Source of the DNA: Aurantiacibacter gangjinensis
Lineage (GTDB): Bacteria; Pseudomonadota; Alphaproteobacteria; Sphingomonadales; Sphingomonadaceae
Length of the DNA: 64,000 nucleotides
Direction: 5' to 3'
Assembly (NCBI RefSeq): GCF_001886695.1
Contig: NZ_CP018097.1
Span: 2,313,001 to 2,377,000, forward strand
In this document: one piece after another, positions 1 through 64,000 of the stretch
Layout of the letters: each line of letters opens with the position of its first letter
Numbering within the stretch: position 1 is the stretch's first letter
The notes under the pieces: model-generated
Seen by the model: the letters and a program-made list of their open reading frames with translations, nothing else
What the model was told of the DNA's origin: nothing
Databases searched by the model: none
Translations under genes and position numbers: made by a program

Positions 1-1
1 G

Positions 2-144
2 AAGAAGGACGACACGCTGCTGATCGTCGAGGCCATGAAGGTCATGAATCCGATCACGGCGGACAAGGATGGTACAGTGAAGGACATCCTTGTCGGCAAT
101 GGCGACCCGGTCGAGTTCGACCAGCCGCTGGTCGTCATCGGCTA

Positions 145-145
<1 letters not shown>
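2..145 (+). CDS. accB: Acetyl-CoA carboxylase biotin carboxyl carrier protein, C-terminal fragment
   Basis: Only the last 47 residues lie in the window; the gene begins upstream. They form the end of a biotinyl/lipoyl domain: the EAMKVMN motif holds the lysine that carries biotin, followed by the usual 'ITAD..GTV.DILV..GDPVEF.QPL' hammerhead. The carrier shuttles carboxybiotin between biotin carboxylase and carboxyltransferase in the first step of fatty-acid synthesis. Its TAA stop shares a base with the ATG of accC (TAATG), so the two are translationally coupled. The motif has AMKV rather than the textbook AMKM, a variant I regard as ordinary in alphaproteobacteria. Confidence 0.95.
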
Positions 146-1500
<1,355 letters not shown>

Positions 1501-1513
1501 GAAGCGCGACATC

Positions 1514-2506
1514 ATGCCCGAACTGATCGACATCGGCCTCCTGCTGGCGGGCTTCGTGCTGCTGGTGGTCGGCGGAGACTTGCTGGTGCGCGGCGCCGTG
1601 CGGCTGGCGGAGCGCTTGGGCCTCTCACCGATGTTGATCGGCCTCGTTATCGTCGGCCTCGGCACATCCGCGCCGGAACTGGCCGCGAGCGTGCAGGCGG
1701 CGCTGGCCGGATCTCCCGGGCTGGCGATCGGCAATATCGTCGGCTCCAACCAGGCAAACCTGTTGCTGGTGCTGGGCGTAACCGCGTTGATCGCGCCGCT
1801 CGTCGTGGAAAAGCAGGTGCTGTGGCGCGATGGCGGCGTCGGCCTGATAGCCTCGCTCGCCTTTGTACTCGCCAGCTTCACGCTGGGGCTGGACCGCATC
1901 ACGGCAACCGTCTTCCTTGTCGGTCTGGTCATCTATATCTACAGCGCCTACCGGCAGGAAGTCGCTGCAAAGGGCGCGCATGGTGCTGCCTATGACCGCG
2001 CGCTGGCTTCCGAAGGCGCAGACCCCGCTCTGCATGCAGAGGATACCCCGCAAGGCAGCCTGCCTGCCGCGATCGGCTTTTTCGTGGTCGGGATCGGCGT
2101 GATCGTTGCAGGCGGTACGCTGCTGGTCGACAGCGCCGTGGCCATCGCGTCCGATCTGGGGGTCAGCGAGGCGGTAATCGGTCTCACCATAGTTGCCATC
2201 GGCACCTCCGCGCCCGAACTCGTCACCTGTGCCATCGCCGCCTTCAAGGGCGAGAGCGAGATTGCGCTGGGCAATGTGCTGGGCAGCAACATCTACAATT
2301 TGCTGTTTATCGGCGGCGTCACCGGCATGGTCGCGCCGGGGCCCGTGCCCGACCAGATCGTGCGGTTCGACTTGCCGCTGGCCACCCTCTCGGCCTTCGT
2401 GGTGATGGTTTTCGCGTGGACCGGCGGCAAGCTGTCCCGCACGGAAGGCGCGCTGCTGCTGGGCGCCTACATCGTCTATATGCTGGTGACCTCCGGCATC
2501 GTCTAA
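1514..2506 (+). CDS. Calcium/sodium antiporter of the CaCA family (YrbG-like)
   Basis: A 330-residue integral inner-membrane protein with about ten hydrophobic segments. It has the duplicated alpha-repeats of the cation/Ca2+ exchanger superfamily: 'GLGTSAPEL' followed by 'GNIVGSNQANLL' in the first half, and 'AIGTSAPEL' followed by 'GNVLGSNIYNLL' in the second. The acidic residue of each PEL motif is a cation ligand in the family. The exact ions exchanged cannot be read from sequence. An AGGAAG ribosome site lies just before the ATG. It follows accC by 13 bp on the same strand. Confidence 0.92.
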   Translation: MPELIDIGLLLAGFVLLVVGGDLLVRGAVRLAERLGLSPMLIGLVIVGLGTSAPELAASVQAALAGSPGLAIGNIVGSNQANLLLVLGVTALIAPLVVEKQVLWRDGGVGLIASLAFVLASFTLGLDRITATVFLVGLVIYIYSAYRQEVAAKGAHGAAYDRALASEGADPALHAEDTPQGSLPAAIGFFVVGIGVIVAGGTLLVDSAVAIASDLGVSEAVIGLTIVAIGTSAPELVTCAIAAFKGESEIALGNVLGSNIYNLLFIGGVTGMVAPGPVPDQIVRFDLPLATLSAFVVMVFAWTGGKLSRTEGALLLGAYIVYMLVTSGIV

Positions 2507-2549
2507 GGGTTCGTCCGGCACCAAACTCGCGCTTGCGGATTGGTGTAGC

Positions 2550-3659
2550 ATGGCATTGAAACCGCAAGCGTTCACCGAAGCCGACGACCTGCCCACCCCG
2601 CGCGAGCCCGTCGGCCACATCAGGCTCCACTTTACCGGCGATACCGAGGATGGCGACCACGCCATGCACGACCTTTCCGCCTGCGCGCGGGTGGGTCAGT
2701 CGCTCTTCGTGGCGGGCGATGAAGCGCACGCAGTCGAGCGGCTCACGCTTGATGATGATGGTGCCCTGACCGGGCATCGCACGTTCAAGCTGCTCGATTT
2801 CGTCGACCTGCGCGATCCGGAAGAAGAGATGGATATCGAAGGGCTCGCCTATAACGAAGGCTGGCTTTGGGTGACCGGCAGCCACTCGCGTACCCGCCCC
2901 GATCCGCGCGATGATGGCAAGGCTCCCGACACGATCGACATAGCCACATTCGGCGACCTGAAAGACACGCGCCCACGCTGTGTGTTGGCGCGCATTCCCG
3001 TGGTTTTCGACGAGGACGGTCTTCCGCTGCTGGTGAAAGAAGCGGGCGAAAACCGCGCTGGCCTAGTCGCGCAAAAGAAAGACCATGGCAGCAAGCTCGG
3101 CCGCTATTTCGCGAAAGACGAATTGCTCGGCCCCTCCACCGCCATGGCGGCCAAGGAAGGCGGCCTCGACATCGAAGGCATCGCTGCCGTCGGAGAGCGC
3201 GTTGTGCTGGGCCTGCGCGGACCGGTGATGCAGACCTTCGCGGTGTTGGTGGAGCCGGTGATCGAACCCAAGGAGAGCGGAAAGCTGCATCTCCCGCAAA
3301 AGCCGTGGCGGCGGCTGGTCGACCTGCACGGCCTCGGCGTTCGCGACCTCGCCTTGCGCGGCGACGATCTTTACATCCTTGCAGGCCCCACCGGCGATCT
3401 TGACGGACGCTGCGCCATCTTCCTGTGGGAAGACTGGGCGAACGAGGAACCGCAGAACGAAGAGGATGTCCGTTTACACCGTCCGGAGCGCCTGTTCGAC
3501 CTGCCGGTGAAGCTGCACGCCGACCATCCCGAAGGGATCGACTTCTGGCCCGATGACGATGGCGAAGACCGCCTGCTGGTCGTTTACGACAGCCCCAACA
3601 CGGCCCGCTATGACGCCAAAAAGGGCACTATCCTGGCAGACCTGTTCGAGCTGGACTGA
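2550..3659 (+). CDS. DUF3616 domain-containing protein
   Basis: A 369-residue, charged, apparently cytoplasmic protein with no signal peptide or membrane segment. The repeated 'HDLSACARVGQSLFVAGDE', 'DIEGLAYNEGWLWVTGSHS', 'DIEGIAAVGERVVLGLRGP' and 'HPEGIDFWPDD' blocks look like blades of a beta-propeller, and I recognise the arrangement as DUF3616. No biochemical function is established that I can name. It is convergent with the Lrp/AsnC gene; the gap holds a short inverted repeat GGGCGC/GCGCCC (3662-3680) that could act on either strand but has no clear T-tract. Confidence 0.8.
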   Translation: MALKPQAFTEADDLPTPREPVGHIRLHFTGDTEDGDHAMHDLSACARVGQSLFVAGDEAHAVERLTLDDDGALTGHRTFKLLDFVDLRDPEEEMDIEGLAYNEGWLWVTGSHSRTRPDPRDDGKAPDTIDIATFGDLKDTRPRCVLARIPVVFDEDGLPLLVKEAGENRAGLVAQKKDHGSKLGRYFAKDELLGPSTAMAAKEGGLDIEGIAAVGERVVLGLRGPVMQTFAVLVEPVIEPKESGKLHLPQKPWRRLVDLHGLGVRDLALRGDDLYILAGPTGDLDGRCAIFLWEDWANEEPQNEEDVRLHRPERLFDLPVKLHADHPEGIDFWPDDDGEDRLLVVYDSPNTARYDAKKGTILADLFELD

Positions 3660-3685
3660 ACGGGCGCGCGAATAGCGCCCCCGCG

Positions 3686-4162
3686 TTAGGCGCTGGGGAC
3701 TTCCAGCGGCACACCCGGCTCGTGCTTGGCGGTGCGGATAGTCAGGCTCGTCTTTACGCTCGCCACATTAGGCGCAGGCGTCAGCTTGCTGGTGAGGAAT
3801 TCCTGAAAGCTTTGCAGGTCGCGGCTGACGATCTTGAGGATGAAGTCGATTTCGCCATTCAGCATATGACACTCGCGCACTTCGGGCAGCGCGTTAATAT
3901 GCTCCTCGAACGCCCTCAGGTCTTCCTCGGCCTGGCTCCGCAGAGAAACCATGGCGAATACCGTAATGGCAAAGCCCAGCTTCGAGGCATCGAGATCGGC
4001 GTGGTAGCCGCGGATCACGGCTTCCTCTTCTAGCGCGCGCACCCGGCGCAGGCATGGCGGCGCGGTCAGCCCCACGCGGCGGGCTAAATCGACATTCGTC
4101 ACGCGCCCCTCGGCCTGCAATTCGGCCAGCAATTTACGATCAATACTGTCGAGCGTGGACAT
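3686..4162 (-). CDS. Lrp/AsnC family transcriptional regulator
   Basis: A 158-residue regulator starting at MSTLDSIDRKLL. An N-terminal winged helix-turn-helix ('LDSIDRKLLAELQAEGRVTNVDLARRVGLTAP' region) is followed by the RAM/AsnC ligand-binding domain with 'PEVRECHMLNGEIDFILKI', the part that binds amino acids and drives oligomerisation in this family. An upstream in-frame extension exists, but the internal ATG at 4162 gives the normal family length and N-terminus. Target genes cannot be inferred: neighbours are convergent (DUF3616) or divergent (sensor protein). The divergent promoter with the sensor gene is about 200 bp. Confidence 0.9.
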   Translation of the reverse strand: MSTLDSIDRKLLAELQAEGRVTNVDLARRVGLTAPPCLRRVRALEEEAVIRGYHADLDASKLGFAITVFAMVSLRSQAEEDLRAFEEHINALPEVRECHMLNGEIDFILKIVSRDLQSFQEFLTSKLTPAPNVASVKTSLTIRTAKHEPGVPLEVPSA

Positions 4163-4368
4163 TATGTCGGCCCCCTTCTCATTTCTGCACCGGTGATTGC
4201 GCGGGTCGGCCACCTTCCGACCACAAAAATGCGCCTGTGCACAACATTGTTCTCTATGCTCGCAATTGTCCCCTTTTGCAACGCGTCTGCCCTTAACCAT
4301 GATCGCTACATCGGGCGCGGCTATTGGCATGGTCGCGAATTCTTAACCCTGTTCCCGATCGGAGCCCG

Positions 4369-6003
4369 ATGCAATTTGACGACCGCCTTGCCACCGTGAT
4401 GCGCATGCGCACGGATAGCGATGCGGCATTGCGCACGCAGTTCCGGCAGTTGGTCGATATCCTCGGGACGTCGCCCGCCCCGCAGGACGATGCGGAAGCG
4501 GGCGCGGTCGAACAATTGCTGGATGGCGTCTTCTCCCGCATCCCGGCGGAGGAGCAATCGGCCATCCTGCGCAAGCCGGGCGTGCGGCTGCGCAATCCCG
4601 ATTTCGTCGCCTATCTCGCCGGACGAGAACCGAAGCTGGCTGCCGCCGCCATGGCCACCGCGCGGCTGACGGATGAGCAGTGGCTCGCATTGATCCCGGC
4701 GCTGCCGGTGACCGCGCGCGGCTTCCTGCGCCATCGCCGCGACCTCAGCCCGCAGGTGAAGCGCCTGCTTGAAAGGCTGGGTGTCGGCGATCTGGTGCTG
4801 CCGTCCGGCGACGTGCCAAAAGAAGCGCCTGCCGCGCTGGCGCCGGAACCATCGCCTCTGCCGGAAACGGAAAGCGGCATCGGCGCGCTGCGTCGGCGAA
4901 TCCAGGCGTTTCAGGAACGGCGTCCGCAAGGAGGCGTCGCCGCTCCGCGCCTGCCGCTGAACGATGCTCCGCTAGTTAGCGAGACCATGCTCGACGTGGT
5001 GACAGATGCGTCGGGCGTGGTGGTGCAGACAGACAGCGTCGCCTCACCGGCGCTGGTCGGCCTGCGTCTCGCTTCTCCCGTGCCCGGGCAGCTTGTCGAA
5101 CATAGCGAGGCAACGCTGGCGGCATTGCGTCTCCGCCAGCCCGTTCGCCATGCCGCCGTCACCATCACCGCCGCACCGGAGATTTCCGGCGAATGGCGGA
5201 TGGCCGCAACACCGCTTTTCGACCGCGCTACGGGCGGCTTCACAGGCTATGCCGCGCGTCTGCGCCGTCCGAACATCGATGCAGATGATATGTCGGACCA
5301 TCCGGGCGACGCCATGCGCCAGGTGCTGCACGAGCTGCGCACGCCTGTGAATGCCATCCAGGGTTTTGCCGAGATTATCCAGCAGCAGCTTTTCGGCAAT
5401 GTGCCGCACGAATATCGCGCGCATGCCGCCGCCATCGCCGTTGATGCGGCGAAGCTGCTGGCAGGCTTCGACGAGGTGGACCGGCTGGTAAAGCTGGAAA
5501 GCGGCGCGGCGCAGCTGGACGAAGGCGTCACCGATTTTCGCGAAGCGCTGGTGGAAACCATGCGACGGCTCGAAGGCGTGCTGCGTCCGCGCGGGGCGGG
5601 TTTCAGGCTCGATGTTCCTGGGTCGCCCTTTCATGTCGCCATGTCGCGCGAGGAGGCAATGGTGATCTGCTGGCGGCTGCTGGCCACCGCAGCGGGATCG
5701 CTCGGCCCCGGCGAACAGGCGGCGCTGACGCTGCGCGGCGAGGATGGTGAACTCAACCTCATGCTCGACGTGCCGCAGGCGCTGCGCGGGGAAACCGCGC
5801 GGACGGCGCGCAAGAACGAGCGGCGCAAGGCGGTGAGCGCCGGCATGTTCGGCCCTTCCTTCGCCTTCCGGCTGGCGGAAGCCGAGGCCGACGCCGCAGG
5901 CGGATCGCTGGATTGCGACGGCGACCGGGTGACGCTGCGCCTGCCCAGCTTGACCGCGCCGGACGAGGCCCATAGCACCGATGGTCAGGCCACCGGCAGC
6001 TGA
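4369..6003 (+). CDS. PAS/HisKA sensor histidine kinase-like protein with degenerate ATPase domain
   Basis: About 544 residues from ATG 4369, which has GGAG four bases upstream. Residues 1-150 are helical and soluble, ~200-300 look PAS-like, and ~310-385 form a HisKA dimerisation domain with the H-box 'HELRTPVNAIQGFAEI' (phospho-acceptor His321). The following ~150 residues occupy the place of the HATPase domain, but I cannot find a clean N-box asparagine or a DxGxG G1 box. Only a weak G2-like 'GMFGPSFAFRLAEAEADAAGG' segment precedes the final strand. It may be a pseudokinase or phosphotransfer scaffold. No response-regulator gene is adjacent. No transmembrane segment is evident, so it is probably cytoplasmic. 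Confidence 0.75.
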   Translation: MQFDDRLATVMRMRTDSDAALRTQFRQLVDILGTSPAPQDDAEAGAVEQLLDGVFSRIPAEEQSAILRKPGVRLRNPDFVAYLAGREPKLAAAAMATARLTDEQWLALIPALPVTARGFLRHRRDLSPQVKRLLERLGVGDLVLPSGDVPKEAPAALAPEPSPLPETESGIGALRRRIQAFQERRPQGGVAAPRLPLNDAPLVSETMLDVVTDASGVVVQTDSVASPALVGLRLASPVPGQLVEHSEATLAALRLRQPVRHAAVTITAAPEISGEWRMAATPLFDRATGGFTGYAARLRRPNIDADDMSDHPGDAMRQVLHELRTPVNAIQGFAEIIQQQLFGNVPHEYRAHAAAIAVDAAKLLAGFDEVDRLVKLESGAAQLDEGVTDFREALVETMRRLEGVLRPRGAGFRLDVPGSPFHVAMSREEAMVICWRLLATAAGSLGPGEQAALTLRGEDGELNLMLDVPQALRGETARTARKNERRKAVSAGMFGPSFAFRLAEAEADAAGGSLDCDGDRVTLRLPSLTAPDEAHSTDGQATGS

Positions 6004-6057
6004 TCGGCAGCCGGGCCGACGGGGCCGAGCGATCGTATCGAGGGAGTTTTAAAGGCG

Positions 6058-7050
6058 ATGGGCAATCTGCTCGAACCGCCAGCGACAAGCGCCCTCGCCC
6101 GCTTCGCGGATGATACGCCGCGTTTTATCCTGACCGTCGATACCGAAGAAGCCTTCGACTGGGACAAGCCGCTGACCCGCGACCGGCATGACCTGAACCA
6201 CGTGCCAAACATCGCCCGCTTCCAGGAATTCTGCGAAAACCAGGGCGTGGTGCCAATCTACCTGGTGGATTGGCCCATCGCGAACTCGCCCGATGCCGCC
6301 GCGATATTACGCGAAGCGGTCGCGACAGGTCGCGCCGAAGTAGGTGTGCAACTCCATCCGTGGGTGAACCCGCCTTTCGACGAAGACGTGTCGCAGGCCA
6401 ATTCCTTCGCCGGAAACTTGCCACCCGCGCTGGAGGAGGCGAAGTTCTCCGCGCTGGTCGACGTGGTGGAGCGCAACTTCGGCACGCAACCGCTGATCTA
6501 CCGCGCGGGCCGATATGGTATCGGTGCGGAGACGGCGGCCATGCTGGCGCGGCGCGGCGTTGCCATCGATAGCTCGGTGCGGCCGATGTTCGATTACTCG
6601 CATCTCGGCGGACCGGATTTTCGCAGTTTTCCCACCGCGCCTTACTGGGCCGATGCGGAGCGGAGCGTGCTGGAATTGCCGCTGACGGCCGCATGGTGGG
6701 GCATGTTGCGGCGGCAGGGCAATTGGCTCTACCCCCGCCTGTGGCGCGCCCCGGCACTGCGCGGCGTCTTGGCACGGCTTGGTCTACTTGAGCGCGTACC
6801 GCTGACGCCAGAGGGCGTGAGCGTGGAAGAAGCCATTCGCGGCATCGATATCGCGCTGGACGATGGCCTGCCGGTGCTCGTCTTCAGCTTCCACAGCCCC
6901 TCCCTCATGCCGGGTAACACGCCCTATGTTCGTAGCGAGGATGATCTCGATGCGCTGTATGACTGGTGGCGACGCATCTTTGCCTATCTCGCCCATCGCG
7001 GCGTGCAGCCGAGCAGCGTGCGGGATGTTATGGAAGCGGTGGTGCGGTAA
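6058..7050 (+). CDS. Polysaccharide deacetylase family protein (WalW-like)
   Basis: A 330-residue protein with a NodB-type fold and no signal peptide. The N-terminal 'ILTVDTEEAFDWD' carries the catalytic/metal aspartates, 'VQLHPWVNPPF' the metal-binding histidine region, and 'YRAGRYG' the third motif. A C-terminal 'VLVFSFHSPSLMPGNTPY' segment is typical of the WalW-like subgroup found next to exopolysaccharide genes in sphingomonads. It presumably removes acetyl groups from a polysaccharide precursor on the cytoplasmic side, but the substrate is unknown. It lies 54 bp downstream of the sensor-kinase-like gene on the same strand, so the two may be co-expressed. Confidence 0.8.
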   Translation: MGNLLEPPATSALARFADDTPRFILTVDTEEAFDWDKPLTRDRHDLNHVPNIARFQEFCENQGVVPIYLVDWPIANSPDAAAILREAVATGRAEVGVQLHPWVNPPFDEDVSQANSFAGNLPPALEEAKFSALVDVVERNFGTQPLIYRAGRYGIGAETAAMLARRGVAIDSSVRPMFDYSHLGGPDFRSFPTAPYWADAERSVLELPLTAAWWGMLRRQGNWLYPRLWRAPALRGVLARLGLLERVPLTPEGVSVEEAIRGIDIALDDGLPVLVFSFHSPSLMPGNTPYVRSEDDLDALYDWWRRIFAYLAHRGVQPSSVRDVMEAVVR

Positions 7051-7119
7051 AAGGCCTTCGCTTGCGCTCGGAGCTTTCGGCCGCACTCATCCCCCGGATG
7101 AGCGCGAGTCCCAAAAAGC

Positions 7120-7196
<77 letters not shown>

Positions 7197-7356
7197 AGCC
7201 GTGAGCGCCCTAGATTTTGCACCACATCGGCGCAAGCGAAATCGGCTTCTGCCGAAGGAGCGCGCCGAAAACTGCGTAATTTCGCGTAGAGTTACCGCTC
7301 CGAAACGGAAGGAGACGCCCGCGTAAGCCGGGGCAAAGGCCGCCAAGGTCGTGCCC

Positions 7357-7758
7357 ATGCTTACCGCCTCGCTCCTGCTCGCTCTGACCGCCGCGCCGCA
7401 AACCCCATGCACCGTCACCGATGGCGATACCATTCGCTGCGGGGAGGAGCGCGTGCGCGTCACCGGCATCGATGCGCCAGAAACGCGCGCCTGCCGGCAG
7501 GGACGGCGCTGCGTCGAAGGCGATGGGGCAGCCTCCACCCGCGCGATGGAAGCGCTGGTCGATGGCGCGGAGCTGACCTTTGTGCGGCTGGGTCAGGATC
7601 GCTACGGACGCACGCTGGCGGTGGTCTATGCAAACGGTGTGAATGTCGCCTGCGTGCAGCTAGCCGCGCGCCAGGCCTGCTATGTGGAGCGATGGGACGA
7701 CCGGCGACTGGTAGCAGCCGATTGCCCTGCCCTTGCCGCATCCCGCGCGGTGAGCTGA
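7357..7758 (+). CDS. Secreted thermonuclease-like (SNase-fold) nuclease
   Basis: A 133-residue protein with a short hydrophobic N-terminus (MLTASLLLALTAAP) resembling a signal peptide, then a compact staphylococcal-nuclease OB fold. 'TDGDTIRC' and 'RVTGIDAPE' supply the calcium-binding aspartates and an active-site arginine, and 'DRYGRTLAVV' supplies the second catalytic arginine. Six cysteines suggest disulfides in the periplasm. I chose ATG 7357 over the GTG two codons upstream because the signal peptide reads more naturally. It ends 5 bp from the 3' end of a convergent tRNA gene. Confidence 0.85.
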   Translation: MLTASLLLALTAAPQTPCTVTDGDTIRCGEERVRVTGIDAPETRACRQGRRCVEGDGAASTRAMEALVDGAELTFVRLGQDRYGRTLAVVYANGVNVACVQLAARQACYVERWDDRRLVAADCPALAASRAVS

Positions 7759-7763
7759 AGCGG

Positions 7764-7840
7764 TGGTGGGCCCGGCAGGACTCGAACCCGCGACCTAGCC
7801 GTTATGAGCGGCCAGCTCTAACCAACTGAGCTACAGGCCC
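7764..7840 (-). tRNA. tRNA with CAU anticodon (probably tRNA-Ile2, possibly elongator tRNA-Met)
   Basis: A complete 77-nt cloverleaf with encoded CCA. Acceptor GGGCCTG pairs with CGGGCCC (one G-U pair), and the D-arm begins TAGCTCAGTTGG. The anticodon arm GGCCG-CTCATAA-CGGCT reads CAU. The acceptor begins GGG rather than CGC, and the 70-72 end pairs normally, so it is not the initiator. Separating Ile2 (lysidine-modified at C34) from elongator Met needs TilS identity elements; the G-C rich anticodon stem leans toward Ile2, but this is not certain. Confidence 0.93.
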
Positions 7841-7910
7841 CAACCAACGCTTCATGCGCGGATCGTGCCCCTAAACGCTGTGCGAGCAGGGAGCAAGCGC
7901 GCTTGGCGTG

Positions 7911-9293
7911 TTACTCCGCGCCGCTGATCGGCCCTGCCTCATTGGCGAGGATGCCGACAACCTGCGTCCACACCGCGACGTTCTGCCGCAGCGCCTCCGG
8001 GTCGACCTTGTCGAGCGTGTCGTCGGGCGTGTGGTGCAGTTCGAAATAATCGGTGCCGTCCTGCTGCAGGTCGATAATCGCCCCGCCCTGGTCGCGCACG
8101 ATATTGAGGTCCGCCCCGCCGCGCGCCACGATAGTGCTGTCGGCTACGCCGAACCGGGCGACCGAGCGTGCAAGCCGCGCATGCAGCTCGGGGTTCGTCT
8201 CGCGGAAATTGCTTTCGAAGCGCCAGATGCGGTCGGCGCCGAAATCGCTCTCGATTCCCACCGCCATCGGCTCGTCGATATGCGCTTCGCTGTAAGCACG
8301 GCTGCCCCAGAGGCCGGTTTCTTCCGCGCCTGCAAACAGCACGCGAATGGTGCGCAGCGGCTGGCCCGCTTCGGCGACGTGGCGCGCGGCGGCGGCGATG
8401 ATGCCGCAGCCTGCGCCATCGTCGATTGCGCCCGTGCCAAGATCCCAGCTATCGAGGTGGCAGGCGAGCAAAACGGGCGGCAGCGATGGATCGCGCCCGA
8501 CGACCTCGCCCACCACATTGCCGCTGGTCGTCTCGCCTAGCCAGCGCGGCGTCAGGACAAGGCGCATGGTGATCGGCTCGCCATTCGCGCGCTCGAACAT
8601 GCGTTCCAGATTGTCGGCATCGGGATTGGTCAGCGCGCCTGCGGGCGTTGCGACCACGCCTTCGGCAAAGGTGGTGCCGCCGGTGTGCGGCATGCGGTGG
8701 TTTTCCGTGCCGATGGAGCGGATGACCGTGGCGATCGCACCCTTGCTTGCGGCGATGCTGGGGCCGGTCCAGCGGGCTGGTCCGGCAAAGCCGTAGCCCG
8801 ACCCATCCTGCGTTGCGCGCATGTCATGGCTGATGAAGGCGATCTTGCCCTCGAGGCTGCCTTCCGGCGCATCCAGCAGGTCGGCGAAGAAAGGGAAATA
8901 GACCACTTCCGCCTCGATCCCTTCGGGACCGGTGGACGCGGTATTCCCCAGCGCGGTGATGTGCATAGGCTGGGCGAAACGGCCCGTCACAAAGGCGCGC
9001 TCTTCCCCGCGCACCCAGGTCTGCATCTGGAAAGGCTCGTCCGCCACATTGGCAAAGCCGTTTGCGTTCAGCCAGTCGATGGCCCAGGCGCGGCCGCGTG
9101 CCTCGTCATCCGTACCTGCTTGGCGCGGGCCGATTTCCGTGGTGACGCCTTCGGTAAAATCCCAGGCGATCATGTCATGCTCCAGCGCATGATCGGCCTG
9201 CGCGGCCAGCGCATCGACATGATCGTCGGCAAAGGCGTAGGCGGGAATGGTAAGAGCGATGGCGGCACCGGCCGCAAGGAGATGTCTGTGCAT
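7911..9293 (-). CDS. M28 family zinc peptidase, secreted
   Basis: About 460 residues from the ATG at 9293, which opens a classic signal peptide (MHRHLLAAGAAIALTIPAYAFA|DD). The longer upstream open frame would run into the neighbouring gene and is discarded. A middle PA-like insert ('EGKIAFISHDMRATQ') precedes the co-catalytic di-zinc M28 core: 'LLACHLDSWDLGTGAIDDGAG' (His, Asp), 'FAGAEETGLWGS' (catalytic and metal Glu), 'ADLNIV' and 'YFELHHTPDDTLDK' (terminal His). It is likely an aminopeptidase or carboxypeptidase in the periplasm. Its substrate cannot be read. Confidence 0.9.
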   Translation of the reverse strand: MHRHLLAAGAAIALTIPAYAFADDHVDALAAQADHALEHDMIAWDFTEGVTTEIGPRQAGTDDEARGRAWAIDWLNANGFANVADEPFQMQTWVRGEERAFVTGRFAQPMHITALGNTASTGPEGIEAEVVYFPFFADLLDAPEGSLEGKIAFISHDMRATQDGSGYGFAGPARWTGPSIAASKGAIATVIRSIGTENHRMPHTGGTTFAEGVVATPAGALTNPDADNLERMFERANGEPITMRLVLTPRWLGETTSGNVVGEVVGRDPSLPPVLLACHLDSWDLGTGAIDDGAGCGIIAAAARHVAEAGQPLRTIRVLFAGAEETGLWGSRAYSEAHIDEPMAVGIESDFGADRIWRFESNFRETNPELHARLARSVARFGVADSTIVARGGADLNIVRDQGGAIIDLQQDGTDYFELHHTPDDTLDKVDPEALRQNVAVWTQVVGILANEAGPISGAE

Positions 9294-9345
9294 GGCCGCC
9301 GTTGCTAATGCGGGCGGCACGGCTTGCCAAGCCCGCGCGCTGGCC

Positions 9346-10566
9346 TCAGCTGTTGGCGGCCACCGGCAGCGGCGACTGGCCGCGCCTTTCAGCCACGCCT
9401 CTTTGTGCACTGTCGGCTTGCGAGGGTCGTCCTGCCTCGACACGGTTCCGCCCGCTCGCCTTGGCATTGTAAAGCGCGCTATCGGCACGGGCATAGAGCT
9501 TGCCGAACCCCTCGCCCGGCTGGACGCTGGCCACGCCGAAGCTGGCCGACAGGCGAATATCCTTGCCAAGCGGAACATGCTGCATGTTGGCAAAGGCGAT
9601 GCGGATACGCTCGGCCAGCCGCTCGCCCGCAGCCAGCTCGCAATCCCATACCAGTATGGCGAATTCCTCTCCGCCAATGCGTCCGCAAATATCGGTGTCG
9701 CGCACCTGTCCGCCGATCAGTCGCCCGAAGGCCGCAATCGCGGCATCTCCGGCCGGGTGGCCCCAGATGTCATTCACCTGCTTGAAGTGATCTATATCGG
9801 CCACAATCATGCTCAGCGGTACGCGCGCATCGGATGCGGCTTCGATGCGGTCCATGGCCGACTGTTCGAACGGGCGCCGGGTCTTCAGGCCGGTGAGATG
9901 GTCCAGCTCGCTGGCCTGGCGGATGGCATTGACCAGGTCTTTCAACACCGCCGCAGCCAGCGCCATGGTCATCAGCAGAGAGACGACCGCCATGGTCACG
10001 ATTAGCACCGAATAGAACCACGATGCCCGATAGGCTTCCGATGTCATCGGCCCCATCACGATGGCAGCCACTTGCGGTCGCACGAAAAATTGCAGCGATG
10101 TGACGGCGAACAGGGCGAGGATCGCTCTGTCTACCCATGCGCGCAAATCTGTGCGAAGCAGTGTCAGCGCGCCGATGCCCATGATGATGGCATAGGACGT
10201 GTTGGCGGCGAAAAGGCGCGGGTTCTTGTCGATCGCAATGCTCGACAGGGCGATGAGGCCGGAACTGACGAGTACGACCAGCGCAATGGTCCGCAGCGGT
10301 GCAGTCGTTCCTGCCCGGCGGCATACGCCCCACACCAGCATGGTGCAGGCCGCGCAATAGATCAGGTGCATGACTAAAGCAGGCGCGGCATCGTCCGGCG
10401 TGCCGACATAGTGAAACAGCAGGAACCCGATACCGGTCAGCGCCTGCCCGATCGCGAAGCCCAGCACATGCCGGGCCGAGCGGTCGCGCATCCACACGCC
10501 GAGAAACGCGAGAGAGAAAATCAGCGAAAAAGCGGGGATCAATGACCCCAAAATCGCTCCCGACAC
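9346..10566 (-). CDS. Membrane-bound diguanylate cyclase (GGDEF)
   Basis: About 406 residues from GTG 10566 (an upstream in-frame ATG at 10611 is the alternative). Six or seven hydrophobic helices fill residues 1-200 as an uncharacterised membrane sensor. A cytoplasmic GGDEF domain follows. The catalytic loop reads RIGGEEF, an active form, and RDTD five residues before it is a consensus RxxD inhibitory site, so product inhibition by cyclic di-GMP is expected. There is no EAL domain. The C-terminal tail ('GRPSQADSAQRGVAERRGQ') is polar and low-complexity. It probably links an unknown membrane cue to cyclic di-GMP and surface behaviour. Confidence 0.9.
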   Translation of the reverse strand: MSGAILGSLIPAFSLIFSLAFLGVWMRDRSARHVLGFAIGQALTGIGFLLFHYVGTPDDAAPALVMHLIYCAACTMLVWGVCRRAGTTAPLRTIALVVLVSSGLIALSSIAIDKNPRLFAANTSYAIIMGIGALTLLRTDLRAWVDRAILALFAVTSLQFFVRPQVAAIVMGPMTSEAYRASWFYSVLIVTMAVVSLLMTMALAAAVLKDLVNAIRQASELDHLTGLKTRRPFEQSAMDRIEAASDARVPLSMIVADIDHFKQVNDIWGHPAGDAAIAAFGRLIGGQVRDTDICGRIGGEEFAILVWDCELAAGERLAERIRIAFANMQHVPLGKDIRLSASFGVASVQPGEGFGKLYARADSALYNAKASGRNRVEAGRPSQADSAQRGVAERRGQSPLPVAANS

Positions 10567-10686
10567 GTGATCGCCCTTTCCCAAGTCCCCGCGAACCGGG
10601 TTAGGTGGCACCCCTTAAGATCGCGCTAAGACCTCGAAAGCGTCTACGATTGCGTATGTTGGCGCCCGAAGGGGAGAGCCCCGCCG

Positions 10687-11184
10687 CTACCAGAACCGGC
10701 TGCCGGGGATGCCCTTGAACGGGCCTGCAACCTTGCTGGTGATCCATCCGCCGTAAAAGCCGCCGGGCTGTGGGATGACCTGCTCTCCATCGACGTTGCA
10801 ACTGTCGACGGGGGCGGCGGAAAAGGCGATGTAATCGCGAAGGATCACGAAGGATTTGGTCGGATTGGGATACGACCAGCCGACCCTTTCCAGCACCGCG
10901 TCGCCTGCCACCACATCCCAATACCGCGCGCTGCCTTTCCATTCGCACATGGATGTGCCCGGCGCGCGGCGCAGCACGCCATCGGCGATGTCGCTTGGCG
11001 GGATGTAGTAGTTCGGCGGATGGCTGGTTTCCAGCACCCGCACGGCGTTGCGGGTGTCCGCGATGGTCATGCCGTTATGGCGGATGACGATATGCGCGTC
11101 CGTCGCCTCGGCAATGGCGGGGCGCGGATAGTCCCACACGCTTTCCTGGCCGGGCTTTACCGGATCGGGGTCGGGGTGGATCAT
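10687..11184 (-). CDS. DUF427 domain-containing protein
   Basis: A 165-residue protein with the DUF427 pattern: 'ESVWDYPRPAI', 'VIRHNGMTIADT...RVLETSHPP.YYIPP.DI', 'CEWKGSARYWDV' and the C-terminal 'GGFYGGWITSKVAGPFKG'. The fold is a beta-tent; no activity is established. Its ATG overlaps the stop of the DCC gene (TGATG), so it is the last gene of a four-gene minus-strand operon. Confidence 0.88.
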   Translation of the reverse strand: MIHPDPDPVKPGQESVWDYPRPAIAEATDAHIVIRHNGMTIADTRNAVRVLETSHPPNYYIPPSDIADGVLRRAPGTSMCEWKGSARYWDVVAGDAVLERVGWSYPNPTKSFVILRDYIAFSAAPVDSCNVDGEQVIPQPGGFYGGWITSKVAGPFKGIPGSRFW

Positions 11185-11534
11185 CAGCCGCCCGCCCAGC
11201 GCTGGAGGCGCGGGCGCACCCGCAGGAAGGCGACGTAAAGCCGCTCCAGAACGCGCTCCACCAGTGGGATACGCGCGAGGTGGCCGAAAGGTTTGAGCAA
11301 CGGGATCGCGCGCCACATGGCAGCGAAACCGGCGGCGCCCGTCAGCATCCGTCCGTCCTCCAGCACATGGAAGCGCCGGAGCAGGTCTTCCGCCGCGACG
11401 GGGCAGCTTTCGGGTGCGCCCTCGCTGACATCGGTGAACCGGATCGCGCCGCGCCGGTCGAGCCGCTGCATCAGCGCGATCTCGCGGCGGCAAAGCGGGC
11501 ACGCGCCATCGTAGAAGACCGTGACGTCAGCCAT
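11184..11534 (-). CDS. DCC family thiol-disulfide oxidoreductase-like protein
   Basis: A 116-residue thioredoxin-like protein of the DUF393/DCC family. The N-terminal 'FYDGACPLCRREI' contains the CxxC pair in the DGxCPLC motif that defines the family, and 'DRRGAIRFTDVS' follows as in relatives. The C-terminus is amphipathic and basic. The partner protein is unknown. The first eight bases overlap the end of the FAD oxidoreductase gene and the stop overlaps the DUF427 start, so the three are translationally coupled. Confidence 0.88.
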   Translation of the reverse strand: MADVTVFYDGACPLCRREIALMQRLDRRGAIRFTDVSEGAPESCPVAAEDLLRRFHVLEDGRMLTGAAGFAAMWRAIPLLKPFGHLARIPLVERVLERLYVAFLRVRPRLQRWAGG

Positions 11535-12462
11535 CTTTCAGGATCGCCTCTGCCAGTTCCCAGCCAGAGAGAAAGGCGCATTCGACGCGCGGACCCTTCA
11601 GCCAGTCGCCACAGGCGCCGATGCGCTTGTCTGCATCCCAGATCGCGCCCTCGCCCGCATCGCCGCTGCGGGCATAGCGCCAGCGATGCGCGGCGGCATG
11701 ACGCAATGGCGGCAATGCGCCACCAGCCTGCGTGCGGAACTCCTCGAGCAGCAGGCGGACGACGGCTTCGGCTTCCTCCTCCAGATATTCACGGCTCCAA
11801 TCCGGGCTGCCCTGGATCACCCAGCATTCGGGTTCGGCACGACCGGGCTTGGAATTGTTGCGCGCGGCCCAGCCGATCGCGCCTGCATCGTGGATCGTGT
11901 CGTTCAGGTCGACGCGGCCATCGAAAGCGGCCATGACCGTCCAGCAGGGGTCGGATACGGTCGCTTGCGCCAACTCGGCCAGATGGTTGTGATGGCGCGC
12001 AAAAAGCGGCGCGACCTGTTCGGCGGGCACGGCGCAGATAACCGTGGCAAAGGCCTCATCCGGCAGGCCATCGCCTTCCAGCACCCAGCCGCTTTCGTCA
12101 GCGCGAATGGCCTCCACCCGCGCGCCGAATTGCACGCCCAGCGCATCGGCCATGACGCGGATCGGGGCGTTCATCGCAGGCGTGCCGACCCACGCGCCAT
12201 CCTTGGCCGCGGGCCACGGCGCGATGACGCCCTCGCCATGCCAGCGCTCAACTTGCCGGCGGAAACGCTCATCGCGCGCTGTGAAATACTGCGCACCGTG
12301 GTCGAAATGCAGCGTCTCGCCATCCAGCTCCACCCGGCGCGCGGACATGCGCCCGCCCGGTCCGCGGCCCTTGTCGAACACGCGCACAGCGCGGCCAGCT
12401 TCCGCCAACCGCGACGCGCAAGTAAGGCCCGCCATGCCTGCCCCGACAATGGCAATCGGCAT
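11527..12462 (-). CDS. FAD-dependent oxidoreductase (renalase/amine-oxidase-like)
   Basis: About 311 residues from the ATG at 12462 (MPIAIVGAGMAGLTCASRL). The N-terminal GxGxxG dinucleotide fold is followed by 'RVFDKGRGPGGRMSARR', the RxGGR motif typical of renalase-like flavoproteins, and 'DHGAQYFTARD'. The C-terminal 'GACGDWLKGPRVECAFLSGWELAE' closes the FAD site. The substrate is unknown; relatives oxidise off-pathway forms of NAD(P)H, but I would not assign that here. It starts 5 bp after the DUF421 gene ends and overlaps the DCC gene. Confidence 0.88.
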   Translation of the reverse strand: MPIAIVGAGMAGLTCASRLAEAGRAVRVFDKGRGPGGRMSARRVELDGETLHFDHGAQYFTARDERFRRQVERWHGEGVIAPWPAAKDGAWVGTPAMNAPIRVMADALGVQFGARVEAIRADESGWVLEGDGLPDEAFATVICAVPAEQVAPLFARHHNHLAELAQATVSDPCWTVMAAFDGRVDLNDTIHDAGAIGWAARNNSKPGRAEPECWVIQGSPDWSREYLEEEAEAVVRLLLEEFRTQAGGALPPLRHAAAHRWRYARSGDAGEGAIWDADKRIGACGDWLKGPRVECAFLSGWELAEAILKDG

Positions 12463-12466
12463 GCCG

Positions 12467-13000
12467 TCAGCCCGGCTCGCTATGCTTGTCGCATTCGACA
12501 TTCTGCAACAGACTTTCCTGCAAGCTGTCGCCATGCAGCACGGAGACATCGCCCGTCGTCTCCAGCACCACCGCCTGCACCTTGGCCATGTCGAGCACAT
12601 TGGCCTCGCGCAGCTTGGCGTAGAGATCGCTTTCGGCCACGCGCGTTTCCTTCAGCGCGGTGTGGTTGATCTTGCCGTTGCGCATCAGCAGCACGGGCGC
12701 ATTCTGCATAAAAGTCTCCACCGTGTCGGAGGATTTGCGCAGCCGCCCGGCAATCACCTGCAGCACGAAGAGGCCCAGCATCCCCGTCAGCGTCTGCGCG
12801 AAGACCAGCCATTCATCCGCCTGCGCCGCGCCCGCCAGCAGGCTGCCCAGCGCCACCGTCATCACGAAATCGAATGTCGTCATCTTGGACAGCGAGCGCA
12901 GCCCCACGACACGGATCTGCACCACCACCCAGACCAGGGCGATCATCGCCAGCAGGAAACCGCGCAGCAGCGCATCGAACGTATCGTTGTCGAGAAACAT
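12467..13000 (-). CDS. DUF421 (YetF-like) membrane protein
   Basis: A 177-residue protein with three N-terminal transmembrane segments ('FLLAMIALVWVVVQI', 'FDFVMTVALGSLLA', 'TLTGMLGLFVLQVIAG'). A cytoplasmic DUF421 domain follows with 'PVLLMRNGKINHTALKETRVAESDLYAKLRE' and 'VQAVVLETTGDVSVL'. The family includes Bacillus YetF, and its function is poorly defined. It is the first gene of the minus-strand cluster that continues with the FAD oxidoreductase, DCC and DUF427 proteins. It is divergent from ettA, with 136 bp between them. Confidence 0.88.
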   Translation of the reverse strand: MFLDNDTFDALLRGFLLAMIALVWVVVQIRVVGLRSLSKMTTFDFVMTVALGSLLAGAAQADEWLVFAQTLTGMLGLFVLQVIAGRLRKSSDTVETFMQNAPVLLMRNGKINHTALKETRVAESDLYAKLREANVLDMAKVQAVVLETTGDVSVLHGDSLQESLLQNVECDKHSEPG

Positions 13001-13136
13001 GACAGGATAGCGGCCCAGAGGCGCGCCCGTTCCCGTTTCAACATTTGCCAGCCGCCGCGCTTGCCCGAAAGCGCGCCAGCCCCTATCTGCGCGTGCAACA
13101 GATTCCCACCCGATTACCGATACGAAGGACCGTCCG

Positions 13137-14810
13137 ATGGCCGCTCAATACGCCTATGTCATGAAGAACATGACCAAGACTTTCCCCGGCGCGCAAAAGC
13201 CCGTGCTGGAGAACATCAACCTGCAATTCTATCGCGGCGCGAAAATCGGCATCGTCGGCCCCAACGGCGCGGGTAAATCCACGCTTATCAAGATCATGGC
13301 GGGCATCGACAGCGACATCACCGGCGAGGCTTGGCCGGGCGAGAACATCACCGTCGGCTATCTAGAACAGGAGCCGGAGCTGGACGAGAGCAAGACCGTG
13401 CTCGAAAATGTGAAGGACGGTGCCCGCGAAACGGCGGACAAGGTGGACGAATACAACGCCATCGCCGCACAGATGGCCGAACCCGACGCCGATTTCGAAG
13501 CGCTGGGCGACCGCATGGCGACCTTGCAGGCGGAGATCGACGCCGTCGATGGCTGGACGCTCGACAACCAGCTGGAAATCGCCATGGAAGCGCTGCGCTG
13601 TCCGCCTTCCGACATGGGCGTGGAGAGCCTTTCTGGCGGTGAGAAGCGCCGCGTCGCCCTCACCCGCCTGCTGATCCAGAAGCCCGACATCCTGCTGCTG
13701 GACGAGCCGACCAACCACCTCGACGCCGAAAGCGTGAAGTGGCTTGAGAATCACCTCAAGGAATATGCCGGCGCCGTGCTGATGATCACCCACGACCGCT
13801 ACTTCCTCGACAATGTGGTGGAATGGATCCTCGAACTGGATCGCGGCTCCTACTATCCGTACGAAGGCAATTACTCGACCTATCTGGAGAAGAAGGCCAA
13901 GCGCCTGGAGCAGGAAAGCCGCGAGGAATCCGGCAAGCAGAAGGCGCTGCAGCGCGAGCTGGAATGGATGCGGCAGACCCCTGCCGCCCGCCAGACCAAG
14001 AGCAAGGCGCGTATCCGCAAGTTCGACCAGTTGCAGGAGGAGATGGGCAACCGCAAGCCGGGCAAGGCGCAGATCGTCATCCAGGTGCCCGAACGCCTCG
14101 GCGGCAAGGTGATCGAGGCCAAGGGCATCACCAAGGCCTATGGCGACAAGCTATTGTTCGAAGACCTTTCCTTCATGCTGCCCCCGGGCGGCATTGTCGG
14201 CGTGATCGGTCCGAACGGCGCGGGTAAATCCACGCTGTTCAAGATCCTCACCGGCAAGGAAACGCCGGACGAAGGCACGGTGGAAATCGGCGAGACGGTT
14301 CACCTCGGCTATGTCGACCAGAGCCGCGACCACCTCGACCCGAAGAACAACGTCTGGGAGGAAATTTCCGACGGGCTCGATTACATGAAGGTCAACGGCC
14401 ACGACGCCAGCACCCGCGCCTATGTGGGCGCGTTCAACTTCAAGGGCGCCGACCAGCAGAAGAATGTCGGCAAGCTGTCGGGCGGTGAACGCAACCGCGT
14501 GCACATGGCCAAGATGCTGAAAGAAGGCGGCAACGTGCTGCTGCTCGACGAACCGACCAACGACCTCGACGTGGAAACCCTGTCGGCACTGGAAGACGCC
14601 ATCGAAAACTTCGCCGGCTGCGCCGTGGTCATTTCGCACGACCGCTTCTTCCTGGATCGGCTGGCGACGCACATCCTCGCCTTCGAGGGCGACAGCCACG
14701 TGGAGTGGTTTGAAGGTAACTTCGAGGCTTACGAGGAAGACAAGCGGCGCCGCCTGGGCGATGCCGCGGATCGGCCGAGCCGGGTGCAGTATAAGAAGCT
14801 GACTAGGTGA
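13137..14810 (+). CDS. ettA: Energy-dependent translational throttle protein EttA (ABC-F ATPase)
   Basis: A 557-residue soluble ABC-F protein with two ATPase domains and no membrane domain. Domain 1 has Walker A 'GPNGAGKST', signature 'LSGGEKRR' and Walker B 'LLLDEPTNHLD'. The linker contains the 'RELEWMRQTPAARQTKSKARI' segment characteristic of EttA. Domain 2 repeats 'GPNGAGKST', 'LSGGERNR' and 'LLLDEPTNDLD'. EttA binds the ribosomal E site and gates the first peptide bond according to ATP/ADP ratio. The length matches the family closely. Its TGA stop overlaps the GTG of the next gene. Confidence 0.96.
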   Translation: MAAQYAYVMKNMTKTFPGAQKPVLENINLQFYRGAKIGIVGPNGAGKSTLIKIMAGIDSDITGEAWPGENITVGYLEQEPELDESKTVLENVKDGARETADKVDEYNAIAAQMAEPDADFEALGDRMATLQAEIDAVDGWTLDNQLEIAMEALRCPPSDMGVESLSGGEKRRVALTRLLIQKPDILLLDEPTNHLDAESVKWLENHLKEYAGAVLMITHDRYFLDNVVEWILELDRGSYYPYEGNYSTYLEKKAKRLEQESREESGKQKALQRELEWMRQTPAARQTKSKARIRKFDQLQEEMGNRKPGKAQIVIQVPERLGGKVIEAKGITKAYGDKLLFEDLSFMLPPGGIVGVIGPNGAGKSTLFKILTGKETPDEGTVEIGETVHLGYVDQSRDHLDPKNNVWEEISDGLDYMKVNGHDASTRAYVGAFNFKGADQQKNVGKLSGGERNRVHMAKMLKEGGNVLLLDEPTNDLDVETLSALEDAIENFAGCAVVISHDRFFLDRLATHILAFEGDSHVEWFEGNFEAYEEDKRRRLGDAADRPSRVQYKKLTR

Positions 14811-15283
14811 GGGACAGATTGGAACAGCAGGCCATCGAAAGATTGAGTCGCCAAAATTCGACTGAGGACATTCGTCGCGTCATGGAAAACGCGCGCGATA
14901 GATCACCGCCAGTTTTCAAAGCCGCGTTTAGAAGGCTGGTTGAAGTGTCTGCTCAAGGTTCTGACGATCCGATCGCGAAAGCTTGTTGGGAGATGGTCCA
15001 TACTGTCGAAGGCGTCCGGAAGGAGTTGGGCCGCCCGGTTTGGCGTATGAATCGGCTTCGTCCGAAGATAGAGAAAGACGGTGAGGTGGCAGCGCTTGAG
15101 TATTGCGCTCGCAACCGGACCGAAGGTTTCGATGAAGTCCTCGAACATGAGCTTGCCGAGTTCACAGCTGAAGCGATTATTCTTCGATTTCCCGAAACCT
15201 TCACCGACAAAAATCTGCGCGAAATCGCCCGAACTAGATTGGTTGAAGCGGGCGTGAATGTCGAGGCCGCGGTGAAAGGCTAA
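14807..15283 (+). CDS. Hypothetical helical protein
   Basis: A 158-residue soluble protein I do not recognise, predicted mostly helical and charged ('EQQAIERLSRQNSTEDIRRVMENARDR', 'EYCARNRTEGFDEVLEHELAEFTAEAIILRFP'). The GTG start overlaps the ettA stop (GTGA), so it may be translated by coupling. By eye its base composition is clearly lower in GC than its neighbours (many AAA, GAA, ATT and TTC codons), which suggests recent acquisition. It is followed at once by a palindromic repeat and a GIY-YIG nuclease gene on the other strand, consistent with a small foreign patch at 14.8-15.7 kb. Confidence 0.65.
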   Translation: MRDRLEQQAIERLSRQNSTEDIRRVMENARDRSPPVFKAAFRRLVEVSAQGSDDPIAKACWEMVHTVEGVRKELGRPVWRMNRLRPKIEKDGEVAALEYCARNRTEGFDEVLEHELAEFTAEAIILRFPETFTDKNLREIARTRLVEAGVNVEAAVKG

Positions 15284-15301
15284 AGTCTCAAAAGAGGTTC
15301 C

Positions 15302-15341
15302 GTCGCCCCGGACTTGATCCGGGGCCAGGCTATTCTTCTGG
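15302..15341 (+). repeat. REP-type palindromic element, family A, left copy at GIY-YIG gene
   Basis: The core CCCCGGActtgaTCCGGGG (15306-15324) is a perfect 7-bp-arm palindrome, preceded by GTCG and followed by a CCAGGCTATTCTTCTGG tail. The tail supplies the last codons (PEE and stop) of the minus-strand GIY-YIG gene. An inverted copy lies at 15655-15696 and a third at 36222. Confidence 0.85.
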
Positions 15342-15632
15342 CGTGTGCCACTCTTCCCACAGGTCACGCCAGTCCGGATTGCTTTCCTCGATCAGCGCGA
15401 ATTTCCATTCTCGGCGCCAGCGCTTGAGGCGCTTCTCGCGCACAATAGCGGTCTCGATGTCCTCGTGGCGCTCGGCATAGACCAGCTGCGTTTTGCCGCT
15501 GTCCGCGACGTGCTGTGATCCCTCGCCATTTCGGTGCTGCAAAATGCGCGCCTGCAAGTCAGACGTCACGCCGACATACATGCCGCCGCGATAGCGGTTT
15601 GCCATGATGTAGACCCAACCACCTTTTGCCAT
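15330..15632 (-). CDS. Single-domain GIY-YIG nuclease
   Basis: A 100-residue protein consisting of little more than a GIY-YIG domain (UvrC-type N-terminal catalytic fold): 'GWVYIMANRYRGGMYVGVTSD' (the GIY and YIG strands), 'LQARILQHR' with the catalytic arginine, and 'ETAIVREKRLKRW' with the metal-binding glutamate. The active site appears intact. It matches the small YhbQ/endonuclease-like group whose role is unclear. The gene is flanked by two inverted copies of the same palindromic repeat. The 3' copy encodes its final residues and the 5' copy ends about 23 bp upstream of the start codon. Confidence 0.9.
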   Translation of the reverse strand: MAKGGWVYIMANRYRGGMYVGVTSDLQARILQHRNGEGSQHVADSGKTQLVYAERHEDIETAIVREKRLKRWRREWKFALIEESNPDWRDLWEEWHTPEE

Positions 15633-15654
15633 CTTCGCGCTGTGGCTCAGGCTT

Positions 15655-15696
15655 GGACGAAAAGAAAGCCTGGGCCCGGATCAAGTCCGGGCTGAC
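15655..15696 (-). repeat. REP-type palindromic element, family A, right copy at GIY-YIG gene
   Basis: The core CCCGGAtcaagTCCGGG (15675-15691) is the reverse complement of the left copy. Read on the minus strand the element begins GTCAGCCCGG and ends with CAGGCTTTCTTT, matching the left copy over most of ~37 bases. Together the two copies enclose the nuclease gene as an inverted pair. Confidence 0.85.
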
Positions 15697-15823
15697 GAAA
15701 TGGCGGGATTTGACTCCCCCCACCCGCATCCCCACCTAGCGCAACAAGGCGCTCGAGACGCGGGCGCGTGTCCCTGTCGGCGCACCTCTCGCGTCGCGAA
15801 CGCGAAATCCCAAAAGGATCAGC

Positions 15824-16261
15824 ATGACGACCCCAAATAACGGCGACACCGTTTCCATCGATTATATCATCAAGAAAACCGACGGCACCGTCGTCGGCAA
15901 TACCAGCGAGGCCGGGCCGCAGGATGTGCAGCTGGGCGAAAACCAGATTTTTCCGCAGGTCGAGCAGGCGCTGACCGGCATGAGCGTGGGTGACGAGCAG
16001 TCCGTCACCGTGCCCGCCGACAACGCATTCGGCCAGCGCCGCGACGACATGATCGTGGACCTGCCGCGCGAACAGCTGCCCGCAGAGCCTGCTCCGCAGC
16101 CCGGCATGCAATTGCAGGCGCAGGGCCCGAACGGCCAGCCCATCGTGCTCACCATTCTCGAAGTCGGCGAGCAGACGGTGAAGGCCGACGGCAATCACCC
16201 GCTGGCCGGTGAAGACATTACCTTCGATGTGACGCTGCGCGAGATCAAGCAGGCTGCCTGA
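15824..16261 (+). CDS. FKBP-type peptidyl-prolyl isomerase, SlyD-like
   Basis: A 145-residue SlyD-type FKBP: 'NGDTVSIDYIIKKTDGTVVGNT' begins the split FKBP domain, 'FPQVEQALTGMSVGDEQSVTVPADNAFGQRRDDMI' leads into the inserted IF chaperone domain, and 'DGNHPLAGEDITFDVTLREI' closes the FKBP fold. It catalyses prolyl cis-trans isomerisation and acts as a chaperone. The histidine/cysteine-rich nickel-binding tail of E. coli SlyD is absent, so a hydrogenase-nickel role is not supported. A strong intrinsic terminator follows, so it is probably monocistronic. Confidence 0.9.
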   Translation: MTTPNNGDTVSIDYIIKKTDGTVVGNTSEAGPQDVQLGENQIFPQVEQALTGMSVGDEQSVTVPADNAFGQRRDDMIVDLPREQLPAEPAPQPGMQLQAQGPNGQPIVLTILEVGEQTVKADGNHPLAGEDITFDVTLREIKQAA

Positions 16262-16288
16262 CGCGCCCTATTCTCGCTAAGAATGACG

Positions 16289-16326
16289 AGCCGGCGGGAT
16301 GCATATGCGTTTCGCCGGCTTTTTTC
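16289..16326 (+). terminator. Rho-independent terminator after slyD-like gene
   Basis: AGCCGGCG (16289-16296) pairs with CGCCGGCT (16313-16320) around a 16-nt loop and is followed directly by a run of six T. It lies 28 bp after the stop codon. Confidence 0.9.
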
Positions 16327-16353
16327 TGGCCCCGACGACTTCTCCGTCTCTCC

Positions 16354-16614
16354 CTACCAGCGCGACTTTCGCTTTCGCGCTGACGGGCACATCACGGCAG
16401 ACAGGATGGCCATCATGATACCGATGATGACGAAGAACACAGCAGCCCCGGTTGGCCCGAAGGTCGACACCAGGCCGTTGATGATGGTGCCCATACCGTG
16501 CGCCGTGCGCGGCGCTGCGGAACCCTCGGGCTGGGCTTCGTCATAGCACAGCATGGCTCCGATAATTCCAAAACCGAACGATGCGAGGACGGCGGTCTTG
16601 CGGTTGCATTCCAT
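16354..16614 (-). CDS. Small hypothetical membrane protein
   Basis: An 86-residue protein from the ATG at 16614 with two predicted transmembrane segments ('AVLASFGFGIIGAMLCY' and 'AAVFFVIIGIMMAILSAVMC') and a basic tail 'PSARKRKSRW'. The loop 'DEAQPEGSAAPRTAHGMGTIINGL' would lie on one side of the membrane. I recognise no family. A GAGGG sequence lies about ten bases before this start, supporting it over longer upstream alternatives. It stands alone between the slyD terminator and the flavin-binding protein gene. Confidence 0.6.
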   Translation of the reverse strand: MECNRKTAVLASFGFGIIGAMLCYDEAQPEGSAAPRTAHGMGTIINGLVSTFGPTGAAVFFVIIGIMMAILSAVMCPSARKRKSRW

Positions 16615-16807
16615 AACACATGCCCTCGTGCCATCGCGGAATTGAAACACGGTTAATGCGCGGCCGCCATCTTTCCTACAGACCGCGCGAATTGGCATAG
16701 CGCAAAGCATGACCCTCGTTCATGCTCTCACCGCAAACCGTCCGGAAAACAGCGCTGTTGCGCCTCGCGGGTTTTCTCCACCAGGACAGTGCTCCAGGTG
16801 CTCCAGG

Positions 16808-17383
16808 TTAGGGTGCGATCCAGCGGCCTTCGCCTGCTGCCACGTCCCATACCGCGCGGCGGTGGCCGGCATTGGCGAGGTGGAGCCAATCGACGCTTTC
16901 AAGCTGCACCAGCAGGATGGCGAAGTGGTCGCGCGCGGGGGCGACCTGCTCTGGCGTCGGCTGGATGCCCTCGGCCCAGTCCGGCAGACCGCTGGTGGGC
17001 TGGTCGGACACGGTGCCCGGTCCTTCGCCGAGGTAGCAGCGGCGCGCGAACGTGGTGCTCTCCTCCCATGCAGCATCGGCCAGCGGCGTGTCCCGCTCGA
17101 TCCGCCCCGTGCCGCGGCAGCGCATTTGCAGCTTCGCCTTTCGGTCATAGCTCAGAACGCCCACCGGCCCGCCCTCGCCGATCACCGCCACCTTGGGAGA
17201 GCGGGCATCGGTGTGGAAAAGCAGCGTCCAACTGTCGGCATCGAAGCCGCGCAGGACCATCACCCGCGCATCGGCATCCGCTGTCGCCACGACAGGCGTG
17301 TGGAAGGCGCTGTGGCGGCTGTTCGCGCCCTCCGCCAGGCGGGACGCGATGTCTTCACGAATGAAATCAAGGTCTTCGATCAC
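16808..17383 (-). CDS. Pyridoxamine 5'-phosphate oxidase family (FMN-binding split-barrel) protein
   Basis: A 191-residue protein of the PNPOx-like Alr4036/DUF2470-adjacent type. 'VVATADADARVMVLRGFDADSWTLLFHTDARSPKV' is the FMN-binding strand set, 'PVGVLSYDRKAKLQMRCRGTGRI' follows, and 'YLGEGPGT' precedes the C-terminal 'FAILLVQLESVDWLHL..AGHRRAVWD' dimer region. It probably binds flavin in the cytoplasm. Whether it oxidises pyridoxamine phosphate is doubtful, as the PdxH-specific C-terminal motif is absent. Confidence 0.82.
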   Translation of the reverse strand: MIEDLDFIREDIASRLAEGANSRHSAFHTPVVATADADARVMVLRGFDADSWTLLFHTDARSPKVAVIGEGGPVGVLSYDRKAKLQMRCRGTGRIERDTPLADAAWEESTTFARRCYLGEGPGTVSDQPTSGLPDWAEGIQPTPEQVAPARDHFAILLVQLESVDWLHLANAGHRRAVWDVAAGEGRWIAP

Positions 17384-17552
17384 GCATCTGGCTCCATGAC
17401 GTCATTCAGAATAACGGCGTCCAACCTGAACGGCTGCCGTATGGTCCGGTTCAGTTACCGCTCATTTCGGCCTGTTACAAACTGCGACATCGAACGAGTA
17501 CCGAAAGTCGCATCGCTCGCAGCGGCATTGGTCAACAGGAGGAGATGTTGCA

Positions 17553-18632
17553 ATGCAACTCGCAGAGTATCTGAAAAGCTGCGGCCTAGCCGCCCTCGCT
17601 GTCGCAATGGCAGTTCCGCTCACTTCCGAAGAGGCACAGGCGGCAGAGAATACCGCTATGGACGGCGCTATCGACGAACAGCGACAGGATCGCGAAGCCC
17701 GCCGGGACCGGCGCGGCAATCGCGGTGAAGCGCGCCAGCAGCGTCGCGGCAATCGCGGCGAGGCACGCCAGCAACGTCGCACGGTAGAACAACGCGCCAA
17801 CCGCGGTGTTGAACGCCAGCGCGCCGCTCGTGAGGACGTCGCGCGTCCGGCGCGCAATGTGCGCAGCGAGCGCGCTCGCGATGTGCGTGCAGAAACCCGC
17901 CAGGATCGCCGTGCAGACCGCAGGGCAGATCGCCGGGAAGACCGGCGGGGAGGCCGCTATGATGGCAACCGCAATCGCGGCGGCATCGAAGGCGCCGTAG
18001 GTCGTGCCACCGATCGGGCGCAGCGCCGCGCCGACCGTCAGGCGGACCGCCGTCAGGACAGGCAGGCGGATCGTCGCTGGGAACGCCGCCAGGATCGCCG
18101 TGCCGATCGCCGGGCCGACCGCAGGGAAGACCGCCGTGCCGATCGCCGCTATGACCGTCGCGAGGATCGCAGGGCCGACCGTCGGTGGGAACGCCGGGAG
18201 GATCGCCGCGCAGATCGCCGGTGGGACCGTCGTCAGGATCGCCGCGATTATCGCCATGACCGCCGCGGATACCGTGACGGCTATCGCGAGGGGCGCCGCG
18301 AGGCGCGCCGCGACTACCGCCGGTGGAACCGCCACAACTGGCGCCGCGACAACCGCTATAACTGGCACCGCCATCGCTACAATAATCGCGGCATCTTCCG
18401 CCTGGGCCGGTACTACTCGCCCTATCGGAACTACAGCTACCGCCGCCTGAACATCGGCTTCCGTCTGGACAGCCTGTTCTTCGGCAACAGGTACTGGATC
18501 AACGATCCGTGGCGCTATCGCCTGCCCGAAGTCTACGGCCCGTATCGCTGGGTGCGCTATTACGACGACGTGCTGCTGGTCGATATCTACACCGGCGAAG
18601 TGGTGGACGTAATCCACGACTTCTTCTGGTAA
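17553..18632 (+). CDS. Secreted RcnB-family protein with long Arg/Asp repeat region
   Basis: A 359-residue protein. Residues 1-31 form a signal peptide ending EEAQA|AEN. Residues ~40-110 are rich in RGNRGEARQQRR-type sequence, and ~118-238 are tandem DRRA/DRRE/DRRQ units with occasional DRRW and DRRY. An aromatic, basic stretch follows ('YRRWNRHNWRRDNRYNWHRHRYN'). The C-terminal ~60 residues match the RcnB domain ('YWINDPWRYRLPEVYGPYRWVRYYDDVLLVDIYTGEVVDVI'), which in E. coli influences nickel/cobalt efflux from the periplasm. The repeat region is much longer than in classic RcnB. Its strong positive charge could bind envelope polyanions or nucleic acid, which is inference. A terminator follows. 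Confidence 0.85.
   Translation: MQLAEYLKSCGLAALAVAMAVPLTSEEAQAAENTAMDGAIDEQRQDREARRDRRGNRGEARQQRRGNRGEARQQRRTVEQRANRGVERQRAAREDVARPARNVRSERARDVRAETRQDRRADRRADRREDRRGGRYDGNRNRGGIEGAVGRATDRAQRRADRQADRRQDRQADRRWERRQDRRADRRADRREDRRADRRYDRREDRRADRRWERREDRRADRRWDRRQDRRDYRHDRRGYRDGYREGRREARRDYRRWNRHNWRRDNRYNWHRHRYNNRGIFRLGRYYSPYRNYSYRRLNIGFRLDSLFFGNRYWINDPWRYRLPEVYGPYRWVRYYDDVLLVDIYTGEVVDVIHDFFW
17904..18266 (+). repeat. In-gene tandem repeat encoding DRRx units
   Basis: Within the RcnB-like gene, short repeats built on GAY-CGC-CGN codons encode about 120 residues of DRR(A/E/Q/W/Y) units. The near-identity of DNA units suggests expansion and contraction by slippage, so length probably varies between strains. 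Confidence 0.85.
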
Positions 18633-18673
18633 ACCACGCTACAAGGTTGCCGGAGCGAGTGGCCGGCAATGAG

Positions 18674-18703
18674 CCCCCCGTCTGGAAACAGGCGGGGGGT
18701 TTT
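18674..18703 (+). terminator. Rho-independent terminator after RcnB-like gene
   Basis: CCCCCCG (18674-18680) pairs with CGGGGGG (18693-18699), reinforced by CTG/CAG inside the stem around a GAAA-type loop, then TTTT. It lies 41 bp after the stop codon and just before the convergent hydrolase gene's end. Confidence 0.92.
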
Positions 18704-18710
18704 CGCTGTC

Positions 18711-19817
18711 CTACTCGCTAGCGACAGGTGATGCGCTGACAGGTGGCGGCTGGATGCCGTTCGCCGCTGTGGGAGGCGCCACATCGTGCAGAGGTGGATC
18801 AGGATCGCAATTAGGCTGCATCAGCGCGTTCCACCCCTCGCCATCCAAGCCGCCGGGCCTCTCGTCGAGAAAGAGCCAGTCCAGCAGACCGCGCTCGAAC
18901 GGCAATGCGCGTTCCACGGGCAAGCTCCCGAAGCCATGTTCCATATCGGGCACTTCGCAATAGGCGATATTAGCGCGACCATACTCGCCAAGGCGATTGA
19001 TCAGCACGCGCGCGCTTTGCACCGGCGTGTGATCGCGGTCGAGAGCGCCTTGCACGACAAGCACGGGGGTGTTGTCATAGCGCAGCATCTGCGCCAGATC
19101 GGCCCACATGCGCGAGCGCCACAGCATGTTGCTGTCGCCTTGCTCAGTGTACGGAACGGGATGGTCGCGCGTGTCCTGGAACATGTCATGCACGGATTCC
19201 AGACATGCTTCGCGGTCCGTCACACGATCCGCTGCGCAATCCCAGAAATCCTCGAAATGCTGGGCCATGGTAAGCCCGCCGCCCATTGCGCCGAGAACAG
19301 AGCGCGAAATGCCGGGATAGTAAGCTGTCAGCCGGGCACCGATATCGCCGCCTTCGGACCAGCCATAGATGTAGATCTCGCCATTCCACCAGTCTGCCGT
19401 TTCTCGCAGATGCTGCAGAACGCGCATGTGATCGAGAACCGCCCGGTCGATCGTACGGCGCTGGTGATACTCATCGGTGCATTGCGCATCACGACCGGCA
19501 TGCGGATCGATGCCGCCCTTGTCTACGCTGAGGCGCGCATACGTGTACGGCATATCCGGTTCCGGCCTGTAGAGCCGGTCAAAACCGGAGCGCAGCACGC
19601 CGACGCAACCGGAGCCATCTATCACGATCAGCAGGGGTATGTCGGTAACGCCTTCCAGGCGTTGCAGGTGATAGTCGATCGGCCTGCTCTCAAGATCGGG
19701 AATGCGGTGCGATGTCTGCAACAGGGCAGGTTCTTCGTAAATTTCGGCAAGGGCGGCGCCAGGCGAGAGCAGCATGGCTGCCAATGTCGCGATAGCGGGG
19801 ATGGCGGTTCTGGTCAT
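18711..19817 (-). CDS. Secreted alpha/beta-hydrolase (esterase/peptidase-like)
   Basis: A 368-residue protein from the ATG at 19817, giving signal peptide MTRTAIPAIATLAAMLLSPGAALA. The serine-hydrolase triad is visible: nucleophile elbow 'YGWSEGGDIG' (GxSxG), acid 'VQGALDRDHTP', and histidine 'PDMEHGFGS'. 'IDGSGCVGVLR' may form the oxyanion region. The proline-rich C-terminus ('PPTAANGIQPPPVSAS') looks disordered. The substrate is unknown and neighbouring genes give no hint. Longer upstream in-frame sequence overlaps the divergent dioxygenase gene and is not coding. Confidence 0.82.
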   Translation of the reverse strand: MTRTAIPAIATLAAMLLSPGAALAEIYEEPALLQTSHRIPDLESRPIDYHLQRLEGVTDIPLLIVIDGSGCVGVLRSGFDRLYRPEPDMPYTYARLSVDKGGIDPHAGRDAQCTDEYHQRRTIDRAVLDHMRVLQHLRETADWWNGEIYIYGWSEGGDIGARLTAYYPGISRSVLGAMGGGLTMAQHFEDFWDCAADRVTDREACLESVHDMFQDTRDHPVPYTEQGDSNMLWRSRMWADLAQMLRYDNTPVLVVQGALDRDHTPVQSARVLINRLGEYGRANIAYCEVPDMEHGFGSLPVERALPFERGLLDWLFLDERPGGLDGEGWNALMQPNCDPDPPLHDVAPPTAANGIQPPPVSASPVASE

Positions 19818-19916
19818 GGCATTCAGACTAGGGCCGTGCCTACAAATGTAATTCCCATGGACATGGCACGACAAGTTGCTTGCAACGACAGGTCCGCTTT
19901 GGGATGAGAAGAAGCG

Positions 19917-20612
19917 ATGAGCGAGAGCGATACCAAAAAGCCGAAAAGCAAGTTCGCACCGAATGCCGACCAGGCGCGCCTGCGCAGCCTTGGCGCGAAA
20001 GTGCGCAAGCGGCTTGCGGGTAACAGCGCCGTTTACAAGGTGCCGAGCGACGAGGTGGAGCTGTGGGCCATGGGCGACTTCATGACCGCAGCAGAATGCC
20101 AGAAGATGATCGAGTTGATCGATGCGACCGCCAAGCCCAGCAGGGTTTCGGGCCTCGACTATTCCGATGGTTACCGCACCAGCTATTCCGGCGATGTCGA
20201 CCCCACCGATCCTTTCGTGAAGAAGATCGGGAGGCGCGTGGACGATCTGTTGGGAGTCGATCCGAAATTCGGCGAGTCCATCCAGGGCCAGCGCTATATG
20301 CCGGGTCAGGAGTTCCAGCCGCATCACGACTGGTTCCATCCCGATACCTCCTACTGGGAGACGGAGATGGGCCGCGGTGGGCAACGCAGCTTCACCACCA
20401 TGGCGTTTCTCAACGAGGTCGAAGCTGGCGGCACAACCGACTTCACCGATATCGGTCTGTCGCTGGAGCCGAAGCCGGGCGTGCTGTTGATCTGGAACAA
20501 TGCGACGCCCGAGGGGCTCACAAATTCCCGGACCATGCATGCCGGTCGCCCGGTTCAGGCAGGTGCGAAATACATCTTCACGAAATGGTATCGCGCGAAA
20601 GAGTGGTTCTGA
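19917..20612 (+). CDS. 2-oxoglutarate/Fe(II)-dependent dioxygenase (prolyl 4-hydroxylase-like)
   Basis: A 231-residue P4Hc-domain protein. Iron ligands are visible as the HxD motif in 'EFQPHHDWFHPD' and the distal histidine in 'RTMHAGRPVQAGAKYIFTKWYR', where the following basic residues would bind the 2-oxoglutarate carboxylate. 'GQRSFTTMAFLNEVEAGGTTDF' is the conserved jellyroll strand pair. It probably hydroxylates a protein or small molecule in the cytoplasm; the substrate is unknown. A lysine-rich N-terminus ('DTKKPKSKFAPNADQARLR') precedes the fold. It is divergent from the hydrolase and convergent with the LOV kinase gene. Confidence 0.88.
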   Translation: MSESDTKKPKSKFAPNADQARLRSLGAKVRKRLAGNSAVYKVPSDEVELWAMGDFMTAAECQKMIELIDATAKPSRVSGLDYSDGYRTSYSGDVDPTDPFVKKIGRRVDDLLGVDPKFGESIQGQRYMPGQEFQPHHDWFHPDTSYWETEMGRGGQRSFTTMAFLNEVEAGGTTDFTDIGLSLEPKPGVLLIWNNATPEGLTNSRTMHAGRPVQAGAKYIFTKWYRAKEWF

Positions 20613-20615
20613 CCG

Positions 20616-21737
20616 TCAGGCGTCGACCGGCAGCGGTACGGTGATCGTCGCGGTGTAGCTCTGCTCGCCGATTTCGGTCACGATCTCGCCACCGAGCGAA
20701 CGCAGCACGCCTTCCACGATACGCGATCCGCTGCCATTGCCAGCCGTTGGCACGGGCTTGGCGTCGGAAAGGCCTTCCTTGGTTTCCGACCAGACCAGTT
20801 CGAGCACATCGTCGTTCACCGTCCAGCTGATAGCGACATTGCCGTCGCGCAGGCCGAGCGCACCGTATTTCATCGCATTGGTCGCCAACTCGTGCAGCGC
20901 GACGCCTACCGAAGTCACCATGCGCGAGGGCAGCTGCACATCGGCGCCGGACAAGGTAATGCCATGCGCATGCGCATCGCGATATGGCTCGAGCACCATT
21001 TCGACGAGGTTGCGCAGACCGGTAGCCGGCGCATTCGTGCCACCTTTTCCAATCGTGGTGCGGTGCGCCCTGCCCAAGGCTTCAAGGCGAGCGACGATCT
21101 TGTCGGAAAGGCCATCAACCGTGGTTTGCCCGCGCGCGGAAATGCGCACGATGGCGCTCATGACTGCGAAGAGATTGTGCAGGCGGTGCTGCAATTCACC
21201 CGCGGCACGCTGCTGCGCCTCGCTGTCGAGTTGCGCTTCGACGCGGCGCGTCACATCCCATTGCGATCCGTAGAAATAGGCGAGCTTGCCGTCGGCATCG
21301 TAGAGCGGGCCGATATGCAGCGAGTTCCAGAACGGTGTGCCGTCCTTGCGGTAATTCAGAAGTTGGACGACCGAGACCTTTTCCGCGTCCAGCGCCTTGC
21401 GGATTTCGGCCACGGCATCTGGATCGGTATCGGGGCCTTGCAGGAAGCGGCAATTGCGGCCGATGGCCTCTTCACGCGAATAGCCGGTCATCTCAATGAA
21501 GGCGCGATTGACGTAGGCGATAGGCTGGTCGAAGTCGTACGGGTCGACCACCACGATCGCCATGCGCGTCTGCTCTGTAGCCTGCAAAAAAAGCTCGCGC
21601 GAGCCGATGCGCAGCTCGCTCAGTCGTTCACGCAAGCTATCGTCCAGCTTGGACGTATCGTATTCGCGGCGCACCTGATCGGTGCTCGCTTCACTGGGCG
21701 GAATGCGCCCTATCTCATCATCGCCGGTGCGACCCAT
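20616..21737 (-). CDS. Blue-light-sensing LOV-domain HWE histidine kinase
   Basis: A 373-residue soluble kinase. A coiled N-terminal helix precedes a LOV (PAS) domain with the photoactive motif GRNCRFLQGP, whose Cys96 would form the flavin adduct in blue light; 'YVNRAFIEMTGYSREEAIG' and 'NYRKDGTPFWN' complete the fold. An HWE-type dimerisation/phospho-acceptor helix follows ('LQHRLHNLFAVMSAIVRIS', probable His184). The HWE ATPase domain has 'ALHELATNAMKYGAL' (N-box) and the W-x-E of 'LVWSETKEG'. The architecture and length match the short Erythrobacter LOV kinases EL346/EL368. Those kinases are thought to feed PhyR-type general stress or light responses. It lies 17 bp downstream of the lysyl-tRNA synthetase gene on the same strand. 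Confidence 0.93.
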   Translation of the reverse strand: MGRTGDDEIGRIPPSEASTDQVRREYDTSKLDDSLRERLSELRIGSRELFLQATEQTRMAIVVVDPYDFDQPIAYVNRAFIEMTGYSREEAIGRNCRFLQGPDTDPDAVAEIRKALDAEKVSVVQLLNYRKDGTPFWNSLHIGPLYDADGKLAYFYGSQWDVTRRVEAQLDSEAQQRAAGELQHRLHNLFAVMSAIVRISARGQTTVDGLSDKIVARLEALGRAHRTTIGKGGTNAPATGLRNLVEMVLEPYRDAHAHGITLSGADVQLPSRMVTSVGVALHELATNAMKYGALGLRDGNVAISWTVNDDVLELVWSETKEGLSDAKPVPTAGNGSGSRIVEGVLRSLGGEIVTEIGEQSYTATITVPLPVDA

Positions 21738-21754
21738 GCGACTGACCCCTCAAA

Positions 21755-23392
21755 CTAGCGTGAGGCTCTGTCCCTATTGAGAGCCTCTTCGATAAGACTG
21801 CGGGTGTTTTCGATGCCGTACAAGGCAATGAAACTCCCCATGCGCGGCCCTTGCGAAGAACCGAGCAAGGTCTCGTATAGACAACGGAACCAATCTCGCA
21901 GATTTGTAAAGCCGAATTGCTCTTTCTTGCCTATTTCATAGACCAAAGACTGTAGTTCTTCTGCCGTCGAATTAACATCCAGCAATTGCAAACCGGCGTC
22001 GAGTTCGCGAAGCGCGCCCGCCTCCGAATCGGTAGGAGCGCGCTTGTTGAGTGTCGGCGCCACAAAGTCCCGGTTGTACGCGATGGCCGTCTCGATCAGC
22101 CGTTCGACATGCGGGTTGCCCGCGGCGTCATCGGAATAGCTCGCGACGTAGTCGCGGAGACTGTCCGCGCTTGCCTCGGTCCCCAGCACGCTCGCCAGGT
22201 TCAGCAACAGGCCGTATGTGACAGGCAGGCTGTCCCCGGCGCCCTGCGGCGGTTGGCTGTCTCCCCCATGTTCCACGCGCAGCAGATGCCAGGCGGGATT
22301 GCCGAGCTGCTTGTCAAGCTCCTGCTCCGGAATACGCTCGCGGAATTGCCAGTATTCATCCACCGCGCGCGGGATGATGCCGGCATGCAGCTGCTTGGCG
22401 CTTTTTGGATTGGCGTAGATGTAATGCGACAGGCTCTCTTGCGAGCCATAAGTCAGCCATTCCTCGATGGAGAGGCCGTTACCCTTCGACTTGCTGATCT
22501 TCTCGCCAGCGGCGTCGAGGAACATTTCGTAGATCATTCCCTCAGGCTTGCGACCGCCCAGCACTTTCGCGATGCGACCCGACTGCACACCGCTATCGGT
22601 CAAGTCCTTGCCATACATCTCATAGTCGACGCCCAGATCGACCCAGCGCATGGCCCAGTCCACCTTCCATTGCAGCTTTGCCTGTCCGCCGAACACGCTT
22701 TGCTCCACGGTGGAGCCGTCCTCATCGGTGAAGCGGACCATGCCCGCATCGGCATCGACGACCTCGACCGGCACCTGCAACACCGCACCGGTGGTGGGGC
22801 TGACCGGCAGCACTGGCGAGTAGGTCTGGCGCCGCTCTTCGCGCAATGTCGGCAGCATGATGTCCATAATGCTATCGTAATTGCGGAGCACGTTGGCGAG
22901 CGCGCCGTCGAAAGCACCGGAATTGTACCGATCGCTGGCGGCCACGAACTCGTATTCGAAGCCGAAGCGGTCGAGGAAGTCGCGCAGCATGGCATTGTTG
23001 TGATGCGCGAAGCTCTCATACTTTTCGAACGGATCGGGGATTTGGCAAAGCGGCTTGCCCAGATGCTTCGCCAGCATCGCCGGGTTCGGCAAATTGTCGG
23101 GCACTTTGCGCAAACCGTCCATGTCGTCGCTGAAGGCAACCAGCCGCGTCGGCGCGGGCGTGCCGTCTTCGGCGGCACCGACGATCTCGTAAGCCTTGCG
23201 CACCAGCGTGGTGCGCAGCACTTCCTGAAAGGTGCCGATATGCGGCAGACCACTGGGGCCGTAGCCTGTCTCGAAGAGCACCGGCTCGCCGCCTGGTTTG
23301 CCGTCGCGGAACCGCTTGGCGAGGCGCTGCGCCTCGACGAATGGCCAGGCTTTGGAACTGCGAGCGGCTGCAATGAGATCGGTGCTGAACAT
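21755..23392 (-). CDS. lysS: Lysyl-tRNA synthetase, class I
   Basis: A 545-residue class I (archaeal-type) LysRS from the ATG at 23392. The HIGH signature appears as 'GYGPSGLPHIGTFQEV' and the KMSKS loop as 'KISKSKGNG'. It charges tRNA-Lys with lysine. Class I LysRS replaces the class II enzyme in most alphaproteobacteria, so this is a lineage marker. About 95 in-frame upstream residues in the open frame lack protein-like character and are excluded. The LOV kinase gene follows after 17 bp, an odd partner that may be co-transcribed. Confidence 0.95.
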   Translation of the reverse strand: MFSTDLIAAARSSKAWPFVEAQRLAKRFRDGKPGGEPVLFETGYGPSGLPHIGTFQEVLRTTLVRKAYEIVGAAEDGTPAPTRLVAFSDDMDGLRKVPDNLPNPAMLAKHLGKPLCQIPDPFEKYESFAHHNNAMLRDFLDRFGFEYEFVAASDRYNSGAFDGALANVLRNYDSIMDIMLPTLREERRQTYSPVLPVSPTTGAVLQVPVEVVDADAGMVRFTDEDGSTVEQSVFGGQAKLQWKVDWAMRWVDLGVDYEMYGKDLTDSGVQSGRIAKVLGGRKPEGMIYEMFLDAAGEKISKSKGNGLSIEEWLTYGSQESLSHYIYANPKSAKQLHAGIIPRAVDEYWQFRERIPEQELDKQLGNPAWHLLRVEHGGDSQPPQGAGDSLPVTYGLLLNLASVLGTEASADSLRDYVASYSDDAAGNPHVERLIETAIAYNRDFVAPTLNKRAPTDSEAGALRELDAGLQLLDVNSTAEELQSLVYEIGKKEQFGFTNLRDWFRCLYETLLGSSQGPRMGSFIALYGIENTRSLIEEALNRDRASR

Positions 23393-23621
23393 AGGCGGCG
23401 GCTTTTGCGCGAGGACTGGCCATGGTGCAAGTGCGAAGGCGCTGCACGTACCTAACATGGAGCGCCAACACGCCGTTTCGGAATAATCCGAATATCCGTT
23501 TTCGCATGGAATAACCGGCAAATAGCGGTAGTCTTGCACTATCGAGATGTAACCTTCCGGTAGCGCCGCCGTCGCTTCCGCCACGGGCGGGCGGAGAGCA
23601 AATCTGGAAGCGGGACGAGGC

Positions 23622-24593
23622 ATGGCCGATCTTCCAGCACTCGCGCGCCTACGTAGGACAGCGACAAATGCGGAACCCATCGGCAGCGCGGCTCATTACT
23701 TGGCAAACGGAAAACAGGGGCCTCTCTTGGATTACATCGCGACCATAAACGACCAGCTGCGTGACATGCAGGAGGGGTTCGTCTCCATCCTGCCCAACCT
23801 CGCCATTGCGCTGGTTGTCTTGTTCATCACGTGGATTATCGCCAAATTCGCGGTGAAGATCGCCGACAAGCTGATTGGCACCACCTCAATGCGCGCCAGC
23901 CTGCAAAAGCTGGTAGAGACAGTGGTGAAGCTGGCGATCTGGCTGATCGGCCTGCTGGTTGCCGCCGCCATTGCCATTCCCGGCTTCACCCCGGCAGGCG
24001 CAATTGCGGGCCTCGGCATCGGCGCGGTCGCCATCGGCTTCGCCTTCCAGGACATTTTCGAGAACTTCCTCGCCGGCGTACTCATCATGCTGCGCGAGAA
24101 GATGCGCATCGGCGATGTGATCGAAGTGGAAGGCATCACGGGCCGCGTGGAGAACATCACCCTGCGCGAAACGCATATCCGCCAGCTATCCAACGAGCTG
24201 ACGATCATCCCCAATTCGATCATCTTCAAGAACCCGGTCAAGATCCTGACCGATGAGCAGCGATCGCGGACGGAGATCATTTGCGGCGTATCCTACGATA
24301 CCGACTTGGAGCAGGCGGAAGGCGTCATCCGGAAAGCCGCCGAGTCCGTCGAAGGCATCGACATGGACAAGGGCGTGGAAGTCTACGCCATCGAATTCGG
24401 CGCGAGCTCGGTCGATTTCAAAGTGCGGTTCTGGAGCGGGTCCAAGCCGCGCGACGGCTGGGAAGCACGCTCGAAAGCGATCAAGGCCATCAAGCGCGCG
24501 CTGGATGATGCGGGCATCGAAATCCCGTTCCCCTATGTGACGCACACGTTCAAGGAAACGCTCTCCGTGAATACTGGCGGCGAGCGCAGCTAG
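23622..24593 (+). CDS. MscS-family mechanosensitive ion channel
   Basis: About 323 residues from ATG 23622, which has GGACGAGG just upstream (an internal start near 23767 would give the bare MscS length). Three transmembrane helices ('ILPNLAIALVVLFITWIIAKFA', 'VVKLAIWLIGLLVAAAIAIPG', 'GAIAGLGIGAVAIGFAFQDIFENFLAGVLIML') end in the glycine/alanine-rich pore helix TM3. The MscS beta domain follows ('REKMRIGDVIEVEGITGRVENITLRETHIR', 'IIPNSIIFKNPV'). It releases solutes on hypo-osmotic shock. It is divergent from lysS. Confidence 0.92.
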   Translation: MADLPALARLRRTATNAEPIGSAAHYLANGKQGPLLDYIATINDQLRDMQEGFVSILPNLAIALVVLFITWIIAKFAVKIADKLIGTTSMRASLQKLVETVVKLAIWLIGLLVAAAIAIPGFTPAGAIAGLGIGAVAIGFAFQDIFENFLAGVLIMLREKMRIGDVIEVEGITGRVENITLRETHIRQLSNELTIIPNSIIFKNPVKILTDEQRSRTEIICGVSYDTDLEQAEGVIRKAAESVEGIDMDKGVEVYAIEFGASSVDFKVRFWSGSKPRDGWEARSKAIKAIKRALDDAGIEIPFPYVTHTFKETLSVNTGGERS

Positions 24594-24599
24594 CAAATA

Positions 24600-25484
24600 T
24601 CAGCGCAGTCTCGGGCTGCGGATAGAGACGAACCCGTCGGGGGCCGGGCGTTCCGGTGCCGGACGCGGCTTGCTGCGGGCTGATTTGATTGTGACGAAGC
24701 CATCATCGTCGATGGACGGCTCTGTTTCTCGCGGGGGCGCAGGCTTGGAGGCGGCGGGCTGCCTTCGCGCGGGTATGGTGACGAACCCGGCATCGGCGGC
24801 TGGTGACGGCCCGGGCGCGGCAGGCGCGGCCTCCGCGCGGTCGGCTTCGGGCAAGCGATAGCGCTCGATTTTCTCGACCACGACGATGTCCTCGCGCTTC
24901 CTCAGCAAGCGTGCGGCAAGGATGGCAAGGCCCACCAGCAGGGCGGCACCGAGCAACCACCACAGCCAGCTATAGGAAGCGTCGTCCGCAGGCTCGACCG
25001 GCGCAGGAGACGCGGCAGCGCCGGAGCCCGGCAATGGATCAGCGCGACCCGGCAGCGGGTCCGGCATGGTTTCAGGCGCCGGAGCGGTGTCGGGCCGCTC
25101 GCTTCCCGCGCCCACCTCTGACACTGGCGGCCGATCGAGCCGTGGCGAAGCCGAAGGCGGTGACGCCTGCGGTACGCCCTCAGCCGGTGCGCGGGTGGCG
25201 GGTGTCGGGGGGACGACCGGCTCGCGGCTTTCAGACGGTGACGCCGTCTGCGTCGCCCGCGGGGTCGGCCTGCTGGTGGGCGTCGCGTTGGGCAGCGGCT
25301 GCACCATCGGTTCATTCGGGCGGAAGCGCGGCTGGTCACCCGGCGGCAGGCTGAAATCCTCCTGGATCACCCGCACGCTGGGCGTAGGCGTGGGCGTAGG
25401 CTGCGCCTTTTGCGCCATTGCAGGCACGGTCAGCGTCAGCATCATGGTCGCCGGAAGGGTTCGGAAGATCGTTGTTCGCGTCAT
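24600..25484 (-). CDS. Pro-rich single-pass membrane protein with three GFV(T/S)I motifs
   Basis: A 294-residue protein I do not recognise. Residues 1-24 look like a signal peptide (MTRTTIFRTLPATMMLTLTVPAMA). Residues 25-170 are a Pro/Thr/Ser/Ala-rich, presumably disordered periplasmic stretch. A strong transmembrane helix lies at ~172-193, followed by RKRE and a ~95-residue cytoplasmic tail. The tail contains three spaced copies of a short motif: AGFVTIPAR (233-237 core), DGFVTIKSAR (262-266) and DGFVSIRSPR (284-288), separated by Pro/Ala/Arg linkers. Such repeats often serve as docking sites, which is inference. It is convergent with mscS, 6 bp apart. Confidence 0.75.
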   Translation of the reverse strand: MTRTTIFRTLPATMMLTLTVPAMAQKAQPTPTPTPSVRVIQEDFSLPPGDQPRFRPNEPMVQPLPNATPTSRPTPRATQTASPSESREPVVPPTPATRAPAEGVPQASPPSASPRLDRPPVSEVGAGSERPDTAPAPETMPDPLPGRADPLPGSGAAASPAPVEPADDASYSWLWWLLGAALLVGLAILAARLLRKREDIVVVEKIERYRLPEADRAEAAPAAPGPSPAADAGFVTIPARRQPAASKPAPPRETEPSIDDDGFVTIKSARSKPRPAPERPAPDGFVSIRSPRLR

Positions 25485-25665
25485 GGTACCTGTTGCCAGT
25501 CTCCAGACCGAATCCGTCCTTAATGCAAGGCGAATGCGCGTGCTTCATTCGGCCCGGCTACGAATGTGAGCGACCACTTGCCCCGTCCGCGCGATAAGCG
25601 ACGTTTTGGGGGAAGCGCGCATGCGAATGTTTACATTGTGTTCTCCCGCGCGATAGTGGCCATTC

Positions 25666-28422
25666 ATGCCTGCGCAGCCTCCCTCCCACTCCGTCGAACC
25701 ACAGCCGCTTGCCCTGCCCGCGCTGCATGCGAGCCATTCGGGCAGCTGGGTTTGCAATAGCGACGGCGATGTGCGCGGTGTGTCGAAAGGCGAGGCGGTA
25801 ATGGCGGTGGCGGATACGCCGCACCTTATCCTCAATGCCCCGCTGATCTCTACCCGGCTTGGCTATCCGGACCTCTCCGGCCTCGACCTGCTGGAGCTGT
25901 TCGCTTTCGTCCACCCGGCCACATTCTGCGTGCCGACGCCGAAGGGACTAGCCCATGCGCTTGGGCTGGAGGAGCCAGCCGATGGCGGAGGCGTGCCGCG
26001 CCTGCTGCAGCAGGCGGCAGGCACTTTGCTGGCGCGCTGCGAAGCCACAGACTGGGCGGAGCGCGAAGGCGCTTGGTCCACGCTGCAATCGCTCACCCGC
26101 TTGCGCTGGCCGTGGGCACCTGTCCTCTCGCGCCATGTCGTGCGCCCGCAAAAAGCGGAGAAATGGCTCTTCTCGAAGCTGCCCGAATGGGAGGAACATG
26201 CCGAACGCCCGCAGCCGCGACAGGTCGCGATCGGCGAAGCGGCGATCGAGGGCCAGCTCGAACGACTGACCGGCGAAGGATCCGAAAGGCGCGAGGGGCA
26301 GCGCGACTATGCCCGCAATGTCGGCGGCATCTTCGCCCCCCGGGAGAAGCGCGACAGGCCGCATCTCCTGCTGGCGCAAGCGGGCACCGGCATCGGCAAG
26401 ACACTGGGCTATCTCGCGCCCGCGTCGCTATGGGCGGGCGAGAGCGGCGGCACCGTGTGGGTCAGCACCTATACCAAGAACCTCCAGCGCCAGCTGCGCA
26501 GCGAGGCCACGCGCGCCTGGCCCGACCGGCGCGAGGATGGCACGCGGCCTGTCGTGGTGCGAAAGGGGCGGGAGAACTATCTCTGCCTGCTCAACCTTGA
26601 AGACGCGCTGCAAGGCGGCTTTGGCGGCCGCGCGGCGATCCTTGCGCATCTGGTGGCGCGCTGGGCAGCCTTCACCCGCGATGGCGACATGATCGGCGGC
26701 GACTTGCCGGGCTGGCTGGGCACGCTTTTCCGGAGCCGTGCGATCAAGTCGCTGACCGACCAGCGCGGCGAATGCGTGTATGCCGGCTGCCCGCATTACC
26801 GAAAATGCTTCATCGAACGCAGCGCGCGGGCGAGCGCGCAAGCTGATCTCGTCATCGCCAACCATGCGCTGGTGATGGTGAACGCTGCACGCGGACGCGA
26901 CCATGCGCAGCGCCCCACGCGCATCGTATTCGACGAGGGGCACCACGTATTCGATGCCGCCGACAGCACTTTCGCCGCCGCGTTGACTGGCGGCGAAGCT
27001 ATCGAACTGAAGCGCTGGATCCTCGGTCCCGAGCGTGGCTCGAAAGGCAGGCGACGCGGACTGGCCGCACGTCTGGCCGATGTCGCCAGCTATGATGCAG
27101 CGGGCGGCGAGGCTATCGACACTGCCTGCGAGGCAGCACAGGCGCTCCCCGGCGAAGGCTGGATCGGCAGGTTGGCCGAGAACGCGCCATCCGGCCCGGT
27201 GGAGGCTTTGCTCGCCGCCGTGCGCGCGCTCACCTATGCGCGCGACGAAAGCGGGTCCGCCGATGCCGGCTATGGGATAGAGACTGAGGCCGCAGCGCTG
27301 GACGGCGACTTCATCGAACGCGCGCAGGCAGCTGCGCAGGCGCTCGGTGCGATCCGCCAGCCGCTCATCAAGCTGGGCGTGCGGCTGGAAGCCATGCTGG
27401 AAGACCCGCCCGACTGGCTCGACGGGCAAGGCCGCGCCCGCATCGAAGGCGCGCGCTTCTCGCTCAGCTGGCGGATCGACACGCTGGCAGCTTGGGAAGC
27501 TTTGCTAGGTCGCCTCGGCGGCGCGGCGGACCCGCAATTCGTCGACTGGCTGGCGGTCGACCGCAACGACGCGCGCGAATTCGACATCGGCCTGCACCGC
27601 CGCTTCCTCGACCCGATGAAGCCCTTCGCCAATGTCGTGCTGGAACCGGCGCATGGCGTCATGCTCACCAGTGCCACGCTGACAGACCGCGCGGAAGGCG
27701 GGCCGGACTGGCCTGGTGCCATCGCAAGGTCCGGCGCGCCGCATATCGAAGTCGCGCCGCGCCTGGCGGATGCGAAAAGCCCTTTCGATTATGCCAACAA
27801 TGCCGAGGTGCTGATCGTCACCGACGTGAAGAAGGGCGACCTCGCCGGGTTGGCAGGCGCCTATGCGCGGCTAATCGAGGCATCGGGCGGCGGCGTGCTG
27901 GGCCTGTTCACCGCCATCCGCCGCCTGCGCGCAGTGCATGGCCGCATCGCCGACCGTCTGGCGCGCGAAGGCCTGCCGCTCTACGCCCAGCATGTCGACC
28001 CGATCGACACCGGCACGCTAGTTGACATTTTCCGCGACGATCCGCGCGCCAGCCTGCTGGGCACCGATGCCCTGCGCGACGGGGTGGATGTGCCCGGAGA
28101 GTCGCTGCGCTGCGTGGTGATGGAGCAGGTGCCCTGGCCCAAGCCCAGCATCCTCCACCGCGCCCGCCGCGCGGCAAATGGCGGCAGCGCCTATGACGAC
28201 CAGATTATTCGCGGGCGCCTGGCGCAGGCCTTCGGCCGCCTGATCCGTAGCGCGGGCGACAAGGGGCACTTCATCGTGCTCTCCCCCGCATTCCCATCGC
28301 GCCTGCTCAGTGCCTTTCCCGAAGGTGTGCCTGTCACGCGCCTGACGCTCGATGGAGCTTTACAACGCGTCGCCGGGGGTGTTTCTGGCAAAACCATGCA
28401 ACCGCAAGAGGATCTGCCCTAA
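25666..28422 (+). CDS. ATP-dependent DNA helicase, DinG/XPD-like with Fe-S cluster
   Basis: A 918-residue superfamily 2 helicase. Walker A is 'AGTGIGKTLGYLAP', and the DEAH-like box reads DEGH ('IVFDEGHHVFD'). Between them, a cysteine in 'ENYLCLLN' and three in 'GECVYAGCPHYRKCF' form the four-cysteine Fe-S signature of XPD/DinG proteins. Helicase motifs V-VI are in 'SLLGTDALRDGVDVPGESL' and 'QAFGRLIRSAGDKGHFIVL'. An N-terminal ~200-residue extension ('LPALHASHSGSW') resembles the alphaproteobacterial group as I recall it, supporting the first ATG. It probably unwinds DNA 5'-3' in repair. It abuts the next gene with no gap. Confidence 0.9.
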   Translation: MPAQPPSHSVEPQPLALPALHASHSGSWVCNSDGDVRGVSKGEAVMAVADTPHLILNAPLISTRLGYPDLSGLDLLELFAFVHPATFCVPTPKGLAHALGLEEPADGGGVPRLLQQAAGTLLARCEATDWAEREGAWSTLQSLTRLRWPWAPVLSRHVVRPQKAEKWLFSKLPEWEEHAERPQPRQVAIGEAAIEGQLERLTGEGSERREGQRDYARNVGGIFAPREKRDRPHLLLAQAGTGIGKTLGYLAPASLWAGESGGTVWVSTYTKNLQRQLRSEATRAWPDRREDGTRPVVVRKGRENYLCLLNLEDALQGGFGGRAAILAHLVARWAAFTRDGDMIGGDLPGWLGTLFRSRAIKSLTDQRGECVYAGCPHYRKCFIERSARASAQADLVIANHALVMVNAARGRDHAQRPTRIVFDEGHHVFDAADSTFAAALTGGEAIELKRWILGPERGSKGRRRGLAARLADVASYDAAGGEAIDTACEAAQALPGEGWIGRLAENAPSGPVEALLAAVRALTYARDESGSADAGYGIETEAAALDGDFIERAQAAAQALGAIRQPLIKLGVRLEAMLEDPPDWLDGQGRARIEGARFSLSWRIDTLAAWEALLGRLGGAADPQFVDWLAVDRNDAREFDIGLHRRFLDPMKPFANVVLEPAHGVMLTSATLTDRAEGGPDWPGAIARSGAPHIEVAPRLADAKSPFDYANNAEVLIVTDVKKGDLAGLAGAYARLIEASGGGVLGLFTAIRRLRAVHGRIADRLAREGLPLYAQHVDPIDTGTLVDIFRDDPRASLLGTDALRDGVDVPGESLRCVVMEQVPWPKPSILHRARRAANGGSAYDDQIIRGRLAQAFGRLIRSAGDKGHFIVLSPAFPSRLLSAFPEGVPVTRLTLDGALQRVAGGVSGKTMQPQEDLP

Positions 28423-28953
28423 GTGAAGCGCCTCGGCATTTTCCGCCACGCCAAGTCCGACTGGGACGATATGAGCCTGCGCGATTTCGATCGCGGCCTT
28501 AACGAGCGCGGGCAGCGCGGCGCGGCGCTGATGGGCGCGCATATTGCAGAGCATGGCGGCGATTGGAAAAGCGTGGTGGCCAGCCCCGCCGAACGGGTCA
28601 AGCGGACGCTGGAATTCAGCCGCCTGGATCTACCCGTCCGCTTCGAGGAAACGGCCTACCTCGCCGATGCATCTACGCTCATTCGCCTGCTGCAAGCCTG
28701 CAACGACAGTGAAGACGCCGTGCTGATGGCAGGCCACAATCCGGGCATGCAGGAACTGGCGCTGGACCTGGTCGCAAGCGGCAAGGAAGACACGCATTTC
28801 AAGGATGTGATGCGCAAATTCCCGACCGCCGCTTTCGCCGTGCTGGAGCTGGATATCGACAGCTGGGCGGACCTTGAAAGCGGCTGCGGCGCCATCGTCC
28901 ATTTTGCGCGCCCGCGCGATCTCGACCCCGATCTGGGCCCGCTCAACCTCTAG
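28423..28953 (+). CDS. Histidine phosphatase family protein (SixA-like)
   Basis: A 176-residue phosphohistidine-type phosphatase. It opens with 'LGIFRHAKSDWDD', the RHA(K/E)S catalytic motif whose histidine is phosphorylated. It continues with 'DRGLNERGQRGAALMG', 'VVASPAERVKRTLE' and 'VLMAGHNPGMQELA' (second catalytic histidine). SixA-type enzymes dephosphorylate phosphohistidine in phosphotransfer proteins, but small-molecule substrates are possible. The GTG start follows the helicase TAA directly, indicating translational coupling. It is convergent with the merR gene. Confidence 0.9.
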   Translation: MKRLGIFRHAKSDWDDMSLRDFDRGLNERGQRGAALMGAHIAEHGGDWKSVVASPAERVKRTLEFSRLDLPVRFEETAYLADASTLIRLLQACNDSEDAVLMAGHNPGMQELALDLVASGKEDTHFKDVMRKFPTAAFAVLELDIDSWADLESGCGAIVHFARPRDLDPDLGPLNL

Positions 28954-28968
28954 GAAATTGCCGCAACG

Positions 28969-29373
28969 TCAGGCGTTGAGCGCAGCGGCCAGCCGGTCGC
29001 GGATGGCGCGCAATTGCGGGACCACCGTGACGGATTGCGCCTCGCGCGCGTCGGACGATCCGGCCTCCGCAGCCGAGACAGTCTCGGTTTCTGCAACTGC
29101 ACCCTGCGACAGAGCGCGTTTTGCGCCTTTAAGCGTGTAGCCCTCGCGGTTTACCAGCCTGTCTATCGTGGCCACCAGCGCCACATCGTCCGGCCGGTAA
29201 AGCCTGCGGCCACCGCTACGCTTCAGCGGTCGCAGCATGGGAAATTGCTGCTCCCAATAACGCAGGACATGCGGCTTGATATTGAGCGCGCTCGCCACTT
29301 CGCCGATGGTGCGCATCGCATCCGGCGCCTTGCCGTCATCAAAGACGGGTCCGGAGGATGGCGCACCCGCCAT
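28969..29373 (-). CDS. MerR-family transcriptional regulator
   Basis: A 134-residue protein with an N-terminal MerR winged helix ('MRTIGEVASALNIKPHVLRYWEQQFPMLRPLKRSGGRRLYRPDDVALV'). A short helix and a low-complexity C-terminus rich in Glu/Ser/Ala follow, with no effector-binding cysteines. It is the last gene of the rpmF-plsX-fabH-ihfA-merR operon, an arrangement conserved in alphaproteobacteria. Its ATG overlaps the ihfA stop (ATGA). Confidence 0.9.
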   Translation of the reverse strand: MAGAPSSGPVFDDGKAPDAMRTIGEVASALNIKPHVLRYWEQQFPMLRPLKRSGGRRLYRPDDVALVATIDRLVNREGYTLKGAKRALSQGAVAETETVSAAEAGSSDAREAQSVTVVPQLRAIRDRLAAALNA

Positions 29374-29678
29374 CAGCCTTTGACGATCCTGTCTTTCAGC
29401 TTTTGGCTGGCGCGGAAGGTCATCACGCGGCGCGGCGTGATCGGCACTTCGACGCCTGTTTTCGGATTGCGTCCGACGCGTTCTTTCTTGTCGCGCAAGA
29501 CGAAGCTGCCAAAGCCGGAGATTTTCACATTCTCGCCATCGGACATGGCATCGCACATCGTCGTCAGAATAGCCTCGACCAGCTCAAGGCTTTCAGCGCG
29601 GGAGAAGCCCATCTTGTGATTGATTGTTTCGGCGAGGTCTGCCCGGGTCAATGTGCCCACGGATCGCATTACATTCAT
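29373..29678 (-). CDS. ihfA: Integration host factor subunit alpha
   Basis: A 101-residue HU/IHF-fold protein. '[29 protein letters not shown]' begins the dimerisation helices and '[41 protein letters not shown]' is the beta-arm, with the DNA-intercalating proline in RNPKTG. It bends DNA with IhfB at specific sites, assisting replication, recombination and promoters. A 104-bp gap separates it from fabH, so it may have its own promoter as well as operon transcription. Confidence 0.95.
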
Positions 29679-29782
29679 GCGCCGTATCCTTCCAAATTCT
29701 TCCTGTCGCGCGACCCATTAACATTTATGTAGACAGACGAGCGACTTGGCAAGGCGCAGAACGGAAAAAGTCGGGAAAAATC

Positions 29783-30748
29783 CTATATTCTCAGCAGGCT
29801 CGCGCCCCAGGTGAAGCCGCCGCCCATGGCTTCCAGCATCACCAGCTGGCCGGGCTGGATGCGCCCGTCCTTCTTCGCCACATCGAACGCGAGCGGTACG
29901 GATGCGGCGGATGTGTTGGCATGCCGGTCTACCGTCACGACGACGCTGTCCATGGTCAGGCCCAGCTTGCGCGCGGTTGCATCGAGGATGCGCAGATTCG
30001 CCTGGTGCGGAACGATCCAGTCGATATCCGAAGGCTCGTGCCCCGCATCCTCCAGCACTTCGCCCAGCACGCCCGCGAGATTGGCGACCGCGTGGCGAAA
30101 CACTTCGCGGCCCTTCATGCGCAGCTTGCCGACTTCGCCGGTGGTGGATGGTCCGCCATCGACATAGAGCAGCTCGCCATGCTTACCCTCCGCATGGAGG
30201 CGCGTGGCAATCACGCCCGGCCCGTCCTCGGCCACGTCCTGCGCTTCCATGACGAAAGCCCCCGCACCGTCGCCGAACAGCACGCAGGTTGCGCGATCTT
30301 CCCAATCGAGGATGCGGCTGAATGTCTCCGCCCCGATCACCAATGCGCGCTTTGCTATGCCGGATCGCAGCATCGCATCCGCCGTGCCCAGCGCATAAAG
30401 GAAGCCGGAGCAGACCGCCGCCACATCGAAGGCGGGGAAGTTCGCCCCGCCCAGCAGCGCCTGCACCTTGGTGGCTGTGGCGGGGAAAGTATTGTCCGGT
30501 GTGGCGGTCGCCAGAACGATCAAGTCGATCTCGGCGATGGTGATCCCGGCATCGTCCAGCGCAGCCTGCGCCGCATCGCGGGCCAAGGTGGCCGTCGTCT
30601 CGCCCTCACCCGCAATATAGCGCTGCGTGATGCCGGACCGTTCGCGAATCCACTCGTCGCTGGTATCGACACGCTCTGCCAGCTCCGCATTGCTGACGCA
30701 CTGCGCCGGCAGGGCCGAGCCGTTTCCGATCAGGACGGAACGGATCAC
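29783..30748 (-). CDS. fabH: 3-oxoacyl-[ACP] synthase III (KAS III)
   Basis: A 321-residue condensing enzyme that starts fatty-acid elongation by joining acetyl-CoA with malonyl-ACP. The Cys-His-Asn triad is visible: '[15 protein letters not shown]' (Cys), '[13 protein letters not shown]' (His) and '[10 protein letters not shown]' (Asn). The N-terminal '[16 protein letters not shown]' and C-terminal '[16 protein letters not shown]' are family standards. Its ATG overlaps the plsX stop by four bases. Confidence 0.97.
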
Positions 30749-31821
30749 TTGGCTCCGTCTCCATTGCCGTTGCCGTTTGAAGAGGCGCGCTCTTTGAGCA
30801 TGTCTTCACCCAGTTCGGAAAGGTCGGCGGCAATGCGGCGGGTAATGTCGTTTTCGAGCAGGCGCGCCGACACCGCCACGGCATTTGCCACGCCCTTGGC
30901 GTTGGCGCTGCCATGCGATTTCACGATCACGCCATTGAGGCCGAGGAAGACCCCGCCATTATGGTTGTTCGGGTCGAGGTGGTGTCGCAGAAGTTCGGTA
31001 GCGGGCCGACTGACGAGGAAGCCGATCTTGGATCGCAGCGAACTGGTAAAGGCGGTTTTCAAAAGGTCGGTCACGAAGCGCGCCGTCCCTTCGATCGCTT
31101 TCAGCGCGATATTGCCGGAAAAGCCGTCCGTCACCACGACATCGACTTCGCCGCGATTGATCTTGTCACTTTCCACGAAACCATCGAATTGCATATCCAG
31201 ACCGGTGGCGTTCTGCAGCGCAGAGGCGGCATCGCGCAGCGTATCGGTGCCCTTGATATCTTCCGTGCCGATATTCAGCAGGCGCACGCGGGGTGCATCG
31301 TAATCGTAGATGATGCGCGAATAGGCAGCGCCCATGATGGCGAACTGCACCAGGTTGCGGGCATCGCAATCGGTATTGGCGCCAAGGTCGAGCATGACGA
31401 CATCGTGCTCTTCCAGCGTGGGCATCAGACCGGCGAGCGCGGGCCGGTCGATCCCCGGCATGGTGCGTAGCGCCAGCTTGCTCATGGCCATCAGCGCGCC
31501 GGTATTGCCGGCCGATACGGCCGCGCCGCAATCGCCCTCTTTCACGGCGTTGATGGCGAGGCCCATGCTGGTGGTCTTGGCACGGCGAATCGCGCGGCTG
31601 GGCTTTTCATCGCCTGCCACCACATCCTCGCAATGCAGAATTTCGGACGCGCCGCGCATGGCGGGATGCTCGTCGAGCGCGGCCTTGATCCGCGTCTCGT
31701 CGCCCACCAGCAGGAATTTGAATTTGTCGTGGGCACGCCGCGCAATCGCGGCGCCTTCGACCATGGTACGCACGCCATGGTCCCCGCCCATCGCATCGAT
31801 CGCGATCCTGGGCAGGCTCAT
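30745..31821 (-). CDS. plsX: Phosphate acyltransferase PlsX
   Basis: A 358-residue PlsX, which converts acyl-ACP and phosphate into acyl-phosphate for phospholipid synthesis at the membrane surface. '[13 protein letters not shown]', '[21 protein letters not shown]', '[27 protein letters not shown]' and '[17 protein letters not shown]' are the standard blocks. The C-terminus carries an extra '[13 protein letters not shown]' tail. It lies between rpmF and fabH, linking lipid synthesis to ribosome production. Confidence 0.97.
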
Positions 31822-31848
31822 GAGCGCGCGCTCCTTATCCGGTGTGTC

Positions 31849-32034
31849 TTAAAGACCGCCCTTGGGCTCGATCACCTGGCGACCATTATAGTGGCCACAG
31901 GCGTTGCAGAGCATGTGCGGACGCTTCAGCTCGCCGCAGTTGGAGCATTCGTGAAAGGCTTCCACCTTCAGCGAATCATGGGCGCGTCGGTTGCCACGAC
32001 GATGCGGCGATACTTTTCTCTTAGGGACAGCCAT
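31849..32034 (-). CDS. rpmF: 50S ribosomal protein L32
   Basis: A 61-residue L32 with the usual basic N-terminus ([20 protein letters not shown]) and a four-cysteine zinc-ribbon '[23 protein letters not shown]'. It is the first gene of the lipid operon, preceded by an AAGGAACAGG ribosome site. A possible weak promoter lies on the minus strand with TTGCGC (32106-32101) and TAGGGC (32083-32078) 17 bp apart. Confidence 0.97.
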
Positions 32035-32223
32035 GGCGGCACCTGTTCCTTGAATTCGTTACAATCTGTTGGGTGCCGCCCTAGGCCAACGGGGTTGCAC
32101 GCGCAAGCGCGCAGACCCAAGAGCCATGGATGCGGCGAAGGCGCGCGCTATAGCGGGTTTTCCAAAGGTTGCAAGCGGTGTGGCGCGGGCTTAGCACCCA
32201 TAGCCGCAATCGGAGGGCTGCCC

Positions 32224-32625
32224 ATGATGATCGACCTGCACATTTCACTGCTCAGCATCGCGCTGGCGGCATTCATCAATATGTGGCTGGGCATCAGGTG
32301 CAGCCAGCTGCGCATCAGCGACAAGGTGCTGCATGGCGATGGCGGCAATGCCGCGCTCGCCAAGCGAATGCGCGCCCATGCCAATTTCGTGGAATATACC
32401 CCGCTTGCCATGGTGCTGGTGCTGGCGCTGGACATGACGGACCATCACGGCTGGGTGCTGGCCCTTTCCGCCCTCGCCTTTCTGATAGCGCGCGTGCTGC
32501 ACGCCTTCGGGATGGATCTGGACCGGCCGAACAAGCTGCGCATGATCGGGGTGCTGGTCACGTGGCTTTGCTACGCCCTGTGGATAGGCTGGGCCGTGAT
32601 CGCGGCGCTTGGATATGCGCGCTAG
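32224..32625 (+). CDS. MAPEG-family membrane protein
   Basis: A 133-residue integral membrane protein with four predicted helices. The region 'INMWLGIRCSQLRISDKVLHGDGGNAALAKRMRAHANFVEYTPLAMVLVLALD' matches the MAPEG glutathione-transferase-like pattern, where the RMRAHANF-E segment binds the glutathione or lipid ligand. Bacterial members are mostly uncharacterised. An upstream in-frame extension exists, but the first ATG of ATGATG at 32224 gives the family's usual length. It is convergent with the metallo-hydrolase gene, 3 bp away. Confidence 0.9.
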   Translation: MMIDLHISLLSIALAAFINMWLGIRCSQLRISDKVLHGDGGNAALAKRMRAHANFVEYTPLAMVLVLALDMTDHHGWVLALSALAFLIARVLHAFGMDLDRPNKLRMIGVLVTWLCYALWIGWAVIAALGYAR

Positions 32626-32628
32626 GCG

Positions 32629-33291
32629 CTACTTCGCCATAGCCGCATCACCGACGAACGGATTGCTGGCGCGTTCATTGCCGAAGGTGCTGGTGGAGCC
32701 GTGGCCGGGAACAAACGTCACCCCGTCGCCCAGCGGCCAGAGCTTTTGCGTGATGGCATCCAGCAGGTCTTGATGGTTGCTCATCGGGAAATCGGTGCGG
32801 CCGATGCTTCCCTGGAACAGCACATCGCCGACGAAAGCGAAGTTCGCGCCGCGGTGGAAGAATACGACATGGCCGGGCGTGTGGCCGGGACAGTGCAACA
32901 CCTCCATCTCGACTTCGCCGAAGCTGACGGTGTCGCCATCCTCCAGCCAGCGCGTCGGCTCGAACACCTCGCATTCCATGCCGAAGCGCGGGCCGTCATC
33001 GTTAAGACGGCTGATCCAGAATCGATCAGCTTCGTGCGGGCCTTCGATCGGCAGGCCTAGCTCTTTCGCCAGCATTCCCGCCTGCCCGCAGTGATCAGCA
33101 TGGCCGTGAGTGAGCAGGATTTTTTCCAGCGTCACGCCCGCCTTGGCGACAGCGGCTTTGAGCTTTTCCAGCTCTCCGCCGGGATCGACCAGCACCCCGC
33201 GCATAGTCTTGGTGCACCAGACCAGCGAGCAATTCTGCTGGAAGGGCGTAACAGGCACGATGGCGGCGCGAATGGGGGAAGCGGAAGTCAT
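32629..33291 (-). CDS. Metallo-beta-lactamase-fold hydrolase (glyoxalase II-like)
   Basis: A 220-residue soluble MBL-fold hydrolase. The zinc ligands are evident: 'LLTHGHADHCGQAG' (HxHxDH), 'LHCPGHTPGHVVFF' (His), 'FVGDVLFQGSIGRTDFP' (bridging Asp) and 'FVPGHGSTSTFGNE' (terminal His). Length and the GSIGRTD motif match the YcbL/type II glyoxalase group, which hydrolyses S-lactoylglutathione-like thioesters, though the substrate is not proven. It has no signal peptide. Confidence 0.92.
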   Translation of the reverse strand: MTSASPIRAAIVPVTPFQQNCSLVWCTKTMRGVLVDPGGELEKLKAAVAKAGVTLEKILLTHGHADHCGQAGMLAKELGLPIEGPHEADRFWISRLNDDGPRFGMECEVFEPTRWLEDGDTVSFGEVEMEVLHCPGHTPGHVVFFHRGANFAFVGDVLFQGSIGRTDFPMSNHQDLLDAITQKLWPLGDGVTFVPGHGSTSTFGNERASNPFVGDAAMAK

Positions 33292-33339
33292 GGCGGCGAT
33301 GTGGCGGCAGTTGGCGGACGATGCAAGCCGAAGCGGCGG

Positions 33340-33975
33340 TCACACCCGCCCACTCTTCCAGACGACGCGGCCGATGATGGCAAACTCTTCCGCGCCTACC
33401 TCGATGGGCGGATAGGCGAGGTTCTGGCTGAGCAGCGAGAAGCGGCCATTGCCCTTGCTGGCGACGCGCTTCACCAGCAGGCTGTCATCAAGGCGCACCA
33501 CATGCACTCCGTCGCGGAAGGGCTGTTCGCGCCGGTCGACCAATACTTCGTCGCCCTCGCGCAAGAGCGGCTCCATCGAATCGCCGACCACGCGGATGGC
33601 GGAAAGCTGGGAGCCGTCGAGCCCTTGCTCGGCCAGCCATTTGCGCGAGAAGCGGAACGCGTCGAAGGGCACTTCCTCGGCATTCACCGCGCCGGGTCCG
33701 GCGGAAGCATCGATATCGAGGCGCGGCACATCCACCCAGGCAGCATTGCGCCCGCGCGAATCGTAGGAATTATCCTTTGGCGCACCCAGATCGCGCTCAT
33801 CCACACCGAGGAACTGCGCCAGCACGCGGCGGTCTTCCTCCTCCAGCTTCTTCGGGCTACCCTTGGTGATATACTGCTGAAGATAGGTGCCATTCCGCCC
33901 GATCATGCGCGAAAGCGCGGCCAGCGAGCTTCCCCTCGCCTTGGCCGCCTCGACCAGTGTTTCGCGTGCATCCAT
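33340..33975 (-). CDS. S24-family LexA/CI-like repressor with N-terminal HTH
   Basis: A 211-residue protein. The N-terminus 'DARETLVEAAKARGSSLAALSRMIGRNGTYLQQYITKGSP' is a Cro/CI-type helix-turn-helix. The C-terminal half is an S24 peptidase domain with the catalytic dyad in 'VVGDSMEPLLREGDEVLVD' (Ser) and 'LLVKRVASKG' (Lys). An Ala-Gly pair in 'DASAGPG' between the domains is a plausible self-cleavage site. It may be a stress- or damage-controlled repressor of itself and of the divergent small gene. The shared promoter region contains four TCCTA boxes. Confidence 0.85.
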   Translation of the reverse strand: MDARETLVEAAKARGSSLAALSRMIGRNGTYLQQYITKGSPKKLEEEDRRVLAQFLGVDERDLGAPKDNSYDSRGRNAAWVDVPRLDIDASAGPGAVNAEEVPFDAFRFSRKWLAEQGLDGSQLSAIRVVGDSMEPLLREGDEVLVDRREQPFRDGVHVVRLDDSLLVKRVASKGNGRFSLLSQNLAYPPIEVGAEEFAIIGRVVWKSGRV

Positions 33976-33982
33976 GGCAAAT

Positions 33983-34039
33983 TCCTACTGTGGTGAACAA
34001 AAACTTCCTAGACGATGTATTTTTCCTAGACAAGTAGGA
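33983..34039. promoter_or_regulatory. Cluster of TCCTA boxes between divergent S24 repressor and small HTH-like gene
   Basis: Four related boxes occur within 57 bp: TCCTAC (33983-33988), TCCTAGA (34006-34012), TCCTAGA (34024-34030) and the inverted GTAGGA (34034-34039). The outer two form an inverted pair AATTCCTAC...GTAGGATT. The position and repetition suggest operators for the S24 repressor. The boxes lie 8-64 bp upstream of its start codon. Confidence 0.5.
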
Positions 34040-34113
34040 TTTCGCGCGCGACCTTTTGGCCATCGAGTCGCCGCCGGGGTGACATCGTCAGCAGTCGCAA
34101 AGGGGTTTGCACC

Positions 34114-34302
34114 ATGCTCATTCGCAAGATCGAAGTCTTCCTGCGCCACACGCGCATGCCGCCCACCAAGTTCGGTCGCCTCGCCACGCAGGACCCGCGC
34201 TTCGTGCTCGACCTGCGCAATGGCCGCATGCCGCGTGCAGAAACAGAAGCACGGGTAGAACATTTCATGAACAAGTATCGGGAGACGACCGGTGCATACT
34301 GA
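34114..34302 (+). CDS. Small putative DNA-binding (HTH-like) protein
   Basis: A 62-residue basic protein. 'FLRHTRMPPTKFGRLATQDPRFVLDLRNGRMP' reads like a degenerate Cro-type helix-turn-helix in which 'PPTKFGRLA' and 'DPRFVLDLRNGR' would be the two helices. I recall similar small proteins in sphingomonads, always called hypothetical. It is divergent from the S24 repressor, as Cro is to CI, and overlaps the next gene by 11 bp. Confidence 0.7.
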   Translation: MLIRKIEVFLRHTRMPPTKFGRLATQDPRFVLDLRNGRMPRAETEARVEHFMNKYRETTGAY

Positions 34303-34645
34303 TCGTAAAAGCCCTCGCCCGCCCCGCCCTGCCAAACGCGGACCGCGAGAATTGTTAACAGAGGCGTTGCTGGACCTCGGAAAGCGACAAGGTCGCATCA
34401 CGCATCATTCGGAGAACAGCTGGGCCAGTATCACCTTCGCCGGATCGCGCCACCGCGTGGTGCTTCGCTTCGACGGTGCGGAAGCGGTGGATGCCGGGGA
34501 ATGCTTTATCGCGTTTCTGCCAGAGCATGAATTTGCCATTCGCGGCCAGCTGGTAGCGGATGCAGCGGTGGTGGCGGCCGACAGTGCGATGGAACCGCCA
34601 AGCCTGACTGTGACATGCGAGATTTTGCTGCTGGAGGAAGGGTAG
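34292..34645 (+). CDS. Hypothetical protein coupled to the small HTH-like gene
   Basis: A 117-residue protein with no recognised domain. A basic, proline-rich N-terminus ('RKSPRPPRPAKRGPREL') precedes a compact beta-rich core ('SWASITFAGSRHRVVLRFDGAEAVDAGECFIAFLPEHEFAIRGQLVADAAV'). It ends 'LTVTCEILLLEEG'. There is no signal peptide or membrane segment. The start overlaps the previous gene by 11 bp, so the two are probably translated together. A palindromic repeat begins 6 bp after the stop. Confidence 0.65.
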   Translation: MHTDRKSPRPPRPAKRGPRELLTEALLDLGKRQGRITHHSENSWASITFAGSRHRVVLRFDGAEAVDAGECFIAFLPEHEFAIRGQLVADAAVVAADSAMEPPSLTVTCEILLLEEG

Positions 34646-34650
34646 TCTTC

Positions 34651-34766
34651 AACCCCTCCTATTCAGAGGAGGGGTAGCGAGACTTGGCAGCTTGCTGCCT
34701 AGTCGCGGCGGGGTGCTGCTAGCGCACCACAAACCACCCCTACCCCTCCTTTAAAAGGAGGGGAGT
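34651..34766. repeat. REPIN-like palindromic doublet, family E
   Basis: Two hairpins, CCCCTCCTattcagAGGAGGGG (34653-34674) and CCCCTCCTttaaaAGGAGGGG (34743-34763), bracket about 70 bp of spacer containing GGCAGCTTGCTGCC and GGTGCTGCTAGCGCACC inner palindromes. It fills the gap between the hypothetical gene and the convergent aldehyde dehydrogenase gene. Confidence 0.85.
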
Positions 34767-34773
34767 CCGCGGC

Positions 34774-36213
34774 TCAGGTTCGCCTAATCACGAGGTTCCG
34801 TATCTCGGTCATGTCTTCCATGGCGAAGCGGATGCCTTCGCGGCCAAGGCCTGAGTCCTTCACGCCGCCATAGGGCATGTTGTCCACGCGGTAGCTGGGC
34901 ACATCGTTGATGACGATACCGCCCACTTCCAGCCTGTCCCACGCATCGAACATCGCAAACAGATCGCGTGTGAAAATACCCGCCTGCAAGCCGAATTCGC
35001 TGCGGTTCACCTCCTCCAGCGCTTCGTCCATCGTTGCGAAGGGCTGGAGGATGGCGAGCGGGCCAAAAGCTTCTTCGTTCAGCACCTTGGCATGCTTGTC
35101 GACGCCTTCCAGCAGCGTGGCTTCGAGCATGTTGCCCTTGCATCCGCCGCCGCACAGCAGCGTCGCGCCGTGCCCTACCGCTTCGTCGATCCAGCCTTTC
35201 AGCCTCTGAGCCTCGCCCTCGTCGATCATCGGACCGATAAAGGTGTCGCGGTCTTTCGGGTCGCCTGCTTTCAATGTCTTGGTTTTCTCGACCAGCATCT
35301 CCTTGAAGCGATCGTAAACCTCCTCATGGATGAGGATGCGCTGCACACCGATGCAGCTTTGCCCGGACTGGTAGAAGGCGCCGAACACGATCCGTTCCAG
35401 CGCGTCTTCCAGGTCGGCATCGCGGTCGACGATGACGGCGGCATTGCCGCCCAGTTCCAGCACGACCTTCTTCTTCCCGCTCTTCGCTTTCAGCGCCCAG
35501 CCTACGGCAGGCGAGCCGGTGAAGCTGAGCAGTTTCAGCCGCTCGTCCTCGGTGAACAGGTCGGCCCCGTCACGGCTGGCTGGCAGGATGGAAAACGCGC
35601 CCTCGGGCAAATCCGTCTCCGCCAATATTTCGCCGATGATAATCGCGCCCAGCGGTGTCTTGCTGGCAGGCTTCATCACGAAGGGGCAACCCACAGCAAT
35701 GGCTGGCGCGATCTTGTGCGCGGCGAGATTCAGCGGAAAATTGAACGGCGAGATGAAGCTGCACGGCCCGACCGGATAGCGCTTCCAGATCGACTGGTAG
35801 CCCTTGGCGCGTTCGCTGATGTCGAGAGGCATGACCTCGCCATACATGCGTGTGGATTCTTCGGCGGCGATGACGAAAGTGTCGATCAGCCTTGTGACTT
35901 CGCCCTCGCTATCGCCGATCGGCTTTCCGGCCTCGACACACAGCGCATAGGCCAGCTCGTCGAAACGCTCGCGAAAGCGCGACACGCAATGCTCCAGCAC
36001 CGCCTTGCGCTCGTAACTGGCGAGCCGTGCCATCGGCCCGGTTGCGGCCACCGCCCCAGCAATCGCCTTGTCGATTATCTCCGGATCGGCCTGCGCCACG
36101 CGGAAGGCGACCTCGCCTGTATATTTGTCGATCACTTCCAGATCGGTGTTCGGCTGCTCGGCCCTGTTGTTGAGATAGAGCGGGTAGGTGTCTTTGAGCT
36201 GGGGCATCTGCAT
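34774..36213 (-). CDS. NAD(P)-dependent aldehyde dehydrogenase family protein
   Basis: A 479-residue ALDH. The Rossmann region has 'VGPCSFISPFNFPLNLAAHK' and 'PFVMKPASKTP'. The general-base glutamate is in 'VVLELGGNAAV' and the nucleophilic cysteine in 'SGQSCIGVQRI'; 'NEEAFGPLA' and 'DNMPYGGVKDSGLGREG' close the active site. Resemblance to lactaldehyde/glyceraldehyde-3-phosphate-type ALDHs is visible, but the substrate is undecided. It lies 105 bp downstream of an acetolactate-synthase-like gene on the same strand, with a palindromic element between. The two may form a carbonyl-metabolism pair. Confidence 0.9.
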   Translation of the reverse strand: MQMPQLKDTYPLYLNNRAEQPNTDLEVIDKYTGEVAFRVAQADPEIIDKAIAGAVAATGPMARLASYERKAVLEHCVSRFRERFDELAYALCVEAGKPIGDSEGEVTRLIDTFVIAAEESTRMYGEVMPLDISERAKGYQSIWKRYPVGPCSFISPFNFPLNLAAHKIAPAIAVGCPFVMKPASKTPLGAIIIGEILAETDLPEGAFSILPASRDGADLFTEDERLKLLSFTGSPAVGWALKAKSGKKKVVLELGGNAAVIVDRDADLEDALERIVFGAFYQSGQSCIGVQRILIHEEVYDRFKEMLVEKTKTLKAGDPKDRDTFIGPMIDEGEAQRLKGWIDEAVGHGATLLCGGGCKGNMLEATLLEGVDKHAKVLNEEAFGPLAILQPFATMDEALEEVNRSEFGLQAGIFTRDLFAMFDAWDRLEVGGIVINDVPSYRVDNMPYGGVKDSGLGREGIRFAMEDMTEIRNLVIRRT

Positions 36214-36221
36214 TTGTTTCC

Positions 36222-36306
36222 GTCATCCCGGACTTGATCCGGGATCCCGCTTTCTTCTGTCCCGCCGCGAGAGGAAGCGGGACCCCGGCTCGAAGGCCGG
36301 GGTGAC
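36222..36306. repeat. REPIN-like palindromic doublet, family A
   Basis: The first hairpin TCCCGGActtgaTCCGGGA is the same core as the pair at the GIY-YIG gene, followed by the shared GCTTTCTTCT tail. A second hairpin CCCCGGCtcgaaGGCCGGGG closes the element, with an internal CCCGC/GCGGG pair. The ends are GTCATCCCGG and CCGGGGTGAC, inverted with respect to each other. It lies between the acetolactate-synthase-like and ALDH genes. Confidence 0.9.
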
Positions 36307-36318
36307 GTAAAATGAAAA

Positions 36319-38001
36319 TCAAAGCTGGGCTGACAGTTCCTTGATCTCGTGATTGAGGATGCGGTCGTTCTCCGAATAATCGACCGGGCAATCCACCACG
36401 TGCACGCCCGGCGTATCGCGGCAACGGACCAGCAGCTCGCGCAGATGCTTTGCCGATTCGACGCGATGGCCCTGTGCGCCGTAACTCTGCGCATACTTCA
36501 CGAAATCCGGATTTCCGAAGGTGAGGCCGTAATCCTCGAACCCCATATTGGCCTGCTTCCAGCGGATCATGCCATAGGCATCGTCCCGCAGGATCAGCAC
36601 GGTGAGGTTGAGGCCGAGGCGCACTGCCGTCTCCAGCTCCTGGCTGTTCATCATGAAGCCGCCATCGCCGCAGATCGCCATCACCTTGCGATCCGGATAG
36701 AGCATGGCGCTCATCATCGCAGACGGCAGCCCGGCCCCCATGCTGGCAAGCGCATTATCCAGCAGCACGGTGTTGGGCAGGTAGGCCGTGTAGCAGCGCG
36801 CGAACCATATCTTGTAGATGCCATTGTCGAGACAAATGATGCCGTCTTCCGGCGTCACGTCGCGGACAGTGTGCACCAGATGCGGCGGGAAAACCGGGAA
36901 GCGGGTATCGTCCGCCAGTGCCTGCGAATGGGAGATATCGGCGGCGCGGTATCGGGTGAGGCATTCGCTATCCCATTTGCCTTGCGGAACGACGTCTTCC
37001 TTGATCTGCCAGATGGCGTTGGCGATATCGCCGATGACTTCGATTTGCGGGAAATAGACCGGGTCCACTTCCGCCGTCTTGGTCGAAACATGGATCACGG
37101 TCGCGCCGCCCTGCTGCATGAAGAAGGGCGGCTTTTCGATCACATCGTGCCCGACATTGACGATACAGTCGCTGGCTTCCAGCGCGCGGTGCACGAAATC
37201 GCCGGACGACAGCGCCGCACATCCCAGAAAGAGCGGATGGCGCTCGTCGATCACGCCCTTCCCCATCTGCGTGGTGACGAAGGGGATGCCGGTTTTCTCG
37301 ACCAGCTGGCGCAGCATCCGGCTCGTCATTTTGCGATTGGCCCCTGCGCCGATCACCAGAACGGGCGCTTTCGCCTTTTCCAGCGCTTCGACTGCCAGCC
37401 GAACCGCCTTGCCTTCCGCCGAGGGGCGGCGGGCGACGGACGCAGCGATTGGTCGCGCCTTGCACGGCTCTGCCGCAATATCCTCCGGCAGCTCAATATG
37501 CACCGCGCCCGGCTTCTCTTCTTCCGCCAGGCGGAAAGCTTCGCGCAAGCGGCTGGGGATGTTCTCGCCCGAGGCCAGCTGGTGCGCGTATTTCGTGATG
37601 GGCCCCATCATCTCGACCACGTCGAGTATCTGGAAGCGGCCCTGCTTGCTGCTCTTGATCGGCTTTTGCCCGGTAATCATCAGCATCGGCATGCCGCCCA
37701 ACTGCGCATAAGCGCCCGCCGTCACCAGATTGGTCGCGCCGGGCCCCAGCGTGGCGAGGCAGACGCCGGTCTTGCCGGTATGCCGCCCGTAAGTCGCCGC
37801 CATGAAGCCCGCGCCCTGTTCGTGCCGGGTGAGGACGAGCCTGATGCTGTCTGACTTGGAAAGGCTTTCCAGCAGGTCGAGGTTCTCTTCCCCCGGAACA
37901 CCGAAAATGTATTCGACCCCTTCGGCTTCGAGACATTCGATGAAAAGATCGGAAGCCTTTTTGGTGTCGGGGCCACTCATGTCGCTTCCATCCTTTTCCA
38001 T
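36319..38001 (-). CDS. Thiamine-diphosphate enzyme, acetolactate synthase large-subunit-like
   Basis: A 560-residue ThDP enzyme. 'GVEYIFGVPGEENLDLLESL' and 'LTRHEQGAGFMAATYGR' (catalytic Glu for ThDP activation) open the Pyr domain. 'CGDGGFMMNSQELETAVRLGLNLTVLILRDD' is the GDG...N magnesium/diphosphate-binding motif of the PP domain. It resembles FAD-independent or catabolic acetolactate synthases more than IlvB. No regulatory small subunit (ilvN) is adjacent, so a role in branched-chain amino-acid synthesis is doubtful. It starts 3 bp after cysS ends and is followed by the ALDH gene. Confidence 0.85.
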   Translation of the reverse strand: MEKDGSDMSGPDTKKASDLFIECLEAEGVEYIFGVPGEENLDLLESLSKSDSIRLVLTRHEQGAGFMAATYGRHTGKTGVCLATLGPGATNLVTAGAYAQLGGMPMLMITGQKPIKSSKQGRFQILDVVEMMGPITKYAHQLASGENIPSRLREAFRLAEEEKPGAVHIELPEDIAAEPCKARPIAASVARRPSAEGKAVRLAVEALEKAKAPVLVIGAGANRKMTSRMLRQLVEKTGIPFVTTQMGKGVIDERHPLFLGCAALSSGDFVHRALEASDCIVNVGHDVIEKPPFFMQQGGATVIHVSTKTAEVDPVYFPQIEVIGDIANAIWQIKEDVVPQGKWDSECLTRYRAADISHSQALADDTRFPVFPPHLVHTVRDVTPEDGIICLDNGIYKIWFARCYTAYLPNTVLLDNALASMGAGLPSAMMSAMLYPDRKVMAICGDGGFMMNSQELETAVRLGLNLTVLILRDDAYGMIRWKQANMGFEDYGLTFGNPDFVKYAQSYGAQGHRVESAKHLRELLVRCRDTPGVHVVDCPVDYSENDRILNHEIKELSAQL

Positions 38002-38004
38002 GCG

Positions 38005-39447
38005 CTAGTCGAGCTTCCATTCCCAGGCGAGGGGATCGCCGTCCATGACCTCGACGCCCTTCGCCGCGAGCTCGTCGCGGATGGCATCGGAGGTAGCGAA
38101 ATCCTTCTCCGCCCGCGCGGCCTTGCGGCGGGTGAGCGCGTCTTCGATTTCGGCTTCGTCTATGCTTGCGGCTCTGGGGCGTAATCGCAAGTCGGCGCGG
38201 GTGAGCGCGAACAGGTCGAGGCCGAGCACGGCGTCCATCTTCTCGATTACGACCCGCTTGGTCCCCGCATCGACTTTTTTCACCGCCAGTGCATCTTCAA
38301 GGGCGGTCAGCGCGATTGCGGTATTGAGATCGTCGCTCACCGCGGCTTCGAATTTCTCTTGGAGCGGAGCGAATTTCGGGTGGTCGGCAGCACCGGCGTC
38401 GGCGTCGCTCAGCCGCTCGGCCTGCATGACCATGCGCTTCAGCCGCGTGAGCGCGGCCTGCAAGCCCTCCCAGCTGAACTCGAGCTCACTGCGGTAATGC
38501 GCCTGCAGGCACATCATGCGGTAGGCGAGCGGGTGGTAGCCCTTGTCGATCAGCAGTTGCAGCCGAAGGAACTCGCCCGACGATTTGCTCATCCTGCCGC
38601 TTCGCTCGACGAGAAAGTTATTGTGCATCCAGATCTTCGCGCCCGAATTGGTCGCGTCGCTCAGCCCGCCGCAGCCGCAAAAGGCCTGGTTCTGCGCGAT
38701 CTCGTTGGGGTGGTGGATTTCGCGGTGGTCGATGCCGCCTGTGTGGATGTCGAAGGGGAAGCCCAGCAGCTTCTCGCCCATGACCGAGCATTCCAGGTGC
38801 CAGCCGGGCGCGCCCCTGCCCCAAGGCGAATCCCATTCCATCTGCCGCGTCTCGCCCGGCGGCGTCTTGCGCCAGATGGCGAAGTCGGCGGCGTTGCGCT
38901 TACCCTCGACCGTGTCGATGCGGCCCTCACCTTCCTCGGTGACGGCGCGCGCGAGCTTGCCGTAGTCCTCAATGGTCGTAACATCGAAATAGAGGCCGCT
39001 GTCGAGCTTATAGCAGTGTTTGTCCGCAATGCTTTTTGCGAACTCCAGCATCTCTTCGATATAGTCCGTTGCCACCGACCATCTCGCAGGTTCGCGAATA
39101 TTGAGCGCCTTCACATCGGCCCAATACGCCTCGGTATAATGCCGCGCGATGTCCCAGATCGACTGCGCTTTTTCCGCTGCCATCTTCTCCATCTTGTCCT
39201 CGCCCGCATCGGCATCGTCGGTAAGGTGCCCGACATCGGTGATATTGATAATGTGGGTGAGCTTGTAGCCCTTCCAGCTCAGCGTGCGGCCCAGTACATC
39301 GGCGAACACATAGGCGCGCATATTGCCGATATGCGGGTAGTTATAGACCGTCGGCCCGCACGTATAGACGCGGGCCTCCCCCTCATGGACGGGAACGAAC
39401 GGCTCCACCTGGCGGGTGAGCGAGTTGAACAGTTTGAGCTCTGGCAT
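38005..39447 (-). CDS. cysS: Cysteinyl-tRNA synthetase
   Basis: A 480-residue CysRS that charges tRNA-Cys. The zinc site is built from 'YTCGPTVYN', 'WHLECSVMG' and 'GGIDHREIHHPNE'; HIGH appears as 'PHIGNMRAY' and KMSKS as 'RMSKSSGEF'. The C-terminal anticodon-binding region ends 'VMDGDPLAWEWKLD'. Length is normal. A perfect 8-bp inverted repeat (GCGCGCGG 39465-39472 with CCGCGCGC 39490-39497) lies in the leader just upstream of the start; its function is unknown. Confidence 0.97.
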   Translation of the reverse strand: MPELKLFNSLTRQVEPFVPVHEGEARVYTCGPTVYNYPHIGNMRAYVFADVLGRTLSWKGYKLTHIINITDVGHLTDDADAGEDKMEKMAAEKAQSIWDIARHYTEAYWADVKALNIREPARWSVATDYIEEMLEFAKSIADKHCYKLDSGLYFDVTTIEDYGKLARAVTEEGEGRIDTVEGKRNAADFAIWRKTPPGETRQMEWDSPWGRGAPGWHLECSVMGEKLLGFPFDIHTGGIDHREIHHPNEIAQNQAFCGCGGLSDATNSGAKIWMHNNFLVERSGRMSKSSGEFLRLQLLIDKGYHPLAYRMMCLQAHYRSELEFSWEGLQAALTRLKRMVMQAERLSDADAGAADHPKFAPLQEKFEAAVSDDLNTAIALTALEDALAVKKVDAGTKRVVIEKMDAVLGLDLFALTRADLRLRPRAASIDEAEIEDALTRRKAARAEKDFATSDAIRDELAAKGVEVMDGDPLAWEWKLD

Positions 39448-39566
39448 TGCGCTGCGGCCCTAGAGCGCGCGGTTGCGGCGGGCAAGATGCCGCGCGCCGG
39501 AAGCTACTAGGCAGACCTCGATTGGTGTGGTATGTGCACAACACACTTACGGAAGGGAAGCCGCGA

Positions 39567-40115
39567 ATGTTCACCGACCTGTCGCCACTGATACTGATAC
39601 ACTTTATCACGGCTTGCTATGCCATCGTGGCAGGTGCCGCGATCTTCCTCATGCAAAAAGGCACGGCAACGCACCGGGCAATCGGCGCCAGCTACATCGT
39701 CGCCATGTTCGTGACCGTGGCATCGGTCGTGCCGGTAGAGGCGACGGTAATGCCCATCATGGGAACCCGCTTCGGCTTCTTCCATGTCTTCGTGGTCGTC
39801 GGTTTCGTCTCGCTCACCTTCGGCATCCGCGCGATCTTGAAGTGGCGATCGACCCGGGACGCGGAATGGCTGCGCGCGCACCAGATCCACCTCGCCTACA
39901 GCTATGCCGGATTGCTGATGGCGGGTTTCAGCCAGATGGCCACCAATCCGCGCTGGCTGGTCGTCTCGCCATTCGAGACGATGACGCAGTTCTGGATAGC
40001 ATTCGCAGCGGTGAATGCGCTGATCTATGCGATTGCCATATTTTTGATCCAGACGCGGCTGGCGAAGGGCGATCCGATGCGGTGGTATCGCGGGGGCGAC
40101 GCGGCTAGAAGCTGA
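39567..40115 (+). CDS. DUF2306 membrane protein
   Basis: A 182-residue protein with four or five transmembrane helices. 'KGTATHRAIGASYIVAMFVTVASVV' and 'RAHQIHLAYSYAGLLMAGFSQMA' contain the conserved histidines of the DUF2306 family, suggestive of heme or metal binding within the membrane. Function is unknown. A GGAAGGGAAG ribosome site lies just before ATG 39567, fixing the start. It is convergent with the DUF2939 gene, overlapping it by 11 bp. Confidence 0.85.
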   Translation: MFTDLSPLILIHFITACYAIVAGAAIFLMQKGTATHRAIGASYIVAMFVTVASVVPVEATVMPIMGTRFGFFHVFVVVGFVSLTFGIRAILKWRSTRDAEWLRAHQIHLAYSYAGLLMAGFSQMATNPRWLVVSPFETMTQFWIAFAAVNALIYAIAIFLIQTRLAKGDPMRWYRGGDAARS

Positions 40116-40608
40116 GGGTGCGGACCAGTTCGAAACCGGTCAGCTTCCAGCCCAGCCCGTCACGACGAAACAGCAGGATCGGGCCTGCCGTGCCATCCTC
40201 GAACGTGCCCACGGCGCGGAAATGATCGAGTCCGTCGCGCTCCACATCCCAGCCCAGCTCCTGCGTGCGTAGCCGCTCCGGCACCAAGCCGCCAATGAGT
40301 GCGCCCGAAGCGACCAGGTTGCCGACATTTTCCGGCGTAACCGCGCGGTCGATCAGGTCCCCGCCAAACCGCTCCGCCAGCGCCCCGCCCAACTCGCCCA
40401 ATGGCCCGCCCTGCTCGCGCGCAACGGTCGTGAGCTGGTCGGAGGCGGAGGCGCGGAAGGCAGGGAAGTCCACCTTCTCCTCCAGCGCAGCAACATCCTG
40501 AGCCTGCGCCGCATCGGCAAGCGACCTCATGGCGAGCCACGGCGAGGCGAAATACCAGCCGCCAAATGCGAGGGCGATGAGGATGATGAGGGCGAGGAGT
40601 TTTTTCAT
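40105..40608 (-). CDS. DUF2939 domain-containing protein
   Basis: A 167-residue protein with an N-terminal signal anchor ('MKKLLALIILIALAFGGWYFASPWLAMRSL'), exporting a small alpha/beta domain to the periplasm. The 'SLADAAQAQDVAALEEKVDFPAFRAS' segment is characteristic of DUF2939 (YjbJ/YhjN-like exported proteins of unknown role). Its ATG overlaps the stop of the preceding gene (ATGA), making it the last gene of a cobT-hypothetical-DUF2939 cluster. Confidence 0.87.
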   Translation of the reverse strand: MKKLLALIILIALAFGGWYFASPWLAMRSLADAAQAQDVAALEEKVDFPAFRASASDQLTTVAREQGGPLGELGGALAERFGGDLIDRAVTPENVGNLVASGALIGGLVPERLRTQELGWDVERDGLDHFRAVGTFEDGTAGPILLFRRDGLGWKLTGFELVRTLSF

Positions 40609-41021
40609 TCCGGGTCCTTAAGCAACTTCCCGTAGACCGTTGTTCTTATCGGCCCTTCCCCGATCTCAACTTCATCCGGAACCGGGTAGGAATTAGCGCA
40701 ACATTCAATGACTAATTCAAACAAGTTACCCTGCGAGTCGGCGAGAAGGTCTAGATCAAGATACCTTCCGTCGCTTAGCGGGATATTTGCGTTGAAGATC
40801 AGGAAGGGGCTATGCTGATCCGAAGAATCGAGCGGCACCACTAGTGGGACAGCATCCCTTCCAGGCTCGACCCTATAGGCATTACAGTGGCACGGGCACG
40901 AAACCTTGAAGCGCGCTCCATCGAGTTGCAATGCCAATCGCGCCGGAGCCGGATAGTCAACATGATCCAGCAGAAAGTCAGACCACCATTTGGCCCTGTC
41001 CGAAGTACTAGTACTCGCCAT
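40605..41021 (-). CDS. Hypothetical protein in cobT operon
   Basis: A 138-residue soluble protein without recognised domain. 'WWSDFLLDHVDYPAPARLALQLDGARFKVSCPCHCNAYRVEPGRDAVPLV' contains a CPCHC cysteine/histidine cluster that could bind metal; 'LIFNANIPLSDGRYLDLDLLADSQGNLFELVIE' follows. Base composition is lower in GC than the flanking genes, hinting at acquisition. The ATG overlaps the cobT TGA (TGATG), and a GAGGTGGAG ribosome site sits inside cobT, so it is translated with cobT. Its stop overlaps the next start. Confidence 0.7.
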   Translation of the reverse strand: MASTSTSDRAKWWSDFLLDHVDYPAPARLALQLDGARFKVSCPCHCNAYRVEPGRDAVPLVVPLDSSDQHSPFLIFNANIPLSDGRYLDLDLLADSQGNLFELVIECCANSYPVPDEVEIGEGPIRTTVYGKLLKDPE

Positions 41022-42847
41022 CACTCCACCTCGAACAAGCCGGCAAGCTGCTCAATAATCGTGCCGCCCAGTTGCTCTGCATCCATAATCGTCACCGCGC
41101 GCTTGTAATAGCGCGTCACATCGTGACCGATGCCGATGGCGACCAGTTGCACAGGGCTCTGGCGCTCAATCCATTCGATCACGCGGCGCAGATGCGCTTC
41201 AAGGTAGCCTGCCGAATTGACCGATAGCGTGCTGTCATCCACCGGCGCGCCGTCCGATATGACCATCATGATGCGGCGGTCTTCGGGGCGGGCGAGCAGG
41301 CGGTCATGCGCCCAGAGCAGCGCCTCGCCATCGATGTTTTCCTTCAGCAGCCCCTCGCGCATCATCAGGCCGAGGTTGCGGCGGGCGCGGCGCATGGGCT
41401 CGTCCGCTTTTTTGTAAATGATGTGACGAAGATCGTTGAGGCGACCGGGGCGCGGCGGGCGGCCATCGCCCAGCCATTTCTCGCGGGACTGACCGCCTTT
41501 CCATGCGCGCGTGGTGAAGCCGAGTATCTCAACCTTCACGCCGCAGCGCTCCAGCGTGCGGGCGAGAATGTCCGCACTGATCGCGGCAATGGATATGGGG
41601 CGCCCGCGCATGGAGCCGGAATTGTCGATCAGCAGGGTGACGACGGTGTCCTTGAACTCCTGCTCCTGCTCCACCTTGTAGCTGAGCGAATGGCCGGGGC
41701 TGACCACCACGCGGGCGAGGCGCGCGGCATCCAGCAGGCCTTCTTCCTGGTCGAAATCCCAGCTGCGGTTCTGCTGCGCCATCAGGCGGCGCTGCAGCCT
41801 GTTCGCCAGCCGCGTGACGACGCCCGCAAGCCCCGCCAGCTGGCTGTCGAGATAGGCGCGCAGCCGGTCCAGCTCCTCCGCATCGCAGAGGTCATTGGCC
41901 TCGACCACTTCGTCGAAGCTCTGGGTGAAGGCCTTGTAATCGAAGCTGTCGGGAATGTCCTGCCACGGCGCATTCTTGCGCTGGGGCAGCATCATTTCCT
42001 CGCCATCGTCTCCCGGATCGCCCTCGGCCATGTTTTCATCGCCGGTGGCATCGTCGCTTTCCTCGCCGTCGCCTTCCTCGCCGTCGGCGGCTTCGGGGCG
42101 CATTTCGGGCTGGTCGGCCTCGTCGGTACCTTCGTCCTGACTGTCGTCGTCCTGATCGTCCTCGGTCTCGTCGCCGTCCTGCTCGTCATCGTCTTCGAGC
42201 CCCTCTGCATCCTCCGGCTTGGCGGGAACCATGTCGAGATGGCGCAGCATGTCGAGCCCCAGCTGCTGGAATGCGGACTGGTCGTGCAATGCATCGGCCA
42301 GCTGCTCGAAATCGTCGCCTGTGCGGCTCTCGATATATTCGCGCACCAGCTCCACCCCTTCGCGCGCGGCGAGCGGCACGGCCTGCCCCGTCAGCTGTTC
42401 GCGCAGCATCAGGCCGAGCGCTGTATGGATCGGCACGTCCTCGGCAGAATTGGAGCGGGTAATGGCATCACCGGCCAGCCGCCGGTCGGTGCTGGCCGCG
42501 AGATTGGCGCGCATGCCCGAAAAGCGCGTTTCGCCGATGGCCTCGTAGCGCACCCGCTCGATCTCGTCATAGCAGGCGCGTGCCTCCAGATCTTCCGGCC
42601 GGGCGCGGTTGTGCAGCGCGCCATTATGGTGGCGCAGGCGCAGCGCGAAGCTGTCGGCAAAACCGCGCGCTTCGCGTGCCGCCTCTGCCGGAATGTCGCG
42701 CCCCGGCATGGGCACGCGCGCGGTCTTGCCCTGATGCATCGGCGTATCGGCCGTATAGGCGATTTCCGCCTCCGGCTCGCGCGCAATGGCACGCGCCGCG
42801 CCGGTCAGCGCGGTCTTGAAACGGTCGAGGGGGGATTCGTCGGACAT
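41021..42847 (-). CDS. cobT: Cobaltochelatase subunit CobT
   Basis: A 608-residue CobT, the integrin-I-domain subunit of the aerobic ATP-dependent cobaltochelatase (CobNST) that inserts cobalt into hydrogenobyrinate a,c-diamide. Residues ~240-310 form a long Asp/Glu-rich linker. The C-terminal vWA domain carries the MIDAS motif '[18 protein letters not shown]' (DxSxS). The ATG at 42847 gives the usual [16 protein letters not shown] start. cobS, its AAA+ partner, is not adjacent, and neither cobN nor any other B12 gene lies in the window. Many alphaproteobacteria keep CobS/CobT-like pairs without full B12 synthesis. Confidence 0.92.
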
Positions 42848-42989
42848 GCAGCAGACCAGATAGTGTGGATGCGACCGTCTGGCCACACCTGCAGCGCATC
42901 CTGCAGCCCAATCGGATAGAGACGGGAACCCGCGCCTCGATAACACGTCTCACTGGCTAACAATTGTAACATCTGAAGAGACGAATTTC

Positions 42990-43646
42990 ATGAAGCGTAA
43001 TGCCACCGTCCTTGCCGCTGCCGCCTTGCTGGCATTTCCCGTGCCCGCGATGGCGACGGACGAAGCCTTCGAATTCTGGCTCAATCCCAGCATCGCTTTC
43101 GATCTGGATGACGACACCACATTCGAGCTGGAAACGGCACAGCGCTTTCGCGATGCGGACGATGGGAGGCCGGACACCTATTTCTTTCGCGGCTGGCTGC
43201 ATCAGGACCTGAACGACAATCTAACCCTCTCCGGGGCGGTCGAGCAGCGAATTAACGATGGCGGTAGCGACGAGACCCGCATCATCCAGCAATTATCGGC
43301 CAGCAGCGGCATCCTGCGAGGCCGCATGCGGCTGGAACAGCGCTTCGTCGAAGGCAATGATGGCCGCATGGGCTTGCGCCTTCGTCCCCGTGCCGGTGTA
43401 GCCGTACCGCTGGACGACGAGGGCCGCTGGAGTGCAGGCGCAGATGTCGAGCTTTTCTGGACGCTGCGCGGTAACAGCCCCGCGAGCGACACCGGCATTA
43501 CCGGCATGCGCACGCAGATCGGCGTTGGCTACGAAGTCAGCGATAACCTCGAGATCGGTCTGACCTACTTGCGCGACCAGGATTTCGAAGATGGTCCGGA
43601 TGAAGTGGGCCATGCCCCGCTGATCGGGATCGAGTGGTCGTTCTGA
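42990..43646 (+). CDS. DUF2490 outer-membrane beta-barrel-like protein
   Basis: A 218-residue secreted protein with signal peptide MKRNATVLAAAALLAFPVPAMA. Alternating strands typical of an outer-membrane barrel run throughout ('TTFELETAQRFRDADDGRPDTYFFRGWLHQDLN', 'GRMRLEQRFVEGNDGRMGLRLRPRAG'). The protein ends in phenylalanine ('IGIEWSF'), the Bam recognition signature. The pattern matches DUF2490; function is unknown. It is divergent from cobT and separate from its operon. Confidence 0.85.
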   Translation: MKRNATVLAAAALLAFPVPAMATDEAFEFWLNPSIAFDLDDDTTFELETAQRFRDADDGRPDTYFFRGWLHQDLNDNLTLSGAVEQRINDGGSDETRIIQQLSASSGILRGRMRLEQRFVEGNDGRMGLRLRPRAGVAVPLDDEGRWSAGADVELFWTLRGNSPASDTGITGMRTQIGVGYEVSDNLEIGLTYLRDQDFEDGPDEVGHAPLIGIEWSF

Positions 43647-43666
43647 CCACTCGCCCCTGATAGCGA

Positions 43667-44362
43667 TCAGAAGGCCCGAGCGCCGCCGAAGACGCCGATC
43701 AGCAGCGGATCGTTAGTCGCTTGCGGGTTGCGGCGGATTTCCGCTTCCTCGAAGCCCATCTCGGCCCAGATCGCATCGTCCACGCGGCGCGAGACATTGT
43801 TGGCCACCCCGCGCACATCAATTCCGGTCAACCCGGCGAGCAATTCGCCTACCAGCGGCTCGTTCGCCAGCCGCATCGCGTCGCCCAGTTCAGGGATCAT
43901 CGCTTCCACGAGCGTGGTGCCAAGGTCGTTGCGAAGGAAAGCGGTGGCGGCCGTCGGCCCGCCATTCACCAGCGCGATGGCATTCTCGATACCGATCACG
44001 CGCACCGTGTCGGCCACGATGGGCGCAGCGCGCTCTGCTCCTTCGATGGCGATATCGGCGAAGGCATCTTCCAACCTGTCCTTGAATAATGCGGAGGTGA
44101 GGATGGAGGAGACCACGCCGCCGCGCGACCCCAGCATGCCTTCCAGCCCCAGCGACGCCACCTGTTCGTCCCAGAAACCGCCGGGGGCGGTAAGGCGGGC
44201 AAAGGCACGCTCGCTGGATAGGTACAGGATGCGGCGGATCGCATCGGTAAAGCTGAACCCGCCGAAGCTGGCGCAACCGGGCAAGAGCAGCGCGCCCGAA
44301 GCGAGCGCCCCGCCCATGAATGCGCGGCGACTGGTACCCGGCTTGGTGTTTATCACGGTCAT
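43667..44362 (-). CDS. DUF4197 lipoprotein, Tat-type signal
   Basis: A 231-residue protein starting at ATG 44362. The N-terminus 'MTVINTKPGTSRRAFMGGALASGALLLPGC' combines a twin-arginine SRRAF motif with a lipobox LLPGC, so it is probably exported folded and lipidated. The rest is the helical DUF4197 domain ('FKDRLEDAFADIAIEGAERAAPIVADTVR', 'LGDAMRLANEPLVGELLAGLTGID'). Its function is unknown. It is divergent from priA, the two starts being only 53 bp apart. Confidence 0.85.
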   Translation of the reverse strand: MTVINTKPGTSRRAFMGGALASGALLLPGCASFGGFSFTDAIRRILYLSSERAFARLTAPGGFWDEQVASLGLEGMLGSRGGVVSSILTSALFKDRLEDAFADIAIEGAERAAPIVADTVRVIGIENAIALVNGGPTAATAFLRNDLGTTLVEAMIPELGDAMRLANEPLVGELLAGLTGIDVRGVANNVSRRVDDAIWAEMGFEEAEIRRNPQATNDPLLIGVFGGARAF

Positions 44363-44415
44363 TTTACGCTCTCCACCTTGATGGCAGGCCATGCGCCCGC
44401 CCATATATCGCTGCG

Positions 44416-46587
44416 ATGTCCCTAACCCGCGTCCGACTACTGGTGATGAACGCCGCGCTAGGCCCGCTGGACTACAAGGTGCCGGAAGGGATGCAGGTGG
44501 AGCACGGCTCCATCGTCATCGCGCCGCTCGGCCCCCGGCAGGTGACGGGAATCGTGTGGGAAAGTGAACGCCTGCCCGCAACCAGCGTTCCTGAGGAGAA
44601 ACTGCGCGGCTTGCTGGCAGTACTCGACGTGCCGCCGATCCGGGCGGAACTTCGCCGCCTGATCGAATGGACGGCGGACTATTACGTCGCCCCGCTCGCT
44701 CCGGTTGCGCGCATGGTCATCTCCAGCGGCGGCGCGCTGCGCGGCCCCGCGACCATGACCGAATACCGGCTGACCGGCGGAACGCCCGAACGCATGACGC
44801 CGCAACGTGCTGCCGCCATCGAGGCGCTCGAAGGCGAACAGGGCACGATCCGCGAGCTGTCCGGCATTGCGGACGTCAGCGAAGGCGTGCTGCGCGGCCT
44901 CGTCAACCAGGGCGTGCTGGAGCCGGTGGAGGTCGATGTCGACCGCCCCTACACCCGCGCCCGCGCCGACTTTCACCTGCCCAACCTCTCCGCCGACCAG
45001 CGCGAAGTGGCCGACCAGCTCGTCGCCGCCGTGAACGCCGCCGAATTCGCGCCCATCCTGCTCGATGGCGTCACCGGGTCCGGCAAGACGGAAACCTATT
45101 TCGAAGCAGTGGGCGCTGCGATTGCAGAAGACCGCCAAGTGCTCGTCCTGCTCCCCGAGATCGCGCTGACCGAGGCGTTTCTCTCTCGCTTCGAGAGCCG
45201 CTTTGGCGCCGCACCCATCGTCTGGCACTCCAGCCTCAAAAGTACCGAACGTCGCCGCGCCTGGCGTGCGATTGCGAGCGGCGAGGCGCAGGTGGTCGTG
45301 GGCGCACGGTCCGCCCTGTTCCTGCCCTATGCCAATCTCGGCCTCATCATCGTGGACGAGGCGCATGAGATCAGCTTCAAGCAGGATGACGGCGTGCGCT
45401 ACAATGCCCGCGACGTCGCGGTGATGCGCGCGCATTTTGAGAAGGTGCCCGTCGTCCTCGCCAGCGCCACGCCTGCACTGGAAAGCCTGCACATGGCCGA
45501 TAGCGGCACCTACGAAAAATTGGTGCTGCCCAGCCGTTTCGGCGGGGCGCAGCTACCCGATATCAAGCTGATCGACCTGACCGAAGAGAAGCCCGGCAGC
45601 GGCGCGTGGATCGCTGCCCCCTTGCGCGCGGCGCTGGAGGACCGGCTGGCCAAGGGCGAGCAATCGCTCTTGTTCCTCAACCGCCGCGGCTATGCGCCGC
45701 TCACGCTGTGCCGCCATTGCGGCTTTCGCTTCCAGTGCCCCAATTGCAGCGCGTGGCTGGTGGAGCACCGCCTTAGCCAGCGACTTGCCTGCCACCATTG
45801 CGGCCACGAAACCGCGCCGCCCGAGAAATGCCCAGAATGCGGCGAACCCGATTGCCTCGTCGCCTGCGGTCCCGGTGTGGAGCGGATCGCGGACGAGGTC
45901 GCCGAGATACTGTCCGATGCGCGCGTGGCGGTGGTGACGAGCGATACGCTCAATTCACCCGAAAAGGCCGCAGAATTCGTCGCCATGGCCGAGGCAAAGG
46001 CGATCGACGTGATCGTCGGCACGCAGCTCGTCACCAAGGGCTTCCACTTTCCCGAACTGACGCTGGTGGGCGTGATCGACGCCGATCTCGGCCTTGAAGG
46101 TGGCGACCTGCGCGCGGCAGAGCGGACCTATCAGCAGGTGGCGCAGGTCGCTGGCCGTGCGGGGCGCGGCGCGAAGCCGGGCGAGGTCCTGATCCAAACG
46201 CGTCATCCCGAAGCGCCGGTCATCGCCGCGCTGGAAGCAGGCGACCGCGATGCATTCTACGAAGCCGAAACCGACGCGCGCCGCTATGCCGGCGCCCCGC
46301 CCTTCGGCCGCTGGGCCGCAATCATCATCTCCAGCGAAGACGAACGCGAAGCCCGCGAAGCCGCCCAGCGCCTTGGCGATACCCGCCCGCATCTCGACGA
46401 TGTGCAGGTGCTCGGCCCCGCCCCCGCCCCGATGGCCTTGCTCCGTAACCGCTACCGCTACCGCCTACTGTTGAACGCGCGGCGGACGGCGAACTTGCAA
46501 GCCGTGGTGCGGGATTGGTTAGGTGGGATAGACCACCCGCCGGGCGTGCGGGTTGGCGTGGACGTCGATCCGTACAGCTTCGTGTGA
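44416..46587 (+). CDS. priA: Primosomal protein N' (replication restart helicase)
   Basis: A 723-residue PriA from the ATG at 44416, which gives the family start 'VRLLVMNAALGPLDYKVPEG'. The helicase core has Walker A 'GVTGSGKTETYF', DEAH box 'IIVDEAHEISFKQDDGVRYNARD' and 'AGRAGRGAKPGEVLIQT'. The zinc-binding region has eight cysteines in 'CRHCGFRFQCPNC', 'CHHCGHE' and 'CPECGEPDC'. It reloads the replisome at stalled forks. Length and motifs are complete. A palindromic repeat follows. Confidence 0.96.
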   Translation: MSLTRVRLLVMNAALGPLDYKVPEGMQVEHGSIVIAPLGPRQVTGIVWESERLPATSVPEEKLRGLLAVLDVPPIRAELRRLIEWTADYYVAPLAPVARMVISSGGALRGPATMTEYRLTGGTPERMTPQRAAAIEALEGEQGTIRELSGIADVSEGVLRGLVNQGVLEPVEVDVDRPYTRARADFHLPNLSADQREVADQLVAAVNAAEFAPILLDGVTGSGKTETYFEAVGAAIAEDRQVLVLLPEIALTEAFLSRFESRFGAAPIVWHSSLKSTERRRAWRAIASGEAQVVVGARSALFLPYANLGLIIVDEAHEISFKQDDGVRYNARDVAVMRAHFEKVPVVLASATPALESLHMADSGTYEKLVLPSRFGGAQLPDIKLIDLTEEKPGSGAWIAAPLRAALEDRLAKGEQSLLFLNRRGYAPLTLCRHCGFRFQCPNCSAWLVEHRLSQRLACHHCGHETAPPEKCPECGEPDCLVACGPGVERIADEVAEILSDARVAVVTSDTLNSPEKAAEFVAMAEAKAIDVIVGTQLVTKGFHFPELTLVGVIDADLGLEGGDLRAAERTYQQVAQVAGRAGRGAKPGEVLIQTRHPEAPVIAALEAGDRDAFYEAETDARRYAGAPPFGRWAAIIISSEDEREAREAAQRLGDTRPHLDDVQVLGPAPAPMALLRNRYRYRLLLNARRTANLQAVVRDWLGGIDHPPGVRVGVDVDPYSFV

Positions 46588-46599
46588 GCTTCCCCGATC

Positions 46600-46711
46600 C
46601 GTCATTGCGAGGGAGCGAAGCGACTGCGGCAATCCATGGTGCGGCATTTGGGCTCGTCGCAAAGGCTGCGAGTCCACCCCCATGGATCGCCGCGCTTCGC
46701 TCGCGATGACG
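46600..46711. repeat. REPIN-like palindromic doublet, family C
   Basis: The element opens CGTCATTGCGAGGGAGCGAAG and closes with GCTTCGCTCGCGATGACG, so its halves are inverted copies. Inner CAATCCATGG/CCATGGATCG segments also match. The CGTCATTGCGAG...GCAATCCA signature is a widely dispersed repeat in alphaproteobacteria. It fills the gap between priA and the regulator of the methionine operon. Confidence 0.9.
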
Positions 46712-46743
46712 AAATGCCGATATATGCCGAATTCCGCCCTCGA

Positions 46744-46765
46744 CATATAAGCAAATCCTTATATG
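46744..46765. promoter_or_regulatory. Perfect palindromic operator upstream of ArsR-methyltransferase fusion gene
   Basis: CATATAAG (46744-46751) and CTTATATG (46758-46765) form a perfect 8-bp inverted repeat with a 6-bp AT-rich centre, typical of an ArsR-family site. It ends 12 bp before the chosen start codon. A weak promoter fit, CTCGAC (46739-46744) and TATGCT (46762-46767) 17 bp apart, overlaps it, so binding would block transcription of the operon. Confidence 0.7.
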
Positions 46766-46777
46766 CTAATGTGCGTA

Positions 46778-47764
46778 ATGCAGACCGAGTCCATCCTGCG
46801 CGCGCTTGCCGATCCCACGCGGATGCGGATCATGCGGCTTGTCCAGCGGATGGAGCTGTCCGTGGGCGAGCTGGCGCAGGTGCTGGGGCAGAGCCAGCCG
46901 CGCGTCTCCCAGCATGTCGCGAAGCTGGTCGATAGCGGGCTGGTCCATCGCCACCGCGAAGGAAGCTGGGTCTTCCTGCGCTGCGCCACGCGCGCTGCGG
47001 GCACGCCATTGCACGATGCCGCCGCGCGCCTGCTCGCCACGGCGGAGAACGAGGATGAGAGCTTTGGCGAACAATGCCGGTCGGATCGCGACAGGCTGGG
47101 GATGATCCGCACCGCGCGCGAGGCCGATGCGCAGGACTATTTCGCCCGCCACGCCGATGAATGGGATGAAATGCGCGCCATGCTCGGCCCCGGAGAGCCG
47201 GTGGAAAGCGCCATCCTTGCAGCACTCGACGGTCACGCACCCGGTCGGCTGGCCGATATCGGCACCGGCACGGGCCGCATCGCCGAATTGCTCGTCAAGC
47301 ATACCGACCACCTTGTCGGCGTCGACAAGAGCCCGGACATGCTGCGTCTCGCCCGTGCGCGCCTCCAGCATGTCGAGGAATCTATCGAGCTGGTGCAGGG
47401 CGATTTTTCGGCGCTGCCCTTCCCCGCCGCCAGTTTCGATACGGTGGTCTTCCACCAGGTGCTGCATTTTGCCGCCGACCTGGCCGCACCCTTGGCAGAG
47501 GCTGCGCGCATCTGCCGTCCGGGCGGGCGGATCGTCATCGCCGACCTCGCCGCCCATACGCTGGAGGATATGCGCAGCCGCCACGCCCATACGCGCCTCG
47601 GCTTCACCGCAGACGGTATGGCCGAGGCCCTTCGCGCTGCAGGGTTCGAACCGCATGAGGCGGTCGAGCTGGGCGGATCGCAGCTCGTCACCATGATCTG
47701 GACCGCCACGCGCTGCCCCGCTTCCCCATCCAATACAGATACCGCAAGGACGATTGCCCGATGA
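46778..47764 (+). CDS. ArsR-type regulator fused to a SAM-dependent methyltransferase (SahR-like)
   Basis: About 328 residues from ATG 46778 (MQTESILRALADPTRMRIMRL); in-frame starts at 46763 and 46769 fall in or against the operator. Residues 1-80 are an ArsR/SmtB winged helix ('ELSVGELAQVLGQSQPRVSQHVAKLVDSGLVHRHREG') without the usual metal cysteines. Residues ~130-310 are a class I methyltransferase-like fold ('LADIGTGTGRIAELL', 'GVDKSPDML', 'ADLAAHTLEDMR'). Such fusions in front of methionine genes are thought to sense SAM or S-adenosylhomocysteine through the methyltransferase-like domain. The stop overlaps the metF start, making it the first gene of the operon. Confidence 0.87.
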   Translation: MQTESILRALADPTRMRIMRLVQRMELSVGELAQVLGQSQPRVSQHVAKLVDSGLVHRHREGSWVFLRCATRAAGTPLHDAAARLLATAENEDESFGEQCRSDRDRLGMIRTAREADAQDYFARHADEWDEMRAMLGPGEPVESAILAALDGHAPGRLADIGTGTGRIAELLVKHTDHLVGVDKSPDMLRLARARLQHVEESIELVQGDFSALPFPAASFDTVVFHQVLHFAADLAAPLAEAARICRPGGRIVIADLAAHTLEDMRSRHAHTRLGFTADGMAEALRAAGFEPHEAVELGGSQLVTMIWTATRCPASPSNTDTARTIAR

Positions 47765-48708
47765 TCGCAAAAGCCCTCTCCGCCGACCGGCTGGATCCGG
47801 TAGAGGAACAGCACAAAGCGCATGAAAGACCGCTATTCTCCGGCCTTCCCGGCGATATCGCCATCAGCTTCGAGTTTTTCCCGCCCAAATCGGAGAAGAT
47901 GGAAGCTAAGCTGTGGGATGCTGTGAACGAACTGGCGCCGCTCGCGCCGGATTTCGTATCCGTCACCTATGGTGCCGGCGGCTCCACGCGGGAACGTACG
48001 CACAACACCGTGGCGCGGCTGATTGCAGAGGCAGGCATCCCCGCGGCCGCGCATCTCACCTGCGTCGATGCGAGCAAAGCGGAAACGCAGAAGATCGCAG
48101 AAGCCTATTGGGAAGCGGGCGTGCGCCATATCGTCGCGCTGCGCGGCGATGCGGGCGAACCCGGTGCGCCTTTCGTGCCGCACCCCGATGGCTACAACAA
48201 TGCCGCCGAGCTGGTAGCGGGCCTGAAGGAAGTCGCCGATTTTGAAATCTCGGTCGCCGCCTACCCGGAAGTGCATCCCGATTCAGACTGCCCGCAATCC
48301 GATCTCGACAATCTCAAGCGCAAGATCGATGCCGGTGCCAGCCGCGCGATCAGCCAGTTCTTCTTCTCCGCCGACACTTTCTTCGACTTTACCGACAGGT
48401 GCCTTGCGGCCGGTATCTACGCGCCAGTCGTGCCCGGCATCCTGCCCGTCACCAATGTGGCGCAGGCGCGCAAGTTTGCAGGACAATGCGGCGCGGTGAT
48501 CCCGGACTGGATGGACGGATTGTTCGACGGGCTGGACGAGCGCCCCGCCGCGCGCCAGCTGGTCGCCGCCACCGTCGCTGCCGAGCTATGCCGCCGGCTC
48601 TATGCAGGCGGTGTGCGCCAGTTCCACTTCTACACTCTCAATCGCGCAGACCTGGCCTATGCCATCTGCCATATGCTGGGCCGCCGCCCGAAAGACATTG
48701 CCTCATGA
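47761..48708 (+). CDS. metF: Methylenetetrahydrofolate reductase
   Basis: A 315-residue FAD-dependent MTHFR that reduces 5,10-methylene- to 5-methyl-tetrahydrofolate, supplying MetH. 'ISFEFFPPKSEKMEAKLWDAVNEL' opens the TIM barrel; 'VSVTYGAGGSTRERTHNTV', 'HLTCVDASK', 'ALRGDAGEPG' and 'SDLDNLKRKIDAGASRAISQFFF' are standard folate/FAD blocks. The ATG overlaps the regulator's TGA and its own stop overlaps metH (ATGA at both), so regulator-metF-metH are tightly coupled. Confidence 0.97.
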   Translation: MIAKALSADRLDPVEEQHKAHERPLFSGLPGDIAISFEFFPPKSEKMEAKLWDAVNELAPLAPDFVSVTYGAGGSTRERTHNTVARLIAEAGIPAAAHLTCVDASKAETQKIAEAYWEAGVRHIVALRGDAGEPGAPFVPHPDGYNNAAELVAGLKEVADFEISVAAYPEVHPDSDCPQSDLDNLKRKIDAGASRAISQFFFSADTFFDFTDRCLAAGIYAPVVPGILPVTNVAQARKFAGQCGAVIPDWMDGLFDGLDERPAARQLVAATVAAELCRRLYAGGVRQFHFYTLNRADLAYAICHMLGRRPKDIAS

Positions 48709-49769
48709 GCACCTTCCCCCCCTCCCCCGCTCGCCTCGCTTTGCAGGAAGAAGCGTCCAAACGTATCCTTGTCTTCGATGGCGCATTCGGCACGCAGATC
48801 CAGGATCGCAAGCTGACCGAGGCGGATTTTGCCGGCGAGCTTGGCCTGAATGCAGACCAGAAGGGCAATAACGACATCCTTGCCTTGACCCGTCCCGATG
48901 TGATTGCAGATATCACCCGCGCCTATCTGAAAGCGGGATCGGATGTGGTTTCGACCAACACCTTCTCCGCCAATTCGATCAGCCAGGCCGATTATGCCGC
49001 GGAAGACAAGGTGCGCGATATCAATATCGCATCCGGCCATATAGCGCGCGACGTGGCGGACGAGTTCTCCGCACAGGATGGTCGCCCACGATTTGTGGCC
49101 GGCGCCATCGGACCGACAAACAAGACCCTCTCGCTCAGCCCCGATGTGGAAGACCCGGGCTATCGCGAGATCGATTTCGACACGCTTACTGCTGTCTATC
49201 TGGAGCAGGCCGAGGCGCTCGTTGAGGGCGGCGCGGATTTCATCCTGATCGAGACGATCTTCGATACCCTGAACGCAAAGGCCGGCATCATGGCCGTGCG
49301 CCAGCTGGAGCAGAAGCTGGGCCGCGACGTGCCGATCATGCTATCCATGACTCTCACCGACCTCTCGGGCCGCAACCTGTCGGGCCACACGGTCGAGGCG
49401 TTCTGGAACGCTGTGCGCCATGCCGACCCAGTCACCATCGGCCTCAATTGCAGCTTCGGCGCGGACCAGCTGCGTCCGCATGTGCAGCTGCTGTCCGACA
49501 TCGCCGATACTCTCCTGCTCGCCTATCCAAACGCCGGCCTGCCTAACGAGCTGGGCGAATATGACGAGCTTCCGCACACAACTGCGGGCCTCGTAAAGCA
49601 ATGGGCGGAAAACGGCCGCGTAAACATCCTCGGCGGATGCTGCGGCTCCTCGCCCGATCATATCAAGGCCATCGCCGAGGCCGTTCGGGGGCTGCCTCCT
49701 CGCAACCTTCCCGAAAAAGATACGAAAATGCGGCTGGCGGGGCTGGAGCCTTTCACGATCGCTGCGTGA
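48705..49769 (+). CDS. metH: Methionine synthase, N-terminal homocysteine-binding module (split MetH)
   Basis: A 354-residue protein equal to the first domain of cobalamin-dependent methionine synthase. '[17 protein letters not shown]' starts the barrel. The zinc that activates homocysteine is held by Cys249 ('GLNCSFGAD') and Cys312-Cys313 ('[12 protein letters not shown]'). The remaining domains are encoded by the next gene. This two-gene arrangement is a known variant in some alphaproteobacteria. The gene is otherwise intact: start overlapped by the metF stop, and a clean TGA. Confidence 0.95.
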
Positions 49770-49777
49770 TCAACCTC

Positions 49778-49880
49778 GTCGTCCCAGCGGAGTCGTAGAT
49801 GTTGCTCTGCAACAATGCTGGGATCGCCATCATCATCGTCCGACCGAACTGGACCAGATCCCAGCCTTCGCTGGGATGAC
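49778..49880. repeat. REPIN-like palindromic doublet, family B, between the two metH genes
   Basis: The distal hairpin ATCCCAGCcttcGCTGGGAT (49858-49877) is perfect. The proximal part has GTCGTCCCAGC (49778-49788) and a partner GCTGGGAT near 49820. The ends are GTCGTCCCAGC and GCTGGGATGAC, inverted. The element ends 10 bp before the second metH start. The ATG at 49876 lies within it and is probably not used. Confidence 0.88.
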
Positions 49881-49890
49881 GGAAATCGAA

Positions 49891-52506
<2,616 letters not shown>

Positions 52507-52614
52507 GCGGTGGCCACGGGTCGGTCATCGCCCTGCCCCGAAAATGTCACTTTCTAAGGTATTGCATCTTGCTTCCTGCGAAATAAGGTGAGCGCAGGAC
52601 TGGAGAATTTACCT

Positions 52615-54252
52615 ATGAGTCGCATCATTTCCGCCGCGCTTGCGGCATCCGCCATGCTTTTGCCGCAGATGGCATCCGCCAACGATTGGTACCGCGCCGA
52701 AAGCGAACATTTCATCCTCTATTCGGAAGACTCCGAGGAAGACACGCGCGAATTCGTGCAAGACCTTGAGCGTCTGAATGAGGTTCTCGCACTATTCACA
52801 AGCGTAAACGTAGCGGCTGCCGATTTGCCGCCGTCCAGCAAACTCACCGTGTTCCGTTTCGGGGAACAGACCGATATGTCAGTTCTTGCAGCCGGCAATC
52901 GAAATACCGGTGTCGGCGGTTTCTTTATTCCGCGCGTGACCGGTTCCGTCGCATTCGTGCCGCGCCAGCGCAATCGCAACCGCAGCCGCAGCCGGGCGCG
53001 CGATATGGATGACGCGATGCAGCTCGACCCGCGCGGCGTGCTGCACCACGAATATGTGCACTATTTCATGTGGCAGCATGCGGACGCGCCGTACCCGCTC
53101 TGGTATAGTGAGGGCTTTGCCGAGCTGTTCGGCAACCTTGAATTCAATGACGATCACTTCGTCATCGGCGAAGTGCCGACCGCGCGCAGCGCCTCGCTAG
53201 CTACCGTGCCGATCGACATTCCCGCAACCTTTGACCCGCCTCCGGGCCGCGATCGCTATTATGTCGCGCGCACCTATGCCCATGGCTGGCTGATCGCAAG
53301 CCATCTCAACCTCAATGAAGAGCGGCGCGGCCAGATGGGCGCGTATATGGCAGCCATTGCCAACGGCGCGACCCGCATGGAAGCCGCGGAACAGGCCTTC
53401 GGCGATCTCGATGTTTTGGAGGCAGAACTGGAGGAGTTCCGCCGCGGGCGCGCGCGCATTCTACGAGTGCCGTATGCGGTAAATGCCGATCCCGCCGTGG
53501 AAATTCGTCAGCTGACCGAGGACGAAGAAGCGCGCATGGAGCTGATGATCACGTCGAAGCGCGGCGTGGACGAAGACGACGCAGAGCGCCTCGTGATTGA
53601 CGCACGCCGCCTGGTCGAGCGTTACCCACAAAGCGTGCCCGTCCTGCTGGCTGCCACCGAAGCAGAGTTCGACGGCCGCAATTACGATGAGGCTGAGGCC
53701 CTTGCCGATCGCATTTTGGAGATCGAGCCCGACCATATCGAAGCCGCCATCTATCGCGGTCGCACGGCCTTGCGGCGCTCATTCGAAAATCCGGAGCAGA
53801 TTGCCGTCGCACGCCAGCGGTTTGCAGCGGCAAACAGGATGGAGAACGATCACGCTTTTCCGCTCTACGGCTATTACCTTACCTACCTGTTCGACGATGA
53901 AGCCGGCGTGCCCGATGCCGCCAAGATGGCATTGGAAGGCGCCTTCGGTTACGCCGCTTACGACCGCGGCGTGCGCCAAGCGCTAGTTCACATGCTGCTG
54001 ACGGAAGGTCGCCTCCCAGAAGCCCGCATCGTAGGCGCTCAGTGGACCGATGGCCAAGGCGAGTTCCAGTGCGTCGTGCGGGCGATGTTCGACGAATTCG
54101 AGACCGGCGACCGCGAGGCGCTGCTGGAAGAATTCAAGCCCGACCATCCCGGCGAGTATCTGGACGAAGCTGCGCGCGAAGCGCAGACTGAAGAATTCGA
54201 GGCCCAGGTAGAGGCTTACGGCTGCACGGACGGCGGCTCGGCCGACACGTAA
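52615..54252 (+). CDS. Secreted gluzincin-type metalloprotease-like protein with TPR region
   Basis: About 545 residues from ATG 52615, preceded by GGAGAATTT. Signal peptide 'MSRIISAALAASAMLLPQMASA'. 'VLHHEYVHYFMWQH' supplies an HExxH zinc site (HEYVH), and 'WYSEGFAELFG' about 25 residues later supplies the third, glutamate ligand of a gluzincin/peptidase-MA-like fold. A basic stretch 'RQRNRNRSRSRARDMDD' precedes the active site. Residues ~300-480 look like TPR helices ('AEALADRILEIEPDHIEAAIYRGRTALRR'). It resembles DUF1570-type putative peptidases. The substrate is unknown and activity is plausible but unproven. Confidence 0.78.
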   Translation: MSRIISAALAASAMLLPQMASANDWYRAESEHFILYSEDSEEDTREFVQDLERLNEVLALFTSVNVAAADLPPSSKLTVFRFGEQTDMSVLAAGNRNTGVGGFFIPRVTGSVAFVPRQRNRNRSRSRARDMDDAMQLDPRGVLHHEYVHYFMWQHADAPYPLWYSEGFAELFGNLEFNDDHFVIGEVPTARSASLATVPIDIPATFDPPPGRDRYYVARTYAHGWLIASHLNLNEERRGQMGAYMAAIANGATRMEAAEQAFGDLDVLEAELEEFRRGRARILRVPYAVNADPAVEIRQLTEDEEARMELMITSKRGVDEDDAERLVIDARRLVERYPQSVPVLLAATEAEFDGRNYDEAEALADRILEIEPDHIEAAIYRGRTALRRSFENPEQIAVARQRFAAANRMENDHAFPLYGYYLTYLFDDEAGVPDAAKMALEGAFGYAAYDRGVRQALVHMLLTEGRLPEARIVGAQWTDGQGEFQCVVRAMFDEFETGDREALLEEFKPDHPGEYLDEAAREAQTEEFEAQVEAYGCTDGGSADT

Positions 54253-54347
54253 ACCACGCAACTTCATACGCCTATGATTCGGGCGGCGCGCGGAGCCCAT
54301 CTTTCACCGGATAGGAACTGCACGCCGCCCGCATCTGTTTGGTGGCC

Positions 54348-55928
54348 ATGAGTGACGACAATACCGGGCCCATCCTCGTTCCCATCCTCGGCGACCAGCT
54401 GACCCGCAATCTCGCTTCCATCAGGGGGCGCACCAAGGATGATACCGTCATCCTGATGATGGAGGTGTGGGACGAGGCGACCTACGTCAAACATCACAAG
54501 CAAAAGATCGCGCTAATCTTTTCGGCCATGCGCCACTTCGCAGCCGAGCTGGAGGATGCCGGCTGGCAGGTCGATTACGTGAAGCTGACGGACGAGGATA
54601 ATGCCGGCAGCTTTACAGGCGAAGTCGCGCGCGCCGTGGAGCGCCACGATCCGCGCGCCATCCACGTTGTCGAGGCGGGCGAATGGCGCGTGCAGCAGGC
54701 TATCGAGGAATGGCCCGACAAGTTCGACTGCGAAGTCGAGATCCTGCCCGACGACCGCTACATGTGCTCGCTCGCCGATTTCAACGAATGGGCGGAGGAC
54801 CGCAAGACGCTGCGCATGGAGACGTTCTACCGCGAGATGCGCAAGCGCACCGGCATATTGATGACCGGCAAGGACGGCGAAAAGCCAGTCGGCGGCGAAT
54901 GGAATTACGACGAACAGAACCGGGCCAGTCCCAAGGACGAGATGGACCCGCCTCAGCGCCCGCTATTCGAGCCTGACGATATCACGCAGGAATGCATCGA
55001 TCTGGTCGAAGACAAGTTCGGCGACCATTTCGGCAGCCTCGAAAATTTCGGCTGGCCGGTCACGCGCGACGAAGCCGAAAAGGCCGCCGATGCCTTCTTC
55101 GCCGAGCGGATCGAGAAGTTCGGCAAATACCAGGATGCCATGGTGCATGGGGAGGACGACATGTTCCACTCCATGCTCTCCACCAGCATCAATCTCGGCC
55201 TGCTGGACCCGCGCGAACTGTGCGAGCGCGCGCAGAAAAGCTACGAAGACGATAAAGCGCCGATCAATTCGGTCGAGGGCTTCATCCGCCAGATCCTCGG
55301 TTGGCGCGAATATATCCGTGGCTTCTACTGGCGCTTCATGCCCGACCTCGAAAGCAACAATGCGCTCAATGCCCAGCGCGGCTTGCCGGATTTCTACTGG
55401 ACGGGCGACACGGATATGCGCTGCATTGCAGACAGCATCCGCTCCACGCGAGAGAACGCCCATGCTCACCACATCCAGCGGTTGATGGTGCTGGGCAATT
55501 TTTGCCTGCTGGCCGGCATCAATCCGCGCGAGGTTCAGGATTGGTATCTGGTGGTGTACGCCGATGCCTATCAGTGGGTGGAACTGCCCAATGTGGCGGC
55601 GATGATCCTTTACGCCGATGGCGGCAAGCTGGCCTCCAAGCCCTATTCCGCCAGCGGCAATTACATCAACAAGATGAGCAATTACTGCGGCGACTGCAAA
55701 TACTCGGTCAGCAAGAAGGTGGAGGAGGACGCGTGCCCCTTCAATTCGCTCTACTGGTATTTCATGGATCGCCACCGCGACCGATTCGAAAGCAATGGCC
55801 GGATCGGGCGCGTCTATTCGACATGGGACCGGATGGATAAAGACAAGCGCCAGGCCTATCTGGACCGGGCGGAAAGCTTTCTCGATACGCTGGAACCTGC
55901 GAAGAAAGGATATGCGCGGGCGGAGTAA
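54348..55928 (+). CDS. phrB: Fe-S bacterial cryptochrome/(6-4) photolyase, PhrB-like
   Basis: A 526-residue photolyase-related protein from the ATG at 54348. An N-terminal alpha/beta domain ('ILVPILGDQLTRNLASI') binds the lumazine-type antenna, and a C-terminal helical domain binds FAD ('FIRQILGWREYIRGFYW', 'HHIQRLMVLGNFCLLAGINPREVQDWY'). Four cysteines at 359, 447, 450 and 463 ('MRCIADS', 'YCGDCKYS', 'DACPFNS') match the spacing (88, 3, 13) of the 4Fe-4S ligands in Agrobacterium PhrB. The protein is expected to repair UV-induced (6-4) photoproducts using blue light. It stands alone with its own promoter region. Confidence 0.94.
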   Translation: MSDDNTGPILVPILGDQLTRNLASIRGRTKDDTVILMMEVWDEATYVKHHKQKIALIFSAMRHFAAELEDAGWQVDYVKLTDEDNAGSFTGEVARAVERHDPRAIHVVEAGEWRVQQAIEEWPDKFDCEVEILPDDRYMCSLADFNEWAEDRKTLRMETFYREMRKRTGILMTGKDGEKPVGGEWNYDEQNRASPKDEMDPPQRPLFEPDDITQECIDLVEDKFGDHFGSLENFGWPVTRDEAEKAADAFFAERIEKFGKYQDAMVHGEDDMFHSMLSTSINLGLLDPRELCERAQKSYEDDKAPINSVEGFIRQILGWREYIRGFYWRFMPDLESNNALNAQRGLPDFYWTGDTDMRCIADSIRSTRENAHAHHIQRLMVLGNFCLLAGINPREVQDWYLVVYADAYQWVELPNVAAMILYADGGKLASKPYSASGNYINKMSNYCGDCKYSVSKKVEEDACPFNSLYWYFMDRHRDRFESNGRIGRVYSTWDRMDKDKRQAYLDRAESFLDTLEPAKKGYARAE

Positions 55929-56004
55929 AGCGCCCGCGCCCCTTCCAATTTGGCGTAGCCGCACCACCTACTCTTCGGGACGTAGTTAGAGGGGCATTAC
56001 CGCC

Positions 56005-56361
56005 ATGAATCCGGCTCTCATCATTGGCATCGCCATCGGCATCGGCTTTACCGTCGCCTTCTGCGCGGTGCCCGTCGTCATAGCATGGGTGCGGCATAGC
56101 CCGGATCTAAAGACGATCGCGAAACTCTCACCGCTTACGATCCTTTCCTTCGCCCTGTGGTTCGCTCTCATCGTCTGGGGCTGGTCAGGCAAGCGCGACG
56201 ATGACAGCGTGATCTCGCGCTATATCGACAAGGTGCAGGAGAAGAACCTCATCCCGTGGATCGTCGGCGGCTTGGTGGTACTCGGGCTCGCGACAAGCGC
56301 CCTGTTCTTTCTAAACCCTGAGCTCTCTGCGGCGTTTGCGCCCGCCCCACAGGGCGAGTAG
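56005..56361 (+). CDS. Small hypothetical three-helix membrane protein
   Basis: A 118-residue protein with three predicted transmembrane helices ('LIIGIAIGIGFTVAFCAVPVVIAWV', 'LTILSFALWFALIVWGW', 'LIPWIVGGLVVLGLATSALFFL') and a short charged cytoplasmic loop 'SGKRDDDSVISRYIDKVQEKN'. I recognise no family. AGAGGGG lies ahead of the ATG. Its last 51 bp overlap the end of the convergent TspO-like gene, which is unusually long for a tail-to-tail overlap. Confidence 0.65.
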   Translation: MNPALIIGIAIGIGFTVAFCAVPVVIAWVRHSPDLKTIAKLSPLTILSFALWFALIVWGWSGKRDDDSVISRYIDKVQEKNLIPWIVGGLVVLGLATSALFFLNPELSAAFAPAPQGE

Positions 56362-57099
56362 AATCAGCCCGATGCCGACAAGGGCAGCGATGGCGATGGG
56401 TAGCGAATAGTCGTCCGTCACCAGCCTGTCATAGGCGAGGAAGCCCAGTCCCCATATCGCTGTCGCGGCGTAAAAGGGATTGCCCGCCGATCGCCACAAG
56501 TTCCAGCAAACCCAGCCCAGCGAAGCGGCCAGCAAAGCGAGCGCCGTCAATTCGACTGTCAGCAGGCCAAGCTCATTCGTGAAAATGCGCTCCCAATTGA
56601 TGAACACGGCCACGGATGTCCAACCCGCGAACAGCCCGATGGCGGCGCTGCACAATCGCTCCGGCCAGTTTGCGCGCACAGCCTTCCATGAAAAGCGCGC
56701 CATGGCGACGCAGATGGCGATAACATAGGGCGTAAAGATCAGCGCCGTGGTCCAGCTGCGCCACTGATCGGGAGAGAGGCTTTCGGCAATCGACCAGCAG
56801 CACGATAGCGCCATGGCAAGCGCCCACCACCAGCCGGTGCGACGATGCACATCCATCGTGCGACGCGAAGGCAGCGCCTGGACCAGCGCGGCGGCCAGCG
56901 TGCCGAGAAAGATCAGGCCCCAAATCGAAAAGGCCGCTTCGAACGGGACGAGCAATTGCATCTCGCCGGGACTGTTCTCGCCCACCTCGCGCCCGAAGCC
57001 GAGCACTTGCGGCAGGAAGTTCGACAGCGGATAGGCGATCGCCAGCGTGAGGACGGCAGATTGGCGGACGTAGTCTCGCGTGGTGGCTCTCTGGGTCAT
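56311..57099 (-). CDS. TspO/tryptophan-rich sensory-like membrane protein
   Basis: A 262-residue membrane protein from ATG 57099 with seven or eight hydrophobic helices and many tryptophans. 'FLPQVLGFGREVGENSPGEM' and 'PFEAAFSIWGLIFLGTLAAAL' echo the TspO/MBR pattern (the W-x-P/IWG helix), and 'CWNLWRSAGNPFYAATAIWGLGFLAY' the later helices. It is longer than classical five-helix TspO (~160 residues), matching the extended tryptophan-rich sensory protein group. Porphyrin or light/oxygen signalling is the family's proposed role, inferred here only. Its 3' end overlaps the neighbouring small gene by 51 bp. Confidence 0.75.
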   Translation of the reverse strand: MTQRATTRDYVRQSAVLTLAIAYPLSNFLPQVLGFGREVGENSPGEMQLLVPFEAAFSIWGLIFLGTLAAALVQALPSRRTMDVHRRTGWWWALAMALSCCWSIAESLSPDQWRSWTTALIFTPYVIAICVAMARFSWKAVRANWPERLCSAAIGLFAGWTSVAVFINWERIFTNELGLLTVELTALALLAASLGWVCWNLWRSAGNPFYAATAIWGLGFLAYDRLVTDDYSLPIAIAALVGIGLILLALWGGRKRRRELRV

Positions 57100-57214
57100 G
57101 CATGGTGCAATCCGCGCCGCGCCGCCCTGTTCCGCGGCGGAACGCAATGGCAGCGTCGCTCATTGGAAAGGCAAGCCCGCCAAACGGCGGAAATTACATC
57201 AAAAGGGCCTTCCC

Positions 57215-58591
57215 ATGAGCATCACCACCGTCAATCCCGCCACCGGCGAAGACATCGAAACGTACGAAACGCTGTCGCAGGACGATGCCTGCGCAAAGGT
57301 GGATGCCTGCCACAAGGCGCACAGCGAATGGAAGCTGCGCAGCCTCGAGGACCGCGCCAGCGTGATCCGCGATCTCGGCCAGGGCCTGCGCGACAACAAG
57401 GAAGAGCTGGCCCAGCTGATGACGCGCGAGGTCGGCAAGCTCATCAAGGATAGTCGCGACGAGGTCGAGCTGTGCGCTGCCATTTGCGATTACACCGCCG
57501 AGAACGGGCCGAGCGAACTGGCCGACCAGCAGCGTGAACCCGATAATGCCGGGCGAGGCATCGTCACCTTCTCGCCCATCGGCGTGGTCTACGGCATCCA
57601 GCCGTGGAACTTCCCGGCCTACCAGGTGATCCGCTATGCCATCGCCAGCCTGATGGTGGGCAATGGGGTGCTGCTGAAACATGCCAGCATCTGCACCGGC
57701 TCCGGCCTGATGATAGAGCGCATTTTCCGCGATGCGGGCCTGCCGGAAGACCTCTTTACCGTGCTGGTCATCGACCACGATACGTCGGATGCCATTATCG
57801 CGCATGACAAGGTGCGCGGCGTGACGCTGACCGGGTCGGATGGCGCGGGCAAGCACGTCGCCGAAAAAGCCGGCAAGCTGCTGAAGAAGACCGTGCTGGA
57901 GCTTGGCAGCAACGATGCCTACCTCGTGCTGGAAGACGCCGACATCGACACCGCCGTGGAAGTGTGCGCGCAGGCGCGGCTCTACAATAACGGCCAGACC
58001 TGCATCAACGGCAAGCGCTTCGTCGTGACCGACGCCGTTTATGACGAATTCGTCGAGAAGTATGTCGAGAGGTTCAAATCCATCAAGACGGGCGATCCGA
58101 CCGCCGAGGATACCGATATGGGCCCCATGTCGAACGCCGACCTTCGCGACGACCTGCAAGAGCAGGTGGACAAGTCCGTATCCGGAGGCGCGAAAATCGC
58201 TTGCGGCGGCGCTATTCCGGATGGGGCCGGTGCTTTTTATCCCGCCACGGTGCTGACCGATGTCGCTCCCGGCCAGCCCGCTTATGACGACGAGCTTTTC
58301 GGCCCCGTCGCTTCCGTCATCCGCGCCAAGGACGATGAAGACGCGATGCGCATTGCCAACGATAGCCGCTACGGCCTTGGCGGCGGCATCCTGTGCAAGG
58401 ATGAACAGCGCGCGATCGAGCTGGCGTCGAAGCATTTCGATACCGGAATGGTCTTCATCAACGTCTACGGCGTGGCAGACCCGCACATGCCCTTCGGCGG
58501 GGTGAAGGATTCAGGCTACGGGCGCGAGCATGGCGGCTTCGGCATCAAGGAATTCGCCAACGCGAAATCGATTTTCGTCGGTCCGAACTGA
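57215..58591 (+). CDS. NAD(P)-dependent succinate-semialdehyde dehydrogenase-like ALDH
   Basis: A 458-residue aldehyde dehydrogenase from ATG 57215. It resembles the short GabD/Sad group: 'VNPATGEDIETYETLS' at the start, 'GVVYGIQPWNFPAYQV' and 'LLKHAS' for NAD(P), 'VLELGSNDAYLV' with the general-base Glu, and 'NNGQTCINGKRFVV' with the catalytic Cys. 'DPHMPFGGVKDSGYGREHG' forms the C-terminal loop. Oxidation of succinate semialdehyde to succinate is probable but not certain. No GABA transaminase is nearby. It ends directly against the convergent ogt gene. Confidence 0.88.
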   Translation: MSITTVNPATGEDIETYETLSQDDACAKVDACHKAHSEWKLRSLEDRASVIRDLGQGLRDNKEELAQLMTREVGKLIKDSRDEVELCAAICDYTAENGPSELADQQREPDNAGRGIVTFSPIGVVYGIQPWNFPAYQVIRYAIASLMVGNGVLLKHASICTGSGLMIERIFRDAGLPEDLFTVLVIDHDTSDAIIAHDKVRGVTLTGSDGAGKHVAEKAGKLLKKTVLELGSNDAYLVLEDADIDTAVEVCAQARLYNNGQTCINGKRFVVTDAVYDEFVEKYVERFKSIKTGDPTAEDTDMGPMSNADLRDDLQEQVDKSVSGGAKIACGGAIPDGAGAFYPATVLTDVAPGQPAYDDELFGPVASVIRAKDDEDAMRIANDSRYGLGGGILCKDEQRAIELASKHFDTGMVFINVYGVADPHMPFGGVKDSGYGREHGGFGIKEFANAKSIFVGPN

Positions 58592-59104
58592 TCACAGGAG
58601 CGTGGGAGCGACGTCGAGCGCGCCCTCGCGCCGCAGCAATTCGCGCTTGATGTCGGGCCCATAGGCGTAGCCGCCGATGGAGCCATCGGCTTGCAGAACG
58701 CGGTGGCAGGGGATGAGCACCGCGATCTTGTTGGCCCCGTTGGCGCTACCGACCGCGCGGCTAGCCCCCGGCGCGCCCAGCGCCGCGGCCAGTTCGCCAT
58801 AGCTTCGCGTTTCGCCTATCGGAATGCGGCGCAATTCGGCCCAGACGCGCTTCTGGAAATCGGTACCCTCGATATCGAGCGGAACGTCATCGCCCGCACC
58901 CGGATGGTCGACGGCATTGGCCACCAGATCGAACAGGGCTGCGACACCGCTTCCACCACGGACCAGCTCTGCCTCGGGGAAATGAGCGCACAATTGCGCT
59001 TCATCCAAGCCAAAGCGCACGCTGCACACGCCCTTGTCGCTCGCCGCGACGAGGATCGGGCCAAGCGCCGTGTTGCGGACGCCGAAGTGAATGGTCTTGG
59101 TCAT
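58592..59104 (-). CDS. ogt: Methylated-DNA-[protein]-cysteine S-methyltransferase
   Basis: A 170-residue suicide DNA repair protein that moves methyl groups from O6-methylguanine to its own cysteine. The active site reads 'VLIPCHRVLQADGSIGGYAYG' (PCHRV), preceded by the DNA-binding helix-turn-helix 'GTDFQKRVWAELRRIPIGETRSYGELAAALGAPGASRAVGSANG' with the arginine finger. Length fits Ogt, without an Ada N-terminal domain. It is convergent and immediately adjacent to the aldehyde dehydrogenase gene. Confidence 0.95.
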   Translation of the reverse strand: MTKTIHFGVRNTALGPILVAASDKGVCSVRFGLDEAQLCAHFPEAELVRGGSGVAALFDLVANAVDHPGAGDDVPLDIEGTDFQKRVWAELRRIPIGETRSYGELAAALGAPGASRAVGSANGANKIAVLIPCHRVLQADGSIGGYAYGPDIKRELLRREGALDVAPTLL

Positions 59105-59201
59105 ACCTCACTGCCCTAGCAGCAATTCACAGCCATGTATCCGCCGCCATAAGCGTGGCGGTGCTTGCCCTCATAGCCCGAGACGATAGAGATGGCCGCC
59201 T

Positions 59202-60773
59202 ATGCATCGCCTGATCGCCGCCCTCGCCTGCCTGCTTGCCGCCTTCGCCGCCGCCCCGCCCGCCATGGCCGATTCTGCCGATATCGAGGCGGCAGCGCGC
59301 GGCGTGGTGCGGGTGGTTATCATAGGGCGCGACGGGGACGAGATTTTCCCCATTTCGCACGGCACCGGCTTTGCCGTTGGCGGCAACCGGATCGTAACCA
59401 ATGCCCATGTGGTGGAGGAAGCGCGACAGGACGACCGGCTGAGCATCGGCGTGGTGCCTGCCGAAGGATCGGAAGCGGTCTATGCCCGCCTCGTATCGGT
59501 CAGCCCGCGCAACGACCTCGCGATCATCGAGCTGACCGAGCCGCTAAGCCTGCCGCCGCTCACCATTTCCGGCAATCCGCAGGAGAACGGCGCGGTGACC
59601 GCCATCGGCTACCCGATGAACGTCGACCGTGCGCAGGGGCTGGGCTCGTCGGACATTTTTCGCGCGCAACCGCCTGTGACTTCCACCGGCTTCCTCTCCG
59701 GCAGGCGCCCCAGCCGCGATTTCGACACCATCCTGCACACCGCCTCCATCGCGCGCGGCAATTCGGGCGGGCCGCTGGTGGATGAATGCGGGCGGGTGCT
59801 GGGCGTCAATTCCTTCGGTACGGAAAGCACCGGGTCGGATGCGGAGTTCTTCTTCGCCGTCAGTACGCGCGAACTGCTGCCTTTCCTGCGCGCCAACGGC
59901 ATCAATCCGCGCCTCAACTCGCTCGCCTGCCGCAGCCTGGCAGAGCTGGAGGAAGAGGAAATCGCGCGCGCCGAAATGCAGGCCCGCGCCGAAAGCGAGC
60001 GCGCCGAGCGCGAGGCAGAGGCGCTGGCCCAGCGCACGGCTGAAATCCGGCAGCAGGAAACCTTCCGCGTGATCGAAGCGCGCAGCAACGGCATGGCGCT
60101 CGCTTTGCTGCTGTTCGTCGTCGCGCTGGCGGCAGGCGCTCTGGCGACGTACGGCCACATACAGCAAAATATGCGGATGCGCGCGATTGCGGGCGTGGTG
60201 GCAGGCGTCGCGCTGATTGGCGCGATCGTCGCATGGGTCAGCCGCCCGGCTTTCGCCGAAATCGACGACCGCGTGGAGAAAGCCCTGCGCGAGGATGACG
60301 ATGCCGATGGCCCCAGCGGCACAATCACCGCGCCTGTCGCAGATAATGGCGGCACTTTCCAATGCGTGCTCGATACCGATCGCAGCCGCGTTACCGGCGC
60401 GCCCGAAACCGACATTTCCATCGAATGGTCCGATGCCGGCTGCGTCAACGGGCGCACCCAATATGGCCGCACGGGAGGACGCTGGACGCGCGTTTTCGTG
60501 CCGGCCAACGAGGCTGCGGTGTCGGTCAATCGCTTCGATCCCGATGCTGGAGAATTCGTCATGGAGCGCTATTTGCTCGACATGGCCGCCATGCGCGATG
60601 CCCGCACCGCACGCGGCAGCTACGAAGCGCCCAGCTGCGGCGCGAGCGAAGACGCCGCGCGCGAACTGGGCGGCAACCAGGCCGCCATCATGACCGACTT
60701 GCCCCAGCGCCCGAACGAACGACTGGTCTACCGCTGCTCGCGCGGTGTGAGCGAGGCGGAGGCCGGCGAATGA
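59202..60773 (+). CDS. Trypsin-like serine protease with membrane hairpin and C-terminal domain
   Basis: A 523-residue protein with signal peptide (MHRLIAALACLLAAFAAAPPAMA). A chymotrypsin-fold protease domain follows with the complete triad: 'RIVTNAHVVEE' (His), 'RNDLAIIEL' (Asp) and 'ARGNSGGPLVDE' (Ser). A charged coiled-coil-like stretch ('AELEEEEIARAEMQARAESERAEREAEALAQR') leads to two hydrophobic helices ('MALALLLFVVALAAGALATYGHI', 'AIAGVVAGVALIGAIVAWV'). A final ~170-residue soluble domain contains four cysteines. There is no PDZ domain, so it is not a standard DegP. Its substrate is unknown. Confidence 0.85.
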   Translation: MHRLIAALACLLAAFAAAPPAMADSADIEAAARGVVRVVIIGRDGDEIFPISHGTGFAVGGNRIVTNAHVVEEARQDDRLSIGVVPAEGSEAVYARLVSVSPRNDLAIIELTEPLSLPPLTISGNPQENGAVTAIGYPMNVDRAQGLGSSDIFRAQPPVTSTGFLSGRRPSRDFDTILHTASIARGNSGGPLVDECGRVLGVNSFGTESTGSDAEFFFAVSTRELLPFLRANGINPRLNSLACRSLAELEEEEIARAEMQARAESERAEREAEALAQRTAEIRQQETFRVIEARSNGMALALLLFVVALAAGALATYGHIQQNMRMRAIAGVVAGVALIGAIVAWVSRPAFAEIDDRVEKALREDDDADGPSGTITAPVADNGGTFQCVLDTDRSRVTGAPETDISIEWSDAGCVNGRTQYGRTGGRWTRVFVPANEAAVSVNRFDPDAGEFVMERYLLDMAAMRDARTARGSYEAPSCGASEDAARELGGNQAAIMTDLPQRPNERLVYRCSRGVSEAEAGE

Positions 60774-61321
60774 CATTTGGTCGGGGAAAACGCCATCTCG
60801 ACCTTGAGAACGGATAGCGAACGGCTATTATCAGCTGGTCCTCACATGAGGGGATGTAAGGAGGCTTGCATTGCAAGGTTTTCTGAAGTTCCCGACTTTG
60901 TCGCAGGTGTTGCAGCATCTGGTGGCTTAGCCAATTCGGGGACGACTAATGAGTGACTGCAAAACCCGCAGAGCTAAGCGCCAAATGTGGTTTTCCTTAG
61001 CCCACTGCGATCAGATGGAAGCTGCAAATGAAATCTGACGAAATGGAGCACGCCAGGCGCTGCTCCGAGTAGATATGCAGGGAGGTCGCGGCTAGGCGAT
61101 CAAATTGGACAGCCCCGCCTATGGCGGCTTCCCGTCTGACTGGTTCGACAATGGCGACCTCCAGCTCTCTTGTCAGATCATGGTCGCATGCGGGCCGGAC
61201 TCGGGTTGCATGAATCAAGACCCGGTGCTAGGCGCGCGCCAGCTTTGAAAGGCTGCCCGATGGCGGCTGGAAACAGGGCATCCGTTTTTTCCGTCTCTCG
61301 GACCCAAGAGGACCATCTCGC
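60774..61321. other. 548-bp intergenic region ahead of the atp operon
   Basis: No convincing gene is visible. Base composition is lower in GC than the flanks up to ~61080. A 9-bp inverted repeat GGAGGTCGC (61081-61089) and GCGACCTCC (61154-61162) spans a smaller AGCC/GGCT hairpin. An open frame from TTG 61105 to TGA 61248 would encode a 47-residue peptide with three cysteines but has no good ribosome site. It may be a gene remnant. The atpHAG promoter should lie in the distal part. Confidence 0.5.
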
Positions 61322-61879
61322 GTGGAACTTTCCGCCGGTATTCAGGCAAGCCTGGCAGGGCGTTACGCCTCCGCCCTTTTCGACCTCGCCAGTGAGGCAG
61401 GCACCGTCACCGCTGTCGAGAACGATCTCGATACGCTCGACGCCGCGCTTCGCGAATCGAGCGATCTGTCCGCCGTCATCACCAATCCGGAAATCAGCCG
61501 CAGCCAGCTGGCCGCGATCATGTCCGGTGTGGCAGAGCATCTCGGCCTTTCCGAGCTGACGCGGAATTTCCTCGGCGTGCTGGCGGAAAACCGCCGCGTG
61601 TCGAAACTGCCCGGCATCATCCGCGCCTTTGCAACCATCGCCGCCGCCCAGCGCGGAGAGGTGCAAGCAGAGGTCGCTTCCGCCCACGCCCTCACCGATG
61701 CCCAGCTGGCAGAGCTGGAAAGCAAGCTGCGCGCCCGCGAAGGCCGCACGGTGAAGCTGAAATCCCGCGTGGACCCCGACCTGCTCGGCGGTCTCGTCGT
61801 CACCATCGGATCGAAGCGTATCGACAGCTCGATCCGCACCCGTCTCAACTCCCTCGCCCAGGCCATGAAGAGCGCCTGA
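61322..61879 (+). CDS. atpH: F0F1 ATP synthase subunit delta
   Basis: A 185-residue delta subunit (OSCP) that joins the F1 head to the peripheral stalk. '[22 protein letters not shown]' begins the N-terminal helical domain, and '[59 protein letters not shown]' is the conserved C-terminal signature. The start is GTG. It opens the atpHAG(DC) operon; the F0 genes are not here, as in most alphaproteobacteria. Confidence 0.96.
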
Positions 61880-61883
61880 GTAG

Positions 61884-63437
<1,554 letters not shown>

Positions 63438-63466
63438 AATAGAGAGGAAGACCGCCTAGCCGCAAT

Positions 63467-63570
63467 CGTCACCCTGAACTCGTTTCAGGGTCCATTTATC
63501 AGCCAAGTGCCGAAATCCGAGGATAAGGCACCAAGCTCGCCGATGGATGCAGAACCAATTCAGCATGACG
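63467..63570. repeat. REPIN-like palindromic doublet, family D, inside the atp operon
   Basis: The element opens CGTCACCCTGAACTCG with the hairpin CCCTGAactcgtTTCAGGG and closes with an imperfect inverted partner ending AATTCAGCATGACG. The outer 5 bases pair as CGTCA/TGACG, and ATCC-type inner segments also match. It fills most of the atpA-atpG gap and ends 22 bp before the atpG ATG. Confidence 0.85.
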
Positions 63571-63592
63571 GGAAAAGGATAGAACAGGAAGT

Positions 63593-64000
63593 ATGGCAAG
63601 CCTCAAGGAACTCAAAGACCGGATCAAAAGCGTCAAGTCGACGCAGAAGATCACCAAGGCGAAGCAGATGGTCGCCGCGGCAAAGCTGCGCAAGGCGCAA
63701 GCCGCCGCCGAAAGCGCGCGTCCCTATGCGGAGCGTCTGGCATCGGTGATGAGCTCGCTCGCCAGCAAGGTGAGCGGCGACAGCGCCCCGCTGCTGCTGC
63801 GCGGCACGGGATCGGACAAGAAGCACCTGCTGGTCGTCGTCAACACCGACAAGGGCCTGTGCGGCGGTCTCAATTCCAACATCGTCAAGGAAGCCAAGGC
63901 GCAGGCGCGAAAGCTGCTGGCCGAAGGCAAGGATGTGACCTTCTACCTGGTCGGCAAGAAGGGCCGTGCGCCTATCAAGCGCGACTATGAAGACCGTATC
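63593..64000 (+). CDS. atpG: F0F1 ATP synthase subunit gamma, N-terminal part
   Basis: The first 136 codons of the gamma subunit, the rotating central shaft; the gene continues beyond the window. '[36 protein letters not shown]' is the conserved N-terminal helix that sits inside the alpha-beta ring, and '[21 protein letters not shown]' is the next signature. AGGAAGT lies directly before the ATG. Confidence 0.97.

Follow-up and report, generated by a model that had tools for sequence, protein, structure and literature searches.

Introduction
Could a nuclease of 100 residues be the enzyme that spreads a family of bacterial palindromes? The question arises at a locus of Aurantiacibacter gangjinensis, within a stretch of 64,000 nucleotides that was analysed as a whole and is called the window below, where a GIY-YIG nuclease gene lies between two inverted copies of a CGTC-tagged REP. 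The CGTC-tagged REP superfamily was defined by Di Nocera et al. in 2013 as predominant in alphaproteobacteria and present also in other phyla, and that study describes its repeats as showing no association with transposase genes and as apparently lacking a dedicated transposase (PMC3733652). The same study states that RAYT genes go with particular palindrome types where a genome has several (PMC3733652), and alphaproteobacteria have few or no Y1 genes according to another study (PMC6006769). A dedicated nuclease would therefore be a testable answer to the question of the mobiliser that PMC3733652 leaves behind.

Structure of the unit
The preliminary description of this locus, made from the letters alone, had reported an inverted repeat pair around a 100-residue GIY-YIG gene, which is confirmed by the exact positions, the open reading frame and the Pfam score (Table 1). 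Exact matches to CCGGACTTGATCCGGG occur in the window at 15308 (+), 15675 (-) and 36228 (+). Each arm of the unit runs from a CGTC tag through a palindrome with the core CCGGACTTGATCCGG to CCAGGCT and a T-rich tail, and the tags of both arms face out while the tails face in. The left arm has an 8-bp stem with a 5-base loop, and the right arm carries one mismatch at the base of its stem. From tag to tail, the two arms (15301-15337 and 15661-15697) are identical at 31 of 37 positions without gaps, and their best gapped alignment extends over about 40 positions with one gap.

The stop codon of the nuclease gene (15330-15332) indeed falls in the tail of one arm, as had been stated for the 3' copy. 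As a hallmark of such units this arrangement fails, since it holds for just 28 of 77 loci, some of them having no stop near the gene end, and it was dropped as a defining feature. The third copy that had been placed near 36222 is present and has no nuclease gene; it is not single, however, but forms half of an 87-bp dimer. As for the neighbouring gene at 14807-15283, the lower GC content ascribed to it was correct (0.535 against 0.632 for the window), but its membership in a mobile patch lacks support. This gene has 158 codons, overlaps the end of an ABC-transporter gene and gives a sub-threshold match to DUF6424 (22 against 25 bits). A search for RNA families between 14700 and 16300 gave no match up to E 0.1, the NCBIfam search gave sub-threshold matches only, and phage records gave no match at E 1e-10.

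Table 1. Features of the REP-flanked nuclease gene and of the related dimer, in window positions
Feature	Positions	Strand	Remarks
Left CGTC-tagged REP palindrome	15301..15325	+	Outer tag, stem GCCCCGGA/TCCGGGGC and CTTGA loop; predicted hairpin
Left-arm inner tail CAGGCTATTCTT	15326..15337	+	Common to both arms; CTA is the nuclease stop codon
GIY-YIG nuclease gene, 100 aa	15330..15632	-	Pfam match; model pLDDT 87.4
Right-arm inner tail	15661..15672	-	Precedes the gene start
Right CGTC-tagged REP palindrome, inverted	15673..15697	-	Tag reads GACG on the + strand, 15694-15697; predicted hairpin
Whole unit, REP - GIY-YIG gene - REP	15301..15697	.	Two inverted REPs and the gene, 397 bp tag to tag
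Gene-less dimer, same repeat family	36221..36307	.	87 bp: same-core REP and inverted REP with centre CCCCGGCTCGAAGGCCGGGG

The nuclease
The window protein is assigned to the GIY-YIG family by Pfam PF01541, with 47.4 bits against a curated cut-off of 22.6, and this is the sole Pfam match within its 100 residues. Eight positions do not vary across an alignment of 51 relatives (Y8, G21, R29, E66, K70, R74, K77 and W88), and Y19 and N85 are conserved in at least 90% of these proteins; the conserved Tyr, Arg and Glu (Y8, R29 and E66) presumably have active-site roles. The median dN/dS of 0.15 (range 0.07-0.23; 16 pairs, not all independent) indicates that the nuclease gene is under purifying selection.

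The structure model, which is a confident one (Table 1; pTM 0.80), has UPF0213 proteins as its nearest solved structures (profile E 2.8e-14; Foldseek E 0.003) and, weakly, Slx1. The profile search matched PDB 1zg2 and 1ywl, small GIY-YIG proteins of a type that we take to be YhbQ-like. Foldseek returned nothing at E <= 0.001, its best matches being UPF0213 proteins and Slx1, and the fold therefore says little beyond family membership. In some records, such genes are annotated as 'hypothetical protein' or, misleadingly, as 'excinuclease ABC subunit C' (L272, L287, H26, H27 and H29).

Could the protein be a domesticated repair enzyme, which trims REP hairpins or cruciforms for its host and whose place between REPs is regulatory? 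Both the purifying selection and the nearest solved relatives, with UPF0213 proteins first and more weakly Slx1, a branched-DNA nuclease, are compatible with such a role. However, the gene is patchily present, with a match in 105 of the 149 genomes of the family that were searched and from 1 to 16 matches in each, and the similar copies at scattered sites and the sites without the unit that are described below are marks of a mobile unit, not of housekeeping. We therefore regard a repair enzyme as quite improbable.

GIY-YIG genes and palindromes in the A. gangjinensis genome
The genome of A. gangjinensis (2.72 Mb in 2 contigs) contains 20 exact copies of the 15-mer CCGGACTTGATCCGG, compared with none of the reversed control. 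A PF01541 search finds seven GIY-YIG genes in it, two of which are enclosed by four of these 20 copies. On contig C1, dimers of the repeat occur at 107466/107529 and 2459375/2459432. Long inverted palindromes surround each of the six small GIY-YIG genes, with flank scores of 42-69. The seventh, which has a flank score of 21 and no enclosing palindromes, is presumably UvrC-like, judging from its 759-codon frame and its sequence.

Together, the six enclosed genes use five palindrome types. The CCGGACTTGATCCGG type is found at two of them, the window gene and L029, whose proteins are 57% identical, and the types CCCTGAGCTTGTCGAAGGG, CCTGAACTTGTTTCAGG, CCCCGCGAAGGCGGGG and CGAGCGAAGC are found at one gene each, CCCTGAGCTTGTCGAAGGG being a type without the CGTC tag. 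Exact copies of CCTGAACTTGTTTCAGG number four in the genome, two of them at its gene, and those with one mismatch number six; the CCCGCGAAGGCGGG type has 10 near copies, of which 2 are at its gene. A search of this genome for a Y1 transposase (PF01797) gave no match. Several REP pairs are heterodimers, their two members differing in loop or stem type (L001, L008, L017 and L018).

Enrichment of inverted palindromes around small GIY-YIG genes
For a wider comparison, the inverted complementarity of the two 300-bp flanks of each gene was scored, a score of at least 40 counting as a pass, and a second test registered hairpins with a YGTC tag and an 8-bp stem near the gene. The loci comprised 30 as returned by the family search, 60 added ones (40 taken one per genome, with some places omitted, and 20 paralogues from six genomes) and those of the own genome. 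This left 93 testable loci, namely the 97 from L024 to L120 minus L030 (UvrC-like), L031 (a duplicate of L027) and L033 and L035 (contig edge), a sample that favours relatives similar to the window protein because it was drawn from the best matches listed. Control genes were ORFs of 80 aa or more, chosen as the longest that do not overlap one another, and are not curated calls.

The flank test was passed by 77 of the 93 small GIY-YIG loci, compared with 1 of 301 control ORFs from the same stretches, 0 of 180 far control ORFs and none of the 1,119 random windows; median scores were 54 for the genes, 20 for the ORFs and 21 for the windows. The preliminary description had proposed a count of flanking repeats in which GIY-YIG genes are compared with random genes, and by this count the enrichment is evident by a wide margin. 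A YGTC-tagged hairpin lies within 200 bp of 85 of the 93 loci, versus 83 of 322 control ORFs and 23 of 214 far ORFs, and outward-tagged hairpins on both sides are present at 64 of the 93, versus 5 of 322 and 2 of 214, respectively. Of the 16 family loci that score below 40, 14 nonetheless show a tagged hairpin at a distance of no more than 200 bp. Among the 68 two-sided loci, the tags face outward on both sides in 64 and inward on both in 9, some loci being in both counts. The tag-to-tag length of the 64 units has a median of 390.5 bp (range 363-581), and the tails of their 128 arms have the consensus CC[A/C]GCT.

Beyond the family, 249 of 398 genomes of the phylum have a match, with best E values that form a strong group of about 1e-27 and better and a weak group of about 1e-7 to 1e-15, with some in between. 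Loci outside the family pass the flank test in 14 of 20 testable cases and fail in 6, a 21st lying at a contig edge. Named loci, the best 80 of 551 with 7 of the 80 left out at contig edges, pass in 45 of 73 testable cases and fail in 28, versus 4 passes among 185 control ORFs; at least two of them (L205 and L221) seem to come from genomes that are also in the family set. Some of the named loci come from outside the phylum. Passing named records include Colwellia, Rhodanobacter, Methylotenera and Thiomicrorhabdus as well as, for the most part from metagenome bins, Nitrospirota, Chloroflexota, Patescibacteria and Scalindua; failing ones include Nitrosomonas and Methylomonas. Conversely, none of 30 distant GIY-YIG genes, hand-chosen from genomes with one weak match and of a type that we take to be YhbQ/UPF0213, passes the flank test, which indicates that the association with palindromes is confined to one branch of small GIY-YIG proteins.

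Three individual records may be mentioned separately. A metagenome bin labelled Halobacteria (L201) holds a gene with GTCATTCCCGCGCAGGCGGGAATCCAG flanks and a score of 49, which may be due to contamination or transfer. A Neisseria gonorrhoeae record that is filed as a plasmid but has the size of a chromosome (L275, NZ_CP119142.1) contains an unannotated GIY-YIG frame with CGTC-tagged palindromes nearby on both sides, which we assume to be dRS3-like, and a flank score of 106. On a Rhizobium tumorigenes plasmid (L276), a GIY-YIG gene is without inverted flanks (score 15) and has a CCTC-tagged palindrome downstream.

REP hairpins might simply be common 3' elements that happen to border small genes, a reading for which one could cite that most REPs are found 3' of coding regions and that a terminator function has been suggested for them (PMC3733652). 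Such an explanation by chance or termination is rejected on the basis of the control ORFs, the random windows and the distant GIY-YIG genes (0 of 30), with the UvrC-like gene (score 21) adding to these, and we attach next to no probability to it.

Covariation of repeat and nuclease
Among the 77 enclosed loci, the more alike two proteins are, the more alike are their repeats (Mantel r 0.593; largest of 2,000 permutations 0.137), and for 54 of the 77 the nearest protein in another genome has the same repeat, where 8.1 are expected. Within genomes, the same repeat is shared by only 1 of 38 pairs of proteins that are less than 60% identical, this one pair being the window gene (L027) and L029. Repeat type thus appears to follow mostly the protein and not the genome. 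The correlation, which is one among close relatives, shows joint inheritance of gene and REP type, and it fits, without proving it, a recognition of the repeat by the protein.

The number of repeats covaries with the nuclease as well. Over 149 genomes, core number rises with how closely the best match in a genome resembles the window protein (Spearman 0.49, p 2e-10, not corrected for kinship). At least five cores are present in 21 of the 34 genomes with a best E <= 1e-30, in 15 of the 58 in the middle group and in 6 of the 57 with no or a weak match. Put differently, a GIY-YIG relative is present in 38 of the 42 genomes with at least five cores versus 67 of the 107 others, so that 4 of the 42 repeat-rich genomes are without one, and a Y1 transposase is present in 9 of the 42 versus 15 of the 107.

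These data bear on whether the gene is a mere hitchhiker, a passive cargo or trapped host gene amid REPs that are spread by a vanished or foreign transposase or by replication slippage. It could be argued that nuclease action on REPs is deduced from sequence, that REPs also occur near other genes (the 23 of 214 far ORFs within 200 bp mentioned above), and that the similarity past the REPs described in the next section leaves room for larger carriers. Cargo, however, would be expected to vary, yet control genes are almost never enclosed; moreover, the purifying selection and conserved catalytic columns, the tracking of protein by repeat and a host without a Y1 transposase all run against it. 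A hitchhiking gene is, in our estimation, improbable.

Similar copies and sites without the unit
In one genome (G071), five loci at different sites share 94-97% identity over 443-513 bp; in another (G111), four loci, likewise at different sites, share 81-94% identity over 427-541 bp. Their tag-to-tag sizes are 390-391 bp and 371-373 bp, respectively, and the recurrence of units of about 390 bp at several sites supports the minimal element of about 400 bp suggested in the preliminary description. An end of the element exactly at the REP tags is not borne out, as the similarity of the copies extends 0-141 bp past the tags and varies by pair: 0-56 bp upstream and 41-99 bp downstream for G071, and 25-141 bp upstream and 7-97 bp downstream for G111. 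Either there is a target preference, or the ends lie outside the REPs, or some copies stem from a larger duplication. Just outside the REPs of multi-copy loci (L101-L105 and L108-L111) and on plasmid pNL2 (L274) there is a GCGGAC[A/G]T-like motif, possibly a target preference or an outer end.

Sites without the unit were found in relatives. In Azospirillum lipoferum 4B, the gene lies on plasmid AZO_p3 (L277) between sufB and sufC, inside the suf operon, with a full REP dimer on each side, and the same site has neither gene nor REP in all four relatives compared (A. ramasamyi, A. oryzae, Azospirillum sp. B510 and A. thermophilum). For the unit in the window, 40 genomes of the genus were searched, and four others gave a substantial match to the FKBP gene. 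Two of these (L123 and L125) keep ettA and the FKBP gene with unrelated ORFs between them, so that the unit is absent but the site is not clean and the gap looks variable; the other two (L122 and L124) have different neighbours. For G071, a single other genome of the genus, 69% identical at the query, gave no result. The proposed comparison of empty sites therefore yielded relatives without the unit (L123, L125 and the four Azospirillum) but no base-exact empty site, and neither such a site nor a target duplication was seen among the sites compared.

A third case is the gap between fnrL and a response regulator gene on Sphingobium plasmids. REP-gene-REP is present there in TomMM15, TomTYG73, TomTYG46 and TomMM7A, the gene frame being broken in TomTYG73, and the same gap in TomTYG64 and TomTYG74 holds one palindrome that is tagged at both ends, and no gene. 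This palindrome corresponds to the left half of the left REP joined to the right half of the right REP, exactly so in TomTYG64. In TomTYG72 and TomTYG65 the gap has no such REP, and other hairpins instead. The single palindrome would be either the product of a deletion between the two stems or a homing target. In six 50-kb stretches of these plasmids, one REP dimer is missing in TomTYG46 and replaced in TomTYG74, the difference being larger than the dimer, and no insertion junction could be read in them. Double-tagged palindromes as excision scars were also considered, but with 12 in 7 of the 149 family genomes they are too few for a general mechanism. One double-tagged palindrome adjoins a GIY-YIG gene (G019, near L058).

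Homing into REPs is the main rival to a mobile unit that ends at or near its REPs. The REPs would then be the target and not the ends: the nuclease would cut a bare REP or dimer, and repair from a gene-bearing copy would insert the gene between the REP halves. GIY-YIG domains were first found in homing nucleases (PMC1564403), and the double-tagged palindrome that TomTYG64 and TomTYG74 keep where four relatives carry the unit fits such an insertion into a REP. Thus Sphingobium speaks for homing, whereas Azospirillum speaks against it, the site in all four relatives being without a REP. Furthermore, the copies in G071 and G111 are similar outside the REPs, which pure REP-to-REP homing would not give, the tags face outward on both sides at 64 of the 68 two-sided loci against 9 inward, with some in both counts, and double-tagged palindromes are rare, at the above number against 861 cores. 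On this balance we consider homing unlikely, if still worth weighing.

Discussion
In this study, we find from sequence comparison that the gene and its REP type are inherited together, that gene-less REP dimers with similar ends are scattered in the same genome, and that certain genomes carry a number of closely similar copies of the unit whereas related sites are without it. The unit is thus probably a minimal mobile element, with inverted and outward-tagged CGTC REPs at or near its ends and a GIY-YIG nuclease as its sole protein. How might such an element move? The nuclease would first recognise its cognate REP, most likely in the form of a hairpin or cruciform, and would then cut at or near the CGTC tag. 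As DNA hydrolysis by GIY-YIG enzymes involves no covalent bond between protein and DNA, strand rejoining would be left to host repair, unlike in RAYT; host repair, guided by the REP ends, would then finish the move. The gene-less dimers could be non-autonomous derivatives on which the nuclease acts in trans, in the manner proposed for RAYTs and REPINs.

The earlier suggestion that a GIY-YIG nuclease could here play the part of RAYT gains support from the association, the co-inheritance, the copy number and the host without a Y1 transposase, which make the nuclease a strong candidate for the enzyme that spreads CGTC REPs. A bolder reading, for which we see close to an even chance, is that these units represent a class of self-moving elements of about 400 bp, in which one 100-residue GIY-YIG nuclease cuts its own palindromic ends and host repair does the rest. 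This class would be the source of CGTC REP families in alphaproteobacteria and other phyla, each nuclease lineage being matched to palindromes of its own, and would mean that a lifestyle like that of REPs and RAYTs arose a second time from an unrelated enzyme. If so, the element would be among the smallest self-sufficient mobile elements known to us. With its protein of 100 residues and its short palindromic target, it would also make a very simple model of a mobile element. A dedicated nuclease further suggests that two unrelated enzyme families have reached the same genome organisation, and it gives a likely role to genes annotated as 'GIY-YIG nuclease family protein', 'hypothetical protein' or 'excinuclease ABC subunit C'.

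Among the listed matches in open-access journal papers, we found no earlier link between GIY-YIG and REP; no full text in that search combined GIY-YIG and CGTC with the word 'palindromic', and none had GIY-YIG together with both 'MITEs' and 'bacterial genomes'. The accessible text of PMC3733652 does not contain 'GIY', that of PMC1564403, on the GIY-YIG superfamily, contains neither 'palindrom' nor 'extragenic', and those of PMC12306157, PMC5082802 and PMC5896051 make no link to GIY-YIG or a nuclease.

Compared to known systems, the repeats in the window share tag, stem, loop, tail and inverted dimers with the CGTC-tagged REPs, whose marks are a CGTC/TGTC tag beside a stem of 8-9 bp with a short loop and a short unpaired tail that is mostly CCA. 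What appears to be new is not the repeat, which is already known, but its pairing with an unrelated nuclease, and if the nuclease drives the movement, the class would be new outright. The closest parallel is the REP/REPIN-RAYT system (TnpA-REP, REPtrons), which likewise has a small single-gene unit between inverted tagged palindromes and gene-less dimers elsewhere. However, RAYT combines a Y1 HUH transposase with a GTAG tag, whereas the unit in the window combines a GIY-YIG nuclease with a CGTC tag, and this nuclease would have no catalytic tyrosine to hold and rejoin the DNA. GIY-YIG homing endonucleases have the catalytic domain and selfish spread in common with it, but the window gene, at 100 aa and with no further Pfam domain, is surrounded by inverted palindromes and no intron or intein is seen. 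UPF0213/YhbQ-like proteins have the same fold and a similar size, yet the distant-type genes tested are not flanked by REPs. Finally, MITEs and their parent insertion sequences likewise place short inverted ends on gene-bearing and gene-less forms; in contrast to these, no known transposase domain or target duplication is seen for the unit in the window, and its ends are themselves palindromes.
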